From positions 1-53,478 of the forward strand of contig JACWEI010000007.1 in the NCBI GenBank assembly GCA_014653625.1: a stretch of DNA of 53,478 bases, written 5' to 3'. The position numbers and the translations under genes were made by a program. Source of the DNA: Pelagibacterales bacterium SAG-MED39. Lineage in GTDB: Bacteria > Pseudomonadota > Alphaproteobacteria > Pelagibacterales > Pelagibacteraceae. Positions 1 to 53,478 of this stretch are shown one piece after another (the stretch's first letter is position 1; each line of letters begins with the position of its first letter). Under the pieces are notes generated by a model. The model did not search any database and was not told the origin of the DNA. It worked only from the letters and a program-made list of their open reading frames with translations.

Positions 1-29
1 AAATGCAGTATTTATATTAATTATAACTT

Positions 30-1220
30 ATGAGTACAGAAATTAATTTAGAGGAATTATATAACAATTCAGTAAAAATTTTAACTGATCTTATAGGTTT
101 TAGAACTATTTCAGGGGAAGATAATAGTGCTTTAATAAACTATTGTGAGGAATATCTTTATAAGCACGGGGCTACATCTTTTAAAACCTTTGATAATGAA
201 AAAAAGAGAGTAAATCTCTTTGCAACTTTAAAGGCAAAAAAAACAAACGGTATAAAACCAATTATTTTGTCCGGACATACAGATACTGTGCCAGTTTCGA
301 AAAGCTGGAGCACAGATCCCTTTATGGCAACTATCAAAGGGGATAAACTTTATGGAAGAGGTGCGTGTGATATGAAGGGCTTTATAGCATGTGCTTTAGC
401 TTATGCTCCAATCTACTCCAAATCAAATTTAAATAGAGATATTCACTTTTCATTTACTTTCGATGAAGAAACTGCATGTTTAGGAGCTCCTATATTAATT
501 AAAGAATTAAAAAAAAGAAATATTCAAGATGGTATTTGCATTATTGGTGAACCAACTAAAATGAAAATTATAGATGCCCATAAAGGATGTTATGAGTACA
601 CTACTTATTTTGAAGGTTTAGCAGGTCATAGTTCAGCACCACATAAAGGTGTAAGTGCAGTTGAGTTTGCAGCAAGATATGCAAATAAACTAATTGAACT
701 TAGAGAAGAATTAAAGAAGAGAGCTCTAAAAGACTCTATATTTGATCCTCCTTTTTCTACTTTACAAGTTGGAGGAATATTTGGGGGAATAGCTCATAAC
801 GTTATAGCTGATAAATGTCATATTAATTGGGAAACAAGACCTGTTGTAAAAGAAGATGGAATTTTTTTAAATAACGAAATTGATAAGTATGCAAATGAAA
901 CTCTTTTACCTGAAATGAAAAAAGTATTTTCTAAATCAAGTATTAGAAAAGTAATTATAGGAGAAGTTACAGGTTTTGACCGAGTTGAAAAATCCGAAGC
1001 TTGTGAGCTAGTCTCCAGTTTAACAGGCGATAATTCAAGAGAAGTAGTTTCGTTTGGAACTGAAGCAGGACTTTTTCAAGAAGTTGGTATGAGTACAGTT
1101 GTTTGTGGCCCAGGTTCTATTGAACAAGCACATAAGGTAGATGAATTTATTGAACTTAACGAATTAAAAAAATGTCTTAAATTTCTTGATGGTTTAAAAA
1201 AAAAATCAGTTTTAAATTAA
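30..1220 (+). CDS. argE: M20-family deacylase, acetylornithine deacetylase-like (ArgE/DapE family)
   Basis: This 396-residue cytoplasmic zinc amidohydrolase probably removes the acetyl group from N-acetylornithine or a related N-acyl amino acid. M20 landmarks are visible in order: SGHTDTVPV (metal His83, Asp85), GRGACDMKG (bridging Asp114), DEET near residue 145 (catalytic and metal Glu), GEPTKMK, and AHKVDEF near the C-terminus with the last metal His. Length is normal for ArgE (about 380-400). It is the only rightward gene before the peptidase at 3684 and converges on the aldehyde dehydrogenase; the two stop codons share bases 1218-1219. The M20 family is hard to split, so succinyl-diaminopimelate desuccinylase or another acyl-amino-acid hydrolase remains possible. 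The family is certain, the substrate is not. Confidence 0.8.
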   Translation: MSTEINLEELYNNSVKILTDLIGFRTISGEDNSALINYCEEYLYKHGATSFKTFDNEKKRVNLFATLKAKKTNGIKPIILSGHTDTVPVSKSWSTDPFMATIKGDKLYGRGACDMKGFIACALAYAPIYSKSNLNRDIHFSFTFDEETACLGAPILIKELKKRNIQDGICIIGEPTKMKIIDAHKGCYEYTTYFEGLAGHSSAPHKGVSAVEFAARYANKLIELREELKKRALKDSIFDPPFSTLQVGGIFGGIAHNVIADKCHINWETRPVVKEDGIFLNNEIDKYANETLLPEMKKVFSKSSIRKVIIGEVTGFDRVEKSEACELVSSLTGDNSREVVSFGTEAGLFQEVGMSTVVCGPGSIEQAHKVDEFIELNELKKCLKFLDGLKKKSVLN

Positions 1221-2650
1221 CTCCAACCACCGACCGATTTGACTTCTAAAAATTCATCAAGACCGTGTTGCCCTGCCTCTCGACCAATTCCAGAGTGTTT
1301 AAAACCACCAAAAGGAGCATCTACAGCAATACCAGCTCCATTTACATCTACCATTCCCGATCTTAATTTTCTCGCTACTCGTTTTACTTTTTCTGGATCT
1401 TTAGTTTGAATATAATTAGTTAGACCGTAAGGTGTGTCATTTGCTATTTCAATTGCTTGTTCCTCTGTATCAAAAGGTATTACAGACAATACAGGTCCAA
1501 AAATTTCTGTTCTAGCAACTTCCATATTATTATCAACATCTGCAAAAACTGTAGGTTTTACAAAATACCCTTTATCTAAACCTTCTGGTTTGCCAGGACC
1601 GCCTACAACTAATTTAGCACCTTCATCTATTCCTTTTTTAATTAAAGTTTGAATTTTGTTATATTGAGTTTCAGAAATTACTGGACCTATATGTTCTCCT
1701 TCTTTTTTTGGATCTCCTACTTCAAAATTTTCAGTATATTTTTTTAATCTCTCTATTGCTTCTTTATACATTGATTTTTCTACAAGCATTCTTGTTGGAG
1801 CATTGCATGATTGACCTGAATTTCTAAAACATCTTAAAGCCCCTCTTTCAATAGCTTCTGGATCAGCATCTTTAAATATAATGTTTGCACCCTTTCCACC
1901 TAATTCTAAACTCACTCTTTTAAAATCCTTTGCAGCATTTTGTGAAATTAAAGCTCCAGCTCTTGTTGAGCCAGTAAACGAGATCATGTTAACATCAGGA
2001 TGACTAGTTAATGCATCTCCTGTTGTAGCCCCATCACCATTTACTAAATTAAATACCCCTGCAGGAAATTTTGTTTCATCTATAAGTTCAGCTAAAATCA
2101 TCGATGATAATGGTGCTAGTTCAGATGGCTTTAAAACCATTGTACAACCAGAAGCTAATGCAGGCATAACCTTTAAACAAACTTGGTTCATTGGCCAATT
2201 CCATGGTGTAATAAGCGCACAAACTCCTTTTGGCTCATAAATTAATCTTTGATTAGGAGCATGTTCTCCAAGAGGTTTTTCAAATTCAAAGTTTTTTAGG
2301 TATCTAATAAAAGATTTTAAATGCGCAGCCCCAGTGCCTGCTTGTAATTTTGTTGCAAAATCTTTTGGTGCACCCATTTCAGTAGTAATTGCCACTGCAA
2401 TATCTGCCCATCTTTTTTTATAATTTTCGTAAAGTTTTTCTAATAACTTTATTCTTTCTTCTTTTGTTGAAAATGACCACGTTCTATATGCTTTTTTAGC
2501 TGAACTAACTGCTAGATCAACATCCTCTTTGTTTCCTAAAGATATAACTGCACAACTTTCCTCTGTAGCGGGATTTATTACTTTAATTTCTTCTGTACTT
2601 TTTGGTGCAATCCATTTTCCATCAATATAAAAGTTTTTTTTATTTTCCAT
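1217..2650 (-). CDS. NAD(P)-dependent aldehyde dehydrogenase
   Basis: This 477-residue soluble ALDH-superfamily enzyme oxidises an aldehyde to its acid. The NAD-binding segment around ITPWNWP, the catalytic Glu in LELGGKGAN, the catalytic Cys in NSGQSCNAP and the C-terminal PFGGFKHSGIGRE are all intact. It lies 20 bases downstream of agmatinase on the same strand with an AAAGG ribosome site before its ATG, so the two are probably one transcript. Agmatinase makes putrescine, whose oxidation passes through 4-aminobutyraldehyde, so an aminoaldehyde substrate is a reasonable inference. The sequence itself does not show the substrate, and succinate semialdehyde or another short aldehyde would fit equally well. 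Confidence 0.85.
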   Translation of the reverse strand: MENKKNFYIDGKWIAPKSTEEIKVINPATEESCAVISLGNKEDVDLAVSSAKKAYRTWSFSTKEERIKLLEKLYENYKKRWADIAVAITTEMGAPKDFATKLQAGTGAAHLKSFIRYLKNFEFEKPLGEHAPNQRLIYEPKGVCALITPWNWPMNQVCLKVMPALASGCTMVLKPSELAPLSSMILAELIDETKFPAGVFNLVNGDGATTGDALTSHPDVNMISFTGSTRAGALISQNAAKDFKRVSLELGGKGANIIFKDADPEAIERGALRCFRNSGQSCNAPTRMLVEKSMYKEAIERLKKYTENFEVGDPKKEGEHIGPVISETQYNKIQTLIKKGIDEGAKLVVGGPGKPEGLDKGYFVKPTVFADVDNNMEVARTEIFGPVLSVIPFDTEEQAIEIANDTPYGLTNYIQTKDPEKVKRVARKLRSGMVDVNGAGIAVDAPFGGFKHSGIGREAGQHGLDEFLEVKSVGGWS

Positions 2651-2670
2651 TTCAGACTACTAACCTTTCT

Positions 2671-3630
2671 TTATTTTTTTGCAAACAAATTAGTTAATTC
2701 ATATACAATTGTAGCAGCTGCTAGTGAAGTAACTTCTGCATGATCATATGCAGGTGAAACTTCTACTACGTCAGCGGAAATAAGGTTTAGACCTGACAGT
2801 CCACGAATAACATTAACCATTTCTCTTGTAGTCATTCCAGCAATTTCTGGAGTGCCTGTTCCAGGTGCAAAAGCAGGATCTAAAACATCAATATCAATTG
2901 ATAGATAAAGAGGGTTGTTCCCTACTCTTTTTTTAATTCTTTCTGCAATTTTATCTGTTCCTTGTGTTTGAAATTCATCACAATGAATGATCTTAAATCC
3001 AAAACTTTCATCATTTTTAATATCATCTCTACTATATAATGGACCTCTAATACCAACATGCATTGAAGCATCATCTAAAAATAAGTTTTCTTCTCTTGCT
3101 CTTCTAAAAGGAGTTCCATGCGTATATGGTGCGCCAAAGTAGGTGTCCCATGTATCTAAGTGCGCATCAAAATGAACTAGAGCTACTGGACCGTTGTTGA
3201 TTTTATTTATTGCTTTAAGCAAAGGAAAAGCAATTGTATGATCACCACCAAGGCTTATAATTCCACCAACTTTATTTAATAATTCCTCAGCACCAATCTC
3301 AATTTGTTTAATTGCTTCATTAATATTAAATGGATTACAAGTGATATCACCTGCATCTGCAACTTGTTGGACTTTAAAAGGCTCTACATCATAGCTTGGG
3401 TGATAATTTGTTCGTAAATGCCTTGAAGCTTGTCTTATACTTTGAGGGCCAAATCTTGCACCTGGTCTATAACTTGTACCAGCATCAAACGGAATTCCAA
3501 CAATTGCTACATCACAACTTTCGACATCTCTTAGTTCGGGTAATCTTGCAAATGTTGAGGGACCAGCAAACCGCGGTACTTTAGTTCCACTTACAGGTTG
3601 GATTGGATCTTTATTTCTTTTTTTTTTCAC
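2671..3630 (-). CDS. speB: agmatinase (ureohydrolase family)
   Basis: This 319-residue cytoplasmic binuclear manganese enzyme of the arginase/agmatinase family splits a guanidino compound, typically agmatine, into putrescine and urea. All metal motifs are present: GGDHTIAFP, HFDAHLDTWD and SIDIDVLDPAFAPGTGTPE. The N-terminal PVSGTKVPRFAGPSTFARLP resembles bacterial SpeB rather than arginase. The start used is a GTG at 3628-3630, because no ATG lies ahead of the conserved region. The aldehyde dehydrogenase follows directly, which suggests arginine or agmatine breakdown. Members of this family also include guanidinobutyrase and guanidinopropionase, so the exact guanidino substrate is inferred. 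Confidence 0.88.
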   Translation of the reverse strand: MKKKRNKDPIQPVSGTKVPRFAGPSTFARLPELRDVESCDVAIVGIPFDAGTSYRPGARFGPQSIRQASRHLRTNYHPSYDVEPFKVQQVADAGDITCNPFNINEAIKQIEIGAEELLNKVGGIISLGGDHTIAFPLLKAINKINNGPVALVHFDAHLDTWDTYFGAPYTHGTPFRRAREENLFLDDASMHVGIRGPLYSRDDIKNDESFGFKIIHCDEFQTQGTDKIAERIKKRVGNNPLYLSIDIDVLDPAFAPGTGTPEIAGMTTREMVNVIRGLSGLNLISADVVEVSPAYDHAEVTSLAAATIVYELTNLFAKK

Positions 3631-3683
3631 AGTAAAACTGTATCACATTCTTTTAATTTGGAATATCTTCTAAATATAGATTT

Positions 3684-4407
3684 ATGAACTTAATAAGATT
3701 AATTTTAATATCTTTATTTATCTTTACTCAGTTACAAGCTGATACAATTTATAATCTAATTAAAATTCCAAATCTCGAAATTTATGAAATAAACAAGTCT
3801 AATAAACTAAGATATCTTTATGCTAAACAGCCTTTCACAATTGGAATAGACAATAATATTAATTGTTTTAATTCAGAAAAAAAAGTTTTAGATGAAAAAT
3901 ATAAAATAATCCAAAAAAAATTTGGATAGATATAATCAAAAATTTTTAAAAAAAATTAATCTTAAATATATAGTTCTTTGTGAGGATTTATCTATTTCAA
4001 ATATTAATACTGCCGGGATACCTGATAATGTAATGAAAACTTTGATACTAGATGTAAAATTTAATGAAAAATATTTTGAAAGAGTAATTCATCATGAGGT
4101 ATTTCATATTATAAATGACAGTTTCAAAGAAGTATTTGATGAAAAAGTATGGTCTGATTTTAATGTAAAAGATTTCAAATATGCAGAATGTTCAACTTGC
4201 ACTGATAAAATAGGATTGGATACTTACAAAAAAACAGAGGGTTTTTTTACAGAATATTCTAGATCAACAGCTTCAGAAGATATGGCTGAAGTATTTTCAC
4301 ATTTAATGATTGACTCAAACTCTGATAATATTGATCCAATTTTAGAAAAAAAGATACAATTCATAAAAAATAATTTATTAAAAATTGATGAGAATTTTAT
4401 TTTATGA
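3684..4407 (+). pseudogene. secreted HExxH zinc-metallopeptidase-like protein, split by a frameshift
   Basis: Two reading frames together make one protein of about 241 residues. The first (3684-3929) encodes a signal peptide ending near LQADTIYN and 60 more residues. It runs into a stop just after an A8 run at 3913-3920. The second frame is open through 4407 and holds HHEVFHIIND (an HExxH zinc motif), a CSTC pair, and SEDMAEVFSHL about 60 residues later, whose Glu could be a third, gluzincin-type ligand. Removing one A from the run joins the frames as ...IIQKNLDRYNQ.... The second frame alone has only a TTG start and no ribosome site, so it is not a separate gene. The frameshift may be a real mutation, transcript slippage or a consensus error. 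The substrate is unknown. The stop overlaps the next gene by four bases. Confidence 0.65.
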
Positions 4408-5051
4408 TTCAAAAGATTAAAGCTTCCAAATCAGAAAAAATAATTTTTATTTTCATAATTTGTTTAGCTATTTTTTCTTTAGGCTCTTTCCTTTTGATTA
4501 AAGATAAGTGTTTGTTTGTTAAAAATTATGATCCTGAAAAAATTAAATTTGATAAACCCAATAATATTGCGGTACTAAATGTACCTTGTGGAAATGTTAT
4601 TATTGAGCTTTATCCTGAAATTTCTCCTAATGGTGTAAAACGATTTATAACTTTAGTTAAGTCTAAAGCATATGATGATGTAGCTTTTCACAGAGTAATA
4701 AAAGATGCGCTCGTGCAAGCTGGAGATTTAGAGTTTGGTAAAAAAGAAGATATAGATTATGGAAAAATTGGAACAGGTAAATCTGGATTAGGAACTATTA
4801 ATTCTGAAGTTGATGCTCCATTCAATTTTGAAAAAGGGAGTGTCGCCTTAGCTAGAACTCAAAAATACAACACTGAAGATAGTCAATTTTTTATAGTATT
4901 GAGAGATGAACCTTTATACGAAACCGAATACACTCCAATTGGTAAGGTAGTTTATGGACTAAAAGCTTTAGAAAAAATTAAATATCTTGATAAATCACAA
5001 TATGTCTTAAGACCTGACTATATAAATACTTTAAGAATGTTAGTTGACTAA
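4404..5051 (+). CDS. membrane-anchored cyclophilin-type peptidyl-prolyl isomerase
   Basis: This 215-residue protein has one N-terminal membrane segment (residues about 13-31, IIFIFIICLAIFSLGSFLL) followed by a periplasmic cyclophilin domain. The domain carries the family signature around FHRVIKDALVQAGD, then GSVALART and SQFFIVLRD, matching the bacterial PpiA/PpiB core. It should speed cis-trans proline isomerisation in envelope proteins. Its ATG overlaps the stop of the preceding peptidase-like frame (ATGA), so the two are translationally coupled. It converges on the FadN-type gene with a 12-base overlap. The family assignment is secure. I leave the gene symbol open because anchored cyclophilins do not map cleanly onto ppiA or ppiB. 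Confidence 0.88.
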   Translation: MIQKIKASKSEKIIFIFIICLAIFSLGSFLLIKDKCLFVKNYDPEKIKFDKPNNIAVLNVPCGNVIIELYPEISPNGVKRFITLVKSKAYDDVAFHRVIKDALVQAGDLEFGKKEDIDYGKIGTGKSGLGTINSEVDAPFNFEKGSVALARTQKYNTEDSQFFIVLRDEPLYETEYTPIGKVVYGLKALEKIKYLDKSQYVLRPDYINTLRMLVD

Positions 5052-7262
5052 AGGTTTTCCAGTTTTTAATGTGTGTTTTATTCTATCCTTAGTTTTTTGA
5101 GTTTCCATTAATTTCATAAAGGCATCAAGTTCTAATTTAAATAAATCATCTTCAGATAGAGTTTTATCTATTGTGGTATCGCCACCACTTAATACATGAG
5201 CTAATTCTTTAGCAACTAGAACCCCATGATCTAAAATAACTTTATCGTTGTAAAGTTTATCTAAAATTTTATCCATTTCTCCTCTAACTGCTTTTCCTGG
5301 AAGTTTAAATTGTAATTCATTTGGCGCTTTAAAATCTTTGTTGTCTAAGAGAATTTTTTTTGAAACTTCTAACAAACTATTTCTATTCATTATTTTTTTA
5401 TCACTAGGCCTTAAATATTTCATTGGTTCTGCCTCGACTGGTGAAGAAGCTGTTCTTCCATATCCTATAATATCAAAAACTTTTAAAGGTGCATAATTAG
5501 GGTCTGCTTTTGCTTCATTAGTATCCAACCACCTAGCAAGCATTTCTTTACATCCTCCCCCTGCAGGAATTAAACCAACAAGAGTTTCAACTAATCCAAC
5601 TACTATATTTGTGTGTGAGGCTACAAAATTACTTTGAACCATCACTTCAAATCCACCTCCCAAAGTTAATCCTGACGGAGCTGAAATAACTGGATATTTT
5701 GAATACTTCAAATGTTTACAGGTTTCTTGAAAATATTTAATAAATTTTTCAATTGATTTGAAATCATTTTTATCTGCAAACTCCATTGTATAGGTTAAGT
5801 TAACCCCAGCAGAAAATTGCATACTTTCATTTATAATTATTAATGGTTTATCTGTTGCATTTTTTAGCGCATCCATTGAATCGTAATTCAAAGCGTTTGC
5901 TTTTGTTGTAAACTCGACAATGTTATAATCATTAAATCTATAGATTTTTGCTGAGTCATTTCCATCTATACTTGAGGCAGTTTTTTTTACTTTCCCTAAA
6001 GTTTCTATGTTTGTGTATTTTTGTCTCTCACCATAAAAATCCTCATTTTTGGTTTTTGATAAATTTTCTAAAAAACTGTTTTCAGTAAAATCATCAACTT
6101 TATCGAAAAAATTTTTAACACCTATTTCCTCAAGCATCTCAAAAGGACCTTTAGCCCAGTTAAAACCTAGTCTCATTGCTTCATCAATATCATTAAATTC
6201 TTTTGTAATACCTGGAACTAATGAAGAAGCATATTTAATTATTTTTGACAAAACTGACCAAGCATATTCACCATATTTATCTTTTCGATTGATTAATGCT
6301 CGTAAATCAACTTTATCGGATTTAACATCAATTTTTTTACTAGGAAAGTAATCTCCAGACTCAAGATTAATAGCTTCCATGACTTTTGAGGCTCCAGTTT
6401 TATTCATTCGATAAAATCCACCTTTGCCTTTACGTCCTGTGTAGCCTGTCTCAATCAATTTTTTTACTAATGGAATTTCTTTCGCAACTTCATGAAACTC
6501 ATCTGTATCTGGTAATTCTTTAATAAAACTTTTCAGTACATCGGCCATTAAATCGATCCCAATTAAATCATATAATCCGAATACACCTGTCTTAGGAATA
6601 CCCATGGGTCTTCCAAATATTGCATCTGCTTCCTCGACTGAAAGTTTCATTTTAAAAGCCTCTGTCATTGCAACTTGCATTGCATAAACCCCAACTCTGT
6701 TTCCTAAAAACCCTGGTGTATCATTGCAAATAATTGCACCTTTGCCCAGCTCAATTTCACAAAATTCTTTTAATTGATTAATTTTGTTAAGATCATTATT
6801 TTCATTTTTAACAATTTCTAAAAGCCCCATATATCTTACAGGGTTAAAAAAATGTGTAATGCAGAAATCTTTTTTTTCTACATCCGTTAAATGTTCAGAC
6901 AAAACTTTAATTGGAATAGACGATGTATTTGATGAAACTATTGCACCATCTTTTCTTGCTTTAAATATTTTTTCATAAATTTTATGCTTTATATCAATTC
7001 TTTCAACTACTGCTTCAACAATCCAGTCAGCATTTTTAACTACATCAAAGTCATCAGAAATATTTCCAACTTTAATATTATTTATTTTAGATTTATCAAT
7101 TAATAATGGAGGTCTTGATTTATGAATTCGATCTCTTGCATTTTCACTAATTTCTGTTTTTAAATCTAATAAAGTTACTGGTATGTTCGCATTACATAAA
7201 TGAGCAGCAATACCACTTCCCATTGTTCCAGAACCAATCACCACTACATTCTTAATTTTCAT
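5040..7262 (-). CDS. 3-hydroxyacyl-CoA dehydrogenase / enoyl-CoA hydratase fusion, FadN-type
   Basis: This 740-residue bifunctional beta-oxidation enzyme hydrates a trans-2-enoyl-CoA and oxidises the 3-hydroxyacyl-CoA with NAD. The order is dehydrogenase first and hydratase last. The Rossmann motif GSGTMGSGIA starts at residue 10, ITHFFNPVRYM holds the catalytic His, and GFLGNRVG follows. The crotonase domain from about residue 430 has both catalytic Glu positions (GGGFEVMVQ and VETLVGLIPAGGG). This is the order of Bacillus FadN, opposite to E. coli FadB, so I do not call it fadB. It sits 12 bases behind potC and probably shares the Pot transcript, although no chemical link to that transporter is evident. 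Confidence 0.9.
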   Translation of the reverse strand: MKIKNVVVIGSGTMGSGIAAHLCNANIPVTLLDLKTEISENARDRIHKSRPPLLIDKSKINNIKVGNISDDFDVVKNADWIVEAVVERIDIKHKIYEKIFKARKDGAIVSSNTSSIPIKVLSEHLTDVEKKDFCITHFFNPVRYMGLLEIVKNENNDLNKINQLKEFCEIELGKGAIICNDTPGFLGNRVGVYAMQVAMTEAFKMKLSVEEADAIFGRPMGIPKTGVFGLYDLIGIDLMADVLKSFIKELPDTDEFHEVAKEIPLVKKLIETGYTGRKGKGGFYRMNKTGASKVMEAINLESGDYFPSKKIDVKSDKVDLRALINRKDKYGEYAWSVLSKIIKYASSLVPGITKEFNDIDEAMRLGFNWAKGPFEMLEEIGVKNFFDKVDDFTENSFLENLSKTKNEDFYGERQKYTNIETLGKVKKTASSIDGNDSAKIYRFNDYNIVEFTTKANALNYDSMDALKNATDKPLIIINESMQFSAGVNLTYTMEFADKNDFKSIEKFIKYFQETCKHLKYSKYPVISAPSGLTLGGGFEVMVQSNFVASHTNIVVGLVETLVGLIPAGGGCKEMLARWLDTNEAKADPNYAPLKVFDIIGYGRTASSPVEAEPMKYLRPSDKKIMNRNSLLEVSKKILLDNKDFKAPNELQFKLPGKAVRGEMDKILDKLYNDKVILDHGVLVAKELAHVLSGGDTTIDKTLSEDDLFKLELDAFMKLMETQKTKDRIKHTLKTGKPLVN

Positions 7263-7274
7263 TAAATGATTTTA

Positions 7275-8129
7275 TTATCGGTTAATTCCTCTGAGTCTTT
7301 CAGATCTTCTTCTTAAAAGCTCAGCGGTAACTAATATTAATGTAGATAAAATAATTAAACAAGTTGCAACTGCAAGAATAGTTGGACTTAATTGTTCTCT
7401 TAAACCTGTCCACATCTGTATTGGTATTGTTGTATTTTCAAGTCCAGCTAAGAATAAAACAACTACAACTTCATCAAATGATGTTACGAATGCAAATAAA
7501 CCACCAGAAATTACACCAGGCAGAATTAATGGCAAAGTAATTTTCATAAACGTATTTACTGGATTGCTTCCAAGACTTGCGGCTGCCCTTGTTACACTGT
7601 GATCAAACCCTGATAAAGTCGCCGTTACCGTAATAACTACAAACGGGGTACCTAAAATAATATGTGCAAGAACTATTCCTGTATGTGTGGCTGCTAGTCC
7701 TGCTTTGGCCATAAAGAAAAAAATTGCTACACCTGAAATGATAAGAGGAACAATCATAGGAGAGATTAACACTGCCATGATGATACCTTTGTATGGCATA
7801 TGCCTACTACTCAAACCTAAAGCTGCAACAGTACCAAGTAGAACCGAGCCAATTGTAGCAAATATTGCGATTATAAAACTATTTTTTGCAGCCAAGCCCC
7901 AGGGGTTTTTTGTGCCATAAACCATATCTTTATACCATCTTAATGAAAAGGCATCAGGGTCTAAACTTTTCATACCATCAGAAAAACTTAAAAATTCTTC
8001 AGCATTAAAAGATAATGGAAATATTACAAACAAAGGTGCAATTAAAAAAAAGAATACTGAACCACAAATAAATAAATAAAAATAGTGCCAAATTCTATAA
8101 TGTAGTTCTGTATGTTTAGGTAAAGCCAT
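7275..8129 (-). CDS. potC: ABC transporter permease, PotC-type (polyamine family)
   Basis: This 284-residue inner-membrane permease has about six transmembrane segments. The cytoplasmic coupling helix region reads RAAASLGSNPVNTFMKITLPLILPG, close to the EAA loop consensus. It ends with a basic tail (LLRRRSERLRG). It pairs with the larger permease PotB immediately upstream (5-base gap) and with the PotD and PotA genes of the same operon to make a complete polyamine/opine-family importer. The first residues are cytoplasmic, and the first membrane segment contains FYLFICGSVFFFLIAPLFVI. The ligand is set by the binding protein and cannot be read from this subunit. Confidence 0.88.
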   Translation of the reverse strand: MALPKHTELHYRIWHYFYLFICGSVFFFLIAPLFVIFPLSFNAEEFLSFSDGMKSLDPDAFSLRWYKDMVYGTKNPWGLAAKNSFIIAIFATIGSVLLGTVAALGLSSRHMPYKGIIMAVLISPMIVPLIISGVAIFFFMAKAGLAATHTGIVLAHIILGTPFVVITVTATLSGFDHSVTRAAASLGSNPVNTFMKITLPLILPGVISGGLFAFVTSFDEVVVVLFLAGLENTTIPIQMWTGLREQLSPTILAVATCLIILSTLILVTAELLRRRSERLRGINR

Positions 8130-8134
8130 TTTTT

Positions 8135-9388
8135 TTATCCCAATTTAATATTGTCTATTCCAACTAATTTATTATATACCCAATAGATCGCTAAAACTCC
8201 AGCGAGTAACATTAGACCCATTGCAGATGCAAAACTCCAATCTAGTGTGCTCTTCATATGAAAAGCAATTTGGTTACTGATTAAAGTACCAGAAGCTCCT
8301 CCGACTAAGGCGGGTGTAATATAATAACCAATTGCCAATATAAAACACAACAAGCAACCAGCTCCAATACCAGGAATTGTTAAAGGAAAATAAACTTTCC
8401 AAAAAGCAACTATTGGAGTTCCACCTAGTGATTTTCCAGCTCTCATTAAGCTTGGTGAAATAGTTTTCATAACACTATAAAGAGGTAAAACCATAAAAGG
8501 CAGCAAAATTTGTGTCATCGCAACATACGTTCCAGTTTTATTATACATCATTTCTGGCCTTGCATCGTCAGCAACCAAACCTATTCCAACAAAGAAATCA
8601 TTTACCACCCCTTGTTGTTGCAACAAGATCATCCAACTGGCGGTTCTTACAAGTAATGATGTCCAAAAAGGAAGTAAGACACAGATCATTAATAAGTTAC
8701 TGTACTTCATGGGTAAAGTAGCTAACAAATGAGCTATTGGATAAGCCATCAAAAAACAAAACAATGTTACAAAAAATGCAATTTCTAAAGTTCTAAGCCA
8801 TAAAATTCTATGAATTCTCCTATCTTCTTCAACACTAACTATTTCTCCATTTTCATTTTTATACATATCCATACCTTTTAGATATTTTTGGCTTGTAAAT
8901 GCTGGGGCTCTTCGTTTAATTGCCTTCCAATATTCAACATTTGCCCATCTTTTGTGAACAGACATAATTTGTTCTTTATAGTTTCCTTCTTCAAAAGATT
9001 TTGACTTTCTTCTCAATTTTTTAATAATACTTTTAAAACCATTCTTTGTGTAATTAAGTTGTGTAGATAATTTTCCTTCACGTTTTTCATCAACTAACTT
9101 TCTGAAATCTAAATAAAATGCTTCAAAAACTTCTTCCTCTGGTAATTCTTTTCCATCCCACTTTTCCATAGCTTTAAAAGTTTTGGGAAGCATTTCAGTA
9201 ACCATCTTATCATCCACACTTCTCATGAGCATGTCTCCAATAGGAAACACATATGTGATGATTAAAAATAACAATAAAGGAGCAACAAGTAAAAAAGCTT
9301 TTATTTTATTTCTTCTTTCAGCTTTCTTTAAACTTACCTCTAAAGGAATTCCGTCAGTGGTTAAAATTTTTTTTGTTTCTGAGCTCAT
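8135..9388 (-). CDS. potB: ABC transporter permease, PotB-type, with enlarged first periplasmic loop
   Basis: This 417-residue inner-membrane permease is well above the roughly 280-310 residues of classical PotB. The extra length is one hydrophilic, charged stretch of about 150 residues between the first membrane segment (AFLLVAPLLLFLIITYVFP) and the second (LEIAFFVTLFCFLMAYP), which would face the periplasm. The C-terminal half has the EAA-like loop RAGKSLGGTPIVAFWKVYFP. No ribosome site separates the start codon from the U-tract of the terminator behind potD, and no later Met is plausible, so initiation is unusual. It forms the permease pair with PotC. The family is certain and the role of the loop is unknown. 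Confidence 0.87.
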   Translation of the reverse strand: MSSETKKILTTDGIPLEVSLKKAERRNKIKAFLLVAPLLLFLIITYVFPIGDMLMRSVDDKMVTEMLPKTFKAMEKWDGKELPEEEVFEAFYLDFRKLVDEKREGKLSTQLNYTKNGFKSIIKKLRRKSKSFEEGNYKEQIMSVHKRWANVEYWKAIKRRAPAFTSQKYLKGMDMYKNENGEIVSVEEDRRIHRILWLRTLEIAFFVTLFCFLMAYPIAHLLATLPMKYSNLLMICVLLPFWTSLLVRTASWMILLQQQGVVNDFFVGIGLVADDARPEMMYNKTGTYVAMTQILLPFMVLPLYSVMKTISPSLMRAGKSLGGTPIVAFWKVYFPLTIPGIGAGCLLCFILAIGYYITPALVGGASGTLISNQIAFHMKSTLDWSFASAMGLMLLAGVLAIYWVYNKLVGIDNIKLG

Positions 9389-9395
9389 AATAAAA

Positions 9396-9419
9396 AAGGG
9401 CGGTTTAAAAACCGCCCTT
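9396..9419 (-). terminator. intrinsic terminator / attenuator between potD and potB
   Basis: An 11-base-pair perfect stem (AAGGGCGGTTT with AAACCGCCCTT) closes a 2-base loop. Reading leftward it is followed by six U residues and, two bases later, by the potB ATG. A second, AU-only hairpin (TATAATTAAGTTT paired with AAACTTAAATTATA, one bulge) lies just before it at 9431-9461 and overlaps the potD stop. The pair should end most potD transcripts and protect their 3' end while some polymerase reads on into potB and potC. Confidence 0.88.
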
Positions 9420-9456
9420 AAATTATAATATATAATTAAGTTTAATAAAACTTAAA

Positions 9457-10578
9457 TTATAGACCAGCTTTCATAGCTTCCCATTTTTCACCAAGCTCTG
9501 TACCGTTATCAGCCCAGAAAATTGGATCTACTAGGAAATAGTTTTTAGTGTTTGCTGGTGCAGTTGGCATTTGTGGTACCATGTTAGTCTTACCATCTTT
9601 ATACCAAGGCTCACCTGCTTCCATCACCGCGATAGATGATTTTCTCCAAGGAGCGTATGCAATGTATTTTGCACTTCCAGCTAACATCTCTGTGCTAGTC
9701 ATCATAGCTAAAGCTTTCTTGGCCATACCATTAGCATCGTTTGGTCCACCCTTAACTTGTACGAAGTACTCATAGTCAAGACCTTGTCCATCCCATACTT
9801 GTTTGATTGGTGCACCTTCTCCAACTTCTGCGTTAAAGAATCTACCATTCCAACCAGTAGCCATTACAACTTCACCTGAAACTAATAGTTCTGGTGGTTG
9901 AGCACCTGCAGACCAAAATACACATCCACCTTTTGGATCTGTACATAATGCTTTGATCTTATCCATAGCTCTATTAACACCTTTTTCTGTGTTTAAAGCT
10001 TTATAGATTTTTGCTCCACCTTTTCCTGGTTTAATACCATCTGCAGCTAAAGCGATCTCTAAATTAGTTAAAGCGCCCTTGTAGATAGCTCTTTTTCCAG
10101 GGAATTTTTTCGTATTAAAGAAATCTTTGATAGTCTTTGGAGTTCCTTTAACGTTGTTCACGTTATAAGCATAGTTCCAAGAGTATAAAATATTTCCTAC
10201 AGCACATTTACTTGGCATTGCAGTAAAGAAATCTTTACTTGCAGGAGTTCCATCTGGTGCAGCTGGGAAGTCTTTGTCAAAATCAAATTCAACAAATAAT
10301 CCTTCGTCACATCCATTGATAGTATCCATTGCAAATACGTCAATTATATCCCACGTAATTTTGCCAGCCTCTTTTTGTGCTTTGATCTCAGATAATCCAC
10401 CTGAATAGTCAACCCAGTTGATTGTAATACCAAGTTTCTTACCAGTAGGATCACCATAACCTAACTTTTGAGACTCTGTGTAAGCTCCACCCCAAGACAC
10501 TGCAGTAACTGCAAATGCTGAAGTAGTTACAGAGATAGCAAAAGAAATGGCTAGTAATAATTTACTAATTGTCTTCAT
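9457..10578 (-). CDS. potD: periplasmic substrate-binding protein, PotD/PotF-like
   Basis: This 373-residue secreted binding protein has a signal peptide ending at TSAFA (residue 23) before VTAVSWGGAYTES, the usual start of the mature polyamine/spermidine-type fold. Later landmarks are NILYSWNYAYNV, MATGWNGRFFNAE and the C-terminal FLVDPIFWADNG. It supplies ligand to the PotABC membrane complex. The ATG has a strong GGAGG site five bases away at 10583-10587, and the gene has its own promoter and terminator, so it should be made in excess over the membrane parts. The ligand is uncertain. Polyamines are the family default, but the ectoine-hydrolase-like gene in this operon leaves other cationic or zwitterionic ligands open. 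Confidence 0.88.
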   Translation of the reverse strand: MKTISKLLLAISFAISVTTSAFAVTAVSWGGAYTESQKLGYGDPTGKKLGITINWVDYSGGLSEIKAQKEAGKITWDIIDVFAMDTINGCDEGLFVEFDFDKDFPAAPDGTPASKDFFTAMPSKCAVGNILYSWNYAYNVNNVKGTPKTIKDFFNTKKFPGKRAIYKGALTNLEIALAADGIKPGKGGAKIYKALNTEKGVNRAMDKIKALCTDPKGGCVFWSAGAQPPELLVSGEVVMATGWNGRFFNAEVGEGAPIKQVWDGQGLDYEYFVQVKGGPNDANGMAKKALAMMTSTEMLAGSAKYIAYAPWRKSSIAVMEAGEPWYKDGKTNMVPQMPTAPANTKNYFLVDPIFWADNGTELGEKWEAMKAGL

Positions 10579-10582
10579 TTTT

Positions 10583-10642
10583 CCTCCGTTTAAACGTTTT
10601 TTTTAAAAAACAGATTACAACAAGATCGATAATGAGAGTCAA
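10583..10642 (-). promoter_or_regulatory. potD promoter and ribosome-binding site
   Basis: Reading leftward, a -35 TTGACT (10637-10642), a 17-base spacer and a -10 TGTAAT (10614-10619) make a near-consensus housekeeping promoter in the gap between potA and potD. A leader of about 30 bases ends in GGAGG (10583-10587), five bases before the ATG. This is one of the clearest promoters in the window and separates potD control from the upstream genes. Confidence 0.75.
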
Positions 10643-10671
10643 CAGCCCATTTTACCTAATTTAACGATATA

Positions 10672-11757
10672 TTACTTGGGATCTAGAGCTCTTGCGTCTT
10701 CACTGTTCCACCCAATTTTGATATCTTTACCTAGTTTGATATCCATGTTGGCTGAGCTATTTGGAACTTTTAAAATAAATTCATTATTACCTAAAAGGTT
10801 AATACGAACTCTTGTATGATCTCCATGATATATCACTTCCTCAATTTTTCCTGAGTAAATATTATCCATTTTATCACTTGGATTAATCAATGCCCTTTCA
10901 GGTCTAAGAGAAATTTTTGTTTTTTCACCTTTTCCTTTTACTGATATAGGGTTTGCTAATATTTCTGTATTAGCTACTTTTACTTTACATTTTCCACCTG
11001 AAATATCTGTAACCTCACCAGCAAAAGTATTGTTCTCACCAATAAATTCTGCAACAAAAGAGTTAACTGGTTTTTCATATAACTCATCAGGACTTGAAAG
11101 TTGTTGAACTTTACCGTCATTGAATACTGCTATACGGTTTGACATGGTAAGAGCCTCACTTTGATCATGAGTAACATAAACAACTGTCACACCTATACTT
11201 TCGTGAATATGTTTTATTTCATATTGCATACTCTCTCTTAAATTTTTATCCAAAGCTCCTAAAGGTTCATCCATTAAAACTAATTGTGGATCAAATACTA
11301 AAGATCTTGCAACTGCTACCCTTTGTTGCTGTCCACCAGATAACTGACCAGGCATCCTATCAGCAAAACCTTGTAGGGATACCATTGATAATGCTTTATC
11401 AATTTTTTTATCTGCTTCATCTTTTGGAATTTTTCTAACTCTTAATGGAAATGCTAAATTTTCATAAACTGTCATGTGTGGAAACAAAGCATAGTTTTGA
11501 AAAACCATTCCAATACCTCTCTTATGAGGTGGAATACTCGATATTGCTCTTCCATCTAAATAAATTTCACCATGAGTTGGTGTTTCAAATCCTGCCAACA
11601 TCATTAAGCATGTTGTCTTACCAGAACCAGAGGGCCCTAACATTGTAACAAATTCACCTTCTTCAATATCTAATTGAAGATCTTTCACTACTAGGATTTT
11701 TCCATCATAGCTTTTGTCAACTTTATCAAATTTAACGAAATCTTTTTTTAAGGCCAT
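10672..11757 (-). CDS. potA: ABC transporter ATP-binding protein, PotA-type
   Basis: This 361-residue cytoplasmic ATPase powers the Pot importer. It shows Walker A GPSGSGKTT, Q-loop QNYALFPHMTV, signature LSGGQQQRVAVARS, Walker B LVLMDEPLGALD and the H-loop YVTHDQ. A C-terminal TOBE domain from about residue 240 carries SLRPERALI. I start at the ATG at 11757 (MALKKDF). An in-frame ATG at 11799 would add 14 hydrophobic residues (MIFIHTNVLKLPKI) that look like untranslated leader, and starting there would leave only 10 bases after the M24 gene. It sits between the M24 hydrolase gene and potD, with a separate promoter for potD in between. Confidence 0.9.
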   Translation of the reverse strand: MALKKDFVKFDKVDKSYDGKILVVKDLQLDIEEGEFVTMLGPSGSGKTTCLMMLAGFETPTHGEIYLDGRAISSIPPHKRGIGMVFQNYALFPHMTVYENLAFPLRVRKIPKDEADKKIDKALSMVSLQGFADRMPGQLSGGQQQRVAVARSLVFDPQLVLMDEPLGALDKNLRESMQYEIKHIHESIGVTVVYVTHDQSEALTMSNRIAVFNDGKVQQLSSPDELYEKPVNSFVAEFIGENNTFAGEVTDISGGKCKVKVANTEILANPISVKGKGEKTKISLRPERALINPSDKMDNIYSGKIEEVIYHGDHTRVRINLLGNNEFILKVPNSSANMDIKLGKDIKIGWNSEDARALDPK

Positions 11758-11809
11758 AATTTTAGGTAACTTTAAAACATTTGTATGAATAAATATCAAC
11801 CATTAATAA

Positions 11810-12979
11810 TTAGCTTTTAATATGAAGTTCCTTAGAAAAATTACAAAATAGTTCAAAACCTTTATCTGTTACTCTGATTGCTTCTGAAGCTTCTACTCCC
11901 CAATTTCCAAATTGCATTACTGCAATCATATGAAAAGTAACGTTAGGTTGTAATACTGTCATATCACCTTTTGATATATTTAAAGTATGTTCGCCCCAAT
12001 CAGGTGGGTAGCCTATACCAATCGAATATCCAGTTCTTGAAGTTTTTTCAATTCCATATTTATCTAATACTTTCCAAAAAGCTTGGGCAACATCATCTGC
12101 CGTATTGCCTGCTTTGACCAAATCAATGCCAGCTTGAAGTGCTTCATTGGTTTTTTTCATAGTATCAATTTTTTTTTGATCCGGTTTGCCAAGTAAAACA
12201 GTTCGGGCCATTGGGCAGTGGTATTTTTTATTAACTCCTGATAACTCAATAATTGTAGCTTCCCCCTCTACAAATTTATCTTCTGACCACGTTAAATGAG
12301 AAGCTGATGTACCTTTCCCTGTTGGTATCATTGGCACTATGGATGAATAATCTCCACCAAATTTAGGTGTCCCTTTTATTAATGTAGTATAAATTTCTGA
12401 AACTGCATCGCACTGTCTTACTCCAGGACTAATTGCATCAAAAGCTTTTTTCATTCCTAATTCAGTAATTTGAGCTGCTGCTTTCATAAACTTTATTTCA
12501 TTATCTGATTTAACAACTCTCACCCAATTGACTAATCTTTCACAATCTAAAATTTTTGCATTTGGTAAACCTTTTTTTATTTTCTCATAACAATAAGCAG
12601 TGAAATAATGACTATCCATTTCTAGTCCTACTGAGAGTTTGTCCCACTTTCTTTCTTTAATAAGATCTACTAAAGCATCGTAAGGGTGTAACGGCCATGT
12701 ATGGATATATTTCTCATGATACTTAACTATATTTTCATCTTTTAAATAAGTTTTAATATAAGCCCCTCCAGCATCTTGATTTCTAACAAAACAAATTGGT
12801 TCATCAGCATTAACATGTACTATTACACATTGAGCATAATAAAATGACCAAGCATCATAGCCAGTTAAATAATTCATATTAGATGGATCTTGTGAGATTA
12901 AAAGTTCAATACCTTTTTCTTGCATTGAGACTTGAACTTTTTTTAATCTTGATTTGTATTCTTCACTAGTAAAATTCAT
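11810..12979 (-). CDS. doeA: ectoine hydrolase-like M24-fold protein (DoeA/EutD-like)
   Basis: This 389-residue cytoplasmic pita-bread-fold protein has a creatinase N-domain (SNMNYLTGYDAWSFYYAQ) and an M24 C-domain. The metal-binding aspartates of true aminopeptidase P are gone: the first site reads IIELSG (243-248) and the second HCPMART (254-260). That loss, and the segments FGGDYSSIVP, ASHLTWSEDKF, SRTGYSIGIGYPPDWGE and ELFCNF, match the ectoine hydrolase family DoeA/EutD as I know it rather than a Xaa-Pro peptidase. DoeA opens the ectoine ring to N-acetyl-diaminobutyrate. The EutA-like gene lies three bases upstream, as in eut clusters, but DoeB, DoeC and DoeD are not in this window, so the substrate here is inferred. 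Confidence 0.72.
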   Translation of the reverse strand: MNFTSEEYKSRLKKVQVSMQEKGIELLISQDPSNMNYLTGYDAWSFYYAQCVIVHVNADEPICFVRNQDAGGAYIKTYLKDENIVKYHEKYIHTWPLHPYDALVDLIKERKWDKLSVGLEMDSHYFTAYCYEKIKKGLPNAKILDCERLVNWVRVVKSDNEIKFMKAAAQITELGMKKAFDAISPGVRQCDAVSEIYTTLIKGTPKFGGDYSSIVPMIPTGKGTSASHLTWSEDKFVEGEATIIELSGVNKKYHCPMARTVLLGKPDQKKIDTMKKTNEALQAGIDLVKAGNTADDVAQAFWKVLDKYGIEKTSRTGYSIGIGYPPDWGEHTLNISKGDMTVLQPNVTFHMIAVMQFGNWGVEASEAIRVTDKGFELFCNFSKELHIKS

Positions 12980-12982
12980 AAT

Positions 12983-13726
12983 CTAATTACTGAATAATTC
13001 ACCGTAGCCTTCAACTTTACTTTTAAAATCTACCTGTTTGAGTGTGTCCCAAATTAAAGTTTGATTACTTGATAAGACAATTTTTCCTATTTTTTTTTCT
13101 AAATCTTTAATTATTGTTAATACTGGTAACGCAGTGCAAGAAACAAACAATGCATCACTATTTAACAAGTCTATTTTGCTTAGAACATCAAATAAATGGT
13201 CTGGATTAACTTTTCCTATATCTAAATCTGAGGCTATATCAAAATAAGAGAGTTCAGTGATATCTATATTTTCTTTTTTAAAATAATTAATTACTGATTG
13301 ATTTATTTCATTTGTATATGGTGTGAATATTGACAATTTATTTATCTTAATTGCTTTTAATGCGTTAATTGCAGATGTAATTGGTGTTGTAACTTTTGTA
13401 TTTGGTTTTGTTAAATTAACTTTTTCGTAAATAGATGAATATCCTGCAGCAATTGTTCCTGAAGTACATCCATAGGCAATACAATCAATTTTTTGATCAG
13501 GTAAAATATTCTTTACAACCTCAGGAATATCATTTGCCATTTTTTTTAATGTTTCATTTGTTAAGGGATTATAACTTTGAATCCTATTACAATATAGATC
13601 TATATCTTTACCGTTAATTATACTGTTAAAATCTTTTTCAATCGTAAAGTCACTTGCTAAGGTAATTAACCCTATCCTTGGGTTGTGTTTTTCAATAAAT
13701 TTTGGTTCTATTTTAGTTAGTTTCAT
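12983..13726 (-). CDS. Asp/Glu racemase-fold protein, EutA/maleate-isomerase-like
   Basis: This 247-residue cytoplasmic protein of the Asp/Glu/hydantoin racemase superfamily carries the two facing cysteines typical of the fold, in IAYGCTSGT and LFVSCTALPV. It resembles the EutA/arylmalonate decarboxylase/maleate isomerase branch. It is the first gene of the leftward operon, three bases ahead of the DoeA/EutD-like gene. EutA and EutD also co-occur in ectoine utilisation clusters, where the precise role of EutA is not settled. A divergent promoter region of 140 bases separates it from the monooxygenase operon. The reaction is not determinable from sequence. Confidence 0.72.
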   Translation of the reverse strand: MKLTKIEPKFIEKHNPRIGLITLASDFTIEKDFNSIINGKDIDLYCNRIQSYNPLTNETLKKMANDIPEVVKNILPDQKIDCIAYGCTSGTIAAGYSSIYEKVNLTKPNTKVTTPITSAINALKAIKINKLSIFTPYTNEINQSVINYFKKENIDITELSYFDIASDLDIGKVNPDHLFDVLSKIDLLNSDALFVSCTALPVLTIIKDLEKKIGKIVLSSNQTLIWDTLKQVDFKSKVEGYGELFSN

Positions 13727-13733
13727 TTAATTG

Positions 13734-13759
13734 TTGATTAAATATATATTGATTAAATA
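13734..13759. repeat. direct repeat in the divergent promoter region, possible operator
   Basis: TTGATTAAATA occurs twice, at 13734-13744 and 13749-13759, with a 15-base period, eight bases upstream of the leftward EutA-like start. It may be a tandem binding site for a regulator of either divergent operon. Such AT-rich words can also recur by chance at this base composition. Confidence 0.35.
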
Positions 13760-13782
13760 GTCTAGTTAAATTACAGTCTTAA

Positions 13783-13861
13783 TTGAGCGATACATAACTC
13801 GTCGATATTTACAAAATACGAAAGTGGGATCAATCGTCTTAGATTTAATTATTTAAGGAGG
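13783..13861 (+). promoter_or_regulatory. candidate promoter and strong ribosome site of the monooxygenase operon
   Basis: A moderate -35 TTGAGC (13783-13788), a 17-base spacer and a -10 TATTTA (13806-13811) precede the first gene. The ribosome site AAGGAGG at 13855-13861, five bases before the ATG, is near perfect and unusual in a window where most genes lack one, pointing to high translation of the monooxygenase. The promoter call is weaker than the ribosome site. Confidence 0.5.
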
Positions 13862-13866
13862 TTCGA

Positions 13867-15033
13867 ATGAAATTTGGATATTTTTGCAACACCACGAATT
13901 GGAGTCATAAGCCATATAATCAATTGCTTGATGAAACTAAAGAGATCACAACTTTTTGTGATGAAAATAATTGGGATTCAATTTGGTATACTGAGCATCA
14001 TTTTAATCATGAAGGGATGGAGTCTTGTACAAATCCTTTGATGATGGGTGTTGATGCAGCAGCTAGAACTAAACAAATAAGAATTGGACAAGCCTGTAAT
14101 GTCATAACATTTCATAATCCAATAAGATTAGCAGAAGACATAGCTTTACTAGACCAATTATCAGGTGGCAGAGTTGATGTGGGTATTGGTCGAGGGATTT
14201 ATGGAAGAGAAGCAATAAATATGAATAAAGAAGCTGATCTTAAAGACCAAGCTAAAAATTTCAGACTATTTGAAGAGTCTTTAACAATCATGAAAAAAGC
14301 GTGGACAGAGGAGTTTTTTAGTCACAAAGGTGAATTTTATACTTATCCATCACCAAACTTTGTTTGGCAACATGATATGAGTCCGCCAAGTGAAAAGTTT
14401 TTAGATACAAAAACAAATGAAATAAAAAAAATAAGTATTGTTCCAAAACCAAAACAATCACCACATCCTCCTATTTGGCAAGTTGTAGACGGTGCTAGGT
14501 CAATTGAGTGGGCTGCACAAAATGGTTTAAGTACAATTATGTGGATACCAACTGTTAAAGCTTTGAGGAAAAGATTTGAGATCTATAGAGATGCAAAATC
14601 AGAGGCTGAAAATAGAGATGTTCCATTAGGAGAAGGTATATCTTTAGTAAGAGATATGTTTGTTGCTGAAACTATGGAAGAAGCAGAAAAAATGGCCGGT
14701 GAACACATCATTAATTATATGAAATGGGTTTGTCATTGGAGAGGCTTAGGAAATCATATGGATCCTGGTGAAGAACTTCCTGAGACAAAACATAAATTGG
14801 ACTTACTAAACTATGATTTTCTCCATAAAAGAAATTTATTGTTTGGTACTCCTGAATATGTTGTCAATAAGATTAATGAATTAAAATCTGAATTAAATTT
14901 ACAAAATCTACAAGTTTGGTCTAACTTCCCTGGTATAGATCATAAAGCTTGTATGAGAAGCATCAAGTTATTTAATGACGAGGTAATTCCAAAAATTAAT
15001 TTAGATTCTTCTAATATAGAAAAAGCAAGTTAA
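13867..15033 (+). CDS. luciferase-like (LLM class) flavin-dependent monooxygenase
   Basis: This 388-residue cytoplasmic TIM-barrel oxidoreductase of the bacterial luciferase family uses reduced flavin and oxygen. Visible marks are the N-terminal MKFGYFC strand, WYTEHHFNHEG, RIGQACNVITFHNPIRLAEDIALLDQLSGGR split over residues about 80-115, and DVGIGRGIYGREA. It is the lead gene of a five-gene operon and overlaps the next gene by one base (TAATG). In related degradation pathways such enzymes open N-heterocycles (TgnA for trigonelline, RutA for uracil) with a flavin reductase partner. No reductase gene is present here. The substrate is unknown. A heterocyclic or amide nitrogen compound is my inference from the hydrolase and dehydrogenase that follow. 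Confidence 0.88.
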   Translation: MKFGYFCNTTNWSHKPYNQLLDETKEITTFCDENNWDSIWYTEHHFNHEGMESCTNPLMMGVDAAARTKQIRIGQACNVITFHNPIRLAEDIALLDQLSGGRVDVGIGRGIYGREAINMNKEADLKDQAKNFRLFEESLTIMKKAWTEEFFSHKGEFYTYPSPNFVWQHDMSPPSEKFLDTKTNEIKKISIVPKPKQSPHPPIWQVVDGARSIEWAAQNGLSTIMWIPTVKALRKRFEIYRDAKSEAENRDVPLGEGISLVRDMFVAETMEEAEKMAGEHIINYMKWVCHWRGLGNHMDPGEELPETKHKLDLLNYDFLHKRNLLFGTPEYVVNKINELKSELNLQNLQVWSNFPGIDHKACMRSIKLFNDEVIPKINLDSSNIEKAS

Positions 15034-15620
15034 TGGATTTAGAACTTAGAAAGTTTACAAAGTTTGTTGATAAAACTTTCATTGAGGGTGGAAAAAAAGC
15101 TAAAGAACCAGTCTTATTAGTTTCAGTGGCTGCTGTATTTAAAAATCCTTGGGCAGATAAAGGATTTGTAGAGGATTTAAAACCAATCATTTTAGATTTA
15201 GCTCCAAAACTTGGTGATATTTTAGTTCCAGAATTAATAAAAGAAATAGGATCACCAGAAAAAATTTTAGCTTATGGTAAAGCAGGAACTGTGGGTTTGA
15301 ATGGTGAAATAGAACATGCCTCAGCTTTCATCCATACTTTAAGATTTGGAAATAAATTTAGAGATGCAGTTGGAGGTACCTCTTATTTGAGTTTTACAAA
15401 TACAAGAAGTCCTGCTGGGTCTAAGATATCGATTCCAATGATGCACAAAACAGACTCTGGTTTAAGACCATATTATTTGACTCATGAGTTTACTATTCAT
15501 GATGCTCCCTTTGATAATGAGATTGTAATTGCAATAGGTGGAGCATCAAGTGGTAGGGCTCATGCTAGAACTGGAGATCGATATCAAGACATGAAAGAAA
15601 TGGGATTAGATCCTAAATAA
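15033..15620 (+). CDS. PF06684 'amino acid synthesis' family protein (DUF1185)
   Basis: This 195-residue cytoplasmic protein has no signal or membrane segment. The pattern LLVSVAAVFKNPWADKG, YGKAGTVGLNGEIEHASA, FTNTRSPAGSKISIPMMHK and AIGGASSGRAHARTGDR matches the PF06684 family, which despite its name has no firmly established reaction. The conserved Gly/Ser-rich loops and the Lys, His and Arg residues suggest an enzyme with a small anionic ligand. It is translationally coupled to the monooxygenase and followed four bases later by the hydrolase, so it probably handles an intermediate of the same pathway. Confidence 0.82.
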   Translation: MDLELRKFTKFVDKTFIEGGKKAKEPVLLVSVAAVFKNPWADKGFVEDLKPIILDLAPKLGDILVPELIKEIGSPEKILAYGKAGTVGLNGEIEHASAFIHTLRFGNKFRDAVGGTSYLSFTNTRSPAGSKISIPMMHKTDSGLRPYYLTHEFTIHDAPFDNEIVIAIGGASSGRAHARTGDRYQDMKEMGLDPK

Positions 15621-15624
15621 TTTC

Positions 15625-16407
15625 ATGTCTCAAAATTTTGATCCAAATCAAAATTATTATTTTTTTAATAAAAAAGACTCAATACCTATTGCGTTTATCC
15701 ATGGAGTAGGTCTGGATCATCAAATGTGGGACAAGCAAGTAGATTACTTAAATAAATTTTCAATTTTGACTTATGATCTATTAGGCCACGGAAAAACTCC
15801 ATACAGTGAAGAAAAACTAAGTCTTAAAGATTTTTCTGATCAACTTCTTGGACTTTTAGATCATTTAAAAATAGAAAAAATAAATCTTGTAGGTTTTTCT
15901 TTGGGCTCCTTAATTGCTTTAAATTTTTCCTCTCATTTTCAAAATAAAGTTGATAAACTTATATTAATTGGAACAACTTATAAAAGATCACATAAAGAAA
16001 GATCTCTTGTATTAGATAGGTATGATCAAGCTAAATTAAATAAACCAATATCCAAACAAGCTTTAAAAAGGTGGTTTAGTGATAAATATCTTAATGATAA
16101 TCCAAAAACTTATGATTTGTTCATGAATATTTTAAATAAAAAACCAAAAGATCATAAAAACTTTCTTAAAGCTTATGAATTATTTGCCAATCATTATGAT
16201 GATTTTGAAGCTATCAAAAAAATAGATAGAAAAACTTTAGTAATGACTGGTTCTGACGATATTGGTTCGACACCAGCAATGTCTAAAGAATTGGCTAAAG
16301 ATCTTGTTAATTCTACTTATATTGAAATTAAAAATGGAAAACATCTCTGTAGTATAGAATGTGTAGATGATGTTAATATGAATATTAAAAAATTTATTAA
16401 TAATTAA
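15625..16407 (+). CDS. alpha/beta-hydrolase (enol-lactonase/RutD-like)
   Basis: This 260-residue soluble serine hydrolase contains the oxyanion region FIHGVGLDHQMW, the nucleophile elbow GFSLGS, an acid in VMTGSDDIGS and the catalytic His in NGKHLCSIE. The overall layout resembles 3-oxoadipate enol-lactonase, RutD and TgnD-type hydrolases that act after ring cleavage. It lies between the PF06684 gene and the aldehyde dehydrogenase with no gap to the latter (stop and ATG abut). It probably hydrolyses an amide, ester or enol-lactone made by the monooxygenase. The exact bond cleaved is not deducible. Confidence 0.85.
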   Translation: MSQNFDPNQNYYFFNKKDSIPIAFIHGVGLDHQMWDKQVDYLNKFSILTYDLLGHGKTPYSEEKLSLKDFSDQLLGLLDHLKIEKINLVGFSLGSLIALNFSSHFQNKVDKLILIGTTYKRSHKERSLVLDRYDQAKLNKPISKQALKRWFSDKYLNDNPKTYDLFMNILNKKPKDHKNFLKAYELFANHYDDFEAIKKIDRKTLVMTGSDDIGSTPAMSKELAKDLVNSTYIEIKNGKHLCSIECVDDVNMNIKKFINN

Positions 16408-17889
16408 ATGTCAAAAATTGAAAATTTTAAGATGTATATTGATGGTGAATGGGTAGATTCGTCTTCAGGGAAAAAAATTGAAACTTTAAATCCAGAAAAT
16501 AATGAAGTTTGGGCAACCGTTCCTGAGGCTAATGAAGATGATGTGGATAAAGCTGTTCAATCAGCTCAAAAAGCTTTTGAAAATAATTGGTCTAAACTTC
16601 ATCCAAGAGATAGGGCAAAATATTTAAGATTAATTGCTGATCAACTAAGAAAAAACGCTGAACATCTTGGAAAAATAGAAACTATTGATACTGGAAAAAT
16701 TTATAGAGAAACAAAAACACAAGCAAATTATATTGCTGAATATTATGATTACTTCGCGGGTCTAGCTGATAAAGTTGAAGGTACTGTTGTCCCAATAGAT
16801 AAACCTGATATGCAAGTTATAACAACAAGAATTCCTATAGGTGTTGTAGCAGCAATTATTCCTTGGAATTCTCAAATGCTTTTAACCGCTGTTAAACTTG
16901 CACCTGCTCTTGCTATGGGTAATACCGTTGTGATAAAAGCATCAGAACTTGCACCTGTCACATTATTAGAGTTTGCAAAATTAATTGAAAAAGCTGGAAT
17001 ACCAAAAGGGGTAATTAATATAATTACTGGACTTGGTGAACCGTGTGGTAAGGCGCTAACTACCCATGATCTTATAGAAAGAATTGCTTTTACAGGGGGT
17101 CCAGAAACTGCAAAACATATTGTAAAAAATTCTGCTGAAAATTTATCTCAAGTAAGTTTGGAGCTTGGAGGAAAAAGTCCTGTCGTAGTATTTGATGATG
17201 CTGATCAAGAAAATGCTTTAAATGGAATTACTGCAGGAATATTTGGTGCTAGTGGTCAGAGTTGTATTGCAGGTTCAAGACTTTATCTTCAGTCTAAAAT
17301 TTATGATGAATTTCTTGAAAAATTAATTACTAAAGCTAAAAAAATTAAATTAGGTGCCCCTATGGATAATGAAACACAGATGGGACCTTTAAATAGTTTT
17401 AAACAGTTAGAAAATATAGAAAAAAATATTAAGGATACGATTGAACAAGGTGGAAAAATTAGATGTGGTGGAAAAAGATCCTCTGTTTCAAATAAAGGTT
17501 ATTATTTCCCGGCAACAATAATTGAATGTGAAAATCACAACCTCCCTGTTGCGGAAAATGAGTTATTTGGTCCAATATTATCAGTTATGAAATTTGAAAA
17601 GGAGGAAGAGGCAATAGATAAGATGAATGATAACAGATATGGACTTTCCTCTGGAGTTTATACCTCAAATTTTGCTCGAGGTTTAAGGGTATCTAAGGCT
17701 ATAAGGGCTGGAATAGTTTTTATAAATACTTATAGATTAATTTCACCCATGGCCCCTTTCGGTGGAATAAAAGATAGTGGTTACGGTAAAGAAGCTGGTA
17801 TTGAGTCTATCAAGGAATATACAAGAATAAAAACCACATGGTACAATTCATCTGATAAGCCGATGACCGACCCATTTACAATGGGATAA
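16408..17889 (+). CDS. aldehyde dehydrogenase of the monooxygenase operon
   Basis: This 493-residue NAD(P)-dependent ALDH has EWVDSSSGKKIETLNPEN at the start, the cofactor region IIPWNSQ, the catalytic Glu in LELGGKSPV, the catalytic Cys in GASGQSCIAGS and a C-terminal APFGGIKDSGYGKEAG. It belongs to the betaine-aldehyde/gamma-aminobutyraldehyde-like branch. It starts directly after the hydrolase stop, so it is part of the same operon and probably oxidises an aldehyde or semialdehyde released from the ring-opened product. It differs clearly from the ALDH at 1217-2650, so the two are not a recent duplication. Confidence 0.87.
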   Translation: MSKIENFKMYIDGEWVDSSSGKKIETLNPENNEVWATVPEANEDDVDKAVQSAQKAFENNWSKLHPRDRAKYLRLIADQLRKNAEHLGKIETIDTGKIYRETKTQANYIAEYYDYFAGLADKVEGTVVPIDKPDMQVITTRIPIGVVAAIIPWNSQMLLTAVKLAPALAMGNTVVIKASELAPVTLLEFAKLIEKAGIPKGVINIITGLGEPCGKALTTHDLIERIAFTGGPETAKHIVKNSAENLSQVSLELGGKSPVVVFDDADQENALNGITAGIFGASGQSCIAGSRLYLQSKIYDEFLEKLITKAKKIKLGAPMDNETQMGPLNSFKQLENIEKNIKDTIEQGGKIRCGGKRSSVSNKGYYFPATIIECENHNLPVAENELFGPILSVMKFEKEEEAIDKMNDNRYGLSSGVYTSNFARGLRVSKAIRAGIVFINTYRLISPMAPFGGIKDSGYGKEAGIESIKEYTRIKTTWYNSSDKPMTDPFTMG

Positions 17890-17892
17890 ATT

Positions 17893-18750
17893 TTGCCAAT
17901 AAAACATTTATTAATTTTAATTTTTATTATGGTAGCTCATGGCAGTGCATTTCCGGTAGCAAAACTAGCTTTAAATAATTCTGTTCCTCCTATTCTAATG
18001 GCATCTTTAAGAATGGGTTTAGTATTGCTGATATTGATACCATTTTGGAGATTTAGAATTCCTCCCAAAAAATATTTAAATTCACTTATATTTTTTTCCG
18101 TATCGATGGGTGTAATGGTCTATGTATTTATGAACTTGTCTTTATATTACTCAACTATAATATCACCCATAATACTCGGTTCACAGTTAGCAATACCTTT
18201 TGGAATACTGGCTAGTTCCTTCATACTGAAGGAAAATATTTCAAAAAATAAATGGATATTAATCTTCACATCTTTCTTGGGTATTTTAATAATCTTTTTT
18301 GACCCTAAGCTAGCAAACAATTTTATTGGTTTATTTTTTGCTAGTTTAATGGCACTTTTTTTTGGTCTTGCTCAAGTTTATTCAAGATTGTTGAAAGAAT
18401 TAGATACTAGTATGATAAATGCATGCACAGGTCTTTTTGGATTTATAATTTTGATTATGATTTCTTATTTAATAGAAGGTAATACTTTGATAAATATAAA
18501 ATCGATTGAGACAGAATCGTGGATGTTAATATTTTACCAAGCTATTATTGTCTCTCTATGTGCTCATCTATTAATGTTTTATCTTTATAAATTTTATACT
18601 GTAGGTAAAATTTTTCCTTTTTATTCTCTATTTCCAATATTTGGTATTTTTCTAAGTTATATTATCTTTGGAGAAATACCTTCTTTTTTGTTTGTTTTGG
18701 GAGGTATGATCGTAATAAGCTCTGTAATTTTACTTAATAAAATAAAATAA
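17893..18750 (+). CDS. EamA/DMT-family transporter
   Basis: This 285-residue inner-membrane protein has about ten hydrophobic segments in two EamA repeats, with the N-terminal AHGSAFPVAKLALN typical of the family. The start chosen is TTG at 17893, three bases after the upstream stop. An ATG at 17929 would remove part of the first membrane segment. As last gene of the monooxygenase operon it may export or import a pathway compound. DMT proteins transport varied metabolites and amino acids, so direction and substrate are open. Confidence 0.83.
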   Translation: MPIKHLLILIFIMVAHGSAFPVAKLALNNSVPPILMASLRMGLVLLILIPFWRFRIPPKKYLNSLIFFSVSMGVMVYVFMNLSLYYSTIISPIILGSQLAIPFGILASSFILKENISKNKWILIFTSFLGILIIFFDPKLANNFIGLFFASLMALFFGLAQVYSRLLKELDTSMINACTGLFGFIILIMISYLIEGNTLINIKSIETESWMLIFYQAIIVSLCAHLLMFYLYKFYTVGKIFPFYSLFPIFGIFLSYIIFGEIPSFLFVLGGMIVISSVILLNKIK

Positions 18751-18814
18751 TTTGTTTATTGAAAATATCTTTGATTAGATTTAATTTAAATTCTTAAAAA
18801 TTCCTTATAAGTCA

Positions 18815-20005
18815 ATGAACAAAAATTTAAAAAAAATATTAATTTCGATAATTATATTTACATCTATATGTGTATCAAATGTTTTTGCAGAAATAAAAGT
18901 AGGTATAATTTTAGGTTTTACTGGTCCTATAAGTTCTTTTACTCCTGCTATGGCGAAATCAGCTGAACTTGCCTTTATAGAAGCGTCAGAGTCGGACTTG
19001 TTATTAAGCGGTAAGACTATTTCCTCAATTAGAATAGACTCTACTTGCATAGATACTTCTTCAGCAATTAAAGCAGCTAATAATATTGTTTCACAAAATG
19101 TAGTTGCAGTTATAGGTGCTAGTTGTCCCAATATTGCTCAGGCTATTGCAACTGAAGTTACAATTCCAAATAAAATAATTATGGTATCACCCTCGTCAAC
19201 ATCGCCTTCTTTAAAAGATTTGGTTGATAGTGGTTTTTTTTTTCGAACTTCACCCTCAGATATTAGAAGTGCACAAATCTTAGCAGATTTTACAAAAGAC
19301 AAAAATATAAAAAGTTTAGCAATTACCTATGTTGACAATAGCTATGAAGAGAACTTATCAAAAGCATTCAAAGCTGCTTTAGAAGCTTATAATATTAAGG
19401 TAACTAAGAATAGTCCTCATGTGAGTGGCAAAAAAGATTATTCATCTGAGGTAGCAAAACTGGCAACATCTGGAGGAGATGCTTTAGCTATTATTAGTTA
19501 CCCAGATAGGGGTGGAAAAGAAATAATTCAAGCATCACTTGACTCAGGAACTTTCAACAAATTCATTTTTTTTGACGGTATGATTGATAATAGTTTAACT
19601 GATGAATTTAGTGAAAAGTTAAATGAGTCTTTTGGGATATTGTCTGGATCAAAAAAAAAAGGTGCAAGAATTTTTGCTGATTTAATTAACAAAAATGGCA
19701 TAAATTCTGGTCCATATATTGGTGAGTCTTATGATGCGGCGGCATTAATTGTGTTAGCAATGCAATCTGGAAATTCAACAAGTAGTGAATCAATTGTAAA
19801 AAACATTTTAGATGTTGCTAATTCTCCTGGAACTAAGATTTATCCAGGTGAATTAAAAAAAGGTTTAGATTTAATTATTAAAGGTAAAAAAATAAATTAT
19901 GAGGGTGTAACTAATGTAGAGTTTTCTAAAGATGGAAAAATAAAAGGATCATTTTTAGAACAGGTAATTAAAAATGGGAAATTTAAGAGCCAACAGCAAA
20001 GATAG
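18815..20005 (+). CDS. ABC-type substrate-binding protein, Liv/leucine-binding type (orphan)
   Basis: This 396-residue periplasmic protein has a signal peptide ending at SNVFA (about residue 25), then IKVGIILGFTGPISSFTPAMAKSAELA split across the first strand and helix, as in type I leucine/amide-binding proteins. VIGASCPNIAQAIA and VSPSSTSPSL follow. No permease or ATPase gene is adjacent. It lies 64 bases after the DMT gene and may be read from the monooxygenase operon or a separate promoter. It could deliver ligand to the livHMGF complex at 23.7-27.2 kb or to a system elsewhere. The ligand is not predictable. Urea/amide- and branched-chain-type ligands are both in the family. Confidence 0.85.
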   Translation: MNKNLKKILISIIIFTSICVSNVFAEIKVGIILGFTGPISSFTPAMAKSAELAFIEASESDLLLSGKTISSIRIDSTCIDTSSAIKAANNIVSQNVVAVIGASCPNIAQAIATEVTIPNKIIMVSPSSTSPSLKDLVDSGFFFRTSPSDIRSAQILADFTKDKNIKSLAITYVDNSYEENLSKAFKAALEAYNIKVTKNSPHVSGKKDYSSEVAKLATSGGDALAIISYPDRGGKEIIQASLDSGTFNKFIFFDGMIDNSLTDEFSEKLNESFGILSGSKKKGARIFADLINKNGINSGPYIGESYDAAALIVLAMQSGNSTSSESIVKNILDVANSPGTKIYPGELKKGLDLIIKGKKINYEGVTNVEFSKDGKIKGSFLEQVIKNGKFKSQQQR

Positions 20006-20030
20006 TGTTTAGATTTTTATTAATGTAAAT

Positions 20031-20099
20031 TTATAAGATATATTTGTCTGCAATATACATAGCCCATGCTATTGCCATTCCTAGTAAGATATATTTCAT
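20031..20099 (-). CDS. possible 22-residue hydrophobic membrane microprotein
   Basis: An ATG at 20099 opens 22 codons ending in TAA at 20031-20033. The product starts MKYILLGMAIAWAMY and ends ADKYIL, a single hydrophobic helix with charged ends, as in known single-span microproteins. It begins 17 bases behind the ProC-like stop with AAGG just upstream. Length alone makes chance likely, and only conservation in related genomes would establish it. Confidence 0.3.
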   Translation of the reverse strand: MKYILLGMAIAWAMYIADKYIL

Positions 20100-20115
20100 A
20101 ACCTTATTTTATTTA

Positions 20116-20883
20116 TCATTTATTTAGTCTTTTGTGAATACTATTAAGAGTCTTTATAATATTCTTATAAACACCTTTTTTTGACATTTGATTAAGGCCT
20201 TGCTCATTAAGCCCTTTTGGAGTTTGGGAATCTTTAACTAAATATTTCAATTCTTTTTTAGAATTTGCAACTGCATCTTCTGATAGTGCTAAAAATAACG
20301 ATGTTATATATTTCTGCGCATCATTCTTTTTAATACCTTTTTTTATTAACCAGTTACTCATCACTCTCAACATATCATAATAAGAAGCCATCATTCCTGA
20401 TATCGCCCAAAAGTTTGTAGATAGCTTTTCGTTTTTTATCTCAATTGAAGACCCAATTTTATTAAAAAAAGATTTTACTTGCTTGTTGGGAGGGTAAATT
20501 GGTACAGGACCTTTTTTAAGGGAAATAGGTGGGAGAGGAATTGCTCTTACAATACTTGCTTTGACTTTAATCATTTTTTTTAGTCTGGACAATGTTATAG
20601 TTGAGATTAAACTTATTATTGTCTGATTAGGTTTAAATCTTAAATTTTTTATTATTTTTTCACCAACCAAAGGTGTAATACATAAAAAAATCCAGTTGCA
20701 ATTATCAATGATTTTTTGATTTTGTTTTTCAATAGAAATTTTCTTAAACTTCTTTTTAAGTTTACTTGAAATTAATCTACTTCTAGATGAAATAATTATT
20801 TGTTCATATTTAATTGAAGACTTACATATGCCTGTAATTATTGAGGAAGCTATTCTTCCAGTTCCAATGAATCCTATTTTCAT
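20116..20883 (-). CDS. pyrroline-5-carboxylate reductase-like protein (divergent ProC family)
   Basis: This 255-residue cytoplasmic NAD(P)-dependent protein has the Rossmann motif GFIGTGRIASS at residue 4, CITPLVGEKII, VRAIPLPP (the family VRAMPNTP position) and a helical C-terminal dimerisation half. It departs from standard ProC near the end: the usual PGGTT region reads QTPKGLNEQG. I take the ATG at 20883, because a TTG at 20895 would only add MFDN before the conserved strand. It may reduce pyrroline-5-carboxylate to proline or a related imine. The gene is set between two hairpins and not clearly in an operon. The very lysine-rich sequence suggests relaxed constraint or a paralogue role. 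Confidence 0.65.
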   Translation of the reverse strand: MKIGFIGTGRIASSIITGICKSSIKYEQIIISSRSRLISSKLKKKFKKISIEKQNQKIIDNCNWIFLCITPLVGEKIIKNLRFKPNQTIISLISTITLSRLKKMIKVKASIVRAIPLPPISLKKGPVPIYPPNKQVKSFFNKIGSSIEIKNEKLSTNFWAISGMMASYYDMLRVMSNWLIKKGIKKNDAQKYITSLFLALSEDAVANSKKELKYLVKDSQTPKGLNEQGLNQMSKKGVYKNIIKTLNSIHKRLNK

Positions 20884-20923
20884 ATTATCAAACAATATTA
20901 ATAATTAAATTTTAGACAAAAAA

Positions 20924-20948
20924 AAGCCCTTAACATTGTTAAGGGCTT
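20924..20948 (-). terminator. intrinsic terminator of the outer-membrane protein gene
   Basis: A perfect 11-base-pair stem (AAGCCCTTAAC with GTTAAGGGCTT) closes a 3-base loop. Reading leftward it ends in a run of eight U, 30 bases after the barrel gene stop. It ends the barrel transcript before the ProC-like gene. The rightward side also has a T5 run, so it could stop antisense transcription too. Confidence 0.9.
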
Positions 20949-20977
20949 TTTACTAAATATTAAATACTAGTTTTAAA

Positions 20978-21643
20978 CTAGAATGCTTTTCCAACTGACA
21001 CTTTGACAAGGTAACCGTCAACATCGTCAGTTGTTACACTGTTAGCTGTATTGTTTGTAGATGTAACTGTAATTCCACCTAATTGCATGTAACTACCTTC
21101 TGCTCTAACAAAAGCTCCGTTAGGTAAATCTCTATCAATACCTACACCAACAGTAAATCCGTCCATGTCAGAATTAGGGTATGTAGATCCAGTTCCTAAT
21201 GTTTCATTTGTTTCAACATCAACTTGCACGTAACCTGCTTTAAGGTAAAGACCATCAATATTTCCTGGTCTTGCCATTGCGTAAATTGTCATTAAATCAG
21301 TAAAGTCAACTTGAGCTTTCTGTGTTTGAGTTGCAGCTGCTCCTGAAGATTTACCTTTTTGGTCAGTCTGTAAATGTGTGTTCTCTTCTGTTTCAAACGC
21401 AGTAGGAGTATATTCAATACCAACTGATACGCTATCAGTAAGTTCTTTTTCTAAAAATATTGCTCCAAAAGCTCCTAATCCTTCAGCTTCTCTAGCTACA
21501 GATGTTTCTGAGTCTTCTTTTTCTTTCGCGCTTGTTTCAAAATATCCTAATGCTGCTGTGATACCAATTTTAGCACCTACTTCTGCAAAAGAATTTGTTA
21601 TTGTTCCAGTAAGAAACAATAATGCAATAAATATTCTTTTCAT
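20978..21643 (-). CDS. outer-membrane beta-barrel protein
   Basis: This 221-residue secreted protein has a signal peptide ending at TNSFA (residue 20). Amphipathic strands alternate throughout, for example SVGIEYTPTAF, LYLKAGYVQVDVET and YLVKVSVGKAF, and it ends in Phe, the usual outer-membrane sorting residue. It resembles small OmpW/OmpA-like or porin-family barrels, and no catalytic motif is seen. An acidic, Thr/Gln-rich loop (residues about 75-95) is probably exposed. It has its own promoter region and terminator, so it is a single-gene unit likely expressed strongly. The exact family is not certain. Confidence 0.78.
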   Translation of the reverse strand: MKRIFIALLFLTGTITNSFAEVGAKIGITAALGYFETSAKEKEDSETSVAREAEGLGAFGAIFLEKELTDSVSVGIEYTPTAFETEENTHLQTDQKGKSSGAAATQTQKAQVDFTDLMTIYAMARPGNIDGLYLKAGYVQVDVETNETLGTGSTYPNSDMDGFTVGVGIDRDLPNGAFVRAEGSYMQLGGITVTSTNNTANSVTTDDVDGYLVKVSVGKAF

Positions 21644-21688
21644 TTTAAATCCCTTATATTAATATTTAGTTTTTTTACCCTTCTACAC

Positions 21689-21771
21689 TTTAACACAGTT
21701 AAAACAACTTAAGTAGCATAAATCAATGATTTAATTGTCGAAATAAATAAGATTTGTTGTAAAAATACAAC
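21689..21771 (-). promoter_or_regulatory. promoter region of the outer-membrane protein, with two inverted repeats
   Basis: Reading leftward, TTGATT (21721-21726), a 17-base spacer and TTTAAC (21698-21703) form a plausible promoter. The -10 lies in a perfect palindrome, TTTAAC-ACA-GTTAAA (21689-21703), and a second palindrome, GTTGTA-AAAA-TACAAC (21756-21771), lies about 30 bases upstream of the -35. Both are operator-like. The 174-base gap around them holds no gene that I can see. Confidence 0.4.
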
Positions 21772-21817
21772 ACATATTGAAACAAAATAAGCGAAATTCT
21801 AATTGAAATTGTATGCT

Positions 21818-22726
21818 TTAATTAAAGAAATAACCTCTGATTCTTAACAGTTCTCTACTTAGATTTTGATTTTCTTTAAATGGTTTTCTTCCATGAAGCC
21901 AAAAATAATTGTTAGCAACAATTATTGATCCTACAGGAAGTTTTGTTATCACTTTATTTTTACTTTCTTCAAGAGAGTCCGATAGTTTTTGTAAAAAATT
22001 CCCTTGTTCCATATTTTTTGGTTCTGGAAATTGATCAATATATGAAATTTGAGGCTTCCCCTCTTTATCTTTAGAAAATATTGGATGTTCAACTTTGTAA
22101 TCAATATTCTTACTTTTTGGCGATCCCCAAACAAAATTTTGCTTTCCAATAGGATCATTGAATAACTCCTCACAGTATTCCCAATCATCTAAATGTAACA
22201 TTGCAGTTTCTCCCCCTTCAGCATTTTTTTCTTCAATCTTTGTCATTAATAACCAATCTGTGGTATCTTTAACATAGGTTCCATCGGTGTGAAGATCCAT
22301 ATTTGTATAAGCTTTTCTCAAGTAGGAGTCACTTTTATCCTCGTGTTTTATATGAAACCTAGCATAATATTTTCCTGCCATAGAATCATGATTTGGTTTA
22401 CCAATAATATGAGCGATGGCAGTAGATAATTTAACCAAAAAAATATCATCAAGTTTTAGGCTCATATTTTTTGGTGATATTATAAAACAACCTGTACTTC
22501 TATTTCTTAATATAGAATTGATCAATTCACCAAGTTTTAATTCTGTTATATCATCTAAATTTTTAGCAATTGTAAAACGAGAAAATGGTTTGAGTTCTAA
22601 AGCAGTCAAATCAAATTTATTAAATGAAAATAATAATTTTTCTATAATTTGATCTTCAATTTCAATATTATAAATTCTCTTTGAATTATTATGTTCTGAA
22701 ATTGTTAAACCAGCAATTTTTTCCAT
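21818..22726 (-). CDS. glaH: glutarate 2-hydroxylase (CsiD/GlaH family)
   Basis: This 302-residue cytoplasmic Fe(II)/2-oxoglutarate dioxygenase converts glutarate to L-2-hydroxyglutarate. The iron ligands are HTD (His146, Asp148) in MDLHTDGTYV and His278 in NNYFWLHGR. The 2-oxoglutarate-binding Arg lies in SRELLRIRGYF. The segments AIAHIIGKPNHDSMAGKYYARF, HLDDWEYCEELF and YIDQFPEPKNMEQG, each given here only in part, correspond closely to E. coli CsiD as I know it. Its ATG overlaps the azlD stop by one base, making it the last gene of the liv-azl operon. The partner LhgO oxidase that normally recycles the product is absent from the window. Glutarate arises from lysine or from ring-cleavage pathways. 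Confidence 0.88.
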   Translation of the reverse strand: MEKIAGLTISEHNNSKRIYNIEIEDQIIEKLLFSFNKFDLTALELKPFSRFTIAKNLDDITELKLGELINSILRNRSTGCFIISPKNMSLKLDDIFLVKLSTAIAHIIGKPNHDSMAGKYYARFHIKHEDKSDSYLRKAYTNMDLHTDGTYVKDTTDWLLMTKIEEKNAEGGETAMLHLDDWEYCEELFNDPIGKQNFVWGSPKSKNIDYKVEHPIFSKDKEGKPQISYIDQFPEPKNMEQGNFLQKLSDSLEESKNKVITKLPVGSIIVANNYFWLHGRKPFKENQNLSRELLRIRGYFFN

Positions 22727-23049
22727 TATAGATATTCACTCAGTAATGTCATCATAATAGCAGAAATTACTGTTGGATAAACAAAATTTCTTTTAGATAT
22801 AAAAAATATAAATAAGCAAAATAATACTACTGTTAACCTAATTAAATAGCTTACTTCAGATAATGCACCAACTGGAAAGATAATTATTCTCGCAAGTAGT
22901 GCTGATAAGGTCGAGTAAGCAAGACAATTAAACCACCTGAATATTTTTGATGTCTCTTTTACTTTATTAGATGTTATTACCCCAAAAAACCTTGATATGT
23001 AAGTAGCTGAAGATGTTGCCAATATTGCTAAAACTATATTAATTGACAT
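22726..23049 (-). CDS. azlD: AzlD-family branched-chain amino acid export subunit
   Basis: This 107-residue small membrane protein has three to four hydrophobic segments and the family marks ATYISRFFGV near residue 17 and ALSALLARIIIFP in the middle. AzlD works with AzlC as a two-part exporter of branched-chain amino acids or analogues. It overlaps azlC by 11 bases and glaH by one base, so the three are translationally coupled. Confidence 0.85.
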   Translation of the reverse strand: MSINIVLAILATSSATYISRFFGVITSNKVKETSKIFRWFNCLAYSTLSALLARIIIFPVGALSEVSYLIRLTVVLFCLFIFFISKRNFVYPTVISAIMMTLLSEYL

Positions 23050-23743
23050 TTAATTCACCCATGTAAAACGCTAACGTCCCCGCAGTAAATCCACCAAATA
23101 GAATACACCAATCAGGTGATATAAAATAAAATAGAATACCAAATATAGATCCTAAAATGACAGCTAGAATCATTTGAATACTTTTCATTGCGTTGACCAT
23201 TACACATAAAAAGTAAATTGGATTTACTATTGCTAATCCTACCATCATATCTTTGTTAAGATAGTCTGCTATGAAAAAACCAAATGCGGTAGCAGATATT
23301 GCAACTGAAAGATTGGCTGCACCTACACCAATCCAATAATCTAGACGATATTTTCTTTTTACAGATTTATAATTTTCTTTCATTATTAGCCATGCAGAAA
23401 CTGCAATAAAATGACATGCTAAATAATATTTTAATTTTGGCTGACTCTTGTGCATTAGCAATGGAAAAAGCGATACAGTCATTGGATAAAGTCTTGCATT
23501 AACCAGCCAAACTGCCAAAAAAATATTTAATAAAGAGGCGCCAACCATTAATGACTCTGCCATTATTAATGAGCCAGGCAAAGCATAAGTTAAAAATGTT
23601 GAAAAAACACTCTCTTGAATGTTAAGACCAATGTTTTTAAATAAAGCACCAATTGCTATAAAACTTGCTGCTAATGCAACTGCAGGACTGTTAAGATCTT
23701 TGATACAAAAAAAGCCTTTTAAAAAATACTTAGTATTGATCAT
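23039..23743 (-). CDS. azlC: AzlC-family branched-chain amino acid exporter subunit
   Basis: This 234-residue inner-membrane protein has about six to seven hydrophobic segments and family marks such as SPAVALAASFIAIGALFKNIG (residues about 18-38, in part), WLVNARLYPMTVSLFPL and FFIADYLN. It forms an exporter with AzlD for branched-chain amino acids or similar compounds. Its ATG overlaps the stop of livF by one base. Export genes inside an import operon suggest overflow control of the imported compound or its product. The substrate is not defined. Confidence 0.85.
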   Translation of the reverse strand: MINTKYFLKGFFCIKDLNSPAVALAASFIAIGALFKNIGLNIQESVFSTFLTYALPGSLIMAESLMVGASLLNIFLAVWLVNARLYPMTVSLFPLLMHKSQPKLKYYLACHFIAVSAWLIMKENYKSVKRKYRLDYWIGVGAANLSVAISATAFGFFIADYLNKDMMVGLAIVNPIYFLCVMVNAMKSIQMILAVILGSIFGILFYFISPDWCILFGGFTAGTLAFYMGELNVN

Positions 23744-24528
23744 TAACCACCAAGAAATAATCTGCCAACATCAGGGTTATTTAATAAATCGTCCCCTTTA
23801 CCAGCTATAGCAGTTTGTCCAGAGACCAAAACATAACCAATATCTGCAAACTCAAGACCTTTTTTAGCATTTTGTTCGACTAGAATAATTGTTTTTTTTT
23901 CATTTTGCTGAAGATCTCTTAAAATTTCAAACACCATATCTATATATCTGGGCTCTAGCCCAATAGATGGTTCATCAACTAATAAAACTGATGGCTTCAT
24001 CACTAATGCTCTAGAAATTTCTAACAATCTTCTTTCTCCCCCAGATAATACTTTTGCTGGTTGATTTCTTCTATTTCCTAATCTTTCATATTTTTGAAGA
24101 ATTTTTTCTGCTTCTTCATAAGACTCTTCAGTTTTATCTTTAATAAAACCACCCATTAATAAATTTTCTTCTACTGTCATATCTGGAAAAACTGAATTAT
24201 CCTGAAGAATATAAGCTATTCCAACTGATTTAAGTTTCTCAGCAGGAGAAAGATTTGTAATTTCTTTTCCATCTATTTCTATTTTTCCAGAAAAAATATT
24301 TGTAAATCCATAAATTGAATGGAGTATTGTGGATTTTCCTGCTCCATTAGGACCTATTAAACAAAGTGATTGTGCTTTACTTACAAAAAGTTCAAAATTA
24401 TGAAGTATTTCCATTTTACCATAACCAGCATTGAGATTCTTTATTGTTAAATGAACATCATTAGGAGATAGGTTCTTTAAATCTTCAGCTACAGGAGCTT
24501 TGCCCAAAACTTCATATTGATTTGACAT
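23743..24528 (-). CDS. livF: branched-chain-type ABC transporter ATP-binding protein LivF
   Basis: This 261-residue cytoplasmic ATPase has Walker A GPNGAGKST, signature LSGGERRLLEISRAL and Walker B VLLVDEPSIGL, with the LivF-type EQNAKKGLEFAD downstream of the Walker B. An extra N-terminal stretch of about 25 residues (to LSPNDVHLT) precedes the usual start. It partners LivG, and the genes overlap by one base on each side. Confidence 0.92.
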   Translation of the reverse strand: MSNQYEVLGKAPVAEDLKNLSPNDVHLTIKNLNAGYGKMEILHNFELFVSKAQSLCLIGPNGAGKSTILHSIYGFTNIFSGKIEIDGKEITNLSPAEKLKSVGIAYILQDNSVFPDMTVEENLLMGGFIKDKTEESYEEAEKILQKYERLGNRRNQPAKVLSGGERRLLEISRALVMKPSVLLVDEPSIGLEPRYIDMVFEILRDLQQNEKKTIILVEQNAKKGLEFADIGYVLVSGQTAIAGKGDDLLNNPDVGRLFLGG

Positions 24529-25268
24529 TATTGTGCTCCCAAATAAGCATCGATAACACGCTTATCATTTTTGATTTCATCTGGTGATCCATTTGCAAGC
24601 ATCTTGCCATGTGCTAAGCAAAAAATATCTTCAGCTAACTGCATAATTACTTTCATATTATGTTCGATAACTAAAAGTGTAATACCAAAATCTTGATTCA
24701 CCTTAATTAATCTATCTATAATTCCATTTATTAAAGTAGGATTGATACCAGCAGTTGGTTCATCTAATAGCAACATCTCAGGTTCATTCATAAGTGCCAT
24801 TGCTAATTCTAATAATTTTTGTTGTCCAAAAGATAAATCGCCAGCTCTTAAGTTTCTTTTTTGATATAATCCAACAAAATTTAATAAATTTTCTGCCTTT
24901 TCTGTTAAGTCTTTTGGGATTTTCGAAAAAATTGTGAATAAACTTGCGTCACTTCCTTTATGACTAATTAGCATATTCTCTACACAATTTAATTTGCCAT
25001 AAATTCTAGTTTGTTGAAATGTTCTTAATAAACCAAGTTTTGCTATTACTGGAACAGGTAATTCTGATACTTCTTTCTCATTAAATTTAATTGACCCATT
25101 ATCGATTGGATAAGTGCCGACAATAGAATTAAATAAAGTTGTTTTACCTGAACCATTTGGTCCTATTAGACCAACAATTTTTCCTTTCTCAACTTTCATT
25201 GAAATATCAACATTGGCTTTTACACCACCAAATGATTTACTGACATTACTAACTTCTAAAATACTCAT
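24528..25268 (-). CDS. livG: branched-chain-type ABC transporter ATP-binding protein LivG
   Basis: This 246-residue cytoplasmic ATPase has Walker A GPNGSGKTT, signature LSFGQQKLLELAMAL (the LivG form, lacking the second Gly), Walker B MLLLDEPTAGINP and the H-loop VIEHNMKVIM. It forms a heterodimer with LivF to drive the LivHM permease. It overlaps livM by four bases (ATGA). Confidence 0.92.
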   Translation of the reverse strand: MSILEVSNVSKSFGGVKANVDISMKVEKGKIVGLIGPNGSGKTTLFNSIVGTYPIDNGSIKFNEKEVSELPVPVIAKLGLLRTFQQTRIYGKLNCVENMLISHKGSDASLFTIFSKIPKDLTEKAENLLNFVGLYQKRNLRAGDLSFGQQKLLELAMALMNEPEMLLLDEPTAGINPTLINGIIDRLIKVNQDFGITLLVIEHNMKVIMQLAEDIFCLAHGKMLANGSPDEIKNDKRVIDAYLGAQ

Positions 25269-26314
25269 TTTAACTCTACCTGGGCTTTTCGATCTGCTTC
25301 ATCAACTACTTCCCCAAATCTCTCTGGGTATTTCTCTCTTAACCATCCCATTATTCCTTCTGGGAAATAAATCACAATTACAACTATAAGAACTCCTAGT
25401 GCAACGTATTGCCAACCTAAGAAGAATGTCCAAAAACCTTCTTTGAAGATATGAAATACAGTTGCTCCAATAACAGGTCCCCATAAAGTTCCTTTTCCAC
25501 CTAAGATAGCCATCAAGACCATGAACACTCCCATCTCTCTTCCATCAAATGCAACATCAGTTGAGTCTATATAACCAACTAGACCACCCATAATTCCTCC
25601 AGCTAATCCACAAAAGAAAGCAGATATCATCCAACCAATAATTTTATATTTCATTGTTTGAATTCCCATCGCTTCAGCTTTGTCTTCATTATCTCTTATT
25701 GCATTTAGTATTAATTTAAATCTTGTTGAATAAATTGATTTGACTGTAATAAAAGTCAAAACAACTGCCATGAAACTCAAGAAGTAAAAGAATTCACCTC
25801 TTGCTTCTAAGCTTCCTACATCTGGGAAAGGTGGAGTTGTAAAACCTTGTCCAGCTCCTATAATTTCTATACCACCTGAAATCTCACCAGCTGCAACTCC
25901 TAAACCTAAAGTGCAAATTGCAAAGTAATGGCCTCTTAATCCTAAAATTGAGTAACCAATTAATCCAGCAACAATTGTTGGGATTACTGCAGCAACAACA
26001 AGACCCATAGCCATTCCTTGAAAAAATTGAGTTGGAGTATGTACAAATGTTTTCTCACCACCACTTTCAGTCCATTCAGCTAGTGGAAAAAACATTCCCA
26101 CTTGAACTGATGCACAAAGGTACATTCCAAGTCCATAAAATAGTATATTTCCAAAGGTGTTGTAACCCATTTCCCCACCTTGAATATTCCAAGTAAGAGC
26201 TAAAACAATTAAAACACATAGTATTGATAGTTGAACTTTAAAAGCTGGAAATATAAATGGCGCAGCTAATCCAAAAATTAGCAATGCTGCATATAAAATA
26301 ATATTCTTATTCAT
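25265..26314 (-). CDS. livM: branched-chain-type ABC transporter permease LivM
   Basis: This 349-residue inner-membrane permease has about nine to ten segments, the LivM marks GRHYFA-like LRGHYFAICTLGLGVA, NEDKAEAMGIQTMKYK (coupling loop) and FFCGLAGGIMGGLVGYI. A hydrophilic insert with SGGEKTFVHTPTQFF lies near residues 80-95, and a charged C-terminal tail ends VDEADRKAQVELK. It pairs with LivH and its ATG overlaps the livH stop. Confidence 0.9.
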   Translation of the reverse strand: MNKNIILYAALLIFGLAAPFIFPAFKVQLSILCVLIVLALTWNIQGGEMGYNTFGNILFYGLGMYLCASVQVGMFFPLAEWTESGGEKTFVHTPTQFFQGMAMGLVVAAVIPTIVAGLIGYSILGLRGHYFAICTLGLGVAAGEISGGIEIIGAGQGFTTPPFPDVGSLEARGEFFYFLSFMAVVLTFITVKSIYSTRFKLILNAIRDNEDKAEAMGIQTMKYKIIGWMISAFFCGLAGGIMGGLVGYIDSTDVAFDGREMGVFMVLMAILGGKGTLWGPVIGATVFHIFKEGFWTFFLGWQYVALGVLIVVIVIYFPEGIMGWLREKYPERFGEVVDEADRKAQVELK

Positions 26315-27207
26315 TATTTTAAATACTCTCTTTTTCTTGATAATTTAAATCTTCTATAAACTAAAATCAAAACTAGTAATAAAAATACTGAACCAATTCT
26401 AAATTCTGTACCTAAAATATAATCAGCAAATTCTTCAAAAACTCCTAGTCCCATTCCTGACATTGCTACACCAGGAAGATTTCCTAATCCCGCGACAATC
26501 ACAATCATAAAAGATCTAATTGTATAAGGTAAACCCATGTAAGGATGTATTGTAAAAGTAATAGAAATTAATGCACCCGCTACACCGCACAAAGCAGCAT
26601 TAATACCAAATGTAGCAGCATAAACTTTTTCTGTATCAACACCTAAAATCTTTGCTGCACGCGCATTTTGAGCTGTAGCTCTAATTGCTCTGCCAAGTTT
26701 AGATTTTTTCATATAAACAACTAAACCTATTGCAAAAACAATACTAATGAATGCTGAAAATATTTTAGAATTTGGCAATGTTACGGAGTTATCAAATAAC
26801 ATTGTTGTTCCATAGCCAGAGTTTGCAAGAACAACATCAGCACCAAATGCAAAGTTCATTAATTGCATAAATAAAATACTTATTCCAAAAGTTGCTAAAA
26901 TTGAGATAAATAAATCTCTATCAACTACTTTATTAATAACTAATTTGTAAATTCCAACTCCGACAAAATACATAATAAAAGGAGAAACAATTACTCCCCA
27001 TGCTGGGTGAATTCCCCACAGATACATAAAGTAAGCAATGTACCCCCCTAAAATAACTAAATCTCCTTGAGCAATATTGATAATATTCATTACTCCCCAT
27101 TGAAGAGCCATACCGTAAGCAATTAATGCAAATAATATTCCTAATAGAATTCCATCAAGCGTTGCTTGTAGAGTTAACATTGGAACTTGGAATATTAAAA
27201 AATCCAT
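26314..27207 (-). CDS. livH: branched-chain-type ABC transporter permease LivH
   Basis: This 297-residue inner-membrane permease has about eight segments with family marks GILFALIAYGMALQWGVMNIINIAQGD (residues about 22-48, in part), RAIRATAQNARAAKILGVD (coupling loop) and VAGLGNLPGVAMSG. It starts 22 bases after the U-tract of the terminator that follows livK, so it is expressed by read-through. With LivM, LivG, LivF and LivK it completes an amino-acid or amide importer. Confidence 0.9.
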   Translation of the reverse strand: MDFLIFQVPMLTLQATLDGILLGILFALIAYGMALQWGVMNIINIAQGDLVILGGYIAYFMYLWGIHPAWGVIVSPFIMYFVGVGIYKLVINKVVDRDLFISILATFGISILFMQLMNFAFGADVVLANSGYGTTMLFDNSVTLPNSKIFSAFISIVFAIGLVVYMKKSKLGRAIRATAQNARAAKILGVDTEKVYAATFGINAALCGVAGALISITFTIHPYMGLPYTIRSFMIVIVAGLGNLPGVAMSGMGLGVFEEFADYILGTEFRIGSVFLLLVLILVYRRFKLSRKREYLK

Positions 27208-27229
27208 AATTTAGATACTGTTATAAAAA

Positions 27230-27257
27230 AAATGCCCCCTAGAACTAGGGGGCATTT
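27230..27257 (-). terminator. intrinsic terminator / attenuator between livK and livH
   Basis: A perfect 13-base-pair stem (AAATGCCCCCTAG with CTAGGGGGCATTT) closes a 2-base loop. Reading leftward it runs into eight U. Placed 14 bases behind the binding-protein stop and ahead of the permease genes, it should keep binding-protein mRNA far above that of the membrane parts. Confidence 0.92.
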
Positions 27258-27270
27258 CAAATATTAGATA

Positions 27271-28512
27271 TTATCTTTTTGACCAGCTTGGAATTGGGTG
27301 GATCAATTTAGCTGAAGCCCATTTAGTTGGAGCTACAACTTTATTTTCACACTTACTTCCATCAGCATTACACATAACTTGGAATAATACCATTGGCTTG
27401 TCAACATTTTGACCACCAGGTGCAAATTTTATGTTTCCATAAAAAGTTTGCATATTAGTAGCTGCTAGAGCATCTCTTACTTTTTTCTTATCAAAAGAAT
27501 TTGCTCTTTCGAATGCATCTTTAAAAACTAATAAAGCTGCAGATGACTCAGCCGCTTGATATGGCGGGTCATATTTGAACTCTTTTTCAAAGTCAGCAGC
27601 ATATTTCATTCCATTTCCAAAGAACTTATCTTTGTAAGATAGAGTTTTATGCCATTGAGATGCACATAATGCATACTCAGAGTTTTTACCATGTTGCTTT
27701 GATAATTTCGCAGCATCACAGTGAGTCATTGCTAACATTGGAACATCAACTTTCATCTCAGCTATTTGTCTGATTGCAGTTAATGCACCTTTTGTATGAC
27801 CTGAAACTACAAGAACATCTGGTTTTACAGCTTTAACTTTAGCTAAAGTTGCAGCCATATCATTTAGTTCTTTTGGTAACTTGTCATCAATAATGATTTT
27901 TGATCCTGTTCTTTCAGCAGCTTCTAAAATACCTAATCTCACGTCTTGTGAGAAAGCATCTTGTTCAAAAGCTTGTGCTATTTTTACAGGTTTTCCACCG
28001 TTCTTTTCAACAGCTAAATCAATAGCTACATCGAGATATAAGTTTGCTGGTGCAAGCACTGCAAATAAATATTTATATCCTTTTGTAAATAATGATCTAG
28101 ATGCACCATTAGCTTCTACCATTGGTACACCGTATTTTTCTGTTACTGGAGCGATTGCTTTTGTTAATCCAGAACTGTATGGGCCAAGCATAAACTCAAC
28201 ACCATCTTGTGAGATTAATCTTTCTGCAAGTTGCGCTGCTCTTTTTGGGTTTGATTCATCATCATAATAAATGATTTCAAACTTATAAGTTTTTCCACCA
28301 ACTTTAACTCCGCCCATGCTGTTAATTCTGTCAACGGCCATGTTGTAACCGTTTTGAGTATGAACACCATTTGAAGAGTATTTACCTGTTAATGAAATAG
28401 CAGAACCTAAAATTATCTTATCACCAACAACTTTTGCAAAAGATGTTACTGAAGTAGATAATAATAATGCTATTGCAGAAATAAAACTTAAGATTATTTT
28501 ATTTATTTTCAT
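27271..28512 (-). CDS. livK: periplasmic branched-chain/amide-type substrate-binding protein LivK
   Basis: This 413-residue secreted type I binding protein has a signal peptide ending at VTSFA (residue 26). LGSAISLTGKYSSNG begins the mature fold, and YYDDESNPKRAAQLAERL and FMLGPYSSGLTKAIAP match the leucine/amide-binding family. It is the first gene of the liv-azl-glaH operon and has its own promoter and terminator. The ligand is not shown. The glaH gene in the same operon makes a five-carbon diacid, lysine-type or other non-branched ligand worth considering. Confidence 0.88.
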   Translation of the reverse strand: MKINKIILSFISAIALLLSTSVTSFAKVVGDKIILGSAISLTGKYSSNGVHTQNGYNMAVDRINSMGGVKVGGKTYKFEIIYYDDESNPKRAAQLAERLISQDGVEFMLGPYSSGLTKAIAPVTEKYGVPMVEANGASRSLFTKGYKYLFAVLAPANLYLDVAIDLAVEKNGGKPVKIAQAFEQDAFSQDVRLGILEAAERTGSKIIIDDKLPKELNDMAATLAKVKAVKPDVLVVSGHTKGALTAIRQIAEMKVDVPMLAMTHCDAAKLSKQHGKNSEYALCASQWHKTLSYKDKFFGNGMKYAADFEKEFKYDPPYQAAESSAALLVFKDAFERANSFDKKKVRDALAATNMQTFYGNIKFAPGGQNVDKPMVLFQVMCNADGSKCENKVVAPTKWASAKLIHPIPSWSKR

Positions 28513-28547
28513 TTTACTTCCCTTGTTTATTAATTAATTAATAGCCA

Positions 28548-28576
28548 ATTAAATAAAGAAAACAGTTATTTTGCAA
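28548..28576 (-). promoter_or_regulatory. livK promoter
   Basis: Reading leftward, -35 TTGCAA (28571-28576), a 17-base spacer and -10 TTTAAT (28548-28553) lie 36 bases before the livK ATG. A GGGAAG stretch before the ATG may act as a ribosome site. It fits a housekeeping sigma-factor promoter but is not proven. Confidence 0.55.
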
Positions 28577-28600
28577 GAGACAAAAGGTGCATCAAGTTTT

Positions 28601-29215
28601 TTAATACTGTTGTGAAATGATAATTATTACAGCAATTATAACTAAAACACTCGCTGAGATTGTATTAATTGTTTTTGGATTTGTTTTTATCCAAGTAATA
28701 AGTTTTTGTGCAAGTAAAGCGTAACCAATCAAAGATAAAAAATCTAAAACTACATAAGTTGTTATTAAAATAAAAAACTGAACAACATAATTTAAATTAA
28801 AGTCTATAAACTGTGGGAATATCAATGGAAAGAACAGCCAAGCCTTTGGACTTGTTCCAGCAACTAAAAAACCATCTTTAAAAAAAGAAAAAAAACTTTT
28901 TGAAAATATTACATCTGAATTAATATTCTTTGGTGCAGTTTTGTAAACATCATAAGCTAAATAAAGTAAATAAATTACACCTATCCATTTTAATATACTT
29001 AAAAAATTTGGGTTATCTGAAAAAAAACTACCTAAAAAAAATATAACTAAAGTAGCTTGAATTAAGTTTGCGGTAATATCTCCTAATGCAGTCCAAATAC
29101 ATTTTTGAACTCCGTAATTCATCGAATATGAGATGATGACAATTCTAGGAGTACCGGGTGTAATAAAAAGAAAAATTATAATCTGTAAAAAAAGAAAATA
29201 ATCTAAGGGGAGCAT
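28601..29215 (-). CDS. LysE/RhtB-family amino acid exporter
   Basis: This 204-residue inner-membrane protein has about six hydrophobic segments and the LysE-family N-terminal pattern FLFITPGTPRIVIISYSMNYG (residues about 15-35, in part), followed by LGDITANLIQATLVI and SPKAWLFFPLIFPQF. It should export an amino acid or derivative. There is no ribosome site: the ATG at 29215 directly follows a U7 run and a stem-loop, suggesting attenuation control. It is oriented away from the DUF2805 gene. Confidence 0.85.
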   Translation of the reverse strand: MLPLDYFLFLQIIIFLFITPGTPRIVIISYSMNYGVQKCIWTALGDITANLIQATLVIFFLGSFFSDNPNFLSILKWIGVIYLLYLAYDVYKTAPKNINSDVIFSKSFFSFFKDGFLVAGTSPKAWLFFPLIFPQFIDFNLNYVVQFFILITTYVVLDFLSLIGYALLAQKLITWIKTNPKTINTISASVLVIIAVIIIISQQY

Positions 29216-29269
29216 AAAAAAAGATAGTCCTTAAAAACCGGGAGCTAAAGATGGCTAAGAAGGACTATC
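29216..29269 (-). promoter_or_regulatory. terminator-like stem-loop leader directly before lysE
   Basis: GATAGTCCTT (29223-29232) and AAGGACTATC (29260-29269) form a perfect 10-base-pair stem with a 27-base loop. Reading leftward the stem is followed by seven U (29216-29222) and then at once by the LysE-type ATG. This looks like an attenuator. The loop contains CCGGGAG and two GCTAA words 10 bases apart on the plus strand. I do not recognise a known riboswitch. Confidence 0.5.
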
Positions 29270-29325
29270 CAAATCAATATAGCAGATCTAAAAAAAAATG
29301 CATTATCGATTTTTTTCAAATATAA
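29251..29325 (+). CDS. possible 24-residue small ORF ahead of DUF2805
   Basis: An ATG at 29251 with GGGAG seven to eight bases upstream opens 24 codons and stops seven bases before the DUF2805 start. The product begins MAKKDYPNQYSRSKK and ends IIDFFQI, basic then hydrophobic. The start codon and ribosome site sit in the loop of the 29223-29269 hairpin, so it could be a leader peptide. Chance is possible at this length. Confidence 0.4.
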   Translation: MAKKDYPNQYSRSKKKCIIDFFQI

Positions 29326-29332
29326 AGGATTA

Positions 29333-29629
29333 ATGAAAAAAAAAGGTCACACTCCTATTACGAGGGTTAAAAATCCTGAGCCAAATATAGAAAGTCCAGA
29401 TTGGGTCATCTGGGCTGCCTGGGCAGACCGTATCACATTTGAAGAAATTGAGAAAAAAACTGGTTACAAAGAATCTGACGTAATTAAGATTATGAGAAGA
29501 TCCTTAAAACCTTCTTCTTTTAGATTGTGGAGAAAAAGAGTTAATCAAAAAAGTATAAAACATAGAAAAAAGTTTGAATACTCTCGAAAACAAATAACTA
29601 GTAAAATTAAGAAAGGTGATTATCTTTAA
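29333..29629 (+). CDS. DUF2805 / TIGR03643 family protein
   Basis: This 98-residue basic cytoplasmic protein has the core SPDWVIWAAWADRITFEEIEKKTGY (residues about 23-47, in part) and KIMRRSLKPSSFRLWRKRV, which matches the small conserved TIGR03643 family of unknown function. The core predicts a helix-turn-helix-like bundle, and the C-terminal third is a lysine/arginine-rich tail, so nucleic-acid binding is conceivable. It is followed three bases later by the glutaredoxin gene, suggesting a shared transcript. No reaction is known to me. Confidence 0.8.
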   Translation: MKKKGHTPITRVKNPEPNIESPDWVIWAAWADRITFEEIEKKTGYKESDVIKIMRRSLKPSSFRLWRKRVNQKSIKHRKKFEYSRKQITSKIKKGDYL

Positions 29630-29632
29630 CTT

Positions 29633-29887
29633 ATGAAAAATATTACAATTTACACTGGTCCAATGTGCAATTATTGTGAAGCAGCAAAAAGATTATTATC
29701 GAGAAACAATGCATCCTATAATGAAATTAACATTGCAAATGTTGAGGGTGCAATGGATGAAATGATTAAAAAAGCTAAAGGAAAAAGAACGATCCCACAA
29801 ATATTTTTTGATGATGAACACATTGGTGGTTACGACGAAGTAAGAGCACTAGAAAAAGAAAACAAATTACAAGATTTATTAAAATAA
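29633..29887 (+). CDS. grxC: glutaredoxin 3-type
   Basis: This 84-residue cytoplasmic thiol-disulfide oxidoreductase has the dithiol active site GPMCNYCEAAK (Cys12, Cys15), the cis-proline loop RTIPQIFFDD and the glutathione-binding GGYDEVRALE. Length matches GrxC. It reduces protein disulfides with glutathione. It is the last rightward gene before a convergent leftward operon, with only 11 bases between stops and no hairpin there. Confidence 0.92.
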   Translation: MKNITIYTGPMCNYCEAAKRLLSRNNASYNEINIANVEGAMDEMIKKAKGKRTIPQIFFDDEHIGGYDEVRALEKENKLQDLLK

Positions 29888-29898
29888 ATTTTTAAAGA

Positions 29899-30603
29899 TT
29901 ACTCAAACGTATTTGTAATAACAGGAGCGCCTGGAAAAAAATCATTTCCATCACATGCACCATTACCACTACCACCATCATTAAATTCTAAAGCTTCTGA
30001 TAAATCAAAGGTCATTGTCATTGTTGGAATTTGACCTGGTTTAACAGTTAAGGGTTTAGATAATACCCATCTAAATTTTACAAAATCATGTGCTGCTTCT
30101 ACATTTGCTGGATCAGCATCTGTTCCATCAACTATAGCAGATGTGCTATTCATAGAAGTGGTCATATCTTCGCTGTTTGGCACCATTAAGACTTGTGCTG
30201 CTTCTGCAGCATTATTTGTTGCACCACCGGCAGCTTTAGTTCCAGCAGTTCCACCAGTCTTGCATGTAGCAGCACTGGTTACTACTGTTCCAGAAATAGT
30301 AAAAGTTCTACTTAATATTACTTGTCCGTGAGTATATGTTATACCTGGTGGTATTAAGCCAGCATTACCAAATGAATGTGCAGAACCTCTTACACTTAAA
30401 TCCATAGTTTTACCTGCAGTGCTGTTTCCAATTGTTGTTGGGTTAACACAATTAGTTAGGCTACTACCCGACTCACATAATTGCATTGCATGAACAGTAT
30501 TTTTAAAAGTTGTTGCTTCAGCTTTTACTAATTCTGCCATAGAACTGTTTATAGTTGAAATTAATAGTGCTAAGATTAATGCAAAATTTTTAATTATCTT
30601 CAT
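29899..30603 (-). CDS. secreted protein encoded behind the inverse-autotransporter barrel, function unknown
   Basis: This 234-residue exported protein has a signal peptide ending at NSSMA (residue 23). The mature part is rich in Thr, Ala, Gly, Ser and Asn with little Lys, beta-strand-like segments such as QVILSRTFTISGTVVTS, and few cysteines (LCESGSSLTNC, TCKTGG, GACDGN) that could form disulfides. It has no membrane anchor, prepilin motif or catalytic motif that I recognise. Base use is more GC-rich than its neighbours. It starts one base after the barrel gene stop (TAATATG), so the two are coupled, and it may be the surface or extracellular partner of that barrel. I recognise no family. Confidence 0.7.
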   Translation of the reverse strand: MKIIKNFALILALLISTINSSMAELVKAEATTFKNTVHAMQLCESGSSLTNCVNPTTIGNSTAGKTMDLSVRGSAHSFGNAGLIPPGITYTHGQVILSRTFTISGTVVTSAATCKTGGTAGTKAAGGATNNAAEAAQVLMVPNSEDMTTSMNSTSAIVDGTDADPANVEAAHDFVKFRWVLSKPLTVKPGQIPTMTMTFDLSEALEFNDGGSGNGACDGNDFFPGAPVITNTFE

Positions 30604-30604
30604 A

Positions 30605-31474
30605 TTATTTAGATGTAAAAATTACACTCCCTTGTATTTCAACTGTAAGATTGTTATTTCTTCGTACTTTATCTTTTAAAGCTGCTTGCATATTTTTCTT
30701 TTCAAAAGCAACATCTGATATTGCTTTCTTAGAAAGACTGTATTCTTTTTCTTGAGGTGGATAAATAAAGACAAATTCATAGTTGTATTCATCTTTAACA
30801 CCACTGATGCTTGAATTATCTAATTCAATATTAAATTGTAATGACGGATTTAGCATATTTTCTAAAGAATATATGTAACCCTTTTGATCATTGGAAGCTT
30901 TTTCATTTTCGTATCTGTAACCTCGTAGATTAAAAGTAGACCACGGTATATATGGAACTTGTGAACTGATGTTGTAATCATTTCCGCTTAGAATTTGCTC
31001 TTTAGTACCAGATATAACTTTTTGATTGGTAGCTTTTAAATATTGGTTAAAACTAAAATCAACTATTGCAGCTTTTACCTCTAAGCCATAACCAATTCTT
31101 TTATGACCTTCTTGAATGTCTGTGTCATAAAATACATTTGATCCAAACATAAAAGATTCATCAGGATTTAAAAATCGATATCCTAAACCCAAATTTCCAA
31201 CAAATCTTTTATCATCATTTATTTCTTGCGTATGAATACTAAATTGAGAAAATAAATTTGAGGTGTCTTTACTGATCACATCCCGCACACCTAAAATACT
31301 AAATTGATAATCTCCGCTTCCCTCATTATTATCTCTCAACTCAACTGATGCTTCTGTAATACCTTCTCCAGGTATCCAACCAGCAACATATTCTGAAATT
31401 TTATTTGACAGTTCATTTGCTGAAGAAACTGTCGAAATTATCAAGAATAATGCTACTGAAAAAATTTTTTTCAT
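30605..31474 (-). CDS. inverse autotransporter (intimin/invasin-type) beta-domain without a passenger
   Basis: This 289-residue outer-membrane barrel has a signal peptide ending near VSSAN (residue 19). The strands FVGNLGLGYRFLN, FMFGSNVFYDTDIQEGHKRIGYGLE and FSFNQYLKA, given here in part, match the IAT_beta domain (PF11924) that anchors intimin, invasin and FdeC. In those proteins the barrel is followed by a conserved RNNNIVLEY-like strand that leads into surface Ig domains. Here the matching RRNNNLTVE at residues 271-279 is followed by only ten residues and the stop. LysM, passenger and lectin domains are absent. It is directly followed by a separate secreted protein gene. Confidence 0.78.
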   Translation of the reverse strand: MKKIFSVALFLIISTVSSANELSNKISEYVAGWIPGEGITEASVELRDNNEGSGDYQFSILGVRDVISKDTSNLFSQFSIHTQEINDDKRFVGNLGLGYRFLNPDESFMFGSNVFYDTDIQEGHKRIGYGLEVKAAIVDFSFNQYLKATNQKVISGTKEQILSGNDYNISSQVPYIPWSTFNLRGYRYENEKASNDQKGYIYSLENMLNPSLQFNIELDNSSISGVKDEYNYEFVFIYPPQEKEYSLSKKAISDVAFEKKNMQAALKDKVRRNNNLTVEIQGSVIFTSK

Positions 31475-31562
31475 GAAATAGGTTTATAAAATTTAGACAA
31501 ATAATCAACTTTTTTAACCTCGCAGTTTGATCATTTTATCAACGAAAAGTGGTAAATTTTGA

Positions 31563-31904
31563 CTAAAAGAAAATATAATAGACAACCCAAGCTATCAAAG
31601 AGTACTCAAGAAAAACTTTGAATAATGAAAGTTTTTTTTCACTAAATTTTGAAACTAATAATTTCCTTAAAAAATAAAAACCTATGTGGACCAGTATTAC
31701 ACCAGAAGCTATCCCAATTATTGTAGATTGAATTGAAAAATTTTTATATCCAAAATAACAAGCTGCAATCAATGTTAACCAAGATACTTTCGATATAAAT
31801 AATTTAAAAATTAACCCAGCTTTTTTATCAAATACAGATTGTGTTTTTATAATAGAGTATGACCAGATTATCCCAGTTAGGAAAGTAATATATTTGATTA
31901 TCAA
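31563..31904 (-). CDS. hypothetical four-helix membrane protein
   Basis: This 113-residue protein has four hydrophobic segments (around residues 3-17, 40-52, 57-78 and 97-112) separated by short basic loops such as RKLLVSKFSEKK, a pattern of a small inner-membrane protein with cytoplasmic basic loops. I recognise no family. It overlaps the next upstream gene by four bases and is followed by an 88-base gap that leads to the barrel gene, so it probably ends the transcript that starts with the FkbM-HDAC-msrB group. Confidence 0.6.
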   Translation of the reverse strand: MIIKYITFLTGIIWSYSIIKTQSVFDKKAGLIFKLFISKVSWLTLIAACYFGYKNFSIQSTIIGIASGVILVHIGFYFLRKLLVSKFSEKKLSLFKVFLEYSLIAWVVYYIFF

Positions 31905-32245
31905 TCGATAACCTCAATTTCTTCGATAATGCTCACAATTTTTCCACCTTTAAGAACAGCGTTGACTAGTGCACATTTATAGTATGCATAAGAACTTTCT
32001 TCGGCTATTTGTTTAAGCTCTAAACATTTAGATCTACTTTCAGTAAATAAATGTTCTTTTAAATCCGGTGGGTCACCTAGATACATCATCAGCCCAATTA
32101 CCTCACCTTCTTTTTCAATTTCTGCTAGTTCTTCTATTTGTGCTACTCTTTTATCAACACCAATTTCAAAATTCTTAATTGCTACGAAGCCCTTGTATAC
32201 AATAAAGACTACGACTAAATAAAAAACGATCTTTATTTTGCTCAT
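31901..32245 (-). CDS. hypothetical membrane-anchored periplasmic protein
   Basis: This 114-residue protein has one N-terminal hydrophobic anchor (IKIVFYLVVVFIVYKGFVA, residues about 4-22) and an acidic domain outside the membrane with two cysteines (SKCLELKQ and YKCALVN) that could pair. The central GLMMYLGDPPDLKEHL is distinctive, but I do not recognise a family. It sits five bases behind msrB, so a role in envelope redox maintenance is possible, by context only. Confidence 0.6.
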   Translation of the reverse strand: MSKIKIVFYLVVVFIVYKGFVAIKNFEIGVDKRVAQIEELAEIEKEGEVIGLMMYLGDPPDLKEHLFTESRSKCLELKQIAEESSYAYYKCALVNAVLKGGKIVSIIEEIEVID

Positions 32246-32250
32246 ACTTG

Positions 32251-32622
32251 TTACGCCTCTTCTTTAAAAACTAAACAAACTCCATTATTACAATATCTTT
32301 TACCGGTTGGCTCTGGTCCATCTTCAAAAATATGTCCATGATGAGCATTACAATTTTTGCAATGATATTCAGTTCTAGCATAACCTAACAAATGATCTGT
32401 TTTTGTTTCAAATACATCGGGTAGTGACTTATAAAAAGATGGCCAACCTGAACCACTTTCATATTTAGCTTTGGAGCTAAACAATTTTATTTCACAATTA
32501 GCACAATGATATGTACCTTCACGTTTTTCACTATTAAGATCACTAGTGCCTGGAGGTTCTGTTCCATCTTCAAACATTACTAATTTTTGTTCTGCTGTAA
32601 GATTTGGATTTTTTTTAGTCAT
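32251..32622 (-). CDS. msrB: peptide-methionine (R)-S-oxide reductase
   Basis: This 123-residue cytoplasmic repair enzyme reduces methionine-R-sulfoxide in proteins. Four zinc cysteines are present as two CxxC pairs (Cys40/43 and Cys88/91), the substrate pocket has SGSGWPSFYK, and HGHIFEDGP and the catalytic Cys111 in KRYCNNG follow. Normal length for stand-alone MsrB. Its ATG abuts the upstream HDAC-family gene (shared base at 32622). No msrA gene is in the window. Confidence 0.93.
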   Translation of the reverse strand: MTKKNPNLTAEQKLVMFEDGTEPPGTSDLNSEKREGTYHCANCEIKLFSSKAKYESGSGWPSFYKSLPDVFETKTDHLLGYARTEYHCKNCNAHHGHIFEDGPEPTGKRYCNNGVCLVFKEEA

Positions 32623-33521
32623 TAAACTATTAATTTAGCACAAGATTGGTGTAAAGAAGCGTGTAATTCAACTAGTTTATTGAAATCTTTATTGTATCCT
32701 CCTCCCAAAACACCACATAGAGGAATTTCTTTTGAAAAAAAGTTTTCAGTAACAATATCGTCTCTTTGTCTAATTCCTTCATCTGTAACTTTTAATTTAC
32801 CCAAACGATCATTAAAATGAATATCAACCCCTGCTATATAAAAAACATAATCAAAGTTTTCTTTATTTAATTGAGTTAAGTGCAATTTAAGAAGATTAAT
32901 ATATTGTGTATCCTCCATATTGTCTTCAAGTTCAACATCCAGATCACTTATTGATTTTTTTGCAGGATAATTAGATTTTGAATGCATGCTAAAAGTAAAT
33001 ACGTTTCTGTTATCTTTAAATATATCTGAATTACCATTCCCTTGATGGACATCTAAATCAATTATTAATATTTTTTCTACTAAACTTCGATCTAATAGAT
33101 AGTGAGCAGCTACAGCAACATCATTAAATACACAATATCCAGCTCCTTCATAATAATTTGCATGATGACTTCCTCCAGCTGTATTACAAGCAAGACCATT
33201 ATCGATTGCAAGTTTTGAGGCTAGTACTGTTCCACCTGTTGCAACTAAAGATCTTTTAACAACACTATCAACCAATGGAAAACCAATTTTTTTAATTCCA
33301 TTTGCATCTAAAGTTTTATTTTTAATATTCTTTATATAATTTTCTGAATGAGCTTTTTTTAAAGTTTCATCTGAGCAAGGATAAGGAATGTGAAATTCTT
33401 TAACTATTTTTTTTTCTTTTAAATAATTTGCAAGTTCTCCAAATTTATTAATTGGGAATTTATGATCGTCTCCAATTTTTGCAAAATAATCTTTGTGATT
33501 TACAATGGGTAAATAGGTCAT
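32622..33521 (-). CDS. histone deacetylase/AcuC/AphA-family deacetylase
   Basis: This 299-residue cytoplasmic zinc amidohydrolase has tandem His119-His120 in AGGSHHANYYEG, the zinc ligands Asp157 and His159 in IIDLDVHQGNGN, a third Asp in AGVDIHFNDR and the C-terminal GGGYN. It belongs to the class II-like bacterial branch that removes acyl groups from lysine, polyamines or small amides. It is coupled to msrB downstream and lies nine bases behind the FkbM gene. In this window of polyamine genes an acetylpolyamine substrate is conceivable but unsupported. Confidence 0.87.
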   Translation of the reverse strand: MTYLPIVNHKDYFAKIGDDHKFPINKFGELANYLKEKKIVKEFHIPYPCSDETLKKAHSENYIKNIKNKTLDANGIKKIGFPLVDSVVKRSLVATGGTVLASKLAIDNGLACNTAGGSHHANYYEGAGYCVFNDVAVAAHYLLDRSLVEKILIIDLDVHQGNGNSDIFKDNRNVFTFSMHSKSNYPAKKSISDLDVELEDNMEDTQYINLLKLHLTQLNKENFDYVFYIAGVDIHFNDRLGKLKVTDEGIRQRDDIVTENFFSKEIPLCGVLGGGYNKDFNKLVELHASLHQSCAKLIV

Positions 33522-33529
33522 GACTTAGA

Positions 33530-34225
33530 TTAAGAATTTTTTCTTTTGAAAATAAAAGAATACTTATTTTTCCAAATTAACTTATAATTTTTATTAATCA
33601 AAAATTTATAAACTTTATTTGTTTTAAAATATGTAAGATCATTTTTATAGATTAAGTTTTGGTTATGAATCTCAATTGAAATTATTTTTGGTTTATATAC
33701 TTTAAAATTTAATGATTTAAGAACATTTAATTCCTCTCCTTCAACATCAATTTTTAAAAGATCAATGATTATTTTTAATTTATAAAATTTTTTCAAAAAA
33801 TAATTGAGAGTATTTACTGCTACTATTCCTGTGTTAAATCCGTTCTTAAAATGAATTTTTGCAATATTCTTATCTAGGGTATTCAGCATATTAATTTTTT
33901 TTCTATAATATATCTTTTTCAATCCTTTTTTACTGGATATTCCACACCAAATATTTTTGTCTTTTTTTCTAAAGAAATCAAAAAGTTCAATAGTAAATTG
34001 ACTAATATCAAAATTAATTCCATTCCATCCTTTTTTATATAAAAGATAAGTATTATTACCAGATAAAGGGTGATAGCAGCCAACATCTATATAAAAACCT
34101 TTTTTTTGTTTTTTAAAATATTCATTTAGAAAAATATCTTCACCAAGTAAAGAATAGCTTTTTTTAGGGAAAAAAATTTTTGGCCTATAAAATAAGTAAT
34201 AAAGATATTTTAAATATCTTATCAT
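33530..34225 (-). CDS. FkbM-family methyltransferase
   Basis: This 231-residue protein has the SAM-binding motif FYIDVGCYHPLSGN near residue 41, INFDISQFTIELF as motif II and IIDLLKIDVEGEELNVLKSL (in part), the FkbM family signature. No membrane segment is evident apart from an N-terminal Tyr/Leu-rich stretch. FkbM enzymes O-methylate sugars and other hydroxyl groups, often in surface polysaccharides. It overlaps the D-2-hydroxyacid dehydrogenase gene by four bases. It is very lysine- and AT-rich even for this window. The acceptor is unknown. Confidence 0.85.
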   Translation of the reverse strand: MIRYLKYLYYLFYRPKIFFPKKSYSLLGEDIFLNEYFKKQKKGFYIDVGCYHPLSGNNTYLLYKKGWNGINFDISQFTIELFDFFRKKDKNIWCGISSKKGLKKIYYRKKINMLNTLDKNIAKIHFKNGFNTGIVAVNTLNYFLKKFYKLKIIIDLLKIDVEGEELNVLKSLNFKVYKPKIISIEIHNQNLIYKNDLTYFKTNKVYKFLINKNYKLIWKNKYSFIFKRKNS

Positions 34226-35175
34226 TTTTTAATTAATCTTATTGGGTTTCCTTTAACACAAGACTCTAAAGCTTCAATCATTTGATTGTAGAAAATATTG
34301 TAATTTTCTGCTGTTACATATCCAATATGAGGTGTTAAAAGAGCATTAGGTAAAAATCTTAATTTATTATTTTCTGGTAAAGGTTCTTTCTGGTAAACAT
34401 CAAGGCCTGCCCCAGCTATTTCATTCGTTGTTAAAGCTAAAATTAGATCGTCTTCATCTATTATTGGCCCTCTTGAGGTATTGATTAGATAAGAGCTCTT
34501 TTTCATTTTATCAAATTCTTTTAATGTAATGCAATTTTTATATCTTTCACCTCCTTGAACATGAATAGATAAAAAATCTGAATTCTTTAAAAGATCATCT
34601 TTACTACAAGGAAGAACATCAAGTTCTTTGCATTTATCTAAACTAAGGTTTTCGCTCCATGCCATAATTTGCATCCCAAAAGCTTTTCCAATTTTAGCAA
34701 CTTGTGAACCAACTCTGCCCAGTCCTATCAAGCCAAGAACTTTTCCTTTTAGATCAATACCAATAGTGGTTTGCCAGTAACCTTGATACATATTATCTAT
34801 TTCTTCTTTTAAATTTCTTGCTAATCCTAATATTAAGGCCCAAGTAAGTTCTGGTGTTGGGTGAATAAGAATGTCTGTTCCACATACAATAATTTTCTTT
34901 TTTTCAGCAGCCTCTAAATCTACAGAATTATTCCTTGAACCACTAGTTATGATAAATTTCAATTTACTAAGATTTTCTATTATGTTTTTAGTTATAGGAG
35001 TTCTCTCCCGCATTATTAAAAGTGCTTCAAAATCTGTTAATTGATCTATAGTCTCAGTTTCATCTACAAAAGGTTTGCTAAAAATTTTAAATTCGTATTT
35101 TCCAGATAATTTTTTTAAATCAACAAACTGTTCAGAAACATTTTGATAATCATCTAATATTGCAACTTTAATCAT
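34222..35175 (-). CDS. D-2-hydroxyacid dehydrogenase (SerA/GyaR family)
   Basis: This 317-residue cytoplasmic NAD(P)-dependent enzyme interconverts a 2-oxo acid and D-2-hydroxy acid. The nucleotide-binding motif GLIGLGRVGSQVAK, the catalytic Arg in INTSRGPIID, the Glu in LDVYQKEPLP and the His in LLTPHIGYVT are all intact. It lacks the C-terminal ACT domain of long SerA, so serine synthesis is only one option. Its gene overlaps the EamA gene by eight bases and the FkbM gene by four. The substrate is not defined. Confidence 0.87.
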   Translation of the reverse strand: MIKVAILDDYQNVSEQFVDLKKLSGKYEFKIFSKPFVDETETIDQLTDFEALLIMRERTPITKNIIENLSKLKFIITSGSRNNSVDLEAAEKKKIIVCGTDILIHPTPELTWALILGLARNLKEEIDNMYQGYWQTTIGIDLKGKVLGLIGLGRVGSQVAKIGKAFGMQIMAWSENLSLDKCKELDVLPCSKDDLLKNSDFLSIHVQGGERYKNCITLKEFDKMKKSSYLINTSRGPIIDEDDLILALTTNEIAGAGLDVYQKEPLPENNKLRFLPNALLTPHIGYVTAENYNIFYNQMIEALESCVKGNPIRLIKK

Positions 35176-36061
35176 TTCTAATTTCTTTATTTGATAAAAA
35201 TAAACCTAATATAATTAATACAGCTCCAATCAAGTGAAAAAATTTAAATTGTTCATCAAAAAATGATATTGCCATAATAGTGCTAAATAAAGGTATCAAA
35301 GATAAAAATATTCCTGACCTATTTGGGCCAATTATTGAAACTGCTCCAGCCCAACAATAATAAGAGCCAATACTCGGAAATAAAGCCAAAAAAATTAAAA
35401 TGTATACTAACTCTATATTAAATTTGATCGTCTCCCCTTGAGAAAATTCATAAAGAAATTGAGGAATTATAAAAATCAAACCAAGTGTGCATAAAATATG
35501 TACAAGGGTTAAAAGAGGTAAGGTAAAATTTTTTTTCTTTAAGAAGGAAGAATATAGTCCCCAAGAAATCACTCCTCCAATCATTATAAGATCTCCCTTA
35601 TTAAAATTTAAAGAAAATAAAATATTTAAATCAAGTTTAGTTATAATAGATAAAATCCCAAAAACAGAAATTATAAGGCCTAAAATTTGAAATTTATTTG
35701 TTCTCTCAATTTTAAATAAAAAACATAATAAAATTATTATTGCCGGTATTGCAGTATTAAATAAAGATGCGTTAATTACTTGAGTATGAACCAAGGATAA
35801 ATAAGTAAATGAATTAAATAGACCAACACTTGTTAAAGCTAAAAAAAAAAGCAATGGTAAATTTTTTAAAATAACACTTTTAAATTTAAGTATTTCTCTA
35901 AAAGTAAAAGGTAATAATATTAACCAAACAAGTAACCATCTAAAAAAAACTAAAGACATTGGTGGTATATCATTGAAAAAGGCATATTTGCCTATCATAA
36001 AATTGCCAGCCCAAAATAAAGTCGCACATATCAACATTATATATGCCTTGGTATTTTGCAT
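35168..36061 (-). CDS. EamA/DMT-family transporter
   Basis: This 297-residue inner-membrane protein has about ten hydrophobic segments in two EamA repeats, starting AYIMLICATLFWAGNFMIGKYAF (in part). The pattern GVISWGLYSSFLKK opens the second repeat. It lies three bases after the DadA-like oxidase gene and overlaps the D-2-hydroxyacid dehydrogenase, suggesting that all three treat D-amino acids or their oxo/hydroxy products, an inference from context only. It is unrelated in detail to the DMT gene at 17893. Confidence 0.85.
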   Translation of the reverse strand: MQNTKAYIMLICATLFWAGNFMIGKYAFFNDIPPMSLVFFRWLLVWLILLPFTFREILKFKSVILKNLPLLFFLALTSVGLFNSFTYLSLVHTQVINASLFNTAIPAIIILLCFLFKIERTNKFQILGLIISVFGILSIITKLDLNILFSLNFNKGDLIMIGGVISWGLYSSFLKKKNFTLPLLTLVHILCTLGLIFIIPQFLYEFSQGETIKFNIELVYILIFLALFPSIGSYYCWAGAVSIIGPNRSGIFLSLIPLFSTIMAISFFDEQFKFFHLIGAVLIILGLFLSNKEIRND

Positions 36062-36064
36062 GAA

Positions 36065-37303
36065 TTAACTAAATCTTATTGAGCTATAAGGTTCCAAGTT
36101 TAAATTAGTATTTTCTCTAGCTATCATTCCAGAGACAATCTTTCCAGAAATTGGTCCTAAAGTCCATCCTAAATGATGATGGCCAAAACAGTAGAATACA
36201 TTTTTATAATTTTTTGAGGGTCCCATTACCGGTAAAAAATCTGGCAATGTTGGTCTAAAACCTAGCCATTCATCTTGATGTTCTGGTAAATCACCCAGCA
36301 TATATTTTGCATTATTAATTAAATTTTTAATTCTTGATTTTGAAACAGGATTTTCTAGACCTCCAAATTCAACTGTACCAACGACTCTTAATCCTTGCTC
36401 CATTGGTGTAATTCCAAAGCCTCTATTTGAAAAAATTACTGGCCTTTTCAATAAGTGATCACAACCTTTAAAATGAACATGATAGCCTCGTTCTGTGTCT
36501 AATGGTATTTTTTCACCAAGATTATCTGTTAATTTTTTTGAAAAAGCTCCACACGCAATTACCACTTTATCATAAATATACTTATGATTATCAGTAATAA
36601 AAGTTGGTTTTTCCTCCTCAAATTTAATATCATTAATATTCATTTTATTAAATATTCCTCCTTTTTTTAAAAAAAGATCAAATAATTTTAACAAAATTTT
36701 TTTTGGGTTTCTCGCATGTCTTGCATATGGATAATAAACTCCAGCATGATAAAAAGGTTTTATATTTGGTTCTAAATCATGTATTTCACTTTTATTCACC
36801 AATTGTTGTTTTACACCTAATTCATCTCTGACCTTAATCTCTAATTCTCTACTTTTTAAATCTTGGTCATTCCAAATATAAAGAATTCCATTATTTTCAA
36901 CCAACCCGTCTAAATTAATTTCATCAAATAATTCATCATATGCAGGTAAAGCTAAATCTAAAATTTGATGCATATTTTTTGCAGTATGCATCATCCTTTT
37001 TTTTGAAGTGTTAGAGATAAATTTTAAAAACCAAGGTATCATCTTTGGTACATAGTTCCATTTAAGCGCTAAGGGTCCAGTTGAACTTAACAACATAGAA
37101 GGTACATCTGCTAATACATCACTTCTATTCAAAGCCAATGATGCATAAGGAGAAAAATGACCAGCATTTCCATAAGAAGCTGCGGGACTACCAGGCTGAT
37201 CTCTATCGAAAATTGTTACTTCAAACCCTTTTTTTTGAAGAAACAGGGCGTTTGAAATTCCTTGAATTCCAGCTCCAACTATTCCAACTTTAATATTATT
37301 CAT
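36065..37303 (-). CDS. FAD-dependent D-amino-acid dehydrogenase-like oxidoreductase (DadA family)
   Basis: This 412-residue flavoprotein has the dinucleotide motif GIVGAGIQGISNAL, SYGNAGHFSPYAS with the usual DadA-like early loop, VVIACGAFSKKL, and the C-terminal GFRPTLPDFLPVMGPS and GHHHLGWTLGP. DadA enzymes deaminate D-amino acids or D-hydroxyproline and pass electrons to the respiratory chain. Length is typical. It lies 49 bases after rodA and starts a leftward set with a DMT transporter and D-2-hydroxyacid dehydrogenase. The exact amino acid is not deducible. Confidence 0.83.
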   Translation of the reverse strand: MNNIKVGIVGAGIQGISNALFLQKKGFEVTIFDRDQPGSPAASYGNAGHFSPYASLALNRSDVLADVPSMLLSSTGPLALKWNYVPKMIPWFLKFISNTSKKRMMHTAKNMHQILDLALPAYDELFDEINLDGLVENNGILYIWNDQDLKSRELEIKVRDELGVKQQLVNKSEIHDLEPNIKPFYHAGVYYPYARHARNPKKILLKLFDLFLKKGGIFNKMNINDIKFEEEKPTFITDNHKYIYDKVVIACGAFSKKLTDNLGEKIPLDTERGYHVHFKGCDHLLKRPVIFSNRGFGITPMEQGLRVVGTVEFGGLENPVSKSRIKNLINNAKYMLGDLPEHQDEWLGFRPTLPDFLPVMGPSKNYKNVFYCFGHHHLGWTLGPISGKIVSGMIARENTNLNLEPYSSIRFS

Positions 37304-37352
37304 GATTATATATACAATTAATCCCTAAAATAATTTAAGCGACAAATTATAC

Positions 37353-38480
37353 TTAAGCAATGGATTGTTGATTGTGAACTCTGGCGCTCATTACAATACC
37401 AAAACCAATCATTGTTGCTAGCATTGAAGAACCACCATAAGACATTATTGGTAATGGTGATCCAACAATTGGTAACAAGCCCAAGACCATACTCATATTA
37501 ATAGTTATATAAACAAAAATTGCGGCCCCAAAACTATAGCAAAATAATTTAGCAAAATAACTTCTGGAAGAGGCGCCAATTATAAGTATTCGATATATTA
37601 TAATTGCATAAATCAAAAGAAGAATGGCGGATCCAATAAATCCAAATTCCTCTGAATAAAGAGTAAAAATAAAGTCGGTGTGTTTTTCGGGTAAAAACTC
37701 CAAATAGCTTTGGGTTCCTTTTAAGAACCCTTTTCCAAAAATTCCTCCTGAACCAACAGCTATTTTGGATTGAATAATTTGATAACCTGCACCTAGAGGA
37801 TCTCTATCTGGATTTAAAAAAGTTAAAACTCTTAACTTTTGATAAGGCTTTAAAAAAGAAATGATAAAAGGTAATGAAATTAAAAAACCAAGCATTGTGT
37901 AAATAAAATATTTATGATTAATCCCAGCAAACCATAAAACAGCAATTCCACTGATCGCTATTAATAAAGAAGTGCCTAGATCTGGTTGTACAATTACTAA
38001 TCCCATTGGTAATAAAATGATAATTAAAGAAGTTAAAATAGTATAAATAGAATTTACATTTTCTAATTTCATTCTGTGGAAATATTTAGCAAGACACATA
38101 ATTATACAAATCTTCATTAATTCTGAAGGTTGTAAATTTATAAAATACAAGTCCATCCATCTTTGAGAACCAGATGATTGTATTCCAAATAAATAAGTCC
38201 AAATTAAAAGTCCAATTACTATTATATAAAAAATATATCCAATTAAAAACCAAAACTTTATATTTATAAATGAAAAAATTAGCATCATAATAGTAAATAT
38301 AATTAATTTTACAAAATGACTTTTAGTATGAAATAAAATTTTACCTCCATCAGTTGAGTACATAGTAGCAAGACTGATAAAACCTAATAGTAAAATACAA
38401 ATTAACAAAATATAATCAAAATTTTTAAATTTTTGGATAAAATTAAAACTATTATTATTAAATCTATTGTGTTGATACAT
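37353..38480 (-). CDS. rodA: rod-shape peptidoglycan glycosyltransferase RodA
   Basis: This 375-residue SEDS-family inner-membrane enzyme polymerises lipid II with PBP2 during cell elongation. It has about ten membrane segments and SEDS marks including MYSTDGG, LQPSELMKI, VIVQPDLGTSLLI, GSGGIFGKGFLKGTQSYLEFLPEKHTDFIF (in part) and LPIMSYGGSSML. It directly follows mrdA with no gap, the usual order in the elongasome cluster. Confidence 0.94.
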   Translation of the reverse strand: MYQHNRFNNNSFNFIQKFKNFDYILLICILLLGFISLATMYSTDGGKILFHTKSHFVKLIIFTIMMLIFSFINIKFWFLIGYIFYIIVIGLLIWTYLFGIQSSGSQRWMDLYFINLQPSELMKICIIMCLAKYFHRMKLENVNSIYTILTSLIIILLPMGLVIVQPDLGTSLLIAISGIAVLWFAGINHKYFIYTMLGFLISLPFIISFLKPYQKLRVLTFLNPDRDPLGAGYQIIQSKIAVGSGGIFGKGFLKGTQSYLEFLPEKHTDFIFTLYSEEFGFIGSAILLLIYAIIIYRILIIGASSRSYFAKLFCYSFGAAIFVYITINMSMVLGLLPIVGSPLPIMSYGGSSMLATMIGFGIVMSARVHNQQSIA

Positions 38481-40355
38481 TTAAATCTCCAAATATTTTT
38501 TGTTGTTAATTGATTGTCTTAATGAATGTCGATCTATAATTTTTTTAAACAATTCTTTTGCCATAGGTGCTGCTGTAGTACTTCCATTGCCACCATGTTC
38601 TACTAAAACGCTTAAAGCGTAACGTGGATTTTTATATGGTCCAAAAGCTACATACATAGCATGGTCCCGTTCTTCGTATGGTATTTCAAATGTCTTTAAA
38701 TCTAATTCTCTGTCTCGCTCAGTAATTCTTTTAACTTGAGCAGTTCCAGTTTTTCCTGCAAATTGATATTTAGGATCATCTATTCTCGATCGATAAGAAG
38801 TTCCCATCACTTCATTTGTTGAACCAAACATTGCATCTTGGACAATTTTGATATTTTTTGAATTTTTATATAGTGGAGAAAATTTATCTAATGGCTCATC
38901 TTTGATTTCATTATCAGTAGTAATTTTTGGATAAATTTTATAACCTCCGTTAGCTATTTGAGCGGTCATTAAACATAATTGAATTGGTGTTGTTTGAATA
39001 TACCCTTGTCCAATACCAGTAATCATAGTTTCACCTAACAACCAACCTTTTCCTAAAACATTTTTTTTCCATTGAGTATTGGGTATCAAGCCATTTTTTT
39101 CTATATCAAATAAATCTCCAAAAACTTTTTTTCCTAAACCAAATTTTTTAGCAGTCTCACTAAGCTTATCTACTCCAAGTTTTCTTGCTATTTCATAAAA
39201 ATAGGTATCACATGATTGTTTCATAGCATTTCTAAGGCTTACAAAACCATGGCCTTTTTTTTTCCAACAATGATAGGTTTGACCATACATTTCAGTTTTA
39301 CCTGTGCATTTAACTGTAAAATTTGTATTTATTATTCCATTTTCTAATGCGGATAAAGCTACTATGGGTTTTATTGTTGATCCTGGAGAATAATTACCTT
39401 GTAAAGTTTTGTTTACTAGTGGCTTCATCGGGTTATTTCTAATTAATTGCCACTCATCTTTACTAATTCCAAAAACAAATAAATTTGGATCAAATGAAGG
39501 TGAAGAATGCATAGCAATTATTGAGCCTGTATAAATATCCATTACACAAATTGATCCTGCTTTGTCTTTTAATAACTCATTAGCTAACTTCTGCACTTCA
39601 GTATCTATAGTTAATCTTTGTGTTTTTCCTTGTTCTCCTTTTTGAAATTCTAATTGGCTTATTCTTCTCCCATAGGCATTTACTTCATATCTTTCAATGT
39701 CATTAATGCCTATGATCTCATCCTCATAAGATTTTTCTAAACCTGCTTTTCCAATTTTAAGACCTGGAACAAATCTCTTCTTTATTATTTCATTATTCTC
39801 AATATCGTCTTCATTAGCTTGGCTGACATAACCTAAAACATGAGTGAACTTTTCTTTAAAAGGATAGCTTCTTGAAATAGATATAACAGGTTTAACTCCA
39901 TTTAAATCATATAAATGATTATTAATTTTTGAAAATTTTTTCCAGCTTAAATTATCTGAAACTATTAAAGTCTCCCATGGTTTAATTTCATTCTTTTTTT
40001 TTAATACTTTCTTAAAATCCTTGTCAGATAATTCTAGTAAGTCTTTTAATCTATATATCACATAACGAAAATCCTCTACTTGTTCCGGAATAATGTGAAG
40101 TTGATATGCCTCAAAATTTCCTGCTATAACGTTACCAAAATAATCATGAAACTCTCCTCTTACTGGGGCAAGCTTCCATTCTCTAATTCTATTTTTGTCA
40201 GACAATGTCAAATATTTTTTATTTTCTTTAACTTGTAAAAAAAATAATCTACTTACTAAACCTATCATAACAAAAAATTTTAAAGAACCAGTTATAAACA
40301 TTCTTCTATTAATCGAATTAAGTTTTTTTACGTTATCACTTGAGGAATTAATCAT
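38481..40355 (-). CDS. mrdA: penicillin-binding protein 2 (transpeptidase)
   Basis: This 624-residue anchored protein has one N-terminal membrane segment (FFVMIGLVSRLFFLQV), a pedestal domain with VRGEFHDYFGNVIAGNFEAY (in part), and a transpeptidase domain with SxxK in SPGSTIKP, SxD in KQSCDTYFYE and KTGT in AGKTGTAQ. It cross-links peptidoglycan for rod-shaped growth with RodA. It overlaps mreD by eight bases. Length is normal for PBP2. Confidence 0.94.
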   Translation of the reverse strand: MINSSSDNVKKLNSINRRMFITGSLKFFVMIGLVSRLFFLQVKENKKYLTLSDKNRIREWKLAPVRGEFHDYFGNVIAGNFEAYQLHIIPEQVEDFRYVIYRLKDLLELSDKDFKKVLKKKNEIKPWETLIVSDNLSWKKFSKINNHLYDLNGVKPVISISRSYPFKEKFTHVLGYVSQANEDDIENNEIIKKRFVPGLKIGKAGLEKSYEDEIIGINDIERYEVNAYGRRISQLEFQKGEQGKTQRLTIDTEVQKLANELLKDKAGSICVMDIYTGSIIAMHSSPSFDPNLFVFGISKDEWQLIRNNPMKPLVNKTLQGNYSPGSTIKPIVALSALENGIINTNFTVKCTGKTEMYGQTYHCWKKKGHGFVSLRNAMKQSCDTYFYEIARKLGVDKLSETAKKFGLGKKVFGDLFDIEKNGLIPNTQWKKNVLGKGWLLGETMITGIGQGYIQTTPIQLCLMTAQIANGGYKIYPKITTDNEIKDEPLDKFSPLYKNSKNIKIVQDAMFGSTNEVMGTSYRSRIDDPKYQFAGKTGTAQVKRITERDRELDLKTFEIPYEERDHAMYVAFGPYKNPRYALSVLVEHGGNGSTTAAPMAKELFKKIIDRHSLRQSINNKKYLEI

Positions 40356-40854
40356 TCAAACCTTTTAGATAGAGGTTAAAAATATTTACGAAAAAAAGAT
40401 AAAATAAAAAAGTAAAAAAATTATTTATTAAATAATTAATTAAATTGAGATTGTAAGAAAAAAATAAGTTTAATACTGAGTAGTTTAATGAATTAATTAG
40501 ACTAATAATCAATAAAAAATAAAACCAATCTTTAATAAGATGTGGTCGTATAGTTATATTCCTTAAGTAGGATGTTGCAGCACATATCAAACAATAAGAT
40601 AAACTGCTAATCCCTAGTGGTAAACCAACAACAGTATCATTAATCAATCCTGCAATAAAAACTAGTAAATAATCAAAATGTTTAAACTCTTTTAAACTAA
40701 AAAAAAATATTAAAATGAATGGGAAATTAAAAGAAAAATAATCAAGGCCTAAATAATTAAAATCAAACTCATTTAAAACGGAAATAAATAAAATAAAAAT
40801 TGGTAACCAGGAATAAAATTTAGAAAAGGAATTTTTTGAACTTAAGCTAGCCAT
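40348..40854 (-). CDS. mreD: rod-shape-determining membrane protein MreD
   Basis: This 168-residue inner-membrane protein has about five hydrophobic segments. The LINDTVVGLPLGISSLSY region is the best family mark. MreD sequences vary strongly, so the call rests partly on its place between mreC and mrdA, with eight-base overlaps at both ends. It acts in the MreBCD elongation complex. Confidence 0.86.
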   Translation of the reverse strand: MASLSSKNSFSKFYSWLPIFILFISVLNEFDFNYLGLDYFSFNFPFILIFFFSLKEFKHFDYLLVFIAGLINDTVVGLPLGISSLSYCLICAATSYLRNITIRPHLIKDWFYFLLIISLINSLNYSVLNLFFSYNLNLINYLINNFFTFLFYLFFVNIFNLYLKGLND

Positions 40855-42073
40855 TGATTATTCTTCCTTTGGTTAACACACAATTTTTATATTCTGGGGA
40901 ATCCACCAAAAAGCCTTTACTATTAAAAAAAGATTTTCTACATTTATGTCCATATTTTAAATTTAACTTTAGGAATTTAAGCTCATCCTTGTCAATATTA
41001 AATTGATCAATAGTTTTTTTTTGAGAAGATAATTCTTTTTTGGAATTTAAAATTTCACTATTCAAAATATTTATTTCTTTTTTTAAATTTTCATTTTCTT
41101 CCTTAAATTTTAATTTAGTATCTTCAACAATCTTTAATTCATCTTCCAAGATTTTTAATTTACTATTAAAAGGGGTTGGTGTTTCTATATTTGCATCTTT
41201 TTCTGAAGAACTTTCAATTGAAGTTTTGACAATTATTTCAGCAAAAACATATTTAAGTTGAGAAAAATCACTATAAAATTCAACTTCAAATCTTTTTGTT
41301 AGTTCATTTTCTTTAACTTTTAGCTTACCAATAGGTATTCCACTTTTGAAAATTGCCCCTGTGCCAGAAGTATAAATTATACTCTGATTTGTTAAATTAT
41401 CAGAAAAACCGTCTTTCATATATTTAATTTGACCATGATTGCCGCCAGTACCTGTTATAATTGCTTGTATATTTTCAGGTGAGATTGTTACTGGAACATT
41501 TGAGTTCAAATCAGACAATAATAATACTCTAGCAGTTTTATAATTTACCTCTATCACTCTACCTACTAAGTAAGATTGATCGTATATATTAGTTCCTATC
41601 TTAATACTATCTTTGCTTCCCTTGTTAATAATTATACTTTTTAAAAATGGACTGTCGTGATCTACGATAATTTTAGCTAATATTTTATTTGAACTAGATA
41701 TATAATCATTAATTAATTCTTTTAATTCTTTATTTTCAAATTCAATGATTTCGCTTGAGACATTATTTGACTTTAGTTTGTTTAACTCAACTTTATTTTT
41801 TTTATAATCGTTAAAAAATGTAGTGTAATCGCTTATACCAATAAAAGTATCCTTTAAAAAATTTTCTGGTAACGAAACAAGAAATGAGGATCGGTAAACA
41901 ATCTCATTTATACCAATTTTTAAGTACTTAATTACTTTAAAATTTAAGCTTGATAATAGAATTATAAATATAGACAAAAATACCAAAGTTAATAATGAGA
42001 ATTTTTGTTGGGTACTTTTTTTTAGAAAAGCAGAACGAATTGCTATAATAAAATCGTCTCTGCTAGAGGCCAT
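40847..42073 (-). CDS. mreC: rod-shape-determining protein MreC with long C-terminal coiled coil
   Basis: This 408-residue anchored periplasmic protein has a membrane segment near residue 25-45, a helix to about residue 125, then the MreC beta-domains with AKIIVDHDSPFLKSIIINKGS (in part), YDQSYLVGRV and ITGTGGNHGQIKYM. From about residue 290 it adds roughly 115 residues: a Lys/Glu-rich coiled coil (LEDELKIVEDTKLKFKEENE and on) and a terminal patch with two cysteines (GHKCRKS, EYKNCVLT). Most MreC proteins end soon after the beta-domains. It lies between mreB and mreD with overlaps, so the core role is secure. Confidence 0.9.
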   Translation of the reverse strand: MASSRDDFIIAIRSAFLKKSTQQKFSLLTLVFLSIFIILLSSLNFKVIKYLKIGINEIVYRSSFLVSLPENFLKDTFIGISDYTTFFNDYKKNKVELNKLKSNNVSSEIIEFENKELKELINDYISSSNKILAKIIVDHDSPFLKSIIINKGSKDSIKIGTNIYDQSYLVGRVIEVNYKTARVLLLSDLNSNVPVTISPENIQAIITGTGGNHGQIKYMKDGFSDNLTNQSIIYTSGTGAIFKSGIPIGKLKVKENELTKRFEVEFYSDFSQLKYVFAEIIVKTSIESSSEKDANIETPTPFNSKLKILEDELKIVEDTKLKFKEENENLKKEINILNSEILNSKKELSSQKKTIDQFNIDKDELKFLKLNLKYGHKCRKSFFNSKGFLVDSPEYKNCVLTKGRIING

Positions 42074-42077
42074 TATC

Positions 42078-43112
<1,035 letters not shown>

Positions 43113-44678
43113 CTAAATTCCTCTTACTTTTTCTTTTTCTTGCTCTATTCCTGGAGCAGTTTTTTTTCTTTTAATTATCATCTTATTTAAAGCGCTTAAA
43201 TACGCATTTGCTGATGCAACTAATGTATCTGTATCTGCTGCTTGTCCAACTGTTGTTTTGCCATTTTCCTCAATTCGAACACTTACTGTTGCTTGAGCGT
43301 CAGTACCTTCTGTGACAGCATGAACTTGATACAACAAAAGCTTAACATCATGAGGATATAAAAATTTAATACATTTAAATATTGCATCAACTGGTCCATC
43401 GCCAGTCTCGGATGTTTTTTTAACCTCTCCATAAACATCTAGTGTCATTTCAGCTCTTTGGGGCTCACCTGTTCCTGCAAAAACTTTTAAGGATTTTAAA
43501 TTAATAACATTTTTTTCTGAAACCATACTGTCATCTACTAAAGCTGCTATATCATCATCATACACATGTTTTTTTTTGTCAGCTAATATTTTAAATTTCC
43601 CAAAGGCTGTCTGTATTACATCATCAGTAACATCTACATACCCAAGATCTGATAGTTTTTCTTTGAATGCGTGTCTGCCAGAGTGTTTTCCCATTACCAA
43701 AGATGTTTTTTTAACACCTACACTTTCTGGAGTCATTATTTCATAAGTTTCTCTATTTTTAAGCATCCCATCTTGATGAATACCTGCTTCGTGTGCAAAA
43801 GCGTTTTTTCCAACAATAGCTTTGTTAAACTGTACTGGAAAAGTTGCATTGGACACTATCTTGGAAGCCTTACTTAAAAGTTCTGTTTTAATACCAGTAG
43901 AATAAGGCATTAAATCATTTCTGGTTCGAATTGCCATTACGATTTCTTCTAAAGCTGCGTTACCAGCTCTTTCTCCAATTCCATTAATTGTACACTCTAC
44001 TTGTCTTGCTCCAGCTGAAACTCCTGCTAGAGAATTCGCTACAGCTAAACCTAAATCGTTATGACAATGAACAGATAAAATAGCTTTATCAATATTTGGA
44101 ACTTTATTCTTTAATGTTGATATAATTTTTGTAAATTCTGATGGCGTTGTATAGCCTACAGTATCAGGAATATTAATAGTCTTAGCTCCACAACTAATTG
44201 CAAGTTCTACAATTTTACACATAAAGTCCATTTCTGTTCTTGTTCCGTCTTCACACGACCACTCAACGTCATCGGTAAATTTTCTTGCATATGTAACACT
44301 TTCTTTAATAGCATCTAAGACTTGTTCGGGGGTTTTATTTAATTTGTGCTTCATATGAAGTGGACTTGTTGAAATAAAAGTATGAATTCTAAACCTTTCA
44401 GCAAATTTTAATGCCTCATGGCATGCATCAATATCTTTTTTATTTGCTCTTGATAATCCAGCGGGTATAGAGTTTTTTAAAATTTTACTTATAGCTTTAA
44501 CTGACTCAAAATCTCCAGGAGAAGCTATGGGAAAACCTGCTTCAACAATATCTATTCCTAGCTCGTCAAATATTCTAGATATCTGAATTTTTTCTTCAAT
44601 ACTCATTGACGCTCCAGGTGATTGTTCACCATCACGCATCGTGGTATCAAATATAAATACTTTATCTTTGTCAGCCAT
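43113..44678 (-). CDS. leuA: 2-isopropylmalate synthase
   Basis: This 521-residue cytoplasmic enzyme makes 2-isopropylmalate from acetyl-CoA and 2-oxoisovalerate, the first step of leucine synthesis. The DRE-TIM barrel has TTMRDGEQSPGASM and the metal-binding SVHCHNDLGLAVAN. NGIGERAGNAALEE, GIHQDGMLKN and the C-terminal leucine-feedback domain with GDGPVDAIFK complete the normal long LeuA. It lies 78 bases after ilvC with its own candidate promoter and abuts mreB downstream. Confidence 0.95.
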   Translation of the reverse strand: MADKDKVFIFDTTMRDGEQSPGASMSIEEKIQISRIFDELGIDIVEAGFPIASPGDFESVKAISKILKNSIPAGLSRANKKDIDACHEALKFAERFRIHTFISTSPLHMKHKLNKTPEQVLDAIKESVTYARKFTDDVEWSCEDGTRTEMDFMCKIVELAISCGAKTINIPDTVGYTTPSEFTKIISTLKNKVPNIDKAILSVHCHNDLGLAVANSLAGVSAGARQVECTINGIGERAGNAALEEIVMAIRTRNDLMPYSTGIKTELLSKASKIVSNATFPVQFNKAIVGKNAFAHEAGIHQDGMLKNRETYEIMTPESVGVKKTSLVMGKHSGRHAFKEKLSDLGYVDVTDDVIQTAFGKFKILADKKKHVYDDDIAALVDDSMVSEKNVINLKSLKVFAGTGEPQRAEMTLDVYGEVKKTSETGDGPVDAIFKCIKFLYPHDVKLLLYQVHAVTEGTDAQATVSVRIEENGKTTVGQAADTDTLVASANAYLSALNKMIIKRKKTAPGIEQEKEKVRGI

Positions 44679-44700
44679 AACTAAATTTTTTGGAAAAACT

Positions 44701-44728
44701 ATAATACAATCTATATTAGAAATTGCAA
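44701..44728 (-). promoter_or_regulatory. candidate leuA-mre promoter
   Basis: Reading leftward in the ilvC-leuA gap, -35 TTGCAA (44723-44728), a 16-base spacer and -10 TATTAT (44701-44706) form a good housekeeping promoter about 22 bases before the leuA ATG. No terminator hairpin is seen between ilvC and leuA, so read-through from ilvC is also likely. Confidence 0.6.
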
Positions 44729-44756
44729 AATATTTATAATAATTTATCTGCTTAAG

Positions 44757-45794
<1,038 letters not shown>

Positions 45795-45798
45795 TTAT

Positions 45799-46347
45799 TT
45801 ATTTAAAAGTTTCTGCACCTCTTGTCATTGCTATAGCCCCTGTTCTTGAGGTACTTACAAGACCTAGAGATTTTAATTTTTTACTCATTTTGTCAATGTC
45901 TCTTCTTAAAGCAGTAATCTGAATTACAACAGATTGTTTTGTTTTATCTAGTATAACTGGATTGAAGATTTTACAGGCTTTAATACATTTTTCAACTTTC
46001 TTCTTATTGCCCACAACTTTAAGTAAAGCCATTTCTTTAAATATTACTTTTTTATCCTCTCTTTTAAAATCAGCAACTTTATGGACTGGGACTAATTTTT
46101 TTAATTGTAATTTAATTTGATCAATTACTTGTGGGGTTCCTGTTGTAACAATGGTAATTCTAGAGATATTCTTTGTTGCATCAACTTCAGCTACTGCCAA
46201 AGACTCTATGTTATATCCCCTTCCAGAAAACAAACCTACAACTCGAGCTAATACACCTGACTCATTGTCGACCCACACTACAATTATATGAGTATCTGAT
46301 TTACCTTTTTTTGTAGGTATACTGTAGGCTGATTTTGGGTTTGCCAT
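45799..46347 (-). CDS. ilvH: acetolactate synthase small (regulatory) subunit
   Basis: This 182-residue cytoplasmic protein has an ACT domain (IIVVWVDNESGVLARVVGLFSGRGYNIESL, in part, residues about 21-50) that binds valine for feedback control, and a C-terminal AHAS-small domain with QITALRRDIDKMSKKLKSLG (in part). The basic N-terminal NPKSAYSIPTKKGKS extension is longer than in enterobacteria. Its ATG shares a base with the stop of ilvI upstream. Confidence 0.94.
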   Translation of the reverse strand: MANPKSAYSIPTKKGKSDTHIIVVWVDNESGVLARVVGLFSGRGYNIESLAVAEVDATKNISRITIVTTGTPQVIDQIKLQLKKLVPVHKVADFKREDKKVIFKEMALLKVVGNKKKVEKCIKACKIFNPVILDKTKQSVVIQITALRRDIDKMSKKLKSLGLVSTSRTGAIAMTRGAETFK

Positions 46348-48113
46348 TAAACTAGAGCTTTTCCTTTTCCTGTAATCTTATTTTCTTCCTTATCATTAGG
46401 TCCCAAAATCATCTGATTGTGTGGTTTTCCTGATGGTATCATTGGGAAACAATTTTCATTAGGATCAACCTGACAATCAAATATAACTGGACCATTGTGA
46501 TCTAACATTTCTGTGATTTTAGCATCTAATTCATCTGGATTTTGAGCTTTAATACCCTTGCATCCATAAGCTTCTGCTAGTTTAACAAAATCTGGTAGTG
46601 CTTCTGAGTAACTTTCTGAATAATTCTTTTCATGAAGTAATTCCTGCCATTGTCTAACCATACCCATATATTGATTATTCAAAACAAAAATTTTAATTGG
46701 CAAATTGTACTGAACCGCAGTAGACATTTCTTGCATTGTCATTAGGACAGAAGCTTCACCCGCTATATCAACAACAAGTTTATCTGGGTGTGCAATTTGA
46801 ACACCAACTGCAGCTGGAAGACCATAACCCATAGTTCCCAATCCACCAGATGTCATCCATCTGTTGGGTCTACTAAATTTATAGTGTTGTGCTGCCCACA
46901 TTTGATGTTGCCCCACTTCAGTTGTAATAAAAGTATCCTGGTTTTTTGTTAGCTCATATAATCTTTGGACTGCATATTGAGGTTTTATAGTTTTATCACT
47001 ATTAATAAAACCTAGCGAGTCTTTTGTTCTCCATTTCTGAATTTGTTCCCACCATTTTGAAATTTTTTGCTTATTAGAATCTTTTAAACCATTTTGTTTT
47101 TTATTAATTCTTTTGATAGTTGCTCTTATAACTTCATTAACATCTCCAACTATTGATAAGTCTACCTTAATAATTTTATTTATTGATGATGGATCAATAT
47201 CAATATGTACTTTTTTTGATTTTGGAGAAAATTCATCTATCTTACCGGTTATCCTATCATCAAATCTTGCTCCAATATTAATAAGTAAATCACAATCGTG
47301 CATTGCATTATTTGCTTCATAAGTTCCATGCATTCCAAGCATACCTATAAATTGATTATCATCACCTGGAAATGCTCCAAGACCTTGCAATGTTGATGTA
47401 ATTGGAAAACCAATTAATCTTACAAACTCTTTCAATGCTTCACTAGCCTTTGGTCCAGAGTTGATAACTCCACCACCAGTATAAATTACAGGTTTTTTTG
47501 CTTTAGAAATTAAATTAATTAATTCGTCTATTTCATTTTGAGTAAATTGATTATGAAATTTTATTTTTGCTTTAATAGCCTGTTTTGGTTTTGAATATTT
47601 TGTTTTTGCAAATTGAATATCTTTTGGAATATCCACCAAAACAGGGCCTGGTCTTCCTGTTGTGGCAACTTCAAAAGCCTCATGCAAAATTTTTGATAAA
47701 TCTTTAATATCTTTTACTAACCAATTATGTTTTGTACATGGTCTAGTTATTCCTGTGGTATCACATTCTTGAAAAGCATCTGTTCCAATTAAATGAGTTG
47801 GTACTTGTCCTGAAATACAAACTAAAGGAACCGAATCCATATAAGCATCTGTTAGTGCTGTCACAACATTTGTTGCTCCAGGTCCAGAGGTAACTAAAAC
47901 AACACCTGGTTTACCAGAGGATCTTGCATATCCTTCTGCAGCATGACCTGCTCCTTGTTCATGTCTAACTAAAATATGTTTTATTGTAGAGTGATTTTTT
48001 AACTCATCATAAATTGGTAGTACCGCGCCACCTGGATATCCAAAGATAAAATTAACATCTTGATCTTCAAGACATTTAAAAACAATTTCAGCACCAGAAT
48101 ATAATTTAGACAT
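46347..48113 (-). CDS. ilvI: acetolactate synthase large (catalytic) subunit
   Basis: This 588-residue thiamine-diphosphate enzyme condenses pyruvate or 2-oxobutyrate in the first common step of branched-chain amino acid synthesis. It has FGYPGGAVLP, the catalytic Glu in LVRHEQGAGHAAEGYAR, the FAD-domain GARFDDRITG and the TPP domain GLGTMGYGLPAAVG. The cofactor-binding motif that is usually GDGS reads GEAS here (DIAGEASVLM), while the downstream Asn pair LNNQYMGMV is intact. Length is normal. It is the first ilv gene, 53 bases after miaA. Confidence 0.95.
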   Translation of the reverse strand: MSKLYSGAEIVFKCLEDQDVNFIFGYPGGAVLPIYDELKNHSTIKHILVRHEQGAGHAAEGYARSSGKPGVVLVTSGPGATNVVTALTDAYMDSVPLVCISGQVPTHLIGTDAFQECDTTGITRPCTKHNWLVKDIKDLSKILHEAFEVATTGRPGPVLVDIPKDIQFAKTKYSKPKQAIKAKIKFHNQFTQNEIDELINLISKAKKPVIYTGGGVINSGPKASEALKEFVRLIGFPITSTLQGLGAFPGDDNQFIGMLGMHGTYEANNAMHDCDLLINIGARFDDRITGKIDEFSPKSKKVHIDIDPSSINKIIKVDLSIVGDVNEVIRATIKRINKKQNGLKDSNKQKISKWWEQIQKWRTKDSLGFINSDKTIKPQYAVQRLYELTKNQDTFITTEVGQHQMWAAQHYKFSRPNRWMTSGGLGTMGYGLPAAVGVQIAHPDKLVVDIAGEASVLMTMQEMSTAVQYNLPIKIFVLNNQYMGMVRQWQELLHEKNYSESYSEALPDFVKLAEAYGCKGIKAQNPDELDAKITEMLDHNGPVIFDCQVDPNENCFPMIPSGKPHNQMILGPNDKEENKITGKGKALV

Positions 48114-48166
48114 TCATGCAATCTAGTCTAAGTTGTACTAATTGGTCAAGGCTAAGTAGTAGATAT

Positions 48167-49075
48167 CTAAATTTTTTTTAAGAATTTATTTAATTGAATT
48201 GGACTCATTTTATTCCAATTATGCATGTTGCCCCTAGCCCATGTATTTTGTCTTTTCGCGTATTGTCTTGTCTTTATTGATATTTTGTCAATAACTTCTT
48301 TAATACCAATTTTTTTATTAAGGTACTCACTTACTTCAATCACTCCAATCGCTTTATTTGCAATTTTGTCCTTGTGGGTTTTAAGTTTAACAAATTTTTG
48401 AACCTCCAAAATAACTCCTTTCTTAATCATTTCTTGAGCTCTTAATTTAATCCTTTCTAATAACTCATTTCTTGGAAAATCAATATAAATTTTATAAAAA
48501 TCTTTTTGGTCATAAATCGATTTAGTTTTTTTAAACCAATCATAAATTGATCTTTCTGTGAATAATTTGACCTCATAAGCTCTTATAGATCTTTGGGAGT
48601 CTGAAGATTTGATTCGATTTTTTACTAAAGGATCGAGTTTTAATAGCTTTGAAAAAAAATTTTTATTTCCAATTTTTTTATGTAAAGATCTTATTTTTTT
48701 TCTAAATGTTATTGGAATATTTGGAATATTTACCAAACCATGAGTTATAGATTTAAAGTATAATCCTGTTCCACCTACTAATATAGGAGTTTTTTTTCTT
48801 TTTTTTAAATCTATAATTTTTTTATTTACTAGTTTAAGCCAATCACCAGTAGAAAAATTTTTTTTTACACTTTGAAAGCCATAAAGATGGTGCTTAATTC
48901 CTTGAAGATCTTTTTTAAAAGGTCTGGCTGATAAAACTTTGAGTTCTCTATAAATCTGCATACTATCAGCATTGATTATTTCACCGTCAATCTTTTTAGC
49001 AAGTTTAATTGCAAATGCAGATTTGCCAGAAGCAGTAGGTCCATAAATTAAAATAATTTTGGATTTTAAATCCAT
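48167..49075 (-). CDS. miaA: tRNA dimethylallyltransferase
   Basis: This 302-residue cytoplasmic enzyme prenylates A37 of tRNAs reading U-starting codons. It has the P-loop GPTASGKS at residues 12-19, NADSMQIYREL, LVGGTGLYFKS and a C-terminal YAKRQNTWARGN that contacts tRNA. Length is normal. It lies three bases after degP, an uncommon partner, and no hfq gene is present in the place it often takes. Confidence 0.93.
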   Translation of the reverse strand: MDLKSKIILIYGPTASGKSAFAIKLAKKIDGEIINADSMQIYRELKVLSARPFKKDLQGIKHHLYGFQSVKKNFSTGDWLKLVNKKIIDLKKRKKTPILVGGTGLYFKSITHGLVNIPNIPITFRKKIRSLHKKIGNKNFFSKLLKLDPLVKNRIKSSDSQRSIRAYEVKLFTERSIYDWFKKTKSIYDQKDFYKIYIDFPRNELLERIKLRAQEMIKKGVILEVQKFVKLKTHKDKIANKAIGVIEVSEYLNKKIGIKEVIDKISIKTRQYAKRQNTWARGNMHNWNKMSPIQLNKFLKKI

Positions 49076-49078
49076 ATT

Positions 49079-50485
49079 TTAATCTAATTTGATACCAATG
49101 TATCTTCTTTGATTCTGGCTATTATAGATTACTAGTAATATAGTTTTTTGATTACTATTTAATACTTTTCTCACAGCTTGGTTTAAATCATTAACGGTTT
49201 TAATTTTTTTCTTTTGAGCTTCTAAAATAATGCTATTTACGTCTATTGAATTAATTAAAGGACTATCATTTTCAATTTTAGTTATAACCAATCCTGTAGT
49301 TTGGTTTGGTAGTCTCCTATTCTTTATGTCTTCTTTGGTAACTTCTCTTACTGAAATTTTTAAATTTTCAATTCCCAATTCTTTTAAAGGTTTACTTTTT
49401 TCTGCTACTTTAAAATCTTCCGATGTTTCTAATCTACCTAGCTTGATTGTTTTTATAATTTCTTTTTTATCTCTCCAAATTTTTACTTTTACATTTTTTC
49501 CAACTTCAGTTCTTGCAACTATTATTGGTAGTTGTTTCATCTCTTGAATCTTTTCTCCATTAAATTCTAAAATTATATCTCCTGCTTTAACACCTGCTTT
49601 TTCTGAAGGACTATTTTGAGCAACACTTGCAACTAACGCTCCTCTTGGTTGATCTAATTTTTCAACTTCTGCAATTTCTTTTGTAACATCTTGAATTCTA
49701 ACCCCAAGCCACCCTCTTTTAGTTTCTCCAAATTTTATCAACTGATCAATTACAATTTTTGCGCTGTTTGAAGGTATTGAAAAACCAATTCCTATAGAAC
49801 CACTTCTTCCTAGAATAGCGGTATTGATTCCAATAACATCTCCATTCATATCAAATAAAGGTCCACCAGAATTTCCTGAATTAATTGAAGCATCTGTTTG
49901 AATATAATCTTCGTATCTGCTTAATCCAATTGATCTATTTCTTGCTGAAATGATTCCCGAAGTCACTGTTCCTCCCAGACCAAATGGATTGCCGATTGCT
50001 ATGACCCAATCACCAATTCTAGATTTGTCTGAGTCACCAAATTTTACTGGGATAAATTTTTCTTTTGTTTCTAACTGTAAAACTGCAATATCTGAAAGAG
50101 GATCTGATCCAATTACTTTTGCTTTAAATTCTTTGTCACCATTAACTCTTACTATAATATCTTCTGCATCCTGGATAACATGGTTGTTAGTTACAACTAT
50201 TCCCTTTTGATCAATTATAAATCCAGATCCAAGTGCTGTAGATTGCCTTTCTTGAGGGGTTCCAAATTCTTTAAACATATCTTCAAATGGTGAGCCTGGA
50301 GGAAACTGAAATGGAAAAGGATTCGTATTTGTAACTACAGTCTGAGTAGTTGAAATATTAACTACAGATGGCATCAGTTTTTCAGCTAGATCAGCAAAAG
50401 TTGCAGGAATATTTTGAGAAAAAGAGTTTAAGTTAAAACCAAATATAAATATTATTATTATTAAAGATGTCTTAATTTTACTCAT
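49079..50485 (-). CDS. degP: periplasmic Do-family serine protease/chaperone (DegP/DegQ)
   Basis: This 468-residue exported protein has a signal peptide ending near LNSFSQ (residue 24). The trypsin-like triad is His102 (TNNHVIQ), Asp132 (PLSDIAVLQ) and Ser206 (INSGNSGGPL). Two PDZ domains follow, the first with WLGVRIQDVTKEIAEV, the second weaker from about residue 370. The Q-linker is short, closer to DegQ. It degrades or refolds damaged envelope proteins. It overlaps the DUF2065 gene by eight bases and lies downstream of hflKC, as in many alphaproteobacteria. Confidence 0.93.
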   Translation of the reverse strand: MSKIKTSLIIIIFIFGFNLNSFSQNIPATFADLAEKLMPSVVNISTTQTVVTNTNPFPFQFPPGSPFEDMFKEFGTPQERQSTALGSGFIIDQKGIVVTNNHVIQDAEDIIVRVNGDKEFKAKVIGSDPLSDIAVLQLETKEKFIPVKFGDSDKSRIGDWVIAIGNPFGLGGTVTSGIISARNRSIGLSRYEDYIQTDASINSGNSGGPLFDMNGDVIGINTAILGRSGSIGIGFSIPSNSAKIVIDQLIKFGETKRGWLGVRIQDVTKEIAEVEKLDQPRGALVASVAQNSPSEKAGVKAGDIILEFNGEKIQEMKQLPIIVARTEVGKNVKVKIWRDKKEIIKTIKLGRLETSEDFKVAEKSKPLKELGIENLKISVREVTKEDIKNRRLPNQTTGLVITKIENDSPLINSIDVNSIILEAQKKKIKTVNDLNQAVRKVLNSNQKTILLVIYNSQNQRRYIGIKLD

Positions 50486-50672
50486 ATAAATTTTTTACAT
50501 AATAAATTATTATAAAACCAACAACTGCAAAAATAAGTCCACCTGACCTTAAATGACTATCTTTTACTAATTCTAATTTTTTAAGCATATTTTTCATTTT
50601 TGATGGAAATATGGCATACAAAACACCCTCTATGAAGAAGAAAAGACCAAAAGCTATGATCAATTCTTTCAT
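50478..50672 (-). CDS. DUF2065 small membrane protein
   Basis: This 64-residue inner-membrane protein has two hydrophobic helices (residues 4-21 and 45-60) and the family line AFGLFFFIEGVLYAIFPSKM (in part). DUF2065 proteins commonly lie beside hflC and degP as here (seven bases after hflC, eight-base overlap with degP), so a role in membrane-protease control is inferred from context. No function is established. Confidence 0.85.
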   Translation of the reverse strand: MKELIIAFGLFFFIEGVLYAIFPSKMKNMLKKLELVKDSHLRSGGLIFAVVGFIIIYYVKNLYE

Positions 50673-50679
50673 TTAAACT

Positions 50680-51549
50680 TTAATTAGATTTGGGTTTTAT
50701 ATTTCCAAAGAATTTGAAGAACTCACTGTCTGGAGATAAAATCAAAGAAGTTTCCCCTCCTATTAAAGCTTTCTCGTAAGCTTGCATTGCTCTATAAAAT
50801 GCAAAAAACTCTGGATCTTGTCCAAAAGCACCAGCAAAGATATTGTTTCTTTTACCATCTCCTTCACCTTTCATAATCTCTGATTTTTTTTGAGCATCAG
50901 CTAATATTACTGTTACTTCCTTATCTGCTGTTGAAGTTATTGTTACTGCCATTTCAGCCCCTCTTGCTCTAAATTCTTTTGCCTCTCTTTCCCTCTCAGT
51001 TTGCATTCTTCTGAAAATTGCATCACTGTTTGCTTGGGGAAGATCTGCTCTTTTTATCCTTACATCATTAATTTTTATTCCAAAATTTTCAGCTTCATTG
51101 TTTACGCCTTCTTGAATTAAAGCCATTTGTTTGGTTCTATCTTCTGACAAAAGTGTTTGAAGTTCTTGTTGACCTAAAACGTTTCTTATTCTTGAATTTA
51201 TAATTGTTGCTAATCTTGATCTTGCAACTCTTTCATTACCAACAGAGATATAAAATTTTAAAGGATCTACGATTTGAAATCTTGCAAAAGCATCTACAAT
51301 TAGTCTTTTCTGGTCTGATGCAATAACCTCCTCTGGTGGAGTATCTAAGTTTAAAATTCTTTTATCTAAGAAAACAACATTTTGAATAAATGGAATTTTA
51401 AAATTCAGACCTGGTTTTGAAATTATTCTTTTTGGATCACCAAACTGAAGAACAATTGCTTGATTAACCTCTTTTACTATAAAGATTGAAAAATATGCTG
51501 TTGCAACAAGCAAAGCAACTATTCCTGCTATAACTTTTCCCATGTTCAT
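50680..51549 (-). CDS. hflC: HflC, SPFH-domain regulator of FtsH
   Basis: This 289-residue protein has one N-terminal membrane anchor (VIAGIVALLVATAYFSIFIV) and a periplasmic SPFH/band-7 domain with VLQFGDPKRIISKPGLNFKIPF (in part) and RIKRADLPQANSDAIFRRMQTERE (in part). With HflK it forms the large cage around FtsH and tempers its proteolysis of membrane proteins. It begins one base after the hflK stop. Confidence 0.94.
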   Translation of the reverse strand: MNMGKVIAGIVALLVATAYFSIFIVKEVNQAIVLQFGDPKRIISKPGLNFKIPFIQNVVFLDKRILNLDTPPEEVIASDQKRLIVDAFARFQIVDPLKFYISVGNERVARSRLATIINSRIRNVLGQQELQTLLSEDRTKQMALIQEGVNNEAENFGIKINDVRIKRADLPQANSDAIFRRMQTEREREAKEFRARGAEMAVTITSTADKEVTVILADAQKKSEIMKGEGDGKRNNIFAGAFGQDPEFFAFYRAMQAYEKALIGGETSLILSPDSEFFKFFGNIKPKSN

Positions 51550-51550
51550 T

Positions 51551-52657
51551 TTAATTAGTCGCTTTCTTTTTACTTAATTCAGGCAGTGGAAGATATGGAA
51601 CAACTCCAGACCCTGCGTTTTTTTCAATTATTACTTTATCAATATCTGCTAAAACTTTTTCCATCGTTTCTAAATACATTCTCTCTTGAGTTACTTCTTT
51701 TGCCATTTTATATTCATTATAAATCGATAAAAATCTACTTGCTTCACCTTCAGCTTTTGCAACAACCTCTTTTTTATAAGCTTCTGCAGCTTGTAATATT
51801 CTTGCAGCTTCACCCCTAGCTCTAGGAATAACATCATTGGAGTATGCCTCAGCTTCATTTTTAGATCTCTCCATGTCAGCTCTTGCCGCTTGAACATCTC
51901 TAAATGCATCAATTACTTGATCTGGTGGGTCAGCTTTTTGAGTTTGTACTTGAGTAATCTGAATACCACTCGTGTATTCATCTAATATTTCTTGAATAAT
52001 ATCTTGTGTGTCAGTTTCTATAAGAGATCTTCCCTCGGTTAAGATTGGTTGAATGTCTGATCTGGCAATTACTTCTCTCATTGCTGTTTCTGCAGCTGCT
52101 TTAACAGTTCCTTCAGGATCTTGAATTTTAAATAAAAAATTTCCCGCATCTTTAATTACCCAAAAAACAGAAAAATCTATATTCACAATATTTTCATCTC
52201 CTGTTAACATTAGGCTTTCTTGAGGAACATCAGCAACGCCTCCTGATGAAGAAAATCCACTATCTCTCTCTGATCTGAATCCAATATCAATTCTATTAAC
52301 TTTTGTTACTTTTGGAGTAAGAACTGACTCAACTGGAAAAGGTATGTGATAATTTAATCCAGGTTGAGTTGTTTTAATAAATTTTCCAAATCTTAAAACT
52401 ACACCTTGTTCATCAGGTAAAACTCTGTAGAGACCACTCGCTAGCCACACGAAACCTAAAATTATCAATACTAGGATAGCTTGTTTACCGCCTGAAGAAC
52501 TCCCACCTGGTAAAAACTTTTTAATTTTTTCCTGAAATTCTCTAATAATTTTATCTATGTCTGGTGGTGTGGGCCCCCTGCCAGATCCATTGCCACTTCC
52601 TCCACCTGGGGGTGTTCCCCAAGGACTTCCACCTCTATCTTTAAAATCGTCTGACAT
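51551..52657 (-). CDS. hflK: HflK, SPFH-domain regulator of FtsH
   Basis: This 368-residue protein starts with a Gly/Pro-rich cytoplasmic stretch (RGGSPWGTPPGGGSGNGSGR, in part) typical of HflK, followed by a membrane segment (AILVLIILGFVWLASGLYRV, about residues 59-78) and an SPFH domain with VVLRFGKFIKTTQPGLNYHIP (in part). A long helix with AEAYKKEVVAKAEGEASRFL (in part) assembles with HflC. It is the first gene of the leftward hfl-deg-mia block and divergent from mrp by 48 bases. Confidence 0.94.
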   Translation of the reverse strand: MSDDFKDRGGSPWGTPPGGGSGNGSGRGPTPPDIDKIIREFQEKIKKFLPGGSSSGGKQAILVLIILGFVWLASGLYRVLPDEQGVVLRFGKFIKTTQPGLNYHIPFPVESVLTPKVTKVNRIDIGFRSERDSGFSSSGGVADVPQESLMLTGDENIVNIDFSVFWVIKDAGNFLFKIQDPEGTVKAAAETAMREVIARSDIQPILTEGRSLIETDTQDIIQEILDEYTSGIQITQVQTQKADPPDQVIDAFRDVQAARADMERSKNEAEAYSNDVIPRARGEAARILQAAEAYKKEVVAKAEGEASRFLSIYNEYKMAKEVTQERMYLETMEKVLADIDKVIIEKNAGSGVVPYLPLPELSKKKATN

Positions 52658-52705
52658 ATGTCAAACTATATAGTGTCTTTATTATAAAAAACAAGTAATG
52701 ATGAA

Positions 52706-53478
52706 ATGATGACAGATAAAAAGCCAGAACTTAGTGACGCAATGAAGAAAAAGCTAGAGCCAAAGAAATTTACTAGAAATCCTATTTTAGGTACAAAATT
52801 TACAATTGCTATTTCTAGCGCTAAAGGTGGTGTTGGAAAATCCACATTTGCTACAAATCTTGCTTTAGCATTAAAACAAGTTGGCTGTAAAATTGGATTA
52901 TTGGATGCAGATATTTATGGTCCATCAATTCCTAAAATGTTTGATATAAACGAAAAACCAAAAAGTGATGGTCAAAAATTAGAACCAATAATAAAATATG
53001 AAATTCAATGTATGTCCATTGGATTTTTAGCTGATCAACAAACTCCTATGATTTGGCGAGGACCTATGGTGACTAGTGCAATTAAAACTTTCACCCAAAA
53101 AGTAAATTGGAAAGATTTAGATTTTATAATTGTAGATATGCCTCCTGGAACTGGTGATACACAATTAACTTTTTCACAAGAAATTAAAATGGATGGTGCA
53201 ATAATAGTTTCAACTCCTCAAGAAGTTGCTCTTTTAGATGTAAAAAGAGGTATCAAAATGTTTGATAAACTAGGGGTAAAAATATTAGGCTTAGTAGACA
53301 ATATGAGTTTTTTTATTGGAGATGATGGTAAAAAATACAAAATTTTTGGTGAAGGTGGTGTTAAAAAAACTGCAGAAGAATTTCAAAAGGAATTTTTGGG
53401 GGAGATACCGATTAATCCTGAAGTTGGTAAATGTGGAGATAATGGAAAACCAATTGTTGAAGCTAATCCTGATCATCA
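52706..53478 (+). CDS. mrp: Mrp/ApbC-family P-loop iron-sulfur carrier ATPase, 3' end cut by window
   Basis: The visible 257 codons run off the window without a stop. The deviant Walker A KGGVGKS lies at residues 39-45 counting from the second of two tandem ATGs (52706 or 52709), followed by LLDADIYGPSIPKM, the second half FIIVDMPPGTGDTQLT, and VDNMSFFIGDDGKKY. The usual N-terminal MIP18-like domain is absent, with only about 35 basic residues before the P-loop. The CxxC found in E. coli-type Mrp after NMS is replaced by FIGDDG. It probably loads Fe-S clusters onto target proteins. The C-terminus is unseen. Confidence 0.9.
   Translation, partial: MMTDKKPELSDAMKKKLEPKKFTRNPILGTKFTIAISSAKGGVGKSTFATNLALALKQVGCKIGLLDADIYGPSIPKMFDINEKPKSDGQKLEPIIKYEIQCMSIGFLADQQTPMIWRGPMVTSAIKTFTQKVNWKDLDFIIVDMPPGTGDTQLTFSQEIKMDGAIIVSTPQEVALLDVKRGIKMFDKLGVKILGLVDNMSFFIGDDGKKYKIFGEGGVKKTAEEFQKEFLGEIPINPEVGKCGDNGKPIVEANPDH

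Follow-up and report, generated by a model that had tools for sequence, protein, structure and literature searches.

A single additional adenine interrupts the gene of a putative secreted zinc metallopeptidase in the genome of a SAR11 bacterium (Pelagibacteraceae; G000), and this interruption is very probably a lone, unprogrammed gain of one base in an A run of a gene that is normally intact. The break shows no sign of a programmed or conserved feature, although this does not in itself prove the extra base to be an error. The DNA under study, referred to as the window, is the whole stretch of 53,478 nucleotides analysed, which corresponds to bases 1-53478 of contig C61 of G000, an assembly of 926,793 bases in 63 contigs that is 78% complete.

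A putative peptidase gene split at a run of eight adenines

The two parts of the gene and the features around them are compiled in Table 1. The original prediction placed the leader and the HEVFH motif in different reading frames with the break at the A8 run at 3913-3920 and, in addition, proposed an overlap of four bases with the downstream cyclophilin gene; the coordinates of the open reading frames bear out the former, and the latter is found as the ATGA at 4404 that joins the peptidase stop and the cyclophilin start. Two further A8 runs are located within the peptidase gene, at 3877-3884 and 3948-3955, neither of which breaks the frame. From the upstream part, the downstream frame is reached either by the loss of one A or by the gain of two.

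Table 1. Coordinates of the interrupted peptidase gene and of associated features in the window
Feature	Position	Strand	Description
Block about 95-100% identical to AG-390-A20	2400..6200		Contains the broken gene; adjoining stretches are about 84-92% identical
Arginase-family gene	2671..3630	-	Divergent, flanking context; PF00491, E 5.7e-95
Peptidase 5' part, 81-aa ORF	3684..3929	+	Hydrophobic signal-like leader, starts MNLIRLILISLFIFTQLQA; TAG at 3927-3929
A8 run	3913..3920	+	Exceeds by one base the A7 run with which AG-390-A20 stays in frame
Peptidase 3' part, 161-aa ORF from TTG	3922..4407	+	+1 frame; HEVFH and SEDMAE motifs; PF15890 Peptidase_Mx1-like
Cyclophilin-type peptidyl-prolyl isomerase	4404..5051	+	PF00160, E 6.3e-30; N-terminal hydrophobic segment (by eye)

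The nearest copy of the gene, that of AG-390-A20 (locus L031 of genome G101), is intact, carries seven adenines at this site and shares 98% identity across 1,700 bases, with the extra A of the window as the sole gap in the alignment, which upholds the claim that the loss of one base rejoins the two halves. The 81-residue frame follows the AG-390-A20 protein up to residue 78 with one V/I difference (98.7% identity) and subsequently ends after three out-of-frame residues. The downstream half had been described as undecayed and, compared with AG-390-A20, it indeed appears so, as the alignment displays no further stop or indel in the gene and only one of the six changed codons of the 3' half is nonsynonymous. 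Synonymous and nonsynonymous codon changes in the order of the genes amount to 4/0 in the arginase gene, 0/1 in the N half and 5/1 in the C half of the peptidase gene and 13/6 in the cyclophilin gene. So few changes indicate that the frameshift is either young or not real. A decayed pseudogene was rejected as an explanation, as no disabling change has been added with respect to AG-390-A20, while the changes are too few to separate a very young null allele from an intact gene.

Judged by its sequence, the block of elevated identity that contains the broken gene looks like a recent homologous-recombination tract. The mosaic identity covers the arginase, peptidase and cyclophilin genes and part of a gene for 740 amino acids, and a second block with 95-97.5% identity to AG-390-A20 is located at about 7400-8600. 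Elsewhere in the window, at 29888-32263, synteny with AG-390-A20 is broken save for one short 74% match (matches >300 bases considered), which characterizes this region as a variable segment.

The gene is unbroken in most of the related genomes that carry it

A match to the gene is present in 247 of 399 genomes of the same genus, sampled at one genome per species, and is missing from 11 of the 57 genomes that are at least 90% complete. The intact protein in the genus comprises about 240 residues. Window copy aside, the frame is open over 240 residues or more in 226 of the 246 other carriers, the homology of its 5' part having been checked for a subset of loci, while contig ends truncate the remaining 20. 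The partial matches or frames below 240 amino acids of these 20 were all judged to run into a contig end, so that only the parts present were assessed; the assignment was made from the extent of the contig (G056, G156, G109, G110, G129, G206, G258, G265, G278, G306 and G361), from match coordinates within 8 bases of the contig start (G023, G234, G239, G276, G346, G354, G360 and G419) or, in the case of G410, from its open frame. At 109 of 109 other loci (L002-L110, from two sources that overlap in genomes) the N half and the C half share one frame, and only the window copy (L001) has them in different frames.

Some of the truncated copies display peculiarities of their own. In G206 (locus L151; G206:C30, about 3012-3014) an in-frame TAA is found about 9 bases or less from the contig end, which is either a real nonsense codon or an edge error. 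A TAA flagged in G306 was dismissed, as one continuous frame extends up to the end of the protein. At the start of contig C15 of G023 (L229, 1-1200), a peptidase fragment is fused in frame and on one strand with the normally divergent arginase gene, an arrangement that resembles an inversion chimera of the kind made by amplification.

Downstream, 117 of 139 complete loci retain the ATGA overlap with a cyclophilin homologue whose frame opens at this ATG. Four loci (L056, L066, L069 and L074) possess about 800-870 extra bases compared to the window at the cyclophilin end (window about 5040). A second, distant relative of the peptidase with 32% identity and an open frame of 357 residues is encoded by a single-contig genome of the genus (G012:C1:743906-744382).

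Among 103 distinct intact open reading frames, the longest A run within the codons for residues 73-83 comprises three bases in 1, four in 18, five in 20, seven in 47, eight in 15 and nine in 2. The A run at this site is thus neither conserved nor unusual. A comparison of run length in close relatives had been proposed as a check on the break and is informative in that the nearest copy has A7; length alone, on the other hand, is no test, since the 15 A8 and 2 A9 frames are all open. These relatives stay in frame because the neighbouring, preceding codon differs.

A probable exported PF15890-type metallopeptidase

A defining feature of the PF15890 Peptidase_Mx1 family of putative zinc-binding metallopeptidases is an HExxH zinc motif that is followed further along the chain by an acidic ligand. 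In a profile search, the 3' half in the window matched PF15890 with an E-value of 5.2e-11 and 42.8 bits, above the gathering cut-off of 25.6, and the intact protein of AG-390-A20 with 40.7 bits equally exceeded this cut-off, the match spanning only about positions 67 to 206 of the 240 of the profile. Of the 139 complete loci, 38 representatives were aligned after removal of every sequence that shared at least 88% identity (ungapped, end-aligned) with a previously retained one, and all 38 matched PF15890 at E 0.01 or better. Invariant in these 38 sequences are H137, E138 and H141 together with E198, D199, M200, A201 and E202 (numbering of L031) and, in addition, four cysteines. This pattern suggests that the protein binds zinc, with one of the downstream acidic residues as the likely further ligand. 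Cumulatively, the gene product is probably an exported putative zinc metallopeptidase, with export and activity predicted from the leader and the motifs. The searches made turned up no described activity for SAR11 members, and the one paper retrieved on these families concerns Leptospira.

Comparison with other families delineates this assignment. Among solved structures, a profile search retrieved PDB 4l7a at E 1.7e-4, followed by weak matches to the substrate import-associated zinc metallohydrolase lipoprotein PDB 9urd (E 0.17) and to the polysaccharide deacetylases PDB 6hpa (E 0.093) and 7bkf (E 0.34). The LIC13305 lipoprotein family (NCBIfam NF047804) and the substrate import-associated zinc metallohydrolase lipoproteins (TIGR04549) share a similar HExxH region with the SAR11 protein, but membership in either was rejected, as the scores of 60.2 and 34.4 bits are far under the curated cut-offs of 250 and 75, respectively. 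Unlike these lipoprotein families, the SAR11 N-terminus as read (MNLIRLILISLFIFTQLQADTIYN) has no cysteine and consequently no lipobox. Weaker library matches comprised DUF5700, reached at E 0.01 by 28 of the 38 members with L031 under the cut-off, as well as NuBaID_C, COA8, SPACA7 and spore_ylxY. A search for viral relatives in IMG/VR returned 17 pattern matches with no relative among them.

How reliable is the assembly at this site?

Split genes were sought by comparison of about 480 kb of G000, approximately half of the genome, with about 726 kb of AG-390-A20, using open reading frames of at least 120 amino acids with a homologue at 65% identity or more, a design that breaks near gene ends can escape. 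Only 1 of 237 comparable AG-390-A20 frames is split in G000, namely the peptidase, while the reverse direction gave 0 of 230; inside the window alone, the count is 1 of 59. As the 439 open reading frames of the 480 kb, about half of which were comparable, contain 721 A/T runs of at least eight bases, a single split shows that the G000 assembly is not full of homopolymer errors.

For a marine single-cell workflow, 3.0 indels per 100 kb are given in PMC6122165, with the same figures in PMC8443664, and plate AG-390 is listed in the former. The shortest of 20 contigs of G000 retrieved measures 2,223 bases, which is compatible with the 2,000-base filter of this workflow but does not demonstrate its use. 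The quoted rate predicts 6.6 indels for the compared 219 kb, against one observed (probability of at most one, about 0.01), and as many as 5.3 for the peptidase gene across the 246 other carriers, none of which displays a clear frameshift. The excess of expected over observed events implies that indel errors are rarer in these assemblies than in the benchmark, which renders a technical origin of the break less compelling than the benchmark alone would suggest. Nevertheless, one indel in G000 needs no biological cause, and a single error is easy to accept. The otherwise clean assembly, the hundreds of long A/T runs located within open frames and the 226 unbroken copies together characterize the break as a single event.

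Technical error or young null allele

Two readings of this single event stand out, and we infer that a technical error is slightly likelier than a genuine null mutation of very recent date. That the extra A arose during amplification, sequencing or assembly and that the gene of the living cell is intact has somewhat better than an even chance of being correct. The homopolymer position and the undecayed downstream half point in this direction, as does the finding that none of the 246 other carriers, 20 of them cut by contig ends, has a clear frameshift. Many relatives, moreover, bear the names of single-cell plates such as AG-390 in their titles, and about 3 indels per 100 kb are quoted for the corresponding workflow (PMC6122165). 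On the other hand, one split among 237 comparable genes stays below the benchmark prediction and describes an assembly that is not error-rich. Were G000 derived from one amplified cell, a mistake made early in the amplification would recur in its reads.

Sporadic singleton frameshifts are familiar in draft and single-cell bacterial assemblies. The window copy shares with them a one-base homopolymer indel, the restriction to one assembly and the undecayed remainder of the gene, and no feature was found in which it differs.

An A run of eight is likewise an ordinary target of replication slippage, and a real and very recent null mutation, arisen in the A run after the block shared with the AG-390-A20 lineage, is a serious contender that falls only moderately short of even chances. 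The break would be young, as divergence from the closest intact copy, that of AG-390-A20, is just about 0-2% across 2601-4600, and part of the genus apparently manages without the gene, to judge from its lack of a match in 11 of the 57 most complete genomes. Against a real mutation stands the observation that no other clear null allele of the peptidase gene was found among the 246 other carriers of the genus and that, as reported in a review (PMC4285135), the genome of 'Ca. Pelagibacter ubique' HTCC1062 yielded no pseudogenes. A real pseudogene in SAR11 would accordingly be mildly unusual, yet unsurprising as a transient allele. With one genome sampled per species, an A8 allele carried by other cells of this population would have escaped notice.

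If the DNA is taken at face value, the gene would direct synthesis of a secreted stub of 81 residues devoid of the catalytic motif, and a catalytic fragment devoid of the signal peptide would arise only if translation restarts. A stub and a leaderless fragment would not constitute a working secreted enzyme, and the frameshift would amount to a loss of function. Translation would, moreover, end 475 bases upstream of the cyclophilin start, and with such an early stop the expression of cyclophilin might fall too.

Slippage and phase variation

Of the three options considered at the outset, a recent break and an error persist, while slippage on the A8 run is unlikely with respect to direction, length and base of the run, published precedent, the frame entered by -1 slippage and the uniqueness of the arrangement. 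It is very unlikely that transcriptional or ribosomal slippage yields a useful amount of full-length protein. Slippage on A/T runs is documented: the Citrobacter rodentium tssM gene is likewise interrupted at a poly-A run, where about 20-25% frameshifting occurs, single-base transcript deletions in homopolymers take place in Buchnera and rise with run length and, in lacZ runs of 7-11 A, insertions surpassed the compared class, presumably deletions, at least twofold in efficiency, so that deletion would be possible there (PMC4256274, PMC5574713 and PMC6260861, respectively). However, the tssM run consists of 11 adenines and is rescued by insertion (PMC4256274), while the window run of eight requires the loss of one A, or the gain of two, and is not conserved. 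With the RNA polymerase of E. coli, runs shorter than eight As gave no measurable activity, and none of the poly(A) runs studied there showed a deletion (PMC6260861). In the E. coli and Buchnera transcriptomes insertions prevail in homopolymers (A/T runs) and most deletions occur elsewhere, and not a single restored frame was detected (PMC5574713). Ribosomal slippage by -1 would lead into the third frame, with a stop at 3947. The junction itself also argues against rescue, as with up to two mismatches it is carried by 0 of 398 other genomes and matched only the genome of the window. Programmed or rescue frameshifting was consequently rejected: it needs a shift from frame 0 to +1, against the favoured direction of slippage, in an arrangement that is not conserved in relatives.

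Equally improbable is the combination of a real A8 allele that segregates in the population with a loss of the peptidase that is tolerated or even used, for example as a shared leaky function, and with trace amounts of full-length protein produced via RNA polymerase slippage; as part of this reading, the polymerase of an AT-rich SAR11 genome might be more prone to slippage than its E. coli counterpart. Phase variation, with the run length kept as an on/off switch, would fit a homopolymer within the 5' third of a gene whose product is probably secreted. It is scarcely credible, since the length of the run is not conserved (39 of the 103 frames have only three to five A, and the runs of seven, eight and nine are in frame as well) and no clear off variant exists among the 246 other carriers.

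Implications

The preferred reading of a lone one-base gain, be it an error or a very young null allele, illustrates that a frame break in one draft genome is to be weighed against relatives before recoding is proposed. As a by-product, the analysis uncovered a probable secreted PF15890-type zinc peptidase that is widespread in a SAR11 genus, where its gene mostly overlaps with a cyclophilin gene, and which merits attention in its own right.
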